Of a DNA stretch of 34,333 bases, positions 1-34,333 are shown one piece after another. The position numbers were made by a program, and so were the translations under genes. Within the stretch, counting starts at the first letter, position 1. Each line of letters starts with the position of its first letter. Origin of the DNA: a virus; the IMG/VR virus record IMGVR_UViG_3300046000_009007, positions 1 to 34,333 of that record. One strand, written 5' to 3'. The notes under the pieces are model-generated. The model saw only the letters and a program-made list of their open reading frames with translations. It had not been told where the DNA came from and did not search any database.

Positions 1-43
1 TTATCTGACTGCCAAACTCATCATGTATATTAATTTCTCCCAT
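1..43 (-). CDS. Partial unknown protein (N-terminus only)
   Basis: An ATG on the minus strand at 41-43 opens a frame reading MGEINIHDEFGSQI that runs off the window edge with no stop. A strong Shine-Dalgarno-like GGAGG (minus strand of 55-59) lies about 11 nt upstream, inside the end of the glycosyltransferase gene before it. The start follows that gene's stop by one base, so it is probably the next gene of the same operon. Too little is visible to name a function. The clear SD stands out because most genes here lack one. Confidence 0.6.
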   Translation of the reverse strand, partial: MGEINIHDEFGSQI

Positions 44-44
44 A

Positions 45-791
45 CTATACAGTGCCTCCTTGTGTATCTACTTTTGACCAGTCTGGCTGTATTTTTAAAT
101 ATTGTGATAATGTTTTAACATCAGATATACGTTCTTGTACAAGCTCAAACCATAATTTATCACTTATTTTATCTTTATCTGCAATCGCCATACGCGTTGC
201 AGTATTATCATGTGAAGATTTACCTATTACCCAGTGCATGTGTTCAATTATAATATCACCTCTATATTTTAGTCTGTTAAACGCACTAAAAACTTGATGA
301 AGCCACTGATCTACCCAGTTTATTTTAAATTCTTCTCTCATAAATTGTCCCATAATTTCAACATACTTTCTATGACAGAATAAATTAACTGCTAACTTCT
401 CTCCATGACATTTATCATTGCAGTGAACGGCTTTAATATTATCTGCAGGTCCATTTTGAAATTCTTTTATAATTTCCTCATCCCAATTTTGTGTCCTAAA
501 TACCATATCATCTCCTATCATCGAGATAATATCTTCAGTAGATTCTTTAGTCAATATATTCCACAATTTACCTAGCCCTAAAAACTGACCGTTATTTTGT
601 ATCTTAATAATTTTTACAAACGGTATAGCTTCGCTAATTTTTTCTGCTAAGCTTAATGTTGGATCATCCTCATCAACACCTAAATATAAAGTTACATTAT
701 TTATATCTTTTACTGTTGTTAATATAGAAGAGATAAGAGTTAATCGTTTATTCATTCTCTCTCTCGAAGGTACCAGTATAGCTATTTTCAT
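45..791 (-). CDS. GT-A-like glycosyltransferase
   Basis: A 248-residue protein that opens with a nucleotide-sugar-binding type beta strand (MKIAILVPSRER). It has a GDD motif (MIGDDMVF, about residues 92-99), as expected for the metal-binding DXD site of GT-A glycosyltransferases. The later HMHW segment and charged C-terminal half are consistent with an acceptor domain, but donor and acceptor cannot be read from sequence. It overlaps the preceding gene by 4 nt (788-791), so it is probably translated with it in a glycan operon. A role in decorating virion proteins, DNA or a host surface glycan is inference. Family assignment is fairly safe; specificity is unknown. Confidence 0.7.
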   Translation of the reverse strand: MKIAILVPSRERMNKRLTLISSILTTVKDINNVTLYLGVDEDDPTLSLAEKISEAIPFVKIIKIQNNGQFLGLGKLWNILTKESTEDIISMIGDDMVFRTQNWDEEIIKEFQNGPADNIKAVHCNDKCHGEKLAVNLFCHRKYVEIMGQFMREEFKINWVDQWLHQVFSAFNRLKYRGDIIIEHMHWVIGKSSHDNTATRMAIADKDKISDKLWFELVQERISDVKTLSQYLKIQPDWSKVDTQGGTV

Positions 792-1567
792 ATATAATTT
801 GATTTAATATTAGGATTGAAGTACATTACTGCTGTTGCCATATTTGACACAGGATGTATAAATTCTTTACATTTCGAAAGAGTAAATACTTCTAAGTACG
901 TGGCTATAGCATCGTCTATTGAACCAGGTGTAAAGTGAGGTTCTTCATCTGTACAAAAATTAGTTCTTCTAGATTTAGAATTATAAATACACTTGTTATA
1001 TCGTTCAATAAATGAATTAATATCATACAGATTATCTACAGCTAGATACAAGTATGTATTTTCTTTTTTAAGTTCATCTATTTTTGCAAAATAATTAGAA
1101 AGTTCAGGTAAGACATTGTCTGGCTGTTCACACTTTAGTCTATTGTTTCTTTTTAATATTCCTACTAAATGAATTTTATCTGATGTAAAGATATACTTGT
1201 GTTCTATCGAATCTAAATATGGTCTCAGTAAATCAGTTGGTTTAAAATATTTTAATGTCTTATTAAACTGTTCTCTCCACTTATTTTGTTTATATTTATT
1301 GAAAGCTTTCTTACCAGTATAAGAAGTATCTGTATATGATTGTAATTCAAAAGTTTCGTGTACATCTTCTCCAGTATTATACTCCTGAAATAATTTACCA
1401 AAAACCTCTCCACAATTATACGCAAATGCACCATAAGGTTGTCCTTGCAAATTCCAGGTTATTTTTACAACGTTATCTGTAGTTAGAGCTAAAAATGTAA
1501 CAACTTTATTAAAGTTAGAGAAAAATCCGCCTTCGTGAAATGAAACATTTAAGTGTATATTTTTCAT
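788..1567 (-). CDS. Fucosyltransferase-like glycosyltransferase
   Basis: About 259 residues starting MKNIHLNVSFHEGG. I chose the ATG at 1565-1567 because it lies just past the upstream gene's stop (1569-1571); a start at 1618 would overlap that gene by 50 nt. The C-terminal half carries the order of elements seen in GT11/GT23-type fucosyltransferases: a strand like IHLVGILKR (where family members have HxRRxD-like residues), then YLAVDN, then a D-A-I-A-T-Y-L-E-V-F-T-L-S-K-C segment followed by H-P-V-S-N. The basic HxR signature is degenerate (LKRNNR), so activity and sugar are uncertain. It sits between a methyltransferase and a GT-A enzyme in a tightly packed operon. Confidence 0.5.
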   Translation of the reverse strand: MKNIHLNVSFHEGGFFSNFNKVVTFLALTTDNVVKITWNLQGQPYGAFAYNCGEVFGKLFQEYNTGEDVHETFELQSYTDTSYTGKKAFNKYKQNKWREQFNKTLKYFKPTDLLRPYLDSIEHKYIFTSDKIHLVGILKRNNRLKCEQPDNVLPELSNYFAKIDELKKENTYLYLAVDNLYDINSFIERYNKCIYNSKSRRTNFCTDEEPHFTPGSIDDAIATYLEVFTLSKCKEFIHPVSNMATAVMYFNPNIKSNYI

Positions 1568-1568
1568 A

Positions 1569-2072
1569 TTATTTTTCGCAAAAAAGGACACCAAACCCAT
1601 CAATCCATAAATGGCCAATTTTTGTAATAGTAAAACCGAGGTCTTTAATTTTTGGAATTAATAAATCTTTTACATAATGACCATGATATTCTATATATAA
1701 AGATGTAATATTAGATACGTCATCACGTGTAAAATCTAAAAATAGAAGTTCTCGTCCTTCTATATCACTTTTAATAGCATTTATATTGTTTTGTTTTATT
1801 ATAAGTTTAACAAATGAACTATCTTTAATATTTTCAGCAAAGAAATTAGCATTAGGTAAATTAAGTGAACGAAAATACTTAATTTCATCTACAGATGAAT
1901 CAATGCCTATTAAACTTTTAGCTCCTTGTGCTAAAAGGTAGATAGGTGTCATCTTTGCTTGATCTGTTTCATCCCAGCGGCCGCAACCGAGATCTAAGAC
2001 GTTTTTATTTTGTACGTTTATATCTGGCCAGTGAACAATTGGGTCTTCGGATTCTATTTTAAATTCTTGCAT
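1569..2072 (-). CDS. FkbM-like SAM-dependent methyltransferase
   Basis: A 167-residue class I methyltransferase. The SAM-binding motif I is VLDLGCGRWDE (about residues 25-35), followed by an acidic strand end (LIGIDSS). The segment IKSDIEGRE matches the IKxDIEGxE signature of FkbM-type methyltransferases, which usually O-methylate sugars or polyketides. It overlaps the upstream glycosyltransferase by 14 nt (2059-2072) and is followed at once by the fucosyltransferase-like gene, so methylation of the glycan made by this operon is the natural inference. It is shorter than typical FkbM proteins but both key motifs are intact. Confidence 0.75.
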   Translation of the reverse strand: MQEFKIESEDPIVHWPDINVQNKNVLDLGCGRWDETDQAKMTPIYLLAQGAKSLIGIDSSVDEIKYFRSLNLPNANFFAENIKDSSFVKLIIKQNNINAIKSDIEGRELLFLDFTRDDVSNITSLYIEYHGHYVKDLLIPKIKDLGFTITKIGHLWIDGFGVLFCEK

Positions 2073-2904
2073 CTTGTTTATGTTTAATTTGACGTAGCGT
2101 TTGTATTACACTTTCTTTAGTAACAAAGGGTGGCTGGTTAGGGTAGTGTCCGTGTTTCTTTTTATATATCTCTCTTCCAGAATATACATTCTTCTCCCAT
2201 TGTTCCTTGTTATTAGCGATAGATGAATTATTAATTGCGTTAGGAGCTTCTGTTATGTATTTGTGACTGTCGTACAGGTCAGCAAACCACCAAAATGGGG
2301 GATGATAACCTGCTTTAATAATACAGTAAGTATGGTCTACATGCTCCCAAGCATTGTAGTAATTTTCATCAATTAATCCTACCTTTTCTAATACCTCCTT
2401 TGTAAAAAAAGAAAACATCGCTACGGTATGCTCAAATAGTGAAACTTTAGCTTTACCATAATCGACAACCAATTTTGGATTCGGTTCTGTATACTGATCT
2501 AATAAGTGCCTATTATGTAGGTCAAAATTTTGTATTGTTTGTTTACGATTAAAGGGTGAACCAGGCCCGTAGTTAAAATGATGAATACCGCTAGCTTTGT
2601 GAGCCTCTATATATCTATTAAAAATAGACTTATCTAATATAATCATATCATCTTCTATTATAAAGATGTAATCGCACCCTTTATCTAAAAGGTGTTTCAT
2701 AGCTTTATTTTTCGACTTTGCTACTCCAACGTTGGTTTCATTAAGCAAGTAACTATAAGGATTTTCGAATTCTAAAGACTCGAGATGCTTACCGTCGTTA
2801 ACAATAACAAGCTCGTTAACACAATCGCAATCTTTTATAGACTCAAGTAAGTTAGTTAAGTAGTCTTTTCTATTACATGTAATAATTCCCACGCCTATCC
2901 TCAT
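2059..2904 (-). CDS. Family 2-like glycosyltransferase
   Basis: A 281-residue GT-A protein. The N-terminus RIGVGIITCNRKDYLTNLL is the usual nucleotide-binding start of GT2 enzymes, VIVNDG is the second strand, and FIIEDDMIILD holds the metal-binding EDD motif (about residues 80-90). The later AWEHVDHTY segment resembles the conserved ED/EH acceptor region of the family. It is the first gene of the leftward glycan operon and has its own promoter just upstream (2910-2937). Donor and acceptor are unknown. Virion or fibre glycosylation is plausible because the divergent neighbour looks like a fibre protein. Confidence 0.8.
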   Translation of the reverse strand: MRIGVGIITCNRKDYLTNLLESIKDCDCVNELVIVNDGKHLESLEFENPYSYLLNETNVGVAKSKNKAMKHLLDKGCDYIFIIEDDMIILDKSIFNRYIEAHKASGIHHFNYGPGSPFNRKQTIQNFDLHNRHLLDQYTEPNPKLVVDYGKAKVSLFEHTVAMFSFFTKEVLEKVGLIDENYYNAWEHVDHTYCIIKAGYHPPFWWFADLYDSHKYITEAPNAINNSSIANNKEQWEKNVYSGREIYKKKHGHYPNQPPFVTKESVIQTLRQIKHKQDARI

Positions 2905-2909
2905 ACTTT

Positions 2910-2937
2910 AAATTAATGTATAAATCGTATAAATCAA
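2910..2937 (-). promoter_or_regulatory. Sigma70-like promoter of the glycan operon
   Basis: On the minus strand, TTGATT (2932-2937), a 16-nt spacer and TAATTT (2910-2915). The -10 ends only 5 nt before the ATG at 2902-2904, so transcription would begin at or next to the start codon. The spacing and the CAT triplet before the -10 match other promoters in the window. It would fire divergently from the late box at 2942-2953. Confidence 0.45.
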
Positions 2938-2941
2938 TCTA

Positions 2942-2953
2942 CATAAATAAATA
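2942..2953 (+). promoter_or_regulatory. T4-late-like promoter, CATAAATAAATA
   Basis: Two overlapping NATAAATA boxes (CATAAATA at 2942-2949, AATAAATA at 2946-2953). T4-type late promoters use TATAAATA, recognised by gp55, and marine relatives tolerate any first base. The second box ends 6 nt before the ATG at 2960, placing the predicted RNA start almost on the start codon of a putative structural gene. Confidence 0.65.
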
Positions 2954-2959
2954 AAATAT

Positions 2960-3520
2960 ATGGCTAGTACCACAACAAATAGTCTTTATGTCAACATTAA
3001 AGAACTTCCATCTATCAATGATATCAATAACGGTGACTTCTTGATCGTTGAGACACCAGACGGTACTAATATTATTGATTATCAGGACTTTTTTATAACT
3101 CTACAGAATACAACGTTTGAGTCAACTATTGTTAATTTACAGACCGATACTCAGACACTTAGTACTGATCTAGTAGATTTACAGAATAAATTATTACCAG
3201 TCTTTATATCAAACACGGTTAACAAGACCTTAGATTCAACAAACAATAATCAAGTTTTTGTATCTACTAATACAACATCTTTGATAGGTTCAAATCTAGT
3301 CGATAATAAAGTTATATACACTATACCTGCTAATCTACCAACTAACTTTTACACTAAAATATTAAGAGCAGGTTCTGGATCCGTTGATATTGTGCCTGGA
3401 ACCGGTGTTAATATCAACGGATCAACAGCTGGTGTTACGTTATCCTCTTACAGTACTAATGAGGTTTTCTGGATTGGCACTAACAACTACCTCGTAAGTG
3501 GTCAATTTAGAGTAATCTAA
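2960..3520 (+). CDS. Putative fibre or other virion structural protein
   Basis: A 186-residue protein with low Cys and Lys and many Thr, Ser, Asn and Val residues. A short central heptad-like helix (about 55-75, INLQTDTQTLSTDLVDLQNK) separates an N-terminal domain from a beta-rich, Gly-containing C-terminus ending in alternating hydrophobics. This composition is typical of T4-like tail fibre, collar or decoration proteins. No catalytic motif is visible. A late promoter directly upstream supports virion function. It is the only + strand gene in this stretch and lies beside a glycan operon, which could modify it; that link is inference. Confidence 0.5.
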   Translation: MASTTTNSLYVNIKELPSINDINNGDFLIVETPDGTNIIDYQDFFITLQNTTFESTIVNLQTDTQTLSTDLVDLQNKLLPVFISNTVNKTLDSTNNNQVFVSTNTTSLIGSNLVDNKVIYTIPANLPTNFYTKILRAGSGSVDIVPGTGVNINGSTAGVTLSSYSTNEVFWIGTNNYLVSGQFRVI

Positions 3521-4249
3521 CTAAATTTTAAATTTCTCATACATAGCACGCTCTTTCTGTTCCATCTCAAGAGCGTTCTTTTGCTGCTGAACTAAAGCTT
3601 CTAACTCAGTTAATTTATTAGGGTTAAAGATAGATTCTTCATCACCATACAAGTTACCAGTTGGATCTAAGTATTCAGATATAATATCAATACGACGCTG
3701 TCCGCTTACAGGTAAAGGTATAATACAAGGTGAGTCGTCTTTCGGGAAGAATATATCCGACTCTAAATTATGATAGTACTGTTGATAAAGTACATCAAAT
3801 ATATTATCGATCTCCTTAATATACTGCAGATTAGTATCTCTTAAACCATCATCTTCAATCTTAATAGACTCTTCATATCTTAATAAGAAGATAATGTCTA
3901 ATGATCTCATTGATTCCTTTACCAATGATATTGTTTGATCAACAAAGGTTTTATCAAAGCCATCGATGCCTTTATCATGACACCATAAGGTGTATACGAG
4001 ATTATCAATAGGGCATCGATCGTAAACTACTTTACTATCTTTCTTATAATCACCCATCTGCTCTATCATGAAGCCGAGTATATCTAGCTGCGTATCTTTT
4101 GAAGCAAGCGATGAGTGTGGTAGTTGTTTGTCTTTAATTAAATCACGATATGTTTTTTCCGGAGTTACATACTGTGGCCATACTTGAAGTATGTTAGTAA
4201 TCAGGGTAGTTTTACCTGAATTTTGGCAACCAGATATCGCGATTCTCAT
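3521..4249 (-). CDS. P-loop NTPase, AAA/NadR-kinase-like
   Basis: A 242-residue protein beginning with a Walker A loop (RIAISGCQNSGKTTL; GCQNSGKT at about residues 7-14). VVYDRCPIDN (about 73-83) resembles the DR-containing segment of small nucleoside/nucleotide kinases and AAA_28/NadR-type ATPases, and DIIFLLRYEES is a typical late strand. The last 30 residues (LEALVQQQKNALEMEQKER) form a predicted coiled coil not needed for catalysis, suggesting a partner or multimerisation. It may phosphorylate a nucleotide or nicotinamide riboside, but the substrate cannot be read. The stop abuts the convergent fibre-like gene with no intergenic base. Confidence 0.65.
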   Translation of the reverse strand: MRIAISGCQNSGKTTLITNILQVWPQYVTPEKTYRDLIKDKQLPHSSLASKDTQLDILGFMIEQMGDYKKDSKVVYDRCPIDNLVYTLWCHDKGIDGFDKTFVDQTISLVKESMRSLDIIFLLRYEESIKIEDDGLRDTNLQYIKEIDNIFDVLYQQYYHNLESDIFFPKDDSPCIIPLPVSGQRRIDIISEYLDPTGNLYGDEESIFNPNKLTELEALVQQQKNALEMEQKERAMYEKFKI

Positions 4250-4285
4250 AGTTAAACTTAATATATATTATTGATAAATCAACAA

Positions 4286-4447
4286 CTATTCAACATATTC
4301 CACTTCAGGAAATTCTGTTTTAATTATATCTGTCTTATAAGCAGGAATTGGTTTTCCGTTATTAGGTACTTTGTTATTATTCTGCGTTGGTGTGTTACAA
4401 CTAACTAAAAGAATAGCGAGTGCTAGAGTGAGGTTACATGCGTACAT
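4286..4447 (-). CDS. Small predicted lipoprotein (possible outer spanin)
   Basis: A 53-residue reading frame beginning at the ATG on 4445-4447, overlapping the end of the upstream gene by 14 nt in another frame. Residues 6-16 are hydrophobic (LTLALAILLVS) and end in a lipobox LVSC with Cys17. The mature peptide would be about 37 residues, rich in Asn and with five prolines, ending PEVEYVE. Small proline-containing lipoproteins of this size serve as outer-membrane spanins (Rz1-like) in phage lysis. No inner spanin is visible next to it, so the role is tentative. The N-terminus lacks the usual Lys/Arg, which is unusual for a signal peptide. Confidence 0.6.
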   Translation of the reverse strand: MYACNLTLALAILLVSCNTPTQNNNKVPNNGKPIPAYKTDIIKTEFPEVEYVE

Positions 4448-4865
4448 AAAAAATTGATTTTTGTTCTGATTCGGTTAGTGTTTTAACTGATCCATTTTGA
4501 GGTTCAATAAAGACCCATCCTTCATCGGTATATGCCATATTAATAGCATGATCGCCGTATACACCATTAGTACCAGCAGCTGTGTAGTGTATCTCTGCAA
4601 CAGTGATACCTTCGCTAGTACCTTTGCTTTTACGATGAGAGATATGAGCTAGTGTTCTAAATAAACACGAAAAGTCATCACAATCGAACTTTTCAGTCCA
4701 CTCATATAAACCTAACTCTTTAAGTACACCTACATAAAAAGGAATATATTCTTCCTTTAACCATTTAAAGGTAGGCATATTATAGACCTCATCAGGAAAA
4801 GTCTTTTTGTATACGTCTTTTAAAATGTCTTGTCGCTTAAGCTCTGCAGCAGTAATTTTTTTCAT
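4434..4865 (-). CDS. Papain/transglutaminase-like cysteine protease fold protein
   Basis: A 143-residue protein. The pattern FDCDDFS (Cys62), then GDHAINMAY (His106), then VFIEPQNG (Glu121) gives a Cys-His-acidic triad in the order and spacing of small papain-like folds, including the C-terminal domain of Marasmius agglutinin-type proteins (MOA/PF18021), whose DCDDF motif is close. It may cleave a peptide or amide bond, and its target is unknown. Its start overlaps the DUF5856-like gene by 4 nt (ATGA, 4862-4865) and its end overlaps the lipoprotein gene, so all three are probably co-translated. A role in lysis or envelope processing is inference from the lipoprotein. Confidence 0.5.
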   Translation of the reverse strand: MKKITAAELKRQDILKDVYKKTFPDEVYNMPTFKWLKEEYIPFYVGVLKELGLYEWTEKFDCDDFSCLFRTLAHISHRKSKGTSEGITVAEIHYTAAGTNGVYGDHAINMAYTDEGWVFIEPQNGSVKTLTESEQKSIFYVRM

Positions 4866-5230
4866 GATTGTCTTAGTTTGTAAAGTAGTTGATCCAGAGC
4901 ACCTTCGATTTCGTCTTGAATATTTTTAAGAGACCCGCTATCTGAATCAGTAGTGATAGTGTTAAGATACTCTATTAAATCGTTTCTCATGTCTGTGTAT
5001 ATATCAATTACTGACTTATTATAAGCTGGTAACTTTAAAACATATACAGTTGGTAATGTAACTTGGCGCCACAAATGGTTTCTACCATAGTAAAGTTCAA
5101 CAAGTCTATCTACTAAAGGATCAAGCTCTTCGTAGGCTTCACCTAAAGCTTTATGTTCTGCATGACTTTCAGTTTGCCAATGATCAATCTTTAATCGATT
5201 GAGTAGGTTAAATAGTATTGATAGTTTCAT
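4862..5230 (-). CDS. DUF5856-like, Dps/ferritin-type helical protein
   Basis: A 122-residue all-helical protein. The N-terminal pattern LNRLKIDHWQTESHAEHKAL (His17, His23, His26) followed by YEELDPLVDRLVE (Glu35, Asp37, Asp41) has the spacing of the ferroxidase ligands of Dps-like four-helix proteins. It matches my recollection of the phage family DUF5856. Iron binding or DNA protection is possible but not demonstrated for the phage family. It follows queE by only 11 nt and overlaps the papain-like gene by 4 nt. Confidence 0.7.
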   Translation of the reverse strand: MKLSILFNLLNRLKIDHWQTESHAEHKALGEAYEELDPLVDRLVELYYGRNHLWRQVTLPTVYVLKLPAYNKSVIDIYTDMRNDLIEYLNTITTDSDSGSLKNIQDEIEGALDQLLYKLRQS

Positions 5231-5241
5231 AATTTAATGTA

Positions 5242-6000
5242 TTAAACACTTAGGGCACGATCCCAAACTAATAAGTGTAATCTAGGGCTAAAGTTAACGC
5301 ACATAGCTTTGGCATACTCTACTACCACGGGCGCAGCTTCAATATGCTCTTTTCTAGAACCACAACAAGGCATAAACCAGACGTTAGTAGTAGGTACGCA
5401 AATATCACCATCAGGGTTAATGTATTTTCTATAAATTTCATCTATATCTTCTGACTTACTTATTACAAATTTAAAATCTGAACCGTTTCTTACATGCCAT
5501 CTTAATACATCAGGTTTATATGTCTTATCTTCTGGATCACCATTCGAGGTTAGTTTAGGTGAAGTTGTATATGTAACCTTAAAATTTCTCCATCCAGGAT
5601 TTGGCATTATCGTAGCATTAGTTTCAAAGTCAATATGAGGTAAGAAACCATATTTTTCTTTAAACGCTTGACAAATCTTAAGTAATTGATTCTGTTGAAT
5701 AAGAGGTTCACCACCTGTTAGCTTCCAAATCGCTCCAGCTTGAAGTTTATCAACAAACCCCCTACTCTCCATATAATCAAAAATTTCATTAAAGTTCATT
5801 TTATTTTTAACTGTCCAGGAGACATACGAGTCACATCCATTAGGTGAATCTGCACTAGCAAAACTTTTGCAAGTAAGATTACACATAGACATTCTCATGA
5901 AGACAGAAGGCTTACCAATATGTCGACCTTCCCCTTCAATAGTGTAAAACACTAAATCAGAACTTAAAAATAAGGTTTCTTTATCGCAGTCAATATTCAT
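5242..6000 (-). CDS. queE: 7-carboxy-7-deazaguanine synthase, QueE
   Basis: A 252-residue radical SAM protein that would convert carboxytetrahydropterin to CDG, the third step toward preQ0. Visible features are FYTIEGEGRHIGKPSVF (about 18-34), the family's substrate/SAM region, TGGEPLIQQ for the GGEP SAM-binding motif, and a C-terminal SPRLHLLVWDRALSV like that of other QueE proteins. The cluster cysteines are Cys40, Cys44 and Cys56 (CX3CX11C), so the third cysteine is displaced from the canonical CX3CX2C; extended spacings are known among QueE enzymes. Promoter at 6011-6038. It belongs with queD, folE and queC in this window. Confidence 0.88.
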   Translation of the reverse strand: MNIDCDKETLFLSSDLVFYTIEGEGRHIGKPSVFMRMSMCNLTCKSFASADSPNGCDSYVSWTVKNKMNFNEIFDYMESRGFVDKLQAGAIWKLTGGEPLIQQNQLLKICQAFKEKYGFLPHIDFETNATIMPNPGWRNFKVTYTTSPKLTSNGDPEDKTYKPDVLRWHVRNGSDFKFVISKSEDIDEIYRKYINPDGDICVPTTNVWFMPCCGSRKEHIEAAPVVVEYAKAMCVNFSPRLHLLVWDRALSV

Positions 6001-6010
6001 ACTTTAACTA

Positions 6011-6038
6011 ATTGTAATGTAGTTCATTTACATTTCAA
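6011..6038 (-). promoter_or_regulatory. queE promoter with GAACTA element
   Basis: On the minus strand: TTGAAA (6033-6038), 16-nt spacer, TACAAT (6011-6016). The spacer carries ATGAACTA, with GAACTA at 6020-6025, exactly 3 nt before the -10, as in the promoters of folE, 43 and 41. The -10 ends 10 nt before the queE ATG, giving at most a very short leader. Confidence 0.7.
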
Positions 6039-6084
6039 TATGTAAATAAAAATTATTTTTGTATATAATATATACCTATATGAG

Positions 6085-6092
6085 TATAAATA
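6085..6092 (+). promoter_or_regulatory. T4-late-like promoter upstream of phoH
   Basis: A perfect TATAAATA. It directly abuts an ATG at 6093 and lies 9 nt before the ATG at 6102, which favours the second start. A separate TATAAT (6064-6069) further upstream could give earlier expression, but it has no convincing -35. Confidence 0.55.
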
Positions 6093-6101
6093 ATGTTACA
6101 T

Positions 6102-6854
6102 ATGTCTCGTAAAATAGCGCGTAAGCGTAAAAGTGACGGGTTGGAAGATGTAAATGAGATACGTACATCTTTACAGCAGAACTGGTTCTTAAATTTTAAA
6201 ATTAAGAAACCATTTCATTTTAATGAGCTTCATAAGAATTTTTATGATTGTATAAGACAAGATGAAACTAATATGGTGTTCGTGGATGGACCAGCAGGTA
6301 CTGGTAAGAGTTACATATCTGTTTTAGCTGCCTTAGAACTTTTTAAAGAACAGAAGATTAAATCTATAATCTATATTAGATCTGTAGTTGAGTCTGCTTC
6401 TAGATCTATTGGAGCATTACCTGGAGAGGTTGATGATAAATTTTCACCTTATGCAGCACCATTACTTGAAAAGGTAAAGGAGATTACAGATGAAGGCACC
6501 TTTAATCTCCTTAATTCAAACAACGTTTTACAAGCAATACCTGTAAACTTTGTAAGAGGTCTAACGTTTAATGATGCTGTAGTAATTGTTGATGAGTTTC
6601 AAAACCTAGATATGGCTGAAGCTATTACTATTCTTACTAGGTTCGGCCGTAATACTAAATATATCTTATGTGGTGACTCGTTTCAAGCTGATATCGGTAA
6701 TAAAACCTGTATTAATAGGCTTATAAACGCATTTGATACTGATGAAAGCGCTGCTAATCATATTTACTGCTTTAGATTCGGTGAAACTGAAATCGTTAGA
6801 AGTAAGATACTACGCTTTATTGTTAAAGCATTAGAGAAGATACCACGTATTTAA
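6102..6854 (+). CDS. phoH: PhoH-like ATPase
   Basis: About 250 residues. The P-loop is DGPAGTGKSY (residues 63-70 from the ATG at 6102) and the Walker B is VVIVDEFQNL (about 160-169). It also has GLTFNDA and a late CGDSFQAD sensor-like segment, together diagnostic of PhoH/PhoL ATPases. These are very common in marine phages; their role (RNA metabolism or phosphate stress) is unsettled. The start at 6102 is preferred to 6093 because 6093 touches the TATAAATA box. The first residues are strongly basic (RKIARKRKS). Its 3' end overlaps the convergent queD by 4 nt. Confidence 0.9.
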   Translation: MSRKIARKRKSDGLEDVNEIRTSLQQNWFLNFKIKKPFHFNELHKNFYDCIRQDETNMVFVDGPAGTGKSYISVLAALELFKEQKIKSIIYIRSVVESASRSIGALPGEVDDKFSPYAAPLLEKVKEITDEGTFNLLNSNNVLQAIPVNFVRGLTFNDAVVIVDEFQNLDMAEAITILTRFGRNTKYILCGDSFQADIGNKTCINRLINAFDTDESAANHIYCFRFGETEIVRSKILRFIVKALEKIPRI

Positions 6855-7501
6855 CCCCACGTTGTTCCTTCAAACCAACCTCCCTTACCGCTCGATACAG
6901 TATTTGTAATTTGAGCGGCTGTACTACGAGTTTGAGTGGGCGTTGCTGCACTAATATTAATGTCTGCCGGCGGTTCAGGTAAGAATGTATTACCTGTTGA
7001 TGTTTCTACTACAACAGCAGGAGACTCAATTTTTTCAACAGATTCAGCTTTTGACTTTGCTGTATATGTAGCTGAATTATCTTCATGCTCAAAGACCTCT
7101 ACTTTCTCTACCCAACATCTACCATTAGTAAGTGAACCAATATATTGTTGCGCAATATCAAATACTACTTTTGCAGTACGTTCAATTCCTACACCTTGGT
7201 CAAACACTCTTAATTGAATAAGTCCTTTACGTTCGAGTTCTCTAAAGGTCTCGAGCTCAGGATCATCACCAGCTACACACGTAGTATGATCAAACAAATA
7301 ATTAAGCTGAGCTTTAAGTTCTTTGAGACCACCGAAGTCTACTAACCATTGTTTATCATCTAATTGTGAACCACCAAACCAAAATTTAGCAATTAATTGG
7401 TATCCATGAATAAAGCGACAGTGTGAGTGTGTCGCTCTCCATTGTCTAAATGCGCAAGATCCTAATTCAATTACCTTAGTTGATTCATATTGTGACTTCA
7501 T
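6851..7501 (-). CDS. queD: 6-carboxytetrahydropterin synthase-like, QueD
   Basis: A 216-residue member of the PTPS/QueD superfamily, making carboxytetrahydropterin from dihydroneopterin triphosphate. FRQWRATHSHCRFIHGYQL (about 18-36) is the zinc-ligand and catalytic region, followed by WLVDFGGLKELK and LFDHTT, the counterparts of the xVxDF..LK and LDH motifs. The usual HGH is HGY (His32, Tyr34), with extra His25/His27 before Cys28; this fits a FRQW-type QueD-like subgroup. The catalytic domain ends near residue 130. The remaining roughly 85 residues are a Ser/Thr/Pro/Ala-rich tail ending in GGWFEGTTWG, unusual for QueD. Confidence 0.8.
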   Translation of the reverse strand: MKSQYESTKVIELGSCAFRQWRATHSHCRFIHGYQLIAKFWFGGSQLDDKQWLVDFGGLKELKAQLNYLFDHTTCVAGDDPELETFRELERKGLIQLRVFDQGVGIERTAKVVFDIAQQYIGSLTNGRCWVEKVEVFEHEDNSATYTAKSKAESVEKIESPAVVVETSTGNTFLPEPPADINISAATPTQTRSTAAQITNTVSSGKGGWFEGTTWG

Positions 7502-7507
7502 CTGTTA

Positions 7508-7536
7508 ATTGTAATCTATCTCAATTAACTTATCAA
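7508..7536 (-). promoter_or_regulatory. queD promoter
   Basis: On the minus strand: TTGATA (7531-7536), 17-nt spacer, TACAAT (7508-7513). GAGATA at 7517-7522 occupies the place of the GAACTA element seen elsewhere, again 3 nt before the -10. The -10 ends exactly 6 nt before the ATG at 7499-7501, so the predicted +1 is the A of the start codon. Confidence 0.65.
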
Positions 7537-7614
7537 CTGTTATTTAAATATTATTCTTATTTTCTAATATCTGTATTTACTTATTCGAAAGAAAAATAAA
7601 TCAACTAAAAATTT

Positions 7615-8154
7615 TTAAGGTGCTTCCATTATACCTATTATCTGATGCCTATCTTTATCAATTTTATCTATATAAGCAATATAACTTCCTTCCACACCTT
7701 TAGATTTTGCTTCAAAAGGTATTGCAAAAATACCATCATTTTTGTTTTGTGGTTTTCCTATTTTTACTAGCTCAAGTCTAGCTTTTATTGAATTTGGTTT
7801 AATTGCTAAACGTTTAGTAGTATCTGTCGGATCATATGTAAAGGTATCTCTAAATGTAGGTTCAGCACTACCATCAATAATTTCCTGCTCAGTAACTGCA
7901 ACACCTCCAGCTGGAGATTTTAAAAATATAGGTACAGCTCTAGTCTTTAAAAGATAATCCTTAAGCACTGTATTTGGGTTACCCCCACTGTATATTTCCT
8001 TAGCAGCCTTAGCCATTCCATACAACTCTGGAGATATATATTTAGCAACATTTTTTGCTGCACCCTTAATTCCTGCCTTCGCTACATTCTTAATACCTCT
8101 CAACATATCTCTAAAAGCTTCATTATGTAGCTCGCGCTGAGTGTACTTTTTCAT
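7615..8154 (-). CDS. Putative internal virion protein with capsid-targeting-like N-terminus
   Basis: A 179-residue protein of no recognised family. The first residues, MKKYTQRELHNEAF, resemble the T4 internal-protein leader MKTYQEFIAEA, which directs cargo into the prohead and is cut after Glu. A possible equivalent cut is after HNE (residue 12). Next comes an amphipathic Ala/Gly/Lys helix (GIKNVAKAGIKGAAKNVAKY), then a more globular beta-rich C-terminus. A perfect late box (TATAAATA, 8161-8168) sits 6 nt upstream, consistent with a virion protein. The surrounding genes serve nucleotide metabolism, so the position gives no further clue. Confidence 0.55.
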   Translation of the reverse strand: MKKYTQRELHNEAFRDMLRGIKNVAKAGIKGAAKNVAKYISPELYGMAKAAKEIYSGGNPNTVLKDYLLKTRAVPIFLKSPAGGVAVTEQEIIDGSAEPTFRDTFTYDPTDTTKRLAIKPNSIKARLELVKIGKPQNKNDGIFAIPFEAKSKGVEGSYIAYIDKIDKDRHQIIGIMEAP

Positions 8155-8160
8155 TTTAAA

Positions 8161-8168
8161 TATTTATA
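8161..8168 (-). promoter_or_regulatory. T4-late-like promoter, TATAAATA
   Basis: A perfect TATAAATA on the minus strand, 6 nt before the ATG at 8152-8154. It lies back to back with the folE promoter (8176-8203), so this 55-bp gap carries a late leftward and a non-late rightward promoter. Confidence 0.75.
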
Positions 8169-8175
8169 ATACTTA

Positions 8176-8203
8176 TTGATAAATTAATGAACTATCATAC
8201 TAT
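8176..8203 (+). promoter_or_regulatory. folE promoter with GAACTA element
   Basis: TTGATA (8176-8181), 16-nt spacer, TACTAT (8198-8203). GAACTA at 8189-8194 lies 3 nt before the -10, preceded by TTAAT. The -10 ends 6 nt before the folE ATG at 8210, predicting a leaderless mRNA. Confidence 0.7.
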
Positions 8204-8209
8204 AATTAT

Positions 8210-8860
8210 ATGACTGAAACGAATTCGAATAGCATCCTACCTCTTGCAAATAGTAACTATCCTTGTACAGAAAAGGAAAAACTACTAATTATTGAACGTG
8301 CTGCAGTAGCTTATGGTTTGTATCTAGATGCTCTTGGTTTTGATTGGAAGAATGATCCTAATTCAGCTAATACACCTACTCGAGTAGCAAAAGCGTTCGT
8401 TAATGATCTTGCTCGTGGATGTTATGATTCTCCTCCGAATATTACTGCATTTCCTAACGATGGTTATGACGGTATTGTTGCTCAGTGTAATATTCCTGTA
8501 CATTCGATGTGTAGTCATCATGCTCAACCTGTTGTTGGTGTAGCTCATGTAGCATATATCCCTAGTAAAGACGGGAAAGTAGTAGGTCTAAGTAAGCTAA
8601 ACCGTATTGTTGAGTTTTATGCTCGTCGACCTACTCTTCAAGAAGGGCTTACTATGCAAATCTTTGGTGCTATTAACGAAGCGTGTGAAGGTAACCTTGG
8701 TGTAGCAGTATTAGTAAAGGCTCAGCACTTTTGCGTGTGTGGTCGTGGTGTTAAACATCATGGAGGTAATATGGTAACAAGTAAGCTGTCAGGAGACTTC
8801 TTAAATGACGATAAGACTCGTACTGAATTCTATAAGTTTATCGATATGGCTACAGCATAA
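8210..8860 (+). CDS. folE: GTP cyclohydrolase I, FolE
   Basis: A 216-residue enzyme that opens GTP to dihydroneopterin triphosphate, the first step of the preQ0 pathway and of folate synthesis. Zinc ligands are visible in SMCSHHAQPVVG (Cys101, His103/104) and QHFCVCGRGVKHH (Cys175). VAYIPSKDGKVVGLSKLNRI and RRPTLQEGLT match the conserved substrate-binding stretch. Length is normal for the family. No preceding SD is seen; the start is fixed by the promoter at 8176-8203. With queD and queE nearby, supply of 7-deazaguanine is the likely use rather than folate. Confidence 0.93.
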   Translation: MTETNSNSILPLANSNYPCTEKEKLLIIERAAVAYGLYLDALGFDWKNDPNSANTPTRVAKAFVNDLARGCYDSPPNITAFPNDGYDGIVAQCNIPVHSMCSHHAQPVVGVAHVAYIPSKDGKVVGLSKLNRIVEFYARRPTLQEGLTMQIFGAINEACEGNLGVAVLVKAQHFCVCGRGVKHHGGNMVTSKLSGDFLNDDKTRTEFYKFIDMATA

Positions 8861-8861
8861 C

Positions 8862-8876
8862 GAACAACAATACAAT
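8862..8876 (+). promoter_or_regulatory. GAACAA-CAA-TACAAT promoter element
   Basis: The 3' end of folE runs into ATAACGAACAA, with GAACAA at 8862-8867, then CAA and TACAAT (8871-8876). The layout equals the promoters of genes 43 and 41. No good -35 is present (GCTACA at 8849-8854), suggesting that the upstream element replaces it. The -10 ends 5 nt before the ATG at 8882. Confidence 0.6.
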
Positions 8877-8881
8877 AGGGT

Positions 8882-9415
8882 ATGAATATTTTTGTTACTG
8901 ACCCTGACCCTATTATTGCTGCTCGTGATCTCTGTGATAAGCATGTTAGGTCTAAAATGCAAATCGAAGGCGCTATTATGTTAGCTCATGCGTTCGATCA
9001 GTCTACACTAAATCATCCGTCTGTACCTCGTACTAAGACCGGTAAACCTCGTAAAAGTGGTAAAGGTTACTTCAATCACCAGTGTACTATATGGGTTCGC
9101 GAGTCAAGAAGTAACTTTCAATGGCTAGTAGATCATACTCTCGAGATGTTTACGGAACGAATGTATCGCTGGCCTAACTCTGCAGAGCATTTCACTTTAA
9201 ACTTCATTAAGTGGTGTAAGGATAATATTAATAATACGATAATGCCTGATAAAGGTCTTACTCCATTTGCAGTTGCTATCAGTCCAGATAGTGAATGTCG
9301 TAAGACTGTTGACTTTAACGAACTATCTGTAGTTGAACAGTATAGAGAGTACATTCGCAAAGATAAAGACTTTGCGATCTGGTCGGTTAGAGAGAAGCCT
9401 GTGTGGTTCTCTTAG
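8882..9415 (+). CDS. Conserved phage protein of unknown function
   Basis: A 177-residue protein that resembles a family I recall from many marine myoviruses, without an established function. Conserved-looking blocks are DPDPIIAARDLCDKHVRSKM near the N-terminus, then CTIWVRESRSNFQWLVDHTL, then LTPFAVAI and a C-terminal FAIWSVREKPVWF. The alternation of DKH, WVRES and W-rich blocks suggests an enzyme, with Asp, His, Arg and Trp as candidate active-site residues. It has its own promoter element (8862-8876) after folE, and its 3' end overlaps the convergent protease-like gene by 4 nt. A role in base modification is only suggested by position. Confidence 0.7.
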   Translation: MNIFVTDPDPIIAARDLCDKHVRSKMQIEGAIMLAHAFDQSTLNHPSVPRTKTGKPRKSGKGYFNHQCTIWVRESRSNFQWLVDHTLEMFTERMYRWPNSAEHFTLNFIKWCKDNINNTIMPDKGLTPFAVAISPDSECRKTVDFNELSVVEQYREYIRKDKDFAIWSVREKPVWFS

Positions 9416-9852
9416 ATCTCAACGCTGATATCCTCATCAGCAATGTTCTCTTGACCAACATCGATAAGAGCGTCAAGATTGTTCTCAATAAAATCCTTAC
9501 CTACTAGTATTTTGTATATATTAGTAAGGCGATTACCTATTGAGAAAGGTGTTTTCTTAAAGAGTTTACCCCCTATAACAACATCAAACTCTACAACAGG
9601 TCTTTCTTCAACATTGCCTGCTCCAACATTGATAGTAACAGTTGTTTTAAGCGGTTTTAGTAAGGTCTTATTATTTACAGTACGGAAAAATACTTTATCA
9701 CCCTGTATTTGTATTTCTTCTCCATGAAGGACATTAAAAGAGCCGTTACCAGAGTCTAATTTAGCTGGTACCTTGCCAACACCGTCTAAATCAAAAAACT
9801 CTATTAATCCTAGTACTTGTTTTTCTTCGAAAAATTGCTTAAAGCTGTTCAT
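9412..9852 (-). CDS. Retropepsin-like aspartic protease domain protein
   Basis: About 146 residues from the ATG at 9850-9852 (MNSFKQFFEEKQVL); an ATG at 9856-9858 adds two residues. VPAKLDSGNGSFNVLHG (about 28-44) resembles the D-S/T-G active-site loop of retropepsin-like proteases and of the RimK-associated zinc protease family (PF05618), with Asp33. VVEFDVVIGGKLFKKTPFSI and KILVGKDFIENN fit later strands of that fold. The N-terminal MNSFKQFFEE resembles a capsid-targeting peptide. It is the last gene of the leftward run and overlaps the preceding gene by 14 nt. Peptidase activity is inferred from one motif. Confidence 0.55.
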   Translation of the reverse strand: MNSFKQFFEEKQVLGLIEFFDLDGVGKVPAKLDSGNGSFNVLHGEEIQIQGDKVFFRTVNNKTLLKPLKTTVTINVGAGNVEERPVVEFDVVIGGKLFKKTPFSIGNRLTNIYKILVGKDFIENNLDALIDVGQENIADEDISVEI

Positions 9853-10288
9853 CTTCATATCCAGTTGAAAACATGAGTTTGGTGTCAGAGTGATTATGCG
9901 AATCCTCATGACCGTCTTCACATCCACAATCTTCACTGTTAGAGTACTTAAGCCAACCATAAACAGAATCGATATAGTCAGCAGCTGTAGTTATCTTAGC
10001 AGCTACCCAACCTTCAAGAGACGGCATCTGTTTAATCATCTCCATTAGCTTGGGAGAATACTCAGCAAGTTTATATAGATCGGCGCACGCCATCTCTATC
10101 TCACTCTCATCGTGTTCTTCACCTTCATCATGATCATGATTATGAATTTGATCAGTGTCAGATGGGGGTCTAATAGCCATTACAATTGGACTACCGAGAG
10201 TCGACATACCAGCAGCTGGACTAATATTTAGTTCCTGTACAACTTTATATCTTTCAGATAAAATCTGCTGATCTTGCTTAGTAAACAT
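9839..10288 (-). CDS. His/Asp/Glu-rich phage protein, putative virion protein
   Basis: A 149-residue protein. Two metal-ligand-like stretches flank a helical core: HNHDHDEGEEHDESE (about 49-63) and CGCEDGHEDSHNHSD (about 122-136). The core, MPSLEGWVAAKITTAADYID, resembles a segment I recall from many T4-like marine phage proteins of unknown role. The N-terminus (MFTKQDQQILSERYK) contains ILSE, a possible prohead-protease type site. A perfect late box (10294-10301) lies 5 nt before the ATG, supporting a virion role. Metal binding is inferred only from composition. Confidence 0.6.
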   Translation of the reverse strand: MFTKQDQQILSERYKVVQELNISPAAGMSTLGSPIVMAIRPPSDTDQIHNHDHDEGEEHDESEIEMACADLYKLAEYSPKLMEMIKQMPSLEGWVAAKITTAADYIDSVYGWLKYSNSEDCGCEDGHEDSHNHSDTKLMFSTGYEDEQL

Positions 10289-10292
10289 ATTG

Positions 10293-10838
10293 TTATTTAT
10301 ACTTAAGTATATTTTTTATCTGAGCTCTATCGTTTATATTACTTTTAACCTCATCAGGTAAGAAATAATCCAGAGCTTTATCTATATCAGCGTCAATTAA
10401 CTCTCTTGTCTTACTACCCGATATACCTTGTTCTTGAGATGGTATCTTAACTATCTGAACTAAAGGATATTTTTCTACATTTTTAATAAAGTAGTTATAT
10501 CTCTTTATATCCTCATCTTTATCACCTGCACCTACCATAACTCTCTTACCTCTATTACTATCTACATACTCTATTGTGGATAAAACAGGAGTCTTGTCTG
10601 CCACAATTATTTTAATAGGTTTTGATAGATATTTAGCATATATATCCCATATATATGCAGACATATCAGATGTTATACCGTCTCTATCCTTATTACCAAT
10701 AAATACTATACCTTTTTTAGCATCATTTAAAATGTACTGCAGAGCTTTAAAATGACCTTTGGTAGGTGGTTTAAAGCCTCCGGGTAGTATAGCTACTGAA
10801 TCCTCTTCCTGTTCAAAAAATAACTTAAAGGATTTCAT
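10293..10838 (-). CDS. Cytidylyltransferase-like nucleotidyltransferase
   Basis: A 181-residue protein of the HxGH nucleotidyltransferase superfamily (PPAT, NMNAT, CCT). ILPGGFKPPTKGHFKAL carries the nucleotide-binding TxGH form of the motif (Thr26-His29), and GISGSKTREL (about 138-147) is the ISxSxxR motif. Such enzymes transfer a nucleotide onto a phosphorylated acceptor such as NMN or phosphopantetheine; the acceptor here is unknown. The leader MKSFKLFFEQEED looks like a capsid-targeting peptide ahead of the catalytic strand (VAILPGG). It overlaps the ligase-like gene by one base (TAATG), so the two are likely co-translated. Confidence 0.75.
   Translation of the reverse strand: MKSFKLFFEQEEDSVAILPGGFKPPTKGHFKALQYILNDAKKGIVFIGNKDRDGITSDMSAYIWDIYAKYLSKPIKIIVADKTPVLSTIEYVDSNRGKRVMVGAGDKDEDIKRYNYFIKNVEKYPLVQIVKIPSQEQGISGSKTRELIDADIDKALDYFLPDEVKSNINDRAQIKNILKYK
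10294..10301 (-). promoter_or_regulatory. T4-late-like promoter, TATAAATA
   Basis: A perfect TATAAATA on the minus strand, inside the last codons of the nucleotidyltransferase gene. It ends 5 nt before the ATG at 10286-10288. With T4 late geometry (box at -13 to -6) the +1 is the A of the ATG. Confidence 0.75.
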
Positions 10839-12238
10839 TAAGCAGTTGGGTTAGTAGATCCAGGAGTAGGTCTTCTGAAATTTATTTGTGAGAATCCAGG
10901 TTTACCTTCGTCACCAACTCTCGTTACCATCTTTGTTATGACTGGAGGATCATCTTCGTTACTACCCACTCTAGACAGAGCGAACCCTTCTGGTACGGTA
11001 GTCATCCACTCATTTGGCTCCTTGTCTGACTTTGGTACATATGTACCAAGAAGATCATTTTTAGTAATCTCGTTAAATATTTTAATAAGGCTGTTCTTTA
11101 AAACAGCAATAATTCGTGTTATTTGAAACGCTTTTTGTATAGATGGTTTTAGAGCTTTCAATTCAGCGATAACCTTATTCATTTTTTCAGTCTTATCTTT
11201 CTTCTTCTTTAACTTCCTAGCCCTACTGTTATCCTTTTTTTTGCCTTCCTCTTCCTTTTCTATACTTTCAATCTCTTTATCTACGATGTCAAGTTCTTTT
11301 TTGTGCTTGATGGTCATGTAGTTAATAAACTCATTAGCTGACAATTTTGGATCTTCGAGAAATCTACCTAATCTTACTTCTGTATTTATGTAAGTCTTTA
11401 GTTCTGCTGTGTAATCAGCTAATCCGCTGAAGTCAATAGAGTTAGCTAACCTTAAAGCAGTATTCTTCTTCTTATTAACATCTCTCAATAATAATTTACC
11501 AAATTGACTTTTTGCATTCTTTGGTTTATTTGTTAATATGTTAAATAAAAACACCGTCTTTGATGGAGAAAATTCTTCTGGAGATGAGGTATATTTTTTA
11601 ACCTTAAGAATTCCATTCTTAACCACATATTCAATATGGATAGCTACTCCAATCTTAGAATTTATAATCTGCTGACCGTAAGGACTATCAGGGTATACAG
11701 CATATATAATGCCAGAGTTGTTCGGCCTAAATGTCATAAATGTATTTTCATTCGCGACACCATCAATTGTATTAGGGGTAAATTCATCCTTGATTCTGTT
11801 ATCAAACATATAATCCATTTGATATATACCTGTTAAATTAAGAGATGGTAAATATTCTAGTGCTAGATTTATTTTTTCTGCCAGTTCAGGCTGGGCACCA
11901 AAATAAGTATTTACATCTTCCGCATTATAGCAAATCTTACGCTTACCAGTCACCTCATCTTTTTTACCGAAAATTGACTTAGTACCAACGAAGAATCTAC
12001 CATTAACATCAACACCAGCTACTATAGCAGGTGAACCATCGAACTTGGTACTGATTTTGTAATCAGAATCATCCAAAAAGTAGGAAATTGAGGCGTCTAT
12101 TTGATTTAAAGCCTCCTTTACGCCTTGTTTACCTTTATTTAAAATATTTTCCTCTAAGTGATCAATATGCTTAACAGCTCCTTCGATATCATCAAAGAAC
12201 TCGTTAACTAACTGGTAGTGTTGCTTGAAATTTTTCAT
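10838..12238 (-). CDS. Ligase-like nucleotidyltransferase domain protein (DUF6267-like)
   Basis: A 466-residue protein. YKISTKFDGSPAIVAGVD (about 60-77) contains K-x-D-G (Lys65, Asp67, Gly68), the covalent-lysine motif I of DNA/RNA ligases and capping enzymes. It is followed by a strand GRFFVGTKS, then TGIYQMDYMFD where motif III is expected, then FMTFRPN and IAVHIEYVVKNGILKVKKY near motifs IV and V. It resembles a phage family I recall as DUF6267. A highly charged Lys/Glu helix (about 315-350) precedes a C-terminal region. The leader MKNFKQHYQLVNEF is capsid-targeting-like. Motif III lacks the usual Glu, so catalysis is unproven. Confidence 0.6.
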   Translation of the reverse strand: MKNFKQHYQLVNEFFDDIEGAVKHIDHLEENILNKGKQGVKEALNQIDASISYFLDDSDYKISTKFDGSPAIVAGVDVNGRFFVGTKSIFGKKDEVTGKRKICYNAEDVNTYFGAQPELAEKINLALEYLPSLNLTGIYQMDYMFDNRIKDEFTPNTIDGVANENTFMTFRPNNSGIIYAVYPDSPYGQQIINSKIGVAIHIEYVVKNGILKVKKYTSSPEEFSPSKTVFLFNILTNKPKNAKSQFGKLLLRDVNKKKNTALRLANSIDFSGLADYTAELKTYINTEVRLGRFLEDPKLSANEFINYMTIKHKKELDIVDKEIESIEKEEEGKKKDNSRARKLKKKKDKTEKMNKVIAELKALKPSIQKAFQITRIIAVLKNSLIKIFNEITKNDLLGTYVPKSDKEPNEWMTTVPEGFALSRVGSNEDDPPVITKMVTRVGDEGKPGFSQINFRRPTPGSTNPTA

Positions 12239-13515
12239 ATAAAATATTTTTGTAAGGTTGACTCCATATCTTGATTCGAAGAAGCTACCGCGTCTACATT
12301 TCCAGCGTCTACTTTAAATTCGCTTTTTGATTTCAACTTAACTAGATTAATCTGTTTAGGTATAATTCCACGTGATGCGTTTCTTATGTCAAAACTAAAT
12401 AAATTATTCTCTGTCTCAATCATAACAGATACACCCTTCCTTCGTTTGTTACCTTCACTCCTATAATAAGGATATTTTACCTTTACAGCCTCAATATCAC
12501 CTATAAATTCATCAAGATCTTCAGGAGTTGTTAAATCAATAATTTCGTGACCAGAAGTTTTTCTTTTTACGTAAATGTACCCATAATCAAAGGCTGATTT
12601 AAGCAATTTCTTTAAAAGCGGTATATTAGCTAAATCGGTCGTGTCTTCAATGTCCTCTAAACCCTGTTCAGAATCTACCTCATTTAGATAATCTGATAAC
12701 CCCTGTTCTACCTTTTTAATACCTTCTTCATTAATACCTGATGCCTCGAAAACCTTTTTGCCTATATCACTTTTTTCCCTATTAAACTCTACTGCTTTTG
12801 TTTTACGATCTACGCTAAACATACCAGCAGCTCCATTATTTGCTACAGTTATTCCACCTATATCCTTCAAGGATATATAATATACTTCACCATCTTCATC
12901 TTTAAGAGCTAGATCTGCAATAACTTCACCTTTATCTTCAGGTCCATCAGCATCCAAAGGTCTTTTAACCTTTCGATCGAAATCTATACCATCTTTAATA
13001 CCTGTAAATGTTATATCAAGCTTATCTTCTAATTCAGTTAAAAAAGCAGGTTTGTCAATATCTTCTCCCAGGTCTATTTTAGTAAAGTATTCCTCAAGAG
13101 ACTTTAAAACATCGCGTTCATATTTCATGCCCTTGTTCGAAGCAGCACCGCCGCCGAGAACAATCTGATATTCAGTAGAACTATCGTCTGTAACTACATA
13201 TGTTGGGTACATAGAGGATGCACCTACCTTCTTAGGTAATATATCCTTAATTACAAGATTAATATCGCGTAAGGTATCTTCAAACTTTTTAACAAGCTCT
13301 TCTCTCGTGGATGTACTAGTTTTATCACTCGGAGTAACTCGGATAGAGTCACCTTTAACACTAGTTTTAAAGGTATCTTCGGTGTCTTTTATTGCTTTCG
13401 AAAGCTGAGCCTTACTCTTATAGATTGTATCTTCACGCAAGACAGTTAAGTGTCTATGTTTAGGAACATCTACTCTATTAACTTTATTATAAGCTTGAAT
13501 TAATCTAGTATTCAT
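12235..13515 (-). CDS. Phage protein with possible PD-(D/E)XK nuclease fold
   Basis: A 426-residue protein without a family name I can give. GMKYERDVLKSLEEYF (Glu133) is a typical first helix of PD-(D/E)XK enzymes. IADLALKDEDGEVYYISLK (about 199-217) has the Asp (Asp201) and a strand ending in Lys217, but with SLK instead of ExK, so the active site is either variant or absent. The first 120 residues are Lys/Asp/Thr-rich, and the C-terminal half has FSFDIRNASRGIIP and basic segments. It overlaps the ligase-like gene by 4 nt (ATGA) and the preceding gene by one base. The pairing with a ligase-like protein suggests nucleic acid processing, by inference. Confidence 0.45.
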   Translation of the reverse strand: MNTRLIQAYNKVNRVDVPKHRHLTVLREDTIYKSKAQLSKAIKDTEDTFKTSVKGDSIRVTPSDKTSTSTREELVKKFEDTLRDINLVIKDILPKKVGASSMYPTYVVTDDSSTEYQIVLGGGAASNKGMKYERDVLKSLEEYFTKIDLGEDIDKPAFLTELEDKLDITFTGIKDGIDFDRKVKRPLDADGPEDKGEVIADLALKDEDGEVYYISLKDIGGITVANNGAAGMFSVDRKTKAVEFNREKSDIGKKVFEASGINEEGIKKVEQGLSDYLNEVDSEQGLEDIEDTTDLANIPLLKKLLKSAFDYGYIYVKRKTSGHEIIDLTTPEDLDEFIGDIEAVKVKYPYYRSEGNKRRKGVSVMIETENNLFSFDIRNASRGIIPKQINLVKLKSKSEFKVDAGNVDAVASSNQDMESTLQKYFI

Positions 13516-13928
13516 TACGCATCTGTTAATAAGCTATCGATACTATCAGAACTGTCTGGCAAATAGCCTTCAATTAAATCTCTAATTAATCTAGGGTCTT
13601 TGTGATTCGATAATAATTCATCTATACTTTCTGAATTAGGAGGTAAATAACCTTCAATTAATTCTCTAATTACTCGAGGGTTAGTAGTATTAGCTTTTAA
13701 TAAAGCATCGTTAACACGTGTAATTTGATCATCAGGTGGCTTGTAAGCAAACGCTTGAGCTACGAGAGAAATATATCCTTGTTCAGCAAGAGACACTAAG
13801 GGCTCTGCAGATTGATCTGGCTCCGTTACTGGTTCTGCTGCTGGTTCTGCTTGAGCAGTAGGTTGATTCTGAGCTTCGTCTTGCTCAAGAATCTTAAAGT
13901 ATTTGTTAATCAAGTTTAAGGTCTTCAT
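13515..13928 (-). CDS. Paralogous phage protein A with tandem LIEGYLP repeats
   Basis: A 137-residue acidic protein. The first 18 residues, MKTLNLINKYFKILEQDE, form an amphipathic helix ending in ILE, like a T4 capsid-targeting leader. A Pro/Ala/Glu-rich linker (about 21-44) follows, then a helical block (SLAEQGYISLVAQAFAYKPP) and two copies of a 28-residue unit containing RVIRELIEGYLP and RLIRDLIEGYLP. It is clearly a duplicate of the next gene upstream (13943-14194), which lacks the repeats. Function unknown. It overlaps the 426-residue protein by one base. Confidence 0.65.
   Translation of the reverse strand: MKTLNLINKYFKILEQDEAQNQPTAQAEPAAEPVTEPDQSAEPLVSLAEQGYISLVAQAFAYKPPDDQITRVNDALLKANTTNPRVIRELIEGYLPPNSESIDELLSNHKDPRLIRDLIEGYLPDSSDSIDSLLTDA
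13521..13682 (-). repeat. Two tandem copies of an 84-bp coding repeat
   Basis: Units lie at about 13605-13682 (residues 83-108) and 13521-13598 (residues 111-136), offset by 28 codons. The nucleotide similarity is also visible: CCTTCAATTAA...TCTCTAATTA recurs 84 bp apart on the + strand. The copies have diverged at third positions, so the duplication is not recent. Confidence 0.75.
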
Positions 13929-13942
13929 CTTGTTATAATTTA

Positions 13943-14194
13943 TTAAGACATTAATAGAGCGTCGTTAACATGAGATATCTGCTCATCTGTAGGTTTATAA
14001 GCAAACGCTCGAGCTGCTAAAGAAATATAACTTTGTTCAGCAATAGATGTTAGAGGTTCTACAGTTGGTTCTGTTGATGTCTCTGCTTCCTGTGGAGGAT
14101 TTTCTCCTGTCTCAGTTGGATCAATAGGTTGCTCAGGATTTTCATCCTGTTCAAGAAGTTTTAAGTATTTGTTAATTAAATTTAAAGTCTTCAT
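13943..14194 (-). CDS. Paralogous phage protein B, short form
   Basis: An 83-residue acidic protein paralogous to its downstream neighbour. It shares the leader MKTLNLINKYLKLLEQDE (16 of 18 residues identical), a Pro/Glu/Thr-rich linker and the block SIAEQSYISLAARAFAYKP, and it stops at VNDALLMS, just where the neighbour enters its repeats. The start overlaps the preceding stop (ATGA, 14191-14194). The leader's LLE is a possible prohead-protease site, as in T4 internal proteins. Function unknown; it may be a truncated copy or the ancestral short form. Confidence 0.65.
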   Translation of the reverse strand: MKTLNLINKYLKLLEQDENPEQPIDPTETGENPPQEAETSTEPTVEPLTSIAEQSYISLAARAFAYKPTDEQISHVNDALLMS

Positions 14195-14550
14195 TTCGGT
14201 CTATTCGCTGCAATTCTCTCAAGCTCACTTCCTACAGCTAATGCAGCTCTTTTAGCTTTATCAAGAAGCCTTGGGTCTGCTTTATTAAGCATATCGTTAA
14301 GTGGGTTAGGTTTTTTCATAACAGGATCTTCTGCTTCCTCGTTAGCTCTTAAATTTAATATACATTTTTTACCATCTCTACTTATTAGTTCAACTGAACC
14401 TGTATTATGGATAGGTGCAATAAAAAAATCTAGTTTACCTGACTTATAAAGAGCAAGTGTATCTTCTTTAAACTTCATAAGTAAATTAAATTGATCTTGG
14501 TAGTCTGAATCAGGTAAATTTTGCTCTACTATATGCAGAAACTTTGTCAT
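14191..14550 (-). CDS. Small putative internal virion protein
   Basis: A 119-residue protein of no known family. It begins MTKFLHIVEQNLPDSD, again a hydrophobic leader with IVE, a sequence compatible with the T4 prohead protease rule (I/L-x-E). The middle contains a beta-rich stretch (FFIAPIHNTGSVELISRDGK) and the end is basic and helical (LLDKAKRAALAVGSELERIA). A CATAAATA late box (14556-14563) lies 5 nt upstream. It starts the subset of genes 14550 to 12235 that read through with overlaps. Confidence 0.55.
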   Translation of the reverse strand: MTKFLHIVEQNLPDSDYQDQFNLLMKFKEDTLALYKSGKLDFFIAPIHNTGSVELISRDGKKCILNLRANEEAEDPVMKKPNPLNDMLNKADPRLLDKAKRAALAVGSELERIAANRPK

Positions 14551-14555
14551 ACTAG

Positions 14556-14563
14556 TATTTATG
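14556..14563 (-). promoter_or_regulatory. T4-late-like promoter, CATAAATA
   Basis: CATAAATA on the minus strand, 5 nt before the ATG at 14548-14550. It lies within the end of the upstream gene's coding region. It would drive the genes from 14550 leftward in late infection. Confidence 0.65.
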
Positions 14564-15065
14564 TGTAAAGAGCCATTTTAGTTTGGATAGATTTAAAATA
14601 GGTATCGTTTAAAAACTTTAAGTTATTGGTTTTTAGGAATCTCTTAAGTTTTTGCAAATTTAAGTTTAAAGCATCAGGAACTTTAAGCTTATCTAAAATT
14701 ACTATCGATTCAGCATCCTTATTAATAGCTAATTTGTAGAATATGTAAATATCAAGTTCGTTATTAATTACAGTAACCGGCAGTATATTACTAACCTTAT
14801 TAACCATATATAAATCATGCGATTCTACTACCTGTGATGTATCATGGTATACAACAACTCTATAATTGGTTTTATTATTCCTTATAATCTCGCACAAATT
14901 ATATATAAAGAAATTGTAATATAGATTCTTTATATCTTTCTTCCTAAACTCACACTCTAATCCTATATCAATACAAAACTTAACTGTATCTTTATGTGCT
15001 ATATCAATTATTATACTAGAACTTATTAATAATATATTATAATTAGATAGTATAAGATCTATCAT
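14559..15065 (-). CDS. Unknown phage protein
   Basis: A 168-residue protein I do not recognise. It is rich in Ile, Leu, Asn and Lys with alternating strands and helices: NILLISSSIIIDIA near the N-terminus, YRVVVYHDTSQVV in the middle, SIVILDKLKVPDALN late. The pattern suggests a small alpha/beta fold, with no catalytic motif and no clear membrane segment. Its promoter element is of the GAACTT type (15075-15102), not late, so it is probably expressed earlier than the flanking virion-like genes. A capsid-targeting leader is absent, which also sets it apart. Confidence 0.55.
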   Translation of the reverse strand: MIDLILSNYNILLISSSIIIDIAHKDTVKFCIDIGLECEFRKKDIKNLYYNFFIYNLCEIIRNNKTNYRVVVYHDTSQVVESHDLYMVNKVSNILPVTVINNELDIYIFYKLAINKDAESIVILDKLKVPDALNLNLQKLKRFLKTNNLKFLNDTYFKSIQTKMALYT

Positions 15066-15074
15066 TATAAAACA

Positions 15075-15102
15075 ATTGTATACAAGTTCGTTATTAGTGC
15101 AA
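15075..15102 (-). promoter_or_regulatory. GAACTT-type promoter
   Basis: On the minus strand: TTGCAC (15097-15102), spacer containing ATAACGAACTT (GAACTT at 15084-15089), GTA, then TACAAT (15075-15080), 9 nt before the ATG at 15063-15065. The GAACTT-N3-TACAAT layout is that of the folE, queE, 43 and 41 promoters. Confidence 0.6.
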
Positions 15103-15113
15103 TAAGACTATTT

Positions 15114-15524
15114 TTAACTTTTTATCTTAAATCTGCATAGCCTACAGTTAATAATACCGTTATAGTAGTCATCTCTAAACAATACATCACATTCAAATTG
15201 CATTTTAGCCTCAAAATATGCAAGCTCAGCCTTTGACTCGCACCACTTAACAATTTTAAAGGTAAATTTATCTTTACCATATAACTCAATATCTTTATTA
15301 AGCTCTAATGATGATGACGTGTATGATTTCCAATCGGTTTCTACAATTTCATGTCGCTTGTTCTTCTTACCTTTTAGTGGCTTACGCTTAAACACCGACA
15401 AACACTGCTTCTTACCAATATACTTCTTGTTAGTTACGTTATTTGATATAACATATATAAAACCATAAGGTTGATGATCACTTTCAAGAAGTAATTCTGT
15501 AGTCCAGTGTCCTGTATCTATCAC
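15114..15524 (-). CDS. GIY-YIG-type putative endonuclease
   Basis: A 136-residue protein. YGFIYVISNNVTNKKYIGKK (about 20-39) is the GIY...YIG core, in the usual first two strands. It is followed by a basic Lys/Arg stretch, WKSYTSSSLELNKDIELYGK, and a glutamate-bearing helix (AYFEAKMQFE), the expected order for the catalytic domain. Such small domains in T4-like phages resemble Seg-type homing endonucleases, but a free-standing housekeeping nuclease is possible. It overlaps the start-side gene by 4 nt (ATGA, 15521-15524), so it is fixed in the operon rather than freshly inserted. Confidence 0.75.
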   Translation of the reverse strand: MIDTGHWTTELLLESDHQPYGFIYVISNNVTNKKYIGKKQCLSVFKRKPLKGKKNKRHEIVETDWKSYTSSSLELNKDIELYGKDKFTFKIVKWCESKAELAYFEAKMQFECDVLFRDDYYNGIINCRLCRFKIKS

Positions 15525-15787
15525 AATGAAGTATTAATGACTCGTTTCCTCTTTTTCGACTTCTTTTTAGATCTCTTTCTCTTTAAAATAGTAGGTATAC
15601 CAGAACGACGTTGTATAGTCTTACCACCCTTTGGAACTCTTGCATCACCACGTGCATAAAAGTCTGATGAATTTATATTAACAGCTGGATCAAATCCTCC
15701 TTCTGAAGTACCGAGTGCACCTCCCGTCGAAGTATCTTCTTCTAAAATATTAATAAAGGCTTTTTCAAACTTACTTGTTGAGTCCAT
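15521..15787 (-). CDS. Small basic protein, putative internal or DNA-binding protein
   Basis: An 88-residue protein. The N-terminus (SKFEKAFINILEED) is an amphipathic leader ending in ILE, like T4 internal-protein leaders. A glycine-rich middle and a block FYARGDARVPKGG follow. The C-terminus is a dense run of Lys/Arg (KRKRSKKKSKKRKR), suited to binding packaged DNA. If cleaved after ILE, the mature product would be very basic, comparable in style to T4 internal proteins. It is the first gene of the leftward cluster and is divergent from uvsY with overlapping promoter regions. Confidence 0.6.
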   Translation of the reverse strand: MDSTSKFEKAFINILEEDTSTGGALGTSEGGFDPAVNINSSDFYARGDARVPKGGKTIQRRSGIPTILKRKRSKKKSKKRKRVINTSL

Positions 15788-15805
15788 CTTATATATACTT
15801 ATATT
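15778..15805 (+). promoter_or_regulatory. Candidate uvsY promoter
   Basis: TTGAGT (15778-15783), 16-nt spacer, TATATT (15800-15805). It has no GAACTA element. The -10 ends 5 nt before the ATG at 15811, in keeping with the spacing at other promoters here. It overlaps the start of the divergent basic-protein gene. Confidence 0.45.
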
Positions 15806-15810
15806 GTATG

Positions 15811-16206
15811 ATGAGCATCATGGAAAGATATATCGAGGAGATTAAGCAGGATCTCATTGTTAATGATTTTAATATTAAAGAGGTACAGCTTAGATTACCT
15901 TCAAGAAAGCATTTTTGGGTAGCTCGTCTTATTGATGCAAAGATTAAACGTAATAACTTACTAAGAGATAAGAAGAGTCTAAAGAAAGATATATCAAAGC
16001 GTATTGTAGAGCTAAGTCCTATCAAGATGACCTCGGTAACAGCTGATATTGCAGCAGAGAGCTCAAAAGAGATTGAAGACATTAATGATCAAATTAGAGA
16101 GTTCGATTATATTATTGAATATCTCGAAAAGGTAGAGAAGATATTCGCTAGTATGCATTGGGAGATACGAAACATCATACAGATTAACCAGTCAGAACAA
16201 GCCTAA
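15811..16206 (+). CDS. uvsY: Recombination mediator UvsY
   Basis: About 131 residues, close to the T4 protein length. The body is helical and charged (IEEIKQDLIVNDFNIKEVQL, then HFWVARLIDAKIKRNNLL), as in UvsY, which loads the UvsX recombinase onto gp32-coated ssDNA. Starts at 15808, 15811 or 15820 are all possible; 15811 is favoured by its 5-nt distance to the -10. The identification rests on motif resemblance together with gene order, since uvsW follows immediately and 55, 47 and 46 after it, as in marine T4-like phages. Confidence 0.8.
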   Translation: MSIMERYIEEIKQDLIVNDFNIKEVQLRLPSRKHFWVARLIDAKIKRNNLLRDKKSLKKDISKRIVELSPIKMTSVTADIAAESSKEIEDINDQIREFDYIIEYLEKVEKIFASMHWEIRNIIQINQSEQA

Positions 16207-17643
16207 GTGATAATTAAGTTTGACTACAAGCAGACAACAGATAAACTTACCTTTATCTGTGACGATAGTGATGTGTTTACTCAAGTAAGAGAGCACTTTA
16301 GTGTAGACAATAAGGGAGCTGTATTTGCTCGTCGCCGTGGAATGTTCGTAGCTCGTAGAAAGTATATTATAACTCCTACTGGTACATGTGATCTAGGAAT
16401 GTACTGGGATATAAGAAAATATCTCATACAAATTCAAGTAGTTGCTGATATATCTATAAGTGATAGTCTGCAAAAAGTATTAAATAGTAGTAACGATTTC
16501 ACTCTTAGTGGTGACTTTAAATTATCTCTAAGAGATTATCAAAGAGAGGTAATAGTAAAGGCTCTTAAGTTTGGTAGAGGGGTTTGTGTGTTAGGTACAG
16601 GTGCTGGTAAGACGTTTATTACAGCTGCTCTTATAGAGAGCTTTTTTAATAACAATAATAATAAAAATACATTTAAGTGTTTATTAATTGTACCTGATTT
16701 AGGTCTTGTAACTCAAACTTATAATGAGTTTTTAAATTGCGGTGTAAACTTTAAGACTACTAGATGGACCGGTAGTATAACTCCAGACCTTACTGCTAAT
16801 GTAATAATATGTAATACTGGTATTCTGCAGAGCAAGTTTGAGGATAATGACTTTCTTAAATTCGTAGATCTGCTAATTGTTGATGAATGCCATAAGGTAA
16901 AGTCAGGTAACGAAATCACTAAAATTGTATCTAAGATAAAGACGAAAAACAAGTTTGGCTTTACAGGTACACTACCGGAAGAACAAATAGATAAATGGAA
17001 TATTATTGGTAAATTTGGACCAGTTATTTTCGAAAAGTCTAGTTATGAATTAAGATCAGAACACTTTCTTGTCAATGTACAAGTTAAAATACTAGATATT
17101 ACTTATAAATGTAAGCCATTAAGGTTAACTGATAATGAATATCGAGATGAATTGTCATTTATATACGATAATAAATATCGTAATGAGGTTATTGGTACTA
17201 TCTGCAAGAGACTAAACAACAATACTCTTGTACTTGTTAATCATCTAGCTCATGGTGAGTCAATGTTTAATTACCTGAGTAATATAAGTGAAAGACAAGT
17301 TTTTTATATAAGAGGTGAGATTGAAGTAGAGGAGAGAGAGCGTATTAAAAATTTAATGGAGGAACATAGCAATATTATATGTGTTGCTATCAGTGCTATT
17401 TTCTCTACCGGGGTCAACATTAAGAATCTGCATAATATTATATTTGCTGCTGGTGGTAAGTCCTTTGTAAGGACGGTTCAATCTATTGGCCGCGGTCTAC
17501 GACAGCATGAGAGTAAGACTAAGCTCAATATTATAGATATATGTGACAATCTTAAGTATGGCAAAGCACATTGTAACAAAAGACAGGATATATATACTGT
17601 AGAAAAGATAGAATACTCTATTAAAAATATTATACAGCCTTGA
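16207..17643 (+). CDS. uvsW: UvsW-type SF2 helicase
   Basis: A 478-residue SF2 helicase. After an N-terminal domain comes LRDYQREVIVKAL (Q-motif-like), GTGAGKT (Walker A, 130-136), a DECH box (226-229), FGFTGTLP (motif III) and SIGRGLRQHES (motif VI). In T4, UvsW unwinds branched DNA and R-loops and helps switch from origin to recombination-dependent replication. The start codon is GTG immediately after the uvsY stop, with no SD, so reinitiation is likely. Length is near that of T4 UvsW. Confidence 0.92.
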   Translation: MIIKFDYKQTTDKLTFICDDSDVFTQVREHFSVDNKGAVFARRRGMFVARRKYIITPTGTCDLGMYWDIRKYLIQIQVVADISISDSLQKVLNSSNDFTLSGDFKLSLRDYQREVIVKALKFGRGVCVLGTGAGKTFITAALIESFFNNNNNKNTFKCLLIVPDLGLVTQTYNEFLNCGVNFKTTRWTGSITPDLTANVIICNTGILQSKFEDNDFLKFVDLLIVDECHKVKSGNEITKIVSKIKTKNKFGFTGTLPEEQIDKWNIIGKFGPVIFEKSSYELRSEHFLVNVQVKILDITYKCKPLRLTDNEYRDELSFIYDNKYRNEVIGTICKRLNNNTLVLVNHLAHGESMFNYLSNISERQVFYIRGEIEVEERERIKNLMEEHSNIICVAISAIFSTGVNIKNLHNIIFAAGGKSFVRTVQSIGRGLRQHESKTKLNIIDICDNLKYGKAHCNKRQDIYTVEKIEYSIKNIIQP

Positions 17644-17672
17644 TATTATTACAACCTCCCATATTATTAGAT

Positions 17673-18125
17673 ATGGCTAAGGGAGTAAAAGAATTTTATG
17701 TAATACCTAAGGAGTTTAAGGACTCTCTTCAGGTGTATTATGATACCGATATATTAACTGACGATCTTGCAGAAAATATTAAAAAAATAGCTTATGGTCT
17801 AAGCTTTAATCCGTCATTTATTAACTACTCCTATAAGGAGGAAATGATTGGTGATGCGCTTATTAAGATGTATAGCGCTCTCAAATTTAAAAAATATAAT
17901 TTTGACGCTAACTCAAACCCTTTCTCTTATTTTACTACAATCGCTTTTCACGCTTTTATTAACCGAATTAAAAAGGAAAAGCGTCATCACGAAACTCTTA
18001 AAAACTATAGAGATAGAGTGTATGAAGATAGTATGATAGACTCTTCTGCAGGTAGCGGTCACTCAATTTACGTTAAACCTATGGACTCAGACTATTATGA
18101 CGGTTACAACAGCGAAGAAAGCTAA
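17673..18125 (+). CDS. 55: Late transcription sigma factor gp55
   Basis: About 150 residues from the ATG at 17673 (MAKGVKEFYVIP); an upstream TTG at 17640 would overlap uvsW and lacks support. NYSYKEEMIGDALIKMYSAL then FSYFTTIAFHAFINRIKKEK matches sigma70 region 2 as conserved in gp55. In T4, gp55 binds host RNA polymerase and recognises TATAAATA late promoters. Several such boxes lie in this window, so factor and targets are both present. Its 3' end overlaps gene 47 by 29 nt. The acidic Ser/Tyr-rich tail is compatible with contacts to other late factors. Confidence 0.87.
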   Translation: MAKGVKEFYVIPKEFKDSLQVYYDTDILTDDLAENIKKIAYGLSFNPSFINYSYKEEMIGDALIKMYSALKFKKYNFDANSNPFSYFTTIAFHAFINRIKKEKRHHETLKNYRDRVYEDSMIDSSAGSGHSIYVKPMDSDYYDGYNSEES

Positions 18126-19152
18126 AATAGCTATAATATCAGATCTGCACCTTGGTGTTCACTCTAATAGCACATTTTGGCATAATATAGCTATTGAATG
18201 GGCTAATTGGTTAAAAGTAGATCTTAATAAACGTAATATTAAAGATATTATATTCTGTGGTGATTGGCATCATAATAGAAGTGAGATATCTGTTAATACC
18301 TTACAGGTATCAGCTAACATACTAGACATACTTCAAGAGTTTAATATTTTCGCTATACCGGGTAATCATGATATGTACTTTAAACATCGAACAGATGTTA
18401 CATCACTTTCTATTTTTAAAAATCGTAAGAATGTAAACATATTCGATAGTATTACATCAGTGGAATGGTTTGATAAAACTATTACATTCTGTCCTTGGAA
18501 TACAAACGTCGAGGATATATCTAAATGTGATGTTATATTTGGTCACTTCGAGATTGAGACCTTTAAAGTTAATAGCACTAAGATATGTGAAGAGGGCATT
18601 AAAGTAAAAGATCTATTAGCTAAATCTAAATTAGTTTTCTCAGGTCACTTTCATACTAGACACGAAAAAGTCTATAGTACAGGTACTATTTTATATGTTG
18701 GTAATCCCTTTCAAATGGACTTTGGTGATGCAGGTAATAGTAAAGGTTATCATATTTTAGATCTCGATTCAATGGAGTATGATTTTATTGAAAATAAAAT
18801 ATCTCCCTTATATGAAAAACTTACACTAAGTGAGCTCGTTGAGGAAGGTAGTATTACTAGTAGAGTTAAACACATAGTGGCTAATAATATTGTTAAGTTA
18901 AAAGTAGATAAGAATATATGTCAAGAGGATATGAATGTCCTTCTCAGCAAGCTAAGTCTACTTAAACCTGAAAGTGTCACAGTAGACTATGATATTAACT
19001 TTAATCGAATTTTAGACGATAGTAAGCATAAAGAGGACATGTCTGGTATTGATGTAAGTCAAGCTATAACAGACTTTATTAATTTGCTAGATATTGAAGA
19101 AAAGAAGGATATAATTGATTATACTCTCGATTTATATCGTAAGTGCTCATAA
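18097..19152 (+). CDS. 47: Recombination exonuclease subunit gp47 (SbcD/Mre11-like)
   Basis: A 351-residue metallophosphoesterase. ISDLHLG (Asp16, His18), GDWHHN, GNHDMY and GHFHTRHE are the four metal-binding blocks of the Mre11/SbcD family. With gp46 it forms the nuclease complex that resects DNA ends for recombination-dependent replication. It starts inside the end of gene 55 (29-nt overlap) and ends on the TAATG junction with gene 46, typical of translational coupling of the two subunits. Confidence 0.93.
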   Translation: MTVTTAKKAKIAIISDLHLGVHSNSTFWHNIAIEWANWLKVDLNKRNIKDIIFCGDWHHNRSEISVNTLQVSANILDILQEFNIFAIPGNHDMYFKHRTDVTSLSIFKNRKNVNIFDSITSVEWFDKTITFCPWNTNVEDISKCDVIFGHFEIETFKVNSTKICEEGIKVKDLLAKSKLVFSGHFHTRHEKVYSTGTILYVGNPFQMDFGDAGNSKGYHILDLDSMEYDFIENKISPLYEKLTLSELVEEGSITSRVKHIVANNIVKLKVDKNICQEDMNVLLSKLSLLKPESVTVDYDINFNRILDDSKHKEDMSGIDVSQAITDFINLLDIEEKKDIIDYTLDLYRKCS

Positions 19153-20975
19153 TGAAATACGTTAACTTTAAAAGAGTAGTAGCAAAGAACTTTCTATCTA
19201 TCGGCGAAGAACCGGTAGCAGTTAATTTTAAAAAGGGATTACATGTTATTACTGGTTGTAATAAAGATAAGCCTGATCGTCGTAATGGTGTAGGTAAGTC
19301 TTGCGTTGCTGAGATTATTTACTTTGCTATCTTTGGTGAGACCCTAAGAGAAATTAAAAAGGACTTAATTCCTAATAATGTAACTGGTGGTAAGACTCAA
19401 GTAGAACTTGACTTCGAGCTTATTACACCTGCGTCAACTAAACAATATAAGATTGTTAGGTATATGAACCCTACAAAGGTTCAGCTGTTCGAAGATGATA
19501 TAGACATCACTCTAGATAGCACTAGTAATACCACAAAACATATTTGTGATATCATAAATGCGTCTCCTGCCATATTTCAAAACTGTGTTATTATGACAGT
19601 CAATAATGCGGTGCCGTTTATGGCTAAGAGTAAGGTTGATAAGCGTAAGTTTATTGAGGATATTTTTGGACTTGAGGTATTTAGTGAAATGATTTCTCGT
19701 TTACGCTCTGAGTATAATGATACGAAGAGAGAGCTTGATACTCATCAAGCTAAGTTTGGTGAAGTTAATCAAAACCTTAAGAACTACACCCATCAACGTG
19801 AAAATACACTAGCTAAGAGAAAGGAAAAGAAAGAGCTATATTACAGTCGCAGAGAAAGCAACCTAGCTGAGATACAAACCATAACCGATTATATTAACAA
19901 TCTAGACAATACTAATGGATCATCTAGTATTAACTTCAACGACATTGAGAAAAATATTAAAGATTATGAAAGGGGGGTAGATAAGTGTGACGAGTATATT
20001 TCAAATATTAATGTAGAGATAGCTGTTAGTAAACAAAAGATTACTGATATGCAATCCACTTATAAGAAGATAGGAACGTCAGAGCATAAATGTGAAGTCT
20101 GTTTAAGAGGTATTGAAGAACACGACCTTGCATTTATAAAGCAAGAGAAGGAAAAGCTAAAAAGTGACATAGTACGACTTGCTACTAATGTAAAAGAGAA
20201 AACTACTGAGCTGGAAGAATATGTAGATAAGAAGAAGCGTATTAAGAATATTATAGCTAGTTCACATCAAACTATATCTAAACATAATCTTTCGAAGCAA
20301 GATAAAGTAAACAAGCAGCAACGTATTGATCAGCTTAAAGAGTGGTTAGATGAGCTTGATTCAGATATCTTAGCTATTGAGAGTAATGACACCACATTCG
20401 ATAAATTAATTAGTGATACAGAAATAAGAGTAGCTGAAATGTCAACTGTAGGTGAAACTCTTAATAAGCAGCTTAGTAAGTTAGATATTGTTAAATATAT
20501 TGTTAGTGAGGAAGGGGTAAAATCTTATATTGTTAACAAACTACTCGAAACTCTTAATGGTAGATTGCTATATTTTCTTAAAAAATTAGACTCAAACTGT
20601 ATCTGTATCTTTAACGAGTATTTTGAGGAGGAGATTTTAAATGAAAAGAATAAAGTATGCTCTTACTTTAACTTTTCTGGAGCTGAGCGTAAAGCTATTG
20701 ACCTTGCCTGTTTGTTTACTTTTTCTGATCTAAGAAGAATGCAGGGTGAAGTAAGATATAATATTGCAATATATGATGAGTTATTCGATTCATCTTTTGA
20801 TGAAAAGGGTATTGAACTAATCACAACTATTCTTAAAGAGAGAGTTGAAGAGTTAGATGAATGTAATATTATTATCTCACATCGTAAGGAATCTATTAAA
20901 TCTGTTACTGGTGACGTAATTTATCTTGAGAAAAGTAACGGTATAACAAGAAGACTTGATTATATAGAGATTTAA
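19152..20975 (+). CDS. 46: Recombination exonuclease subunit gp46 (SbcC/Rad50-like)
   Basis: About 607 residues from ATG 19152. Walker A is in RRNGVGKSCVAE (about 43-54), long coiled coils occupy about 180-460, a CEVC zinc hook sits at 314-317, and the C-terminal FSGAERKAIDLAC signature and IYDELFDSSFDEKG Walker B complete the ABC ATPase. It pairs with gp47. The start shares bases with the gene 47 stop (TAATG), so no separate ribosome site is needed; a GTG at 19143 is less likely. Confidence 0.94.
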   Translation: MKYVNFKRVVAKNFLSIGEEPVAVNFKKGLHVITGCNKDKPDRRNGVGKSCVAEIIYFAIFGETLREIKKDLIPNNVTGGKTQVELDFELITPASTKQYKIVRYMNPTKVQLFEDDIDITLDSTSNTTKHICDIINASPAIFQNCVIMTVNNAVPFMAKSKVDKRKFIEDIFGLEVFSEMISRLRSEYNDTKRELDTHQAKFGEVNQNLKNYTHQRENTLAKRKEKKELYYSRRESNLAEIQTITDYINNLDNTNGSSSINFNDIEKNIKDYERGVDKCDEYISNINVEIAVSKQKITDMQSTYKKIGTSEHKCEVCLRGIEEHDLAFIKQEKEKLKSDIVRLATNVKEKTTELEEYVDKKKRIKNIIASSHQTISKHNLSKQDKVNKQQRIDQLKEWLDELDSDILAIESNDTTFDKLISDTEIRVAEMSTVGETLNKQLSKLDIVKYIVSEEGVKSYIVNKLLETLNGRLLYFLKKLDSNCICIFNEYFEEEILNEKNKVCSYFNFSGAERKAIDLACLFTFSDLRRMQGEVRYNIAIYDELFDSSFDEKGIELITTILKERVEELDECNIIISHRKESIKSVTGDVIYLEKSNGITRRLDYIEI

Positions 20976-20978
20976 CTA

Positions 20979-21006
20979 TTGAATTTCTAACATTGTGACA
21001 TAACAT
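20979..21006 (+). promoter_or_regulatory. Candidate promoter before the GT-B gene
   Basis: TTGAAT (20979-20984, in the last codons of gene 46 and just after), 16-nt spacer, TAACAT (21001-21006). It has no GAACTA element. The -10 ends 5 nt before the ATG at 21012. The -10 is imperfect. Confidence 0.4.
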
Positions 21007-21011
21007 AATAT

Positions 21012-22247
21012 ATGTCGCTAATGTTACCTCAACCCTTTGCATATCCTTTTGCGTCTCCGTTCGCAAGCAGACCAGGAATCAATTCTTTTCTACCGCTCAA
21101 GGCACCATCATCTCCTATATCGCCCGGTGAACTAGGTCTACCGAGATATTTAAACTATCTCGGTGACTTAACTGGTTGTGGTCACTGGCGTATGCTCTGG
21201 CCAGAACAATTAATTAATATAAGAGGTAACGGTTGTTCTTCTTCGCTAACGAGCATGGTATTTGACCCGCGCTGGTATCAAGGTATTAAGTGCATTAAAA
21301 TTCAAAGACAAGCAAGTAAAGCTCAAAAAGATTTTGTTGCCTTTCTTAAAGGTATTCAAAAAGAACATGGGTTTAAATTAATATATGAAGTAGATGATGT
21401 AGTATTTGAAGAGGATATTCCAGATTATAATAAATTTAAATCTGCGTTTGTTGGAGGAGGAATTAGACAGAATTGTATTGACATTATTAATATGTGCGAT
21501 GAGGTCACCGTTACGTGTCAGTATATGAAAGACCTATACACTGCTCGTACCGGAAAGCAGGAAATTACAGTATTACCTAACTTCGTTCCAGACTTCTGGA
21601 TGGGTCATCTTTACAGTAGACGTAGAGTAGTTGATGCTTATGATCAGCACTATAAGAAACCAAGAATCCTTTATACTGGTTCTGGCGCTCATTATGATGT
21701 GGATAATAAGGTTAGTGGTAAGGATGACTTTGAACATGTTCTCAAGCTAGTTATTGACACACGTCACAAATATAAGTGGGTTTTCGTTGGAGCTTTTCCT
21801 CCACCCCTACTAGAATACGTTAAGTCGGGAGATATTGAATTTCATCCTTGGCAGAACTTACTTAACTATCCTAAATTTATTGCTAGCTTGCAAGCCCAAA
21901 TTATGATTGCACCTTTACAAGACAATAACTTTAATAAATCTAAGTCAGATATTAAGTTTGTTGAGGCCGCGGTATTAGGTATTCCCTGCCTATGCCAAGA
22001 CCTTGTTACATATAGTACTGCTCCAGAAAGTCTTAGATTTAAATCTGCTGAAGAACTTAAATTTAAAATTGAAACTATCTTAAGTTATAAGAATCGTAAA
22101 CAGTATAAAGAAAACATCGAGCTATTGAGAGGGTATGGTTTAACGCGTATTATGGAGAATGAAGAAAATATTGGATGTCATCTTGAAGCACTAAACACTC
22201 CATATAACTCTCCAGATCGTAAATATCTTAAACGCTGGAATCCATAA
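21012..22247 (+). CDS. GT-B-type glycosyltransferase
   Basis: A 411-residue protein. IYEVDDVVFEED (about 125-136) matches a segment seen in many GT4-type enzymes, and RILYTGSGAHYD starts the second Rossmann domain. IKFVEAAVLGIPCLCQDL (about 317-334) is the E-x7-E-like donor-binding region (the usual form is F..EA...G.P). The Pro-rich, hydrophobic first 45 residues are an extension. It lies between genes 46 and 43, where T4-like marine phages carry variable genes. It may glycosylate DNA or a virion protein; the location in the replication block makes DNA modification attractive, but no other evidence decides this. Confidence 0.8.
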   Translation: MSLMLPQPFAYPFASPFASRPGINSFLPLKAPSSPISPGELGLPRYLNYLGDLTGCGHWRMLWPEQLINIRGNGCSSSLTSMVFDPRWYQGIKCIKIQRQASKAQKDFVAFLKGIQKEHGFKLIYEVDDVVFEEDIPDYNKFKSAFVGGGIRQNCIDIINMCDEVTVTCQYMKDLYTARTGKQEITVLPNFVPDFWMGHLYSRRRVVDAYDQHYKKPRILYTGSGAHYDVDNKVSGKDDFEHVLKLVIDTRHKYKWVFVGAFPPPLLEYVKSGDIEFHPWQNLLNYPKFIASLQAQIMIAPLQDNNFNKSKSDIKFVEAAVLGIPCLCQDLVTYSTAPESLRFKSAEELKFKIETILSYKNRKQYKENIELLRGYGLTRIMENEENIGCHLEALNTPYNSPDRKYLKRWNP

Positions 22248-22254
22248 GACGCTA

Positions 22255-22282
22255 TTGAATTCATAACGAACTACATTATACT
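22255..22282 (+). promoter_or_regulatory. Gene 43 promoter with ATAACGAACTA element
   Basis: TTGAAT (22255-22260), 16-nt spacer, TATACT (22277-22282). GAACTA at 22268-22273 is preceded by ATAAC and lies 3 nt before the -10. The box ends 8 nt before the ATG at 22291, predicting a leader of at most two or three bases. Confidence 0.75.
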
Positions 22283-22290
22283 ATATTTAG

Positions 22291-24897
22291 ATGTATCGTA
22301 ATGCAGTTTATAATAGTAAAGAGCGTTGTATTAACCTCTTTACCTGGGATGAAAGCGGCAAGAGAGTAACTTACTCTGTATCGCATAGTCCATACTTATA
22401 TGTAGATGATTCTAGGGGTGAGAAGGTATCAATCTACGGTGGTAAGATCAAAAAGAAGATCTTTAATAACAGCTACGAGCGTTACAAATTTATTACTGAG
22501 TCAAAGATAAAGAGAGTTTACGAAAACCTACCTGCTGCTCAGCAGTATCTTATTGATACCTTCTGGACTAAGAATGAAGATAAGGAATTCTCTAATAATC
22601 CACTTAAGGTAGTATACCTTGACATCGAGACCTATAGTCCGTCTTCAGGAGGCTTTCCAGATGTAGATAATCCTACTCACCCTGTTACGGTAATTACTTG
22701 TTATGACTCTCTTGAAAAGCATTTTTATACCTTTGGTATAAAAGAGTATGACAATACTGCTGATAATGTAACATACGTTCATTGTAAAAACGAGAGAGAA
22801 TTATTTATTAAATTTATTGAATATCTCGAACGAGATTACCCTGATGTAATATCAGGTTGGAATATTTTGCTGTTTGACATGCCTTATATCGTGAATCGAT
22901 GTGAACGTATTCTTGGTGAGGAGTCGGTTAAGAGAATGTCACCTCTTAATAATGTATATTTTAGGTTAATGAAAGGTAAGTTCGGTAGAGAGCAAAAGCG
23001 ATATTACTTTGACGGTATATCAACAATTGACTACCTCGATATATATCAACGGTTCTGTCTTAAGCTTAGAGAGTCATATAAGTTAGATGCTATTGCAGAG
23101 ATTGAGCTAGGAGAGAGGAAGATTGATTATGGTAATATCGATCTTGCAACTCTAACTGATACAAACTGGCAGAAACTGGTCGAGTATAACATTCAAGACG
23201 TTAATATCCTTATTAAGTTAGAGGATAAACTACAATATATATCACTATTAAGAATGCTATCGTATGTAGGTCTTTCTACTCTCGAAAGCTCGATGGGAAC
23301 TATATCGGTTATCAATGGCGCTCTAGCTATCAAAGCTAGAAGGAGAGGTGAGGTTCTTTCGACGTTCGTAAGACCTGATAGTGCAGTAAAGAATCCAGGA
23401 GCATATGTAGCAGAACCTAAGTCAGGGTTTAAGACTAATGTAGTATCGTTTGATGCTAACTCTCTATATCCTAATGTAATGATTTCGCTTAATCTATCTC
23501 CTGAGACTAAGATAGGTAGGATTGAAAAGACTGATAAAGGTAATATTAATATCTATCATGTGACAGGTAAGTGTTTTGAGTTAACTCCTAAAGCATTTAA
23601 TGACTTTCTAATAGCGGAAAAGTGTGCAGTAACGAAAGCTGGTTTTCTATTCTCTCAAAAGAAGAAAGGTATCATACCTGAATTCCTTGATCACTATTAT
23701 AATGAACGAGTAGTAGTAAAGACTGAGCTCTTTAAGAGTAAAAAGCAATTAAAAGTTATTGATGATATCATCGCATCTGATAAGACTAAGAGTTCAGAGT
23801 TAAGTAAGCAAAGATCAGAGATACAGTTCGAGGTAGAAAGGTTGAATACTAAGCAGATGGTAATTAAGACACTCCTTAATTCAGTCTATGGATATATGGG
23901 TAATAAACAGGCACCTATCGGAGATGACGATATAGCCTCTTCTGTAACTCTCACCGGTCAAGCTGTTATTAAACAAGCAGGTAAGCTATTACAGCAGTAC
24001 CTAACTGCTAACTACAATATAACTGATGAGCATACTCTAGATAATAGCTGGGTTTACTCAGATACTGATTCTCTTTACTTTTCATTACAATGTATTAACG
24101 AGTTTGTACCTCTTAAAAGTGGTAATCAGGTTAGTGATGGTTTCTATAAGGAACTGCAGACTATTGAAGACTTTATTAATAAGGAGATCAATAGCTGGGC
24201 TAAGAAATCACTCAGGACTACTGATTCACGATTTGTATTTAAGAGAGAAAGCATAAGTGATGTAGCTCTATTCCTACAGAAGAAGAGATATGTTATGCAT
24301 ATCTTGGACGATGAAGGTATTAAAGTAGATAAGTTTAAGTATACTGGCGTTGAGGTTGTCCGTACATCGATGCCTAATGCTATTAAGCCTTATGCTAAGA
24401 AGATTATTGAGACGATGCTACTTACTCAGTCTTTAGAGCAGACTAATAGCATATTGACTGAGACCTATAATGCGTTTAAAGAGCTACCTATTGAAGACGT
24501 TGCGTTTGTTATGGGTCTTAGAGGATACGAGAAGTATGCTGCTAAGTGTAATGAGTTTAATATTGGTACTCGTACCCCTATTCATGTTAAGTCTGCTTAC
24601 CTTCATAACTTCCTCAATAAGAAGTTAGGTATTGAGAACAAGTATGAAGAAATCTCATCGGGTGATAAAACTCGATATGTATACTTACAGCAGCCTAACA
24701 AATACGGTATTGACTCAATAGGATTTAAATATACCTTCCCTGAGGAGTATAAAAGTATCTTCAAAATAAATTATGAAAAAATGTTTGAAAAGATTCTGTT
24801 TTCAGGCATTGAAAGATTCTATCAAGGGGTTAATTGGCAGATACGTAAGCCATCAGAAAACGTAACTTGCGAATTGTTTGACCTTTTTGGTATTTAG
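22291..24897 (+). CDS. 43: Family B DNA polymerase gp43
   Basis: An 868-residue replicative polymerase, a little shorter than T4 gp43. The exonuclease domain begins with VVYLDIETYS (Asp111, Glu113). The polymerase domain has FDANSLYPNVM (motif A, about 388-398), the helix KTLLNSVYGYMGNK (motif B), and YSDTDSLYF (motif C, about 588-596). There is no intein or frameshift. The clamp and clamp-loader genes that flank gene 43 in T4 are absent from this window; a glycosyltransferase precedes it instead. Confidence 0.97.
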   Translation: MYRNAVYNSKERCINLFTWDESGKRVTYSVSHSPYLYVDDSRGEKVSIYGGKIKKKIFNNSYERYKFITESKIKRVYENLPAAQQYLIDTFWTKNEDKEFSNNPLKVVYLDIETYSPSSGGFPDVDNPTHPVTVITCYDSLEKHFYTFGIKEYDNTADNVTYVHCKNERELFIKFIEYLERDYPDVISGWNILLFDMPYIVNRCERILGEESVKRMSPLNNVYFRLMKGKFGREQKRYYFDGISTIDYLDIYQRFCLKLRESYKLDAIAEIELGERKIDYGNIDLATLTDTNWQKLVEYNIQDVNILIKLEDKLQYISLLRMLSYVGLSTLESSMGTISVINGALAIKARRRGEVLSTFVRPDSAVKNPGAYVAEPKSGFKTNVVSFDANSLYPNVMISLNLSPETKIGRIEKTDKGNINIYHVTGKCFELTPKAFNDFLIAEKCAVTKAGFLFSQKKKGIIPEFLDHYYNERVVVKTELFKSKKQLKVIDDIIASDKTKSSELSKQRSEIQFEVERLNTKQMVIKTLLNSVYGYMGNKQAPIGDDDIASSVTLTGQAVIKQAGKLLQQYLTANYNITDEHTLDNSWVYSDTDSLYFSLQCINEFVPLKSGNQVSDGFYKELQTIEDFINKEINSWAKKSLRTTDSRFVFKRESISDVALFLQKKRYVMHILDDEGIKVDKFKYTGVEVVRTSMPNAIKPYAKKIIETMLLTQSLEQTNSILTETYNAFKELPIEDVAFVMGLRGYEKYAAKCNEFNIGTRTPIHVKSAYLHNFLNKKLGIENKYEEISSGDKTRYVYLQQPNKYGIDSIGFKYTFPEEYKSIFKINYEKMFEKILFSGIERFYQGVNWQIRKPSENVTCELFDLFGI

Positions 24898-24920
24898 TAG
24901 TAGAAAAAACAAAATAATAT

Positions 24921-24926
24921 TATAAT
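24921..24926 (+). promoter_or_regulatory. Candidate -10 box, TATAAT
   Basis: A perfect TATAAT ends 8 nt before the ATG at 24935, within a very A/T-rich 37-bp gap. No convincing -35 or GAACTA element is seen, so it may be fortuitous. Confidence 0.3.
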
Positions 24927-24934
24927 ATAACAAC

Positions 24935-25270
24935 ATGATTACAATCATTGATCAAATTGGCCGCGTCGTTATCGGTAAAAAAGTATCTGAGACCGACACT
25001 CAACTTACACTTAACAATCCAGTAATTGTTTATGTTAATCCTAATCAAGAAACAGGACAGATTCAAGTTCAATCGTTCCCATACATCTTTGTAGAGTTTC
25101 TTGATAAAGAACACCGTGATAAAAACAACTGGGTATTTACTAAATCTAGTATTGTAATATCTGATGTTGTACTAGATTCTGCAATTCTTAATCAATACAA
25201 CAATATCAATAGCATTAAAACTCCTGAGCCTGCAGGTGGACCAGAAGTAATTAAACTTTTTGAAGACTAA
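24935..25270 (+). CDS. Small beta-rich conserved phage protein
   Basis: A 111-residue protein. The opening MITIIDQIGRVVIGKKVSET and the alternating strand pattern that follows (LTLNNPVIVYVNP, IQVQSFPYIFVEF) suggest a small Sm/OB-like beta barrel. I recall a similar protein in other marine T4-like phages, without known function. The tail is Pro/Gly-containing and acidic (PAGGPEVIKLFED), like regulatory C-termini of replication accessory proteins. It lies between gene 43 and uvsX and is followed by a strong terminator. A fold-based role in nucleic acid binding is inference. Confidence 0.65.
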   Translation: MITIIDQIGRVVIGKKVSETDTQLTLNNPVIVYVNPNQETGQIQVQSFPYIFVEFLDKEHRDKNNWVFTKSSIVISDVVLDSAILNQYNNINSIKTPEPAGGPEVIKLFED

Positions 25271-25293
25271 AATATAATCACATAACCTTCAGC

Positions 25294-25324
25294 AACGCCT
25301 AATGATTCATTAGGCGTTTTTTAT
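25294..25324 (+). terminator. Rho-independent terminator
   Basis: An 11-bp perfect stem, AACGCCTAATG (25294-25304) with CATTAGGCGTT (25308-25318) and a 3-nt ATT loop, followed by a T run (25317-25322). This is the clearest terminator in the window. It separates the gene 43 transcription unit from uvsX, which restarts at its own promoter. Confidence 0.92.
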
Positions 25325-25351
25325 TGATTTAATTCTCTGATACATTATAAT
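25324..25351 (+). promoter_or_regulatory. uvsX promoter
   Basis: TTGATT (25324-25329), 16-nt spacer, TATAAT (25346-25351). CTGATA-CAT precedes the -10 where other promoters have GAACTA-N3. The -10 ends 5 nt before the ATG at 25357. It begins directly at the end of the terminator. Confidence 0.8.
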
Positions 25352-25356
25352 GATGT

Positions 25357-26481
25357 ATGGAAAAAGATATTAAAAGTGCATTGGATAGCTTAGATGAAAT
25401 CAATCCCTATGCTACTTATCTAGATAAAAGTACACTTAGTCAAGTTGATAGCTGGATTGACACTGGTTCTTATGCACTCAATGCAATTATCTCTGGCTCA
25501 TGCTATAAAGGTATCCCGATGGGTCGAGTAACAGTACTAGCCGGTGAATCACAAACTTTTAAAACCGGTTTCTTACTTAGGGTATTAGCCAATGCTCAGA
25601 AGGGAGGAAAGACCGTTGTAATCTTTGACTCAGAAAACGCAGTTGATCCTGATAGTGCTACTGCTGCTGGTCTAGATATTACTAAAGTTAAGTATGTACC
25701 GTGCAAGACAATTGAGCAGACTCGAAATGCTATTTTTAACTTCCTGACTAAGGTTGAAGAGAAGAAACTTGAAGGTCAATTCGTTATTGCTGTAGACTCA
25801 CTTAGTAACTTGCAGTCTGAGTTAGAGTATAAACGAATGGATAAAGACAATACAAGTTCTGATATGGGTAGTAAGGCACGAGCGATGAAGAGCTTAATGC
25901 AGACTCTTACTAATCTTGGAGCCTATACTCGTACAACTGTAATCGCTACTTCACATGTGTATGATAATCCTGCAGAACTATTTCCAAGTATTGAAAAGAA
26001 CATGCCTGGTGGTAAGTCAGTAATTTACCTACCGTCAGTAACTGTTCAGATTGCTCGTAAACCTTTAAAAGATGATGGTGGTAAGACTACCGACAGTAGC
26101 TTAACTGTTGGTCAAAAAAGCTACTCTGGTATTATTCTACGAGCTCTAACTCGTAAGAATCGCTTCATTAAACAGTATCTTGAAGTTGAGATGTACTTAT
26201 CATTTACTAATGGACTTAACAAATATTACGGTCTACTCGACCTAATGACTGGTTTTAATATTATTGTTCAGACAGGAGCTACTTATCAACTACCTAATGG
26301 TCAAAAGTTAGGTTTTTATCGCAACTTCCGTAAAGATAAGGAACTATGGGAGAATATACTTATACCACAATTAGAAGAAAAGATTAATGTAGAGTGGAAA
26401 TACTCATCTAAACCTATACAAGATGAGGAAGCAGAATTAGATCAAGAACTAACCGATGAACCAGATAACACAAATGAATAA
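25357..26481 (+). CDS. uvsX: RecA-like recombinase UvsX
   Basis: A 374-residue recombinase. GESQTFKT (63-70) is the Walker A in the form usual for T4-like UvsX, VVIFDSENAV and FVIAVDSLSNLQ are the following core strands, and GGKSVIYLPSVTVQIARK belongs to the DNA-binding region. The C-terminus is acidic (DEEAELDQELTDEPD), typical of the family. It forms the presynaptic filament with UvsY and gp32, both encoded here. Its end overlaps the queC start by 8 nt. Confidence 0.95.
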   Translation: MEKDIKSALDSLDEINPYATYLDKSTLSQVDSWIDTGSYALNAIISGSCYKGIPMGRVTVLAGESQTFKTGFLLRVLANAQKGGKTVVIFDSENAVDPDSATAAGLDITKVKYVPCKTIEQTRNAIFNFLTKVEEKKLEGQFVIAVDSLSNLQSELEYKRMDKDNTSSDMGSKARAMKSLMQTLTNLGAYTRTTVIATSHVYDNPAELFPSIEKNMPGGKSVIYLPSVTVQIARKPLKDDGGKTTDSSLTVGQKSYSGIILRALTRKNRFIKQYLEVEMYLSFTNGLNKYYGLLDLMTGFNIIVQTGATYQLPNGQKLGFYRNFRKDKELWENILIPQLEEKINVEWKYSSKPIQDEEAELDQELTDEPDNTNE

Positions 26482-27220
26482 ATTAGTATTAGCATTTTCC
26501 GGAGGTGCAGATAGTACTGTGCTTCTGCATATGGCCGTAGATAGAGGATATAAGAATATCCATACTCTAACTTTTGACTACGGTCAGAGACACAATCGTG
26601 AAATCGACTGTGTTAAAAGTCAAATCAGACAGTTACAGCAAAAGTATCCAAGTGTAACTATTACCAATAAGCTTTTAGATGTAACTTACATTAAGGATAT
26701 CTCACCTACATCATCATTAACTAATAAATCTATTGATAACCCTGATATCAATAAGATTGCAGGTGATGCACAACCTGTATCATATGTACCATTTAGGAAT
26801 ATGATGTTCCTATCTATCTGTTGCGCTTATGCAGAGAGTATGAAAGCTAATACTGTATGGTATGGAGCTGCACAAATTGACTCAGCGGCCGGCTACTGGG
26901 ATGGAAGTACAGAGTTCATCGATAATATCAATAATGTTCTAAATCTTAATCGTCAGACCTTAATTAATATCGAAGCACCTCTCATCGATATGTCTAAGTC
27001 AGAGATTATACTCGAAGGTAACCGGTTAGGAGTATCTTTTGGTGATACTTGGACCTGTTACTCTAATGACAAGAGTGGGTTAGCTGATGCTACCACTCCA
27101 TCTAGTAGTTTAAGGTTAGCAGGCTTTATACAAGCGAAACTACAAGACCCTATTCGATATGCTCAACAAGATCATATCGATGTACTATATGCAAAGCACG
27201 AGTGCAAGAAAATAGCCTAA
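26474..27220 (+). CDS. queC: 7-cyano-7-deazaguanine (preQ0) synthase-like, QueC
   Basis: About 248 residues from ATG 26474 (MNKLVLAFSGG); an ATG at 26456 would sit deeper in uvsX. SGGADS (9-14) is the PP-loop ATP motif, and TLTFDYGQRHNREI with VPFRNMMFL matches QueC. It would convert CDG to preQ0. The zinc site is unusual: after TWTC the other three cysteines of the usual Cys-rich motif are replaced (SGLADATTPSSSLRLAGF). Hence either zinc is bound otherwise or the protein has a changed job. It starts in the last codons of uvsX (8-nt overlap), so both are expressed together. Confidence 0.88.
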   Translation: MNKLVLAFSGGADSTVLLHMAVDRGYKNIHTLTFDYGQRHNREIDCVKSQIRQLQQKYPSVTITNKLLDVTYIKDISPTSSLTNKSIDNPDINKIAGDAQPVSYVPFRNMMFLSICCAYAESMKANTVWYGAAQIDSAAGYWDGSTEFIDNINNVLNLNRQTLINIEAPLIDMSKSEIILEGNRLGVSFGDTWTCYSNDKSGLADATTPSSSLRLAGFIQAKLQDPIRYAQQDHIDVLYAKHECKKIA

Positions 27221-27221
27221 C

Positions 27222-28316
27222 TTATAAGCCGTAGTTACGTAACTCTTGTAACTGCCAGCTGGTTTTAGGTTTATATTTTTCGGTAAAAGATAACGAGGCT
27301 TCATTAGAAGCCTTATTGTATTTATCTTTCTTAACCTGCTCTGTAAGATATTCAGCAGTAGTTGATTCATTAAATCCTCTCTGCTCAGCTAATCTTTTCT
27401 CCCAAGGCTTTGTTGTGCCGTCATTATCAACATCTGCTTTTTCCTCATCATATTTATTAGACTCTTCATCTTCAGATTTAGAGGCTGAGATAGCATCTTC
27501 AACTGGTTTAATTATATCAGCAAGATACTGAGCAATAAGTTCGAAACCAGGTTTACGACCTACTTGATCAACAAATCTCTTTAATTGGTCTAAGGTAGAT
27601 ATTTTATCAGCTACGAAGCCCGCTGCTGAGATAACATTTTTTAGATCAATATCAAGACCCTCTTTACCTAGATTTTTTCCAATATATTTAAAAACTTCAG
27701 CCGCATAAGATTTTAAAATAACATCTTCACCAGCAGCATAGGCTCTTGCTACTGAATCATCTAGACCCGTAGCAATAACTTCAACTGCAGCTGCCGCTCT
27801 AGGACCTTTACTTTTACCCTTAGCTTGCTGCCTTAGTTCTGTAGCTAGTTTCTTAGCCTCCTTCTTTTGTTCTCTAGCTTGAGCTTTCATTTCCTCAGCA
27901 GCTTGATTAGCAGAGTATTTTGTTTCACCTCTACTAGGACCTTTAGCAGCTCCACGATTTGTACCAGCTCTCTTAAAAAATCTAGGTAATTCGTCTTCAA
28001 TAGTTTCCTTAACTTCTTCAGCTCTCCGTATTATATCTTCTTTGTATAGATCGATAAATCCTAGCAAAGCATTCTTTCTAGGTAAAGTAGAGGAACCTTT
28101 TATAGATTCCCACTGAGTTGCATCCTCTTGACTAATTATCTCAAGTCTTTTTAACACATTAATAATTACTAACATTGTGTCACGAGGAGGAGAAGAAGCG
28201 CCTGCAGCTTTTAACCGCTTAGTAATATCCTTAAAAACAGGGTTTTTAACTTCGTAAGGTGAGACATTACCTTCACTAACTATTTGAGAACGGTTAACTA
28301 AATCGTTAAAATTCAT
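27222..28316 (-). CDS. Putative virion or internal protein on the antisense strand
   Basis: A 364-residue protein of no recognised family. The start MNFNDLVNRSQIVSEGN resembles the leader peptides of the 9.4-15.8 kb cluster. The middle is Ala/Lys/Glu-rich and helical (AAEEMKAQAREQKKEAKKLA). An EF-hand-like loop, DVDNDGTTKPWEKRLAE, lies near residue 292, and a second possible protease site (TAEYLTEQ) follows. These features suit a scaffold, portal-associated or injected head protein. It is the only leftward gene in the replication block, convergent with queC (one base apart), and has its own late box (28324-28331). Confidence 0.6.
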   Translation of the reverse strand: MNFNDLVNRSQIVSEGNVSPYEVKNPVFKDITKRLKAAGASSPPRDTMLVIINVLKRLEIISQEDATQWESIKGSSTLPRKNALLGFIDLYKEDIIRRAEEVKETIEDELPRFFKRAGTNRGAAKGPSRGETKYSANQAAEEMKAQAREQKKEAKKLATELRQQAKGKSKGPRAAAAVEVIATGLDDSVARAYAAGEDVILKSYAAEVFKYIGKNLGKEGLDIDLKNVISAAGFVADKISTLDQLKRFVDQVGRKPGFELIAQYLADIIKPVEDAISASKSEDEESNKYDEEKADVDNDGTTKPWEKRLAEQRGFNESTTAEYLTEQVKKDKYNKASNEASLSFTEKYKPKTSWQLQELRNYGL

Positions 28317-28323
28317 ATAACAT

Positions 28324-28331
28324 TATTTATT
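28324..28331 (-). promoter_or_regulatory. T4-late-like promoter, AATAAATA
   Basis: AATAAATA on the minus strand, 7 nt before the ATG at 28314-28316. Late leftward transcription from here would run antisense toward queC. Confidence 0.6.
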
Positions 28332-28365
28332 TAAACTAAGCTTTTTAAGTAGAAAATATCTAGAA

Positions 28366-28371
28366 TACAAT
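28366..28371 (+). promoter_or_regulatory. Candidate -10 box before the amidotransferase gene
   Basis: TACAAT preceded by ATCTA-GAA, a partial match to the GAACTA-N3 arrangement. No good -35. The ATG at 28387 is 15 nt away with an AGG at 28379-28381, so this gene may have a normal short leader. Confidence 0.35.
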
Positions 28372-28386
28372 TATCATTAGGTATAT

Positions 28387-29091
28387 ATGTGTTCAATTAT
28401 TGGTGCTAATACGCTATCTAAGTTAGAGATCTTGTATGAAGCAAATGTCGAGCGTGGGACATTTGCTAGTAGTGTACTAGGCTTATATGACTATGATAAA
28501 CAGTATGTTCATAAGCAGGAAGGTATTATTGAATTTAATAAAATAAATGTAAACGACTCGTTTGACTTCTTTATCAGTCATATGCAGGCACCTACGTCAT
28601 CAAAACGTAATTGGTCTCAAGATACATCGCATCCCTTTGAGTCATTAAACTGGATGGTACTTCATAATGGTGTATTAACTAACTGGAAGAGTCTTAATAA
28701 AGAATATACTCCATGGAACGTAAATCCTGTCGATACATCAGTAATAGCTTGTATGTTACAGGAGTTTTCTACAGGTGAGACCGGAAGTGGTAAGTCACCT
28801 CCACCTATTGATGTAGTTACTAAGGTATTAGAGCTTCTAGAAGGTACGTTTGCTCTTTGTATTGTTAATACCAGTACTAATACTGTATATCTCGCTCGTC
28901 AAGGTTCTATATTACACTATCATAGTAGCGGTTCTTTCTCTACTCTACCTGGTAAAGATTATACGTTACTTAAAGAAGGGGAAATCCTAATGATTGAAAA
29001 TTATGATCCTTGGATTGCAGTGGGTGAAAATTATGATATGTGGAAATCAGCAGGTAAGTTTAAAACTAAATCACCTTTCTTGTTTGTATGA
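28387..29091 (+). CDS. Class II glutamine amidotransferase
   Basis: A 234-residue protein with an N-terminal nucleophile. MCSIIGANT gives Cys2 after Met removal; SHMQAPT (about 64-70) and MVLHNGVLTNW (about 90-100, Asn94-Gly95) are the glutamine-binding and oxyanion elements known from GlmS and PurF, and NPVDTSVIACML parallels their later SDTEVIA motif. It releases ammonia from glutamine for a partner enzyme, but no synthetase domain is fused. In 7-deazaguanine phages and archaea a Gat domain is fused to QueC to make archaeosine from preQ0; with queC 1.2 kb upstream, a split version is plausible. Overlaps the next gene by 4 nt (ATGA). Confidence 0.85.
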   Translation: MCSIIGANTLSKLEILYEANVERGTFASSVLGLYDYDKQYVHKQEGIIEFNKINVNDSFDFFISHMQAPTSSKRNWSQDTSHPFESLNWMVLHNGVLTNWKSLNKEYTPWNVNPVDTSVIACMLQEFSTGETGSGKSPPPIDVVTKVLELLEGTFALCIVNTSTNTVYLARQGSILHYHSSGSFSTLPGKDYTLLKEGEILMIENYDPWIAVGENYDMWKSAGKFKTKSPFLFV

Positions 29092-29759
29092 AATATTTTC
29101 TATTCTCAGCTACTAAAGGTAGCAAAAAAAATACTCTTCTCTTTAACTCTAGTACTGAAAAATGGTTCTTTAAAGAGAATAATAAAAAGTCACTAGCTAA
29201 ATTATATAATAAAGCTCTGCAATTCGGTAAACAGGAAGATGTTGACTTTGTTGTATTGTGTCATGATGATGTTATCATTGAATCAACAGACTTTTTATAT
29301 CGTCTACAGGATTTACATAAAAAATATGATGTAGTTGGTGTAGCTGGTACTACAGAATGCACTATTCAAGAACCAGTACTCTGGCATCTAATGGGCGGAG
29401 GTTTCCAGGGAGGTAATTTAAGAGGCGCTGTAGCTCATGGGGATACAAACAATAAGCATATGACTAGTTTTGGTGCTTTTCCGAGTCCTGTAGTATTAGC
29501 TGATGGTGTTTTTCTGTCTGTTAGTAAAACAGTGTTTGATAAGGTCACATTCGATGAAAAATGCCCATCTAAGTTCCATATGTATGACCTTTCATTCTGT
29601 TTAGATGCTAGTCTAGCTAAACTAAGAGTAGGGGTAGGTGATATTTTAATAACACATGCTTCGCCAGGACTCAGAGAGTTAACTCCTGAGTTTTTAGAGG
29701 GTCAAAAATGGTTTTTATCAAAATATAAGCAATACGCTGGTAAAAAACTAACTGTATAG
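29088..29759 (+). CDS. GT-A glycosyltransferase, StrF-like
   Basis: A 223-residue protein. FVVLCHDDVIIE (about 54-65) has the DDV metal motif typical of the StrF-type/Glyco_tranf_2_5 group, and DVVGVAGT, LADGVFLSVSK and HMYDLSFCLDAS match the rest of that fold (acceptor and late metal-binding residues). Its ATG overlaps the amidotransferase stop by 4 nt, implying coupled translation and perhaps a shared product, for example an amino-sugar or an amidated and glycosylated base. The true substrate is not evident. Confidence 0.75.
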   Translation: MKYFLFSATKGSKKNTLLFNSSTEKWFFKENNKKSLAKLYNKALQFGKQEDVDFVVLCHDDVIIESTDFLYRLQDLHKKYDVVGVAGTTECTIQEPVLWHLMGGGFQGGNLRGAVAHGDTNNKHMTSFGAFPSPVVLADGVFLSVSKTVFDKVTFDEKCPSKFHMYDLSFCLDASLAKLRVGVGDILITHASPGLRELTPEFLEGQKWFLSKYKQYAGKKLTV

Positions 29760-29784
29760 CATTAATAACGAACTATCTTATACT
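29757..29784 (+). promoter_or_regulatory. Gene 41 promoter with ATAACGAACTA element
   Basis: TATACT (29779-29784) preceded by ATAACGAACTA (GAACTA at 29770-29775) and TCT. The -35 position holds only TAGCAT (29757-29762). The box ends 6 nt before the GTG at 29791, so +1 would be the G of the start codon. Confidence 0.7.
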
Positions 29785-29790
29785 AAAGAA

Positions 29791-31104
29791 GTGAGTAAGC
29801 TCGATTTAGGTTTCTTTGAAAATATTATCATTTATAAGGCGTTGTCTGACGCTGCTTATTTAGCAACTATCGTAGATCATGTAAAGCCTGAATTCTTTAA
29901 AACTAAAAGTATCGCTACTATCTTCAATATCATTAAGGAGTTTAATGATACAAGAAAGAAAGCACCTACTATCACCGAGATTAAGTCTTATCTAGTAACA
30001 GATGAGCTTAAAGCTACGTTTAAGACTCTAGTTCAGTCATTTAATGACATAGATAAGAATCTTAATAAGGATGAACTGTATGCTAATACAGAGACCTTCC
30101 TAAAAGAGAAGGCTGTATATCATACTATGCTTAGTATCGCTGAAGATGTAGCGAAAGGCACTGTCGATACTACTGTAGCCCTCGATAAGTTTGAAAAAGC
30201 TTGTAATATTAGTCTAGTTACTGATATGGGTCTAGATCTCTTCAATAATATTAATACTATTATTGACGATCTTAGTCTTGTTAATAGTACTATACCAAGT
30301 ACTTGGCCTTGGCTTGATGAAGCTTTAAATGGTGGATTTTTAGAGTCAGGTAGAGCGTTATATGTGTTTGCTGGTGAGACTAATATCGGTAAGTCTATCT
30401 TTCTCGGTAATATCGCTACTAATATGGTAAAGCAGGGTAAGAATGTACTACTTATTACTCTTGAAATGTCAGAGCTACTGTATGCTCGACGGTTATGCTC
30501 TAACTTAACCCAGATTCCTATTCGTGATCTAGCAGCTAATGCATATACCTTACGTCAGTCTATTGCAGACTGCGGGCAGCAGGGTGCTGGTAACCTCTAT
30601 ATCAAAGAGTTTCCGCCATCTACTATTACACCTAATCAGTTAAATGCGTTTGTTAAGAAGATGACTGATAGTGGTGTTAAGATTGATGCTATTGTACTAG
30701 ACTATCTTAACTTAATTCATTCTACTATTGGTAGTAACTCGTATGAACGAATAAAGCATGTAACTGAGCAAGTGAGGGCTATGAGTTATACCTATAACTG
30801 TCCTATTATTAGCTGTACTCAGCTAAATCGTAGCGGCTTCGGTAATGATAACCCTGAACTATCTACTATCTCCGAGAGTATCAATCTAGCTGCTACTGCT
30901 GACGTAATTGTATCGATTTATCAGAACGAAGAGGATCGAGAGTTAGGTATTATCAGGTTAGGTATGATGAAGAATAGGTATGGTATGAGAGGTCATACTC
31001 AGCCTATGAGAATTGACTATACGACCTTAACTATTACTCAGGCTGATGATGTAGATGATTTTGAAGATGAATCATTTAAGAGTCTAGCTGCTTTCACCGG
31101 TTGA
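29791..31104 (+). CDS. 41: Replicative DNA helicase gp41 (DnaB-like)
   Basis: A 437-residue hexameric helicase. An N-terminal helical domain (about 1-130) precedes the RecA-type core: FAGETNIGKSIFLG (Walker A, 195-202), LLITLEMSELLYARR, AIVLDYLNLI (Walker B), ISCTQLNRSG and IRLGMMKNRYGMRG. The last 20 residues are acidic. It starts with GTG; no ATG with better context is present nearby, and the promoter spacing supports this start. In T4 it is loaded by gp59, encoded downstream here. Confidence 0.94.
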   Translation: MSKLDLGFFENIIIYKALSDAAYLATIVDHVKPEFFKTKSIATIFNIIKEFNDTRKKAPTITEIKSYLVTDELKATFKTLVQSFNDIDKNLNKDELYANTETFLKEKAVYHTMLSIAEDVAKGTVDTTVALDKFEKACNISLVTDMGLDLFNNINTIIDDLSLVNSTIPSTWPWLDEALNGGFLESGRALYVFAGETNIGKSIFLGNIATNMVKQGKNVLLITLEMSELLYARRLCSNLTQIPIRDLAANAYTLRQSIADCGQQGAGNLYIKEFPPSTITPNQLNAFVKKMTDSGVKIDAIVLDYLNLIHSTIGSNSYERIKHVTEQVRAMSYTYNCPIISCTQLNRSGFGNDNPELSTISESINLAATADVIVSIYQNEEDRELGIIRLGMMKNRYGMRGHTQPMRIDYTTLTITQADDVDDFEDESFKSLAAFTG

Positions 31105-31114
31105 AAAGTATAAT

Positions 31115-31140
31115 CTCATTAATAAATATCTATTAATGAG
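31115..31140 (+). promoter_or_regulatory. 10-bp inverted repeat over the DHH-gene start codon
   Basis: CTCATTAATA (31115-31124), loop AATATC, TATTAATGAG (31131-31140): a perfect 10-bp stem. The right arm contains the ATG at 31136-31138. An RNA containing both arms would bury the start codon. An AATAAATA late box (31121-31128) and a TATAAT (31109-31114) overlap the left side, so RNAs from these promoters would lack part or all of the left arm. Confidence 0.7.
31121..31128 (+). promoter_or_regulatory. Candidate late promoter, AATAAATA
   Basis: AATAAATA ends 7 nt before the ATG at 31136, the distance seen at the other late boxes. It would let the DHH, 33 and 59 genes be made late without read-through from gene 41. 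Confidence 0.45.
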
Positions 31141-32029
31141 AATTTGTGTATGGACAGATTGTGATCTTGATGGTGCTGGTAGCGCTCTCCTATTAAAGTT
31201 TTTATATAGAGACAAATACACAACTTTTGATATTAAAGAGGTTAGGAAAGATAAAGTTCATGACTTTGCAGGTGAGTTTAAAGGCTGGTATAAAGATATT
31301 GATTGGTATGATAAAGTGTTTATTACTGATCTTTACGTTCCGAAGGAAATTACCGAGTTAGTTGATACAGAAAAATTTGTAATTATTGATCATCATAAGA
31401 CTTTTGTTGAAGAGGGTAAGGATCGATTCAAAAAAGCCAAGACTATTATACAACTTCACTCCTCAACCACTGATTTAATTTATAATAAATTTAAAATTAG
31501 TGAAATTCAAGCTTTTACACCTCAGCATAAGGAGTTAATAGACGCTATTAATAGTTATGATATATATGATCTAAGAACTCCGACACCTATAAAATTAAAC
31601 TCAATTTTTAACTCATATAACTATCCACGAGTAGAAAAGTTCATAGAAAACTTTCAAGACGGATTAAGAGAGTTTAATATACAAGAACAAAACGCAATAA
31701 AATACTTTATAAGGTACTTAAAAGAGCAAATAGATACAACAGAGTGCTTTAGAGGCATGATTAAAGATTATTCTGTTGTTAGTTGCTGTTGCTCTTTTGC
31801 TATTAATGAAATGGCACAAGTAACCCTTAAAAAATACAATGCTGATATAGTTATTTTAATTAACATAGATACAAAACAAGTCTTCTTTAGACGTTCTAAA
31901 GATTGTACTGCTAAGCTAGATGTAATAGCTGACAAATTATGTGGAGGAGGCGGTCAAGAGTATGCAGCTGCTGGATATATAACAGAAACCTTTCTAAATT
32001 TTACAAAACTACTTACTCCATGCAGCTAA
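31136..32029 (+). CDS. DHH-family phosphoesterase
   Basis: A 297-residue protein. TDCDLDGAGSA (7-17) is the metal-binding motif I, VFITDLY supplies the next Asp, VIIDHHKT (Asp85-His86-His87) is the DHH motif, and LCGGGGQEYAAAGYI is the C-terminal DHHA1 substrate loop. Members are RecJ-type 5'-3' exonucleases or oligonucleotide/cyclic dinucleotide phosphodiesterases. In T4 the position before genes 33 and 59 holds rnh, a 5'-3' nuclease removing RNA primers, so replacement by this nuclease-like enzyme is a reasonable inference. A c-di-AMP/pApA role is an alternative. The start codon is inside a hairpin. Confidence 0.85.
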   Translation: MRICVWTDCDLDGAGSALLLKFLYRDKYTTFDIKEVRKDKVHDFAGEFKGWYKDIDWYDKVFITDLYVPKEITELVDTEKFVIIDHHKTFVEEGKDRFKKAKTIIQLHSSTTDLIYNKFKISEIQAFTPQHKELIDAINSYDIYDLRTPTPIKLNSIFNSYNYPRVEKFIENFQDGLREFNIQEQNAIKYFIRYLKEQIDTTECFRGMIKDYSVVSCCCSFAINEMAQVTLKKYNADIVILINIDTKQVFFRRSKDCTAKLDVIADKLCGGGGQEYAAAGYITETFLNFTKLLTPCS

Positions 32030-32316
32030 ACAACGATCTAGAGACTCCTTCCTCTAATATAATGAAGCACGAGATGGAGCACTTGTTACTTTCGTTTTGC
32101 ACACTATGTAGTCTGTTAAAAGGTAAAAAGCTCAGTATGCAAAACGTATTTGTTATCGTTTTGCAAGAAGAACGATTGAGAAATATACTAAAGGAGTTAT
32201 TATGTGTAGATACAACATACGAAATTGTTAAAATGTTTATAAGTTATGAGCCTCTAATACCAGTTAGTAAGTATGTTACCAAGTATCTTAATACACAGTC
32301 TAGGATAGAAATATGA
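32020..32316 (+). CDS. 33: Probable late transcription co-activator gp33
   Basis: A 98-residue helical protein starting at ATG 32020, overlapping the end of the DHH gene by 10 nt. Position supports gp33: in T4 the order is rnh, dsbA, 33, 59, 32, and here it lies directly before 59. The stretch TYEIVKMFISYEPLIPVSKYVTKYL resembles the T4 segment with IPETQFAKFI in layout (helix, IP, helix). gp33 links gp55-bound RNA polymerase to the sliding clamp; a conserved clamp-binding C-terminus is not obvious (ends SRIEI). Similarity is weak, so treat this as a synteny call. The end overlaps gene 59 by 4 nt. Confidence 0.5.
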   Translation: MQLNNDLETPSSNIMKHEMEHLLLSFCTLCSLLKGKKLSMQNVFVIVLQEERLRNILKELLCVDTTYEIVKMFISYEPLIPVSKYVTKYLNTQSRIEI

Positions 32317-32960
32317 TTAGTGATAGTCAAAAACAAATTTACAATTCCTTTCTATATACATCTCGTAAGGTCAAGAATCAGCCTTGCAAGTTCAGACAAA
32401 ACTTTGATTCTCTAGATCCTACTACAGAGCTAACCCTAAAAAAGTTAGATAGTTTCTTTTCGAACTATCATAATATAAAGTATAGTGACTTCTTCCTTGC
32501 ACCATATCAGATCTACAATAATGACGAGTATTTTAACTTACAGTTTTATACTACCAGACGTGCAATTAAGTGCTATTCAAACTATATAAAACAAAAAGAG
32601 ACATCTGATCCAGATCATGAAAGTACTATCGATGACTGCAAGCAAGCTTGCTCTTTTATCTATAAATTTTGTAAAGAAAATAAACTAACACTACATCAAT
32701 ACAAGAACCTTATTAACGGCACTACACCAATTGTACTACAGCATCTCAGAGATCATAAAATTAACTTCTATATACTTCAAGGTCTAGAAATTCATAATCT
32801 TATTCAATCCACAGAACCTCAAATAATTAATTTTATTGTAGACGATTTTTTTAATATATACAATACAACAAAAAGCAATTTTATCAGATCAACTAAACTA
32901 AAAATTGTGATTAGATCAGCCTTTAAAATTATTGAAGACCGTCTATTGCAATTTAGCTAA
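32313..32960 (+). CDS. 59: Helicase loader gp59
   Basis: A 215-residue basic helical protein, nearly the length of T4 gp59 (217). FFLAPYQIYNNDEYFNLQFYTTRRAIKCYSNYI (about 53-85 in part) is the diagnostic conserved stretch of the family. gp59 loads gp41 onto gp32-covered forks; both partners are encoded here. It is one of the few genes with an SD-like AGGA before the ATG at 32313, and it overlaps the preceding gene (ATGA). Confidence 0.88.
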   Translation: MISDSQKQIYNSFLYTSRKVKNQPCKFRQNFDSLDPTTELTLKKLDSFFSNYHNIKYSDFFLAPYQIYNNDEYFNLQFYTTRRAIKCYSNYIKQKETSDPDHESTIDDCKQACSFIYKFCKENKLTLHQYKNLINGTTPIVLQHLRDHKINFYILQGLEIHNLIQSTEPQIINFIVDDFFNIYNTTKSNFIRSTKLKIVIRSAFKIIEDRLLQFS

Positions 32961-33014
32961 CTAACTCTATAATCATTTTATCTCGTTAAGAGATTTTCTA
33001 AAACCAAAAACTAA

Positions 33015-33020
33015 TACAAT
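33015..33020 (+). promoter_or_regulatory. Candidate gene 32 -10 box
   Basis: TACAAT ends 7 nt before the ATG at 33028 and follows AAAAACTAA, a loose match to the GAACTA element with shifted spacing. No good -35. No SD is present before the ATG. Confidence 0.4.
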
Positions 33021-33027
33021 ACTAACT

Positions 33028-33864
33028 ATGTTTAATTCTAATATGTTTCAATCAATTAAGGCTGCACTATCGAAAGACGAAGATAAGGGTAGTGGTCTAT
33101 ATACTGAAATTCTTAAAACTACTGCGGGTAATACTTATACTATTCGCTTACTACCTTATAGTAAAGATCCATCTAAGACTTTCTTTCATCATTATACTCA
33201 TGGATGGAATTCATTCGCTACTGGTAAGTACGTTCAAGCGCTTAGCCCTACTACTTTTAATGAGCGTGATCCTATCTCTGAAGAACGTTTTCGTGCAATG
33301 CGTACCGGTACTGAAGATGAGAAGTCTCGTATGAGTGCAGTTCGTCGTTCAGAGAAATGGCTAGTTAACGTTTATGTTATCGACGATCCATCTAACCCTG
33401 ATAATAACGGTAAAGTCAAGATCTTGCGTTATGGTAAGCAATTGCAAAAGATCATTATGGAGGCGATTGAAGGTGAAGACTCAGAAGAATACGGTGAGAA
33501 GATTTTCGATCTAGGTTCTGAAGGTGTTAACTTTAAGGTTAAGGTAGAGCAGCAAGGTGACTATCCGACTTATGTAGCTTCGCGGTTTACTACTACTAAT
33601 AAGCTAAAGCTTTCTGAAGATGAGCAAAAAACTATCTACGACTCGACATACGATCTCACTAAGGTCAATAGTATTAAGAGTTACGACGAGCTTAAGCAAA
33701 TGATTGACGATCATATCTATGTCCGTACTGATGCTGCTCCTGCAACTGAAAGTCAACCTCAAACACGAGTTAGTAGTCCTGTTGCTGAAAAGCGACCTGT
33801 CTCGCTACCCGTAATTGAGACGAGTGTTGAAGATGATATCGACGAACTTCTAAAAGACCTATAA
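33028..33864 (+). CDS. 32: Single-stranded DNA-binding protein gp32
   Basis: A 278-residue protein with the gp32 plan: a basic N-terminal cooperativity segment, an OB-type core (YTIRLLPYSKDPSKTFFHHY, EKWLVNVYVIDDPSNPDNNG, VNFKVKVEQQGDYPTY), a Ser/Pro/Thr linker and an acidic tail (EDDIDELLKDL) for partner contacts. T4 gp32 binds zinc through three cysteines and one histidine; this protein has no cysteine at all, and the corresponding loop reads ALSPTTFNERDPISEE. The fold is presumably stabilised without zinc. Last of the 41/DHH/33/59/32 series. Confidence 0.92.
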   Translation: MFNSNMFQSIKAALSKDEDKGSGLYTEILKTTAGNTYTIRLLPYSKDPSKTFFHHYTHGWNSFATGKYVQALSPTTFNERDPISEERFRAMRTGTEDEKSRMSAVRRSEKWLVNVYVIDDPSNPDNNGKVKILRYGKQLQKIIMEAIEGEDSEEYGEKIFDLGSEGVNFKVKVEQQGDYPTYVASRFTTTNKLKLSEDEQKTIYDSTYDLTKVNSIKSYDELKQMIDDHIYVRTDAAPATESQPQTRVSSPVAEKRPVSLPVIETSVEDDIDELLKDL

Positions 33865-33865
33865 T

Positions 33866-34306
33866 ATGACAGCTCAAGAAAAACAAGCTTTGTTACAGTT
33901 CATGGGAGTGACTTATGGTGCTGCAGTAAAGATGGATAGAGAAATTGTAAGTTCTTCAAATCAGCTTACACCAATTAGTGATAGCATTAAGCATCAATTC
34001 GCGCGAATAATGCCTGTTGCTGTTGATGATCAGCCTCATTCACCACCAACTCCGGAACCATATACACCACCTGTACCTACTGCGCCGCCTGTACCTCTCG
34101 GGGTAGCATATCCTCCAGAGCTACAACCTGTTACAGAGCCTTTTATTACACCAGAACTAACCTATAAAGGTACTGTTGCACATGATCCTAATTTAATTGA
34201 TACTCTTATTTCAATTAGAATGGCTTTAACTCGTATTGGTGATATACTTGAATTAAAACAAGAAAATGACAAGCCCGCAAAGAAATCTAAAGCTCAGCAG
34301 ACCTGA
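33866..34306 (+). CDS. Unknown proline-rich phage protein
   Basis: A 146-residue protein one base after gene 32. The N-terminus is a short helical domain, the middle (about 55-95) is proline-rich (repeated PPVP, PTPEPYTPP), and the C-terminus is a helix (LIDTLISIRMALTRIGDILELK) followed by a basic tail. This looks like two small domains on a flexible linker, as in adaptor proteins. No family is recognised. Its position suggests it is co-expressed with gene 32 and may interact with the replisome, by inference. No SD is seen. Confidence 0.6.
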   Translation: MTAQEKQALLQFMGVTYGAAVKMDREIVSSSNQLTPISDSIKHQFARIMPVAVDDQPHSPPTPEPYTPPVPTAPPVPLGVAYPPELQPVTEPFITPELTYKGTVAHDPNLIDTLISIRMALTRIGDILELKQENDKPAKKSKAQQT

Positions 34307-34333
34307 ATTTATAAAGTTTATAGATTCTTTCCT

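Follow-up and report, generated by a model that had tools for sequence, protein, structure and literature searches.

In a marine T4-like phage, as in the large family of its relatives, a separate gene for a class II glutamine amidotransferase (GAT) lies near queC, and the product of this gene is probably the glutaminase subunit of QueC in a two-gene preQ0 synthase that feeds a preQ1-type modification of the phage DNA. The window, the whole stretch of DNA that was analysed, comprises 34,333 nt (positions 1-34,333 of IMG/VR record IMGVR_UViG_3300046000_009007). The complete GTP-to-preQ0 gene set that a preliminary description had read in it, folE, queD, queE and queC, is borne out by family matches for each gene (Table 1), with queE scoring 2e-15 against the NCBIfam QueE models, under their cut-off. 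The queC ORF begins at 26456, and the start given previously is an internal ATG at 26474. From the queC stop to the GAT start there are 1,166 bp, in agreement with the distance of about 1.2 kb described before, and the two are separate ORFs rather than one polypeptide as in Gat-QueC. The ORF between them matched no known family and is outside the proposed enzyme. Profile searches of the window found no Tgt or DpdA, as had also been described.

Table 1. Pathway genes, GAT and neighbouring ORFs of the window
Feature	Position	Strand	Assignment and evidence
queE	5242..6000	-	radical SAM 7-carboxy-7-deazaguanine synthase homologue; PHROG 2076 6.5e-40
queD	6851..7501	-	6-carboxytetrahydropterin synthase homologue; PF01242 9.4e-15; PHROG 2389 5.8e-37
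folE	8210..8860	+	GTP cyclohydrolase I; PF01227 2e-46; PHROG 2197 1.8e-57
queC	26456..27220	+	PP-loop ATP-dependent 7-cyano-7-deazaguanine (preQ0) synthase homologue; PF06508 E 4e-52; TIGR00364; motif alignment
ORF between queC and GAT	27222..28316	-	fast-evolving; fills the queC-GAT gap
GAT	28387..29091	+	stand-alone class II glutamine amidotransferase, 234 aa, starts M-C; PF13522 GATase_6 E 8.6e-9, above cut-off
glycosyltransferase-like gene	29088..29759	+	PF13712 1.6e-11; ATG overlaps GAT stop (ATGA)

As had been proposed from the first reading, the GAT has no synthetase domain, and M1-C2, which provides an N-terminal Cys nucleophile after Met removal, occurs in the window GAT and in almost every complete relative. 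The AlphaFold model (pLDDT 91) predicts a class II amidotransferase fold nearest to the glutaminase domain of GlmS, the best structural alignment (Z 24.5, rmsd 2.3 over 205 residues), with other class II folds at Z 23.3 (PurF), 19.1 (EgtC) and 18.4 (AsnB). Across 57 sequences, N94-G95 (the Asn-Gly oxyanion pair) is conserved at 98% and D116 (the glutamine-binding Asp) at 100%, the C-terminal tail F225..P230-F231 is conserved among the relatives, and the glutamine-binding Arg of GlmS is replaced by Gln67 throughout the family (57 relatives compared). The retained class II catalytic residues and fold speak for a glutaminase subunit of QueC, and the Gln67 replacement speaks against it. The GAT family profile scores 69 bits with GlmS, 33 with the Gat domain of SE1 and 16 with PhiXhv-12, and by this measure the GAT has GlmS as its closer relative, with the Gat domain of Gat-QueC further away. 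Two groups of matches were set aside: those in Listeria from the first search are ordinary GlmS and not a separate GAT, and the more distant phage GATs (checked in phage Bjorn) lie inside amidoligase clusters and belong to a different subfamily. In the literature found, the coverage of which is incomplete, a separate GAT is not described.

Of the 71 related viral loci with at least 4 kb downstream of queC, 70 have a GAT 3' of it on the same strand, at spacings of -29 to +2,870 bp, with some of the pairs overlapping; in one related contig (L033) queC is present and a GAT is not nearby. The pairing recurs in independent phage contexts (KVP40, nt-1, 6E35.1a, pf16 and Vibrio phage 2.275.O), with DpdA2 adjacent in most cases, and the gene order FolE, DpdA2 (PHROG 10773 or its position), usually QueF, QueC and GAT is found in KVP40, nt-1, 6E35.1a, 1.081.O, F86 and pf16. 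The pairing is beyond chance, and the earlier view that the two genes belong together holds on both the related loci and the independent contexts. Within the window clade the entire replication cluster is syntenic, so the short distance between queC and GAT says less there than it does in the Vibrio phages and pf16. Dp-1, immuto and CPt10 possess QueC with no GAT seen adjoining it, and the genome of CPt10 gave no match to a window-type GAT anywhere. Canonical QueC works with free ammonia and requires no GAT.

The GAT may instead serve a different enzyme, for example the glycosyltransferase whose gene overlaps its stop codon, in the formation of an amino sugar or an amidated glycan, with QueC as a mere neighbour. 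The glycosyltransferase-like gene adjoins the GAT across the window clade, the ATGA overlap is kept in many relatives, and GlmS, the nearest enzyme by sequence, is itself an amino-sugar enzyme. Synteny, however, makes such a partnership unlikely: the gene is not beside the GAT in the Vibrio phages or pf16, where the GAT directly adjoins queC and the annotation shows no glycosyltransferase, several relatives have a GAT that overlaps queC instead, and in other relatives the glycosyltransferase is more than 1 kb from the GAT.

The window QueC scores 153.8 bits with TIGR00364, above the curated QueC equivalog cut-off (150.3), and the alignment indicates that it retains SGGADS, YGQRHNRE and VPFRN, fitting SGGxDS / YxQxHxxE / VPxRN, and the CY tyrosine; in E. 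coli QueC, the Tyr of YxQxHxxE, the Arg of VPxRN and the Tyr of CY are essential by mutation (PMC13329287). The C(x)8CxxCxxC zinc motif is absent, with the window QueC reading TCYSNDKSGLADATTPSSSLR, in which the first Cys (C201) alone is kept and the other three zinc cysteines are replaced by A, T and S. The motif is lost in 38 of 78 related QueCs, and its loss is an oddity of the whole window clade. The activity of the window QueC is not assured, because the zinc site is lost. Phylogenetically, the QueCs that occur with a separate GAT form a single clade (99/98), apart from the fused Gat-QueC of SE1 and PhiXhv-12 (100/99). Of the split Gat-QueC put forward in the preliminary description, the pairing of the two proteins stands, while common descent with the fused enzyme is not supported, as the GAT scores higher with GlmS and the QueC clade is apart.

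A second contig (G035) overlaps the window exactly (100% identity over 19,349 bp) and belongs to the same virus. It carries QueF 41 kb to the left of the window, as a truncated copy with PF14819 (QueF_N) above cut-off; a second pattern scan to extend this contig past QueF found nothing further. In a relative at about 90% (L237), a CP220-type transglycosylase, a formyltransferase, a kinase and QueF stand in one row, and QueF matches both of its domains (QueF_N, PF14819, 1.4e-30; QueF, PF14489, 2.1e-19). The TIGR03138 QueF equivalog cut-off (293.45) is not reached by the truncated copy on G035 (137.8), by G009 (238.9) or by the QueF of Vibrio phage 6E35.1a (215.8). All of the large contigs with GAT and QueC possess QueF, except one.

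The distribution of QueF bears on the product. Together the GAT and QueC could act as a split Gat-QueC that turns preQ0, free or in DNA, into archaeosine (G+), the product favoured originally. Phage 9g, with a fused Gat-QueC and a DpdA, inserts dG+ in its DNA (PMC6884629), and nt-1, in which the GAT adjoins QueC and the whole genome gave no QueF_N match, has traces of dG+ (0.02% of G) in addition to dPreQ0 and dADG. Archaeosine nevertheless seems quite unlikely here, since QueF, present in the window virus and nearly all of the GAT-bearing relatives, would compete for preQ0, while the two fused Gat-QueC phages tested gave no QueF_N match. Further, the GAT is not near the Gat domain of Gat-QueC, and phage 6E35.1A, which possesses GAT and QueF, is reported with 15% of dG modified and a mass consistent with dPreQ1 (PMC12028318).

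That the genes belong to a 7-deazaguanine DNA-modification system, as first suggested, is supported, and the transglycosylase missing from the window exists elsewhere in the genomes of the relatives. A search for DpdA beyond the window had been proposed; the relatives do carry a transglycosylase of the CP220 type (on L237), but the contig of the window virus ends before the locus. We infer that the window virus itself carries the gene, its contig stopping just short of that locus. The transglycosylase was identified among the proteins conserved in all four large genomes and is 48-51% identical to its CP220/CPt10 counterpart and to the 'DpdA' of Flavobacterium immuto (48-49% over 97% for CP220/CPt10), and its model (pLDDT 93) has tRNA-guanine transglycosylases as all of its best 50 PDB matches (prob 1.00). 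The CP220 protein matched is presumably the CP220 transglycosylase, based on the fold, the immuto annotation and Cui et al. 2023, who reportedly name this type DpdA3; the names DpdA3 and DpdN reportedly come from Cui et al. 2023 and de Crecy-Lagard et al. 2024. PF01702 (TGT), PHROG 10773 (DpdA2) and PHROG 1279 detected no transglycosylase in the relatives, and this is not read as absence because PF01702 also fails to detect the DpdA2 known from 6E35.1a and has no match in CPt10. Profile searches with DpdA1 and DpdA2 in the four large genomes gave chance-level matches only, and hhalign of shallow DpdA1 and DpdA2 alignments failed to link even those two, and this comparison was dropped.

The type of transglycosylase raises another candidate base. 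A zinc-less QueC with its GAT could halt at the amide (ADG), an intermediate of the QueC reaction (PMC13329287), leaving dADG in the DNA as in the Campylobacter phages CP220/CPt10, whose transglycosylase is of the type carried by the relatives and in which 100% of dG is dADG (PMC8306585). Such an outcome is highly improbable given that QueF, conserved here, requires the nitrile preQ0, and CPt10 itself retains the zinc cysteines in QueC, has no match to the window-type GAT and gave no QueF_N match.

The preferred reading, a preQ0 synthase of GAT and QueC upstream of a preQ1-type modification, builds on what was observed here: the genes and their folds, the conservation of catalytic residues, the linkage and the exactly overlapping contig with QueF. 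FolE, QueD and QueE would make 7-carboxy-7-deazaguanine, the GAT, in a putative complex with QueC, would hydrolyse glutamine at Cys2 and pass the ammonia on, and QueC would use ATP to convert 7-carboxy-7-deazaguanine to preQ0. QueF would then reduce preQ0 to preQ1, the CP220-type DNA-guanine transglycosylase would swap guanine in the phage DNA for preQ1, and the formyltransferase may possibly cap the aminomethyl group of preQ1, with resistance to host restriction as the likely gain. More tentatively, it is conceivable that in a large uncultured marine T4-like clade a hitherto unnamed two-subunit glutamine-dependent preQ0 synthase, which in one lineage does without the QueC zinc site, supplies a CP220-type transglycosylase, QueF and formyltransferase, with much or all of the DNA guanine becoming preQ1 or formyl-preQ1.

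As a general class, 7-deazaguanine modification of phage DNA is already known. Under the present reading, a gene labelled 'hypothetical' in KVP40, nt-1 and other model phages acquires a function open to testing, that of glutaminase partner to QueC, and the reading, if true, offers an alternative source for the dG+ traces of nt-1, hitherto credited to an ArcS homologue. Replacement of guanine is also predicted for a large group of marine T4-like phages, and the window sequence shows that a QueC can drop its zinc site yet retain the other catalytic residues.

The proposed system resembles several known ones in part. Like the fused Gat-QueC archaeosine synthase (archaea; phage 9g, Nonagvirus), it pairs a class II glutaminase with a QueC-type PP-loop enzyme within a 7-deazaguanine pathway, alongside a transglycosylase, but it has two genes, a glutaminase nearer to GlmS in sequence, a QueC of another clade and QueF, and the window clade has lost the zinc site. 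The cluster of KVP40, nt-1 and 6E35.1a (FolE, DpdA2, QueF, QueC and an unnamed GAT, PHROG 12378) has the same GAT family directly downstream of a QueC that belongs to the same clade, and includes a transglycosylase and usually QueF; these Vibrio phages possess DpdA2 and retain the zinc cysteines of QueC, whereas the window clade has the CP220-type transglycosylase and genes dispersed across the genome. Campylobacter CP220/CPt10 and Flavobacterium immuto share the transglycosylase (48-51% identical), and in immuto the transglycosylase, formyltransferase, kinase and QueF occur in an order identical to that of L237, though no separate GAT is annotated beside immuto queC, and neither a separate GAT nor QueF_N was found in CPt10, which carries dADG. 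Lastly, although the substrates differ, the glutaminase of GMP synthetase is class I and AsnB is one chain, the two-subunit archaeal GMP synthetase and asparagine synthetase B are alike in that a PP-loop ATP-pyrophosphatase receives ammonia from a glutaminase subunit or domain.

When viral sequences were scanned for homologues of the window QueC (loci down to 46% identity), 71 of the loci recovered either held a stand-alone class II glutamine amidotransferase (GAT) or continued for at least 4 kb past queC; in 70 of these, GAT lay downstream of queC on the same strand, at distances of -29 to +2,870 bp, counts that take in near-identical strains. Members of the window clade share the gene order UvsX-QueC-GAT-glycosyltransferase-gp41, such that closeness to queC alone is weak evidence there, and the evidence for a pairing is stronger outside this clade. 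A homologous GAT, mostly annotated as ‘hypothetical’, is found immediately 3' of queC in KVP40, nt-1, 6E35.1a, 1.081.O, and F86 and in Pseudomonas phage pf16, in clusters that also hold FolE and DpdA2 (family membership checked in 6E35.1a, pf16, and 1.081.O) and usually QueF; in Vibrio phage 2.275.O, GAT is located between queC and folE. Phylogenetically, QueCs accompanied by a separate GAT form a single clade (support 99/98) distinct from both the stand-alone QueCs of phages and fused Gat-QueC; only this grouping was used, as several other rows of the tree have long branches. The association of GAT with QueC suggested in the preliminary description is thus real. In L033, alone among related loci, a zinc-less queC is followed by >9 kb of sequence with no GAT nearby. 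The glycosyltransferase-like gene (PF13712) that overlaps the GAT stop codon is kept beside GAT in this clade. The opposite-strand ORF between queC and GAT, which belongs to no known family, differs more between close relatives than the genes around it do (52–86% vs 91–99%).

Coordinates of features in the window and in related viral loci and contigs
Feature	Source	Position	Remark
GAT	window	28387-29091 (+)	class II amidotransferase, 234 residues, begins Met-Cys
Glycosyltransferase-like gene (PF13712)	window	29088-29759 (+)	
ORF between queC and GAT	window	27222-28316 (-)	
QueE	window	5242-6000 (-)	
QueD	window	6851-7501 (-)	
Glycan-related genes (one list)	window	45-791, 2059-2904, 21012-22247, 1569-2072	
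nt-1 VPFG_00173	L019	18099-18707	‘hypothetical’; GAT family member directly after queC
KVP40.0125	L015	6714-7322	‘hypothetical’; GAT family member directly after queC
Locus without nearby GAT	L033	6638-7384	
Transglycosylase matches	G008	3-359, 188260-189066	

The window QueC exceeds the curated QueC score and retains the residues that were shown to be indispensable in the E. coli enzyme (Tyr of YxQxHxxE, Arg of VPxRN, Tyr of YPDC, and Tyr beside the first zinc Cys; PMC13329287), with YWDG at the YPDC position. Of the four zinc cysteines, only one is left (TCYSNDKSGLADATTPSSSLR), a loss that marks a 15-row QueC clade (support 100/99) and is seen one further time, in the related locus L060; the zinc motif is kept in 38 of 78 related QueCs. 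If such a QueC is active, GAT might help it to function in the absence of the metal. Elsewhere in the pathway, QueE has the cysteine spacing CxxxC(x)11C (MCNLTCKSFASADSPNGCDS) instead of the usual CxxxCxxC, as do the relatives L013 and G008, and QueD, by eye, has IHGYQ in place of the usual HGH zinc-ligand motif, likewise in L013.

Over 19,349 bp, one contig matches the window at 100% identity; it extends the same virus 41 kb leftward, as far as a QueF gene that its end truncates. In another sample, a close relative carries a QueF 87% identical, placed in a row of transglycosylase, formyltransferase (PF00551), nucleoside-kinase-like gene, and QueF, the same order as in Flavobacterium phage immuto; that sample contains, in addition, a contig whose QueC is 91% and whose GAT is 94% identical. 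QueF_N was present in all large GAT-bearing relatives except the incomplete G012, and in KVP40, 6E35.1a, pf16, and 2.275.O, with no match in nt-1, CPt10, or the fused Gat-QueC phages SE1 and PhiXhv-12. The formyltransferase occurred in 8 of 15 viral contigs and none of the nine named phages searched; DpdN is the name for a dPreQ1 formyltransferase. This QueF distribution fits the published base chemistry. In 6E35.1A, which has both GAT and QueF, 15% of dG is modified and the mass agrees with dPreQ1 (PMC12028318); in nt-1, which has GAT but not QueF, dPreQ0 and dADG occur together with traces of dG+ (PMC6884629). The likeliest base is therefore preQ1, perhaps formylated, and archaeosine, previously proposed as the product, would be a by-product at most.

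No transglycosylase was found within the window. Known divergent DpdAs also escape the standard models: PF01702 misses DpdA2 of 6E35.1a and gives no match in CPt10. A protein of 268–281 residues without a known family is conserved in all four large related contigs (185–201 kb). It shares 48–49% identity with a protein from the Campylobacter phages CP220/CPt10, in which all dG is replaced by dADG (PMC8306585), and 51% with the gene product annotated as DpdA in immuto; all 50 best PDB matches to its predicted model (pLDDT 93) were tRNA-guanine transglycosylases (probability 1.00). The family is complete in six large QueC-bearing contigs, with a seventh copy cut by a contig end, and in the reverse direction GAT is present in some contigs found via the transglycosylase (G024, G025, G029). 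Beyond the window, transglycosylase and formyltransferase were identified in relatives and not in this virus's own contigs, which add up to some 97 kb out of a genome whose probable size is close to 200 kb. The 196,877-base contig G008 matches the transglycosylase at two places, one of them truncated by the end of the contig, representing either a further copy or an edge of the assembly.

The window, a viral fragment of 34,333 bases, also holds a T4-like replication cluster (UvsW, gp47/46, gp43, UvsX, gp41), with a polymerase only about 31–32% identical to its nearest cultured relatives, and a glycan-related set sizeable for a phage: two glycosyltransferase-like genes of family 2, another glycosyltransferase-like gene recognised by eye, and an FkbM-like methyltransferase.

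GATase_6 is the sole Pfam domain of GAT above threshold, and residues C2, R23-G24, H65, Q67, P69-T70, H82-P83, H93-N94-G95, and D116 are conserved across 57 relatives. The best superposition of its predicted model (pLDDT 91) is with the GlmS glutaminase domain. The final ~30 residues were predicted more poorly when modelled alone but carry a conserved F..PF motif at their end, and they may serve as a docking tail. Against the GAT profile, GlmS reaches 69 bits vs 33 and 16 bits for the Gat domains of Gat-QueC and, with the QueC clade also apart, descent from a Gat-QueC cut in two is not favoured; judged from sequence, GAT and QueC look like an independent pairing, separate in origin from the fused enzyme and alike in a putative supply of ammonia.
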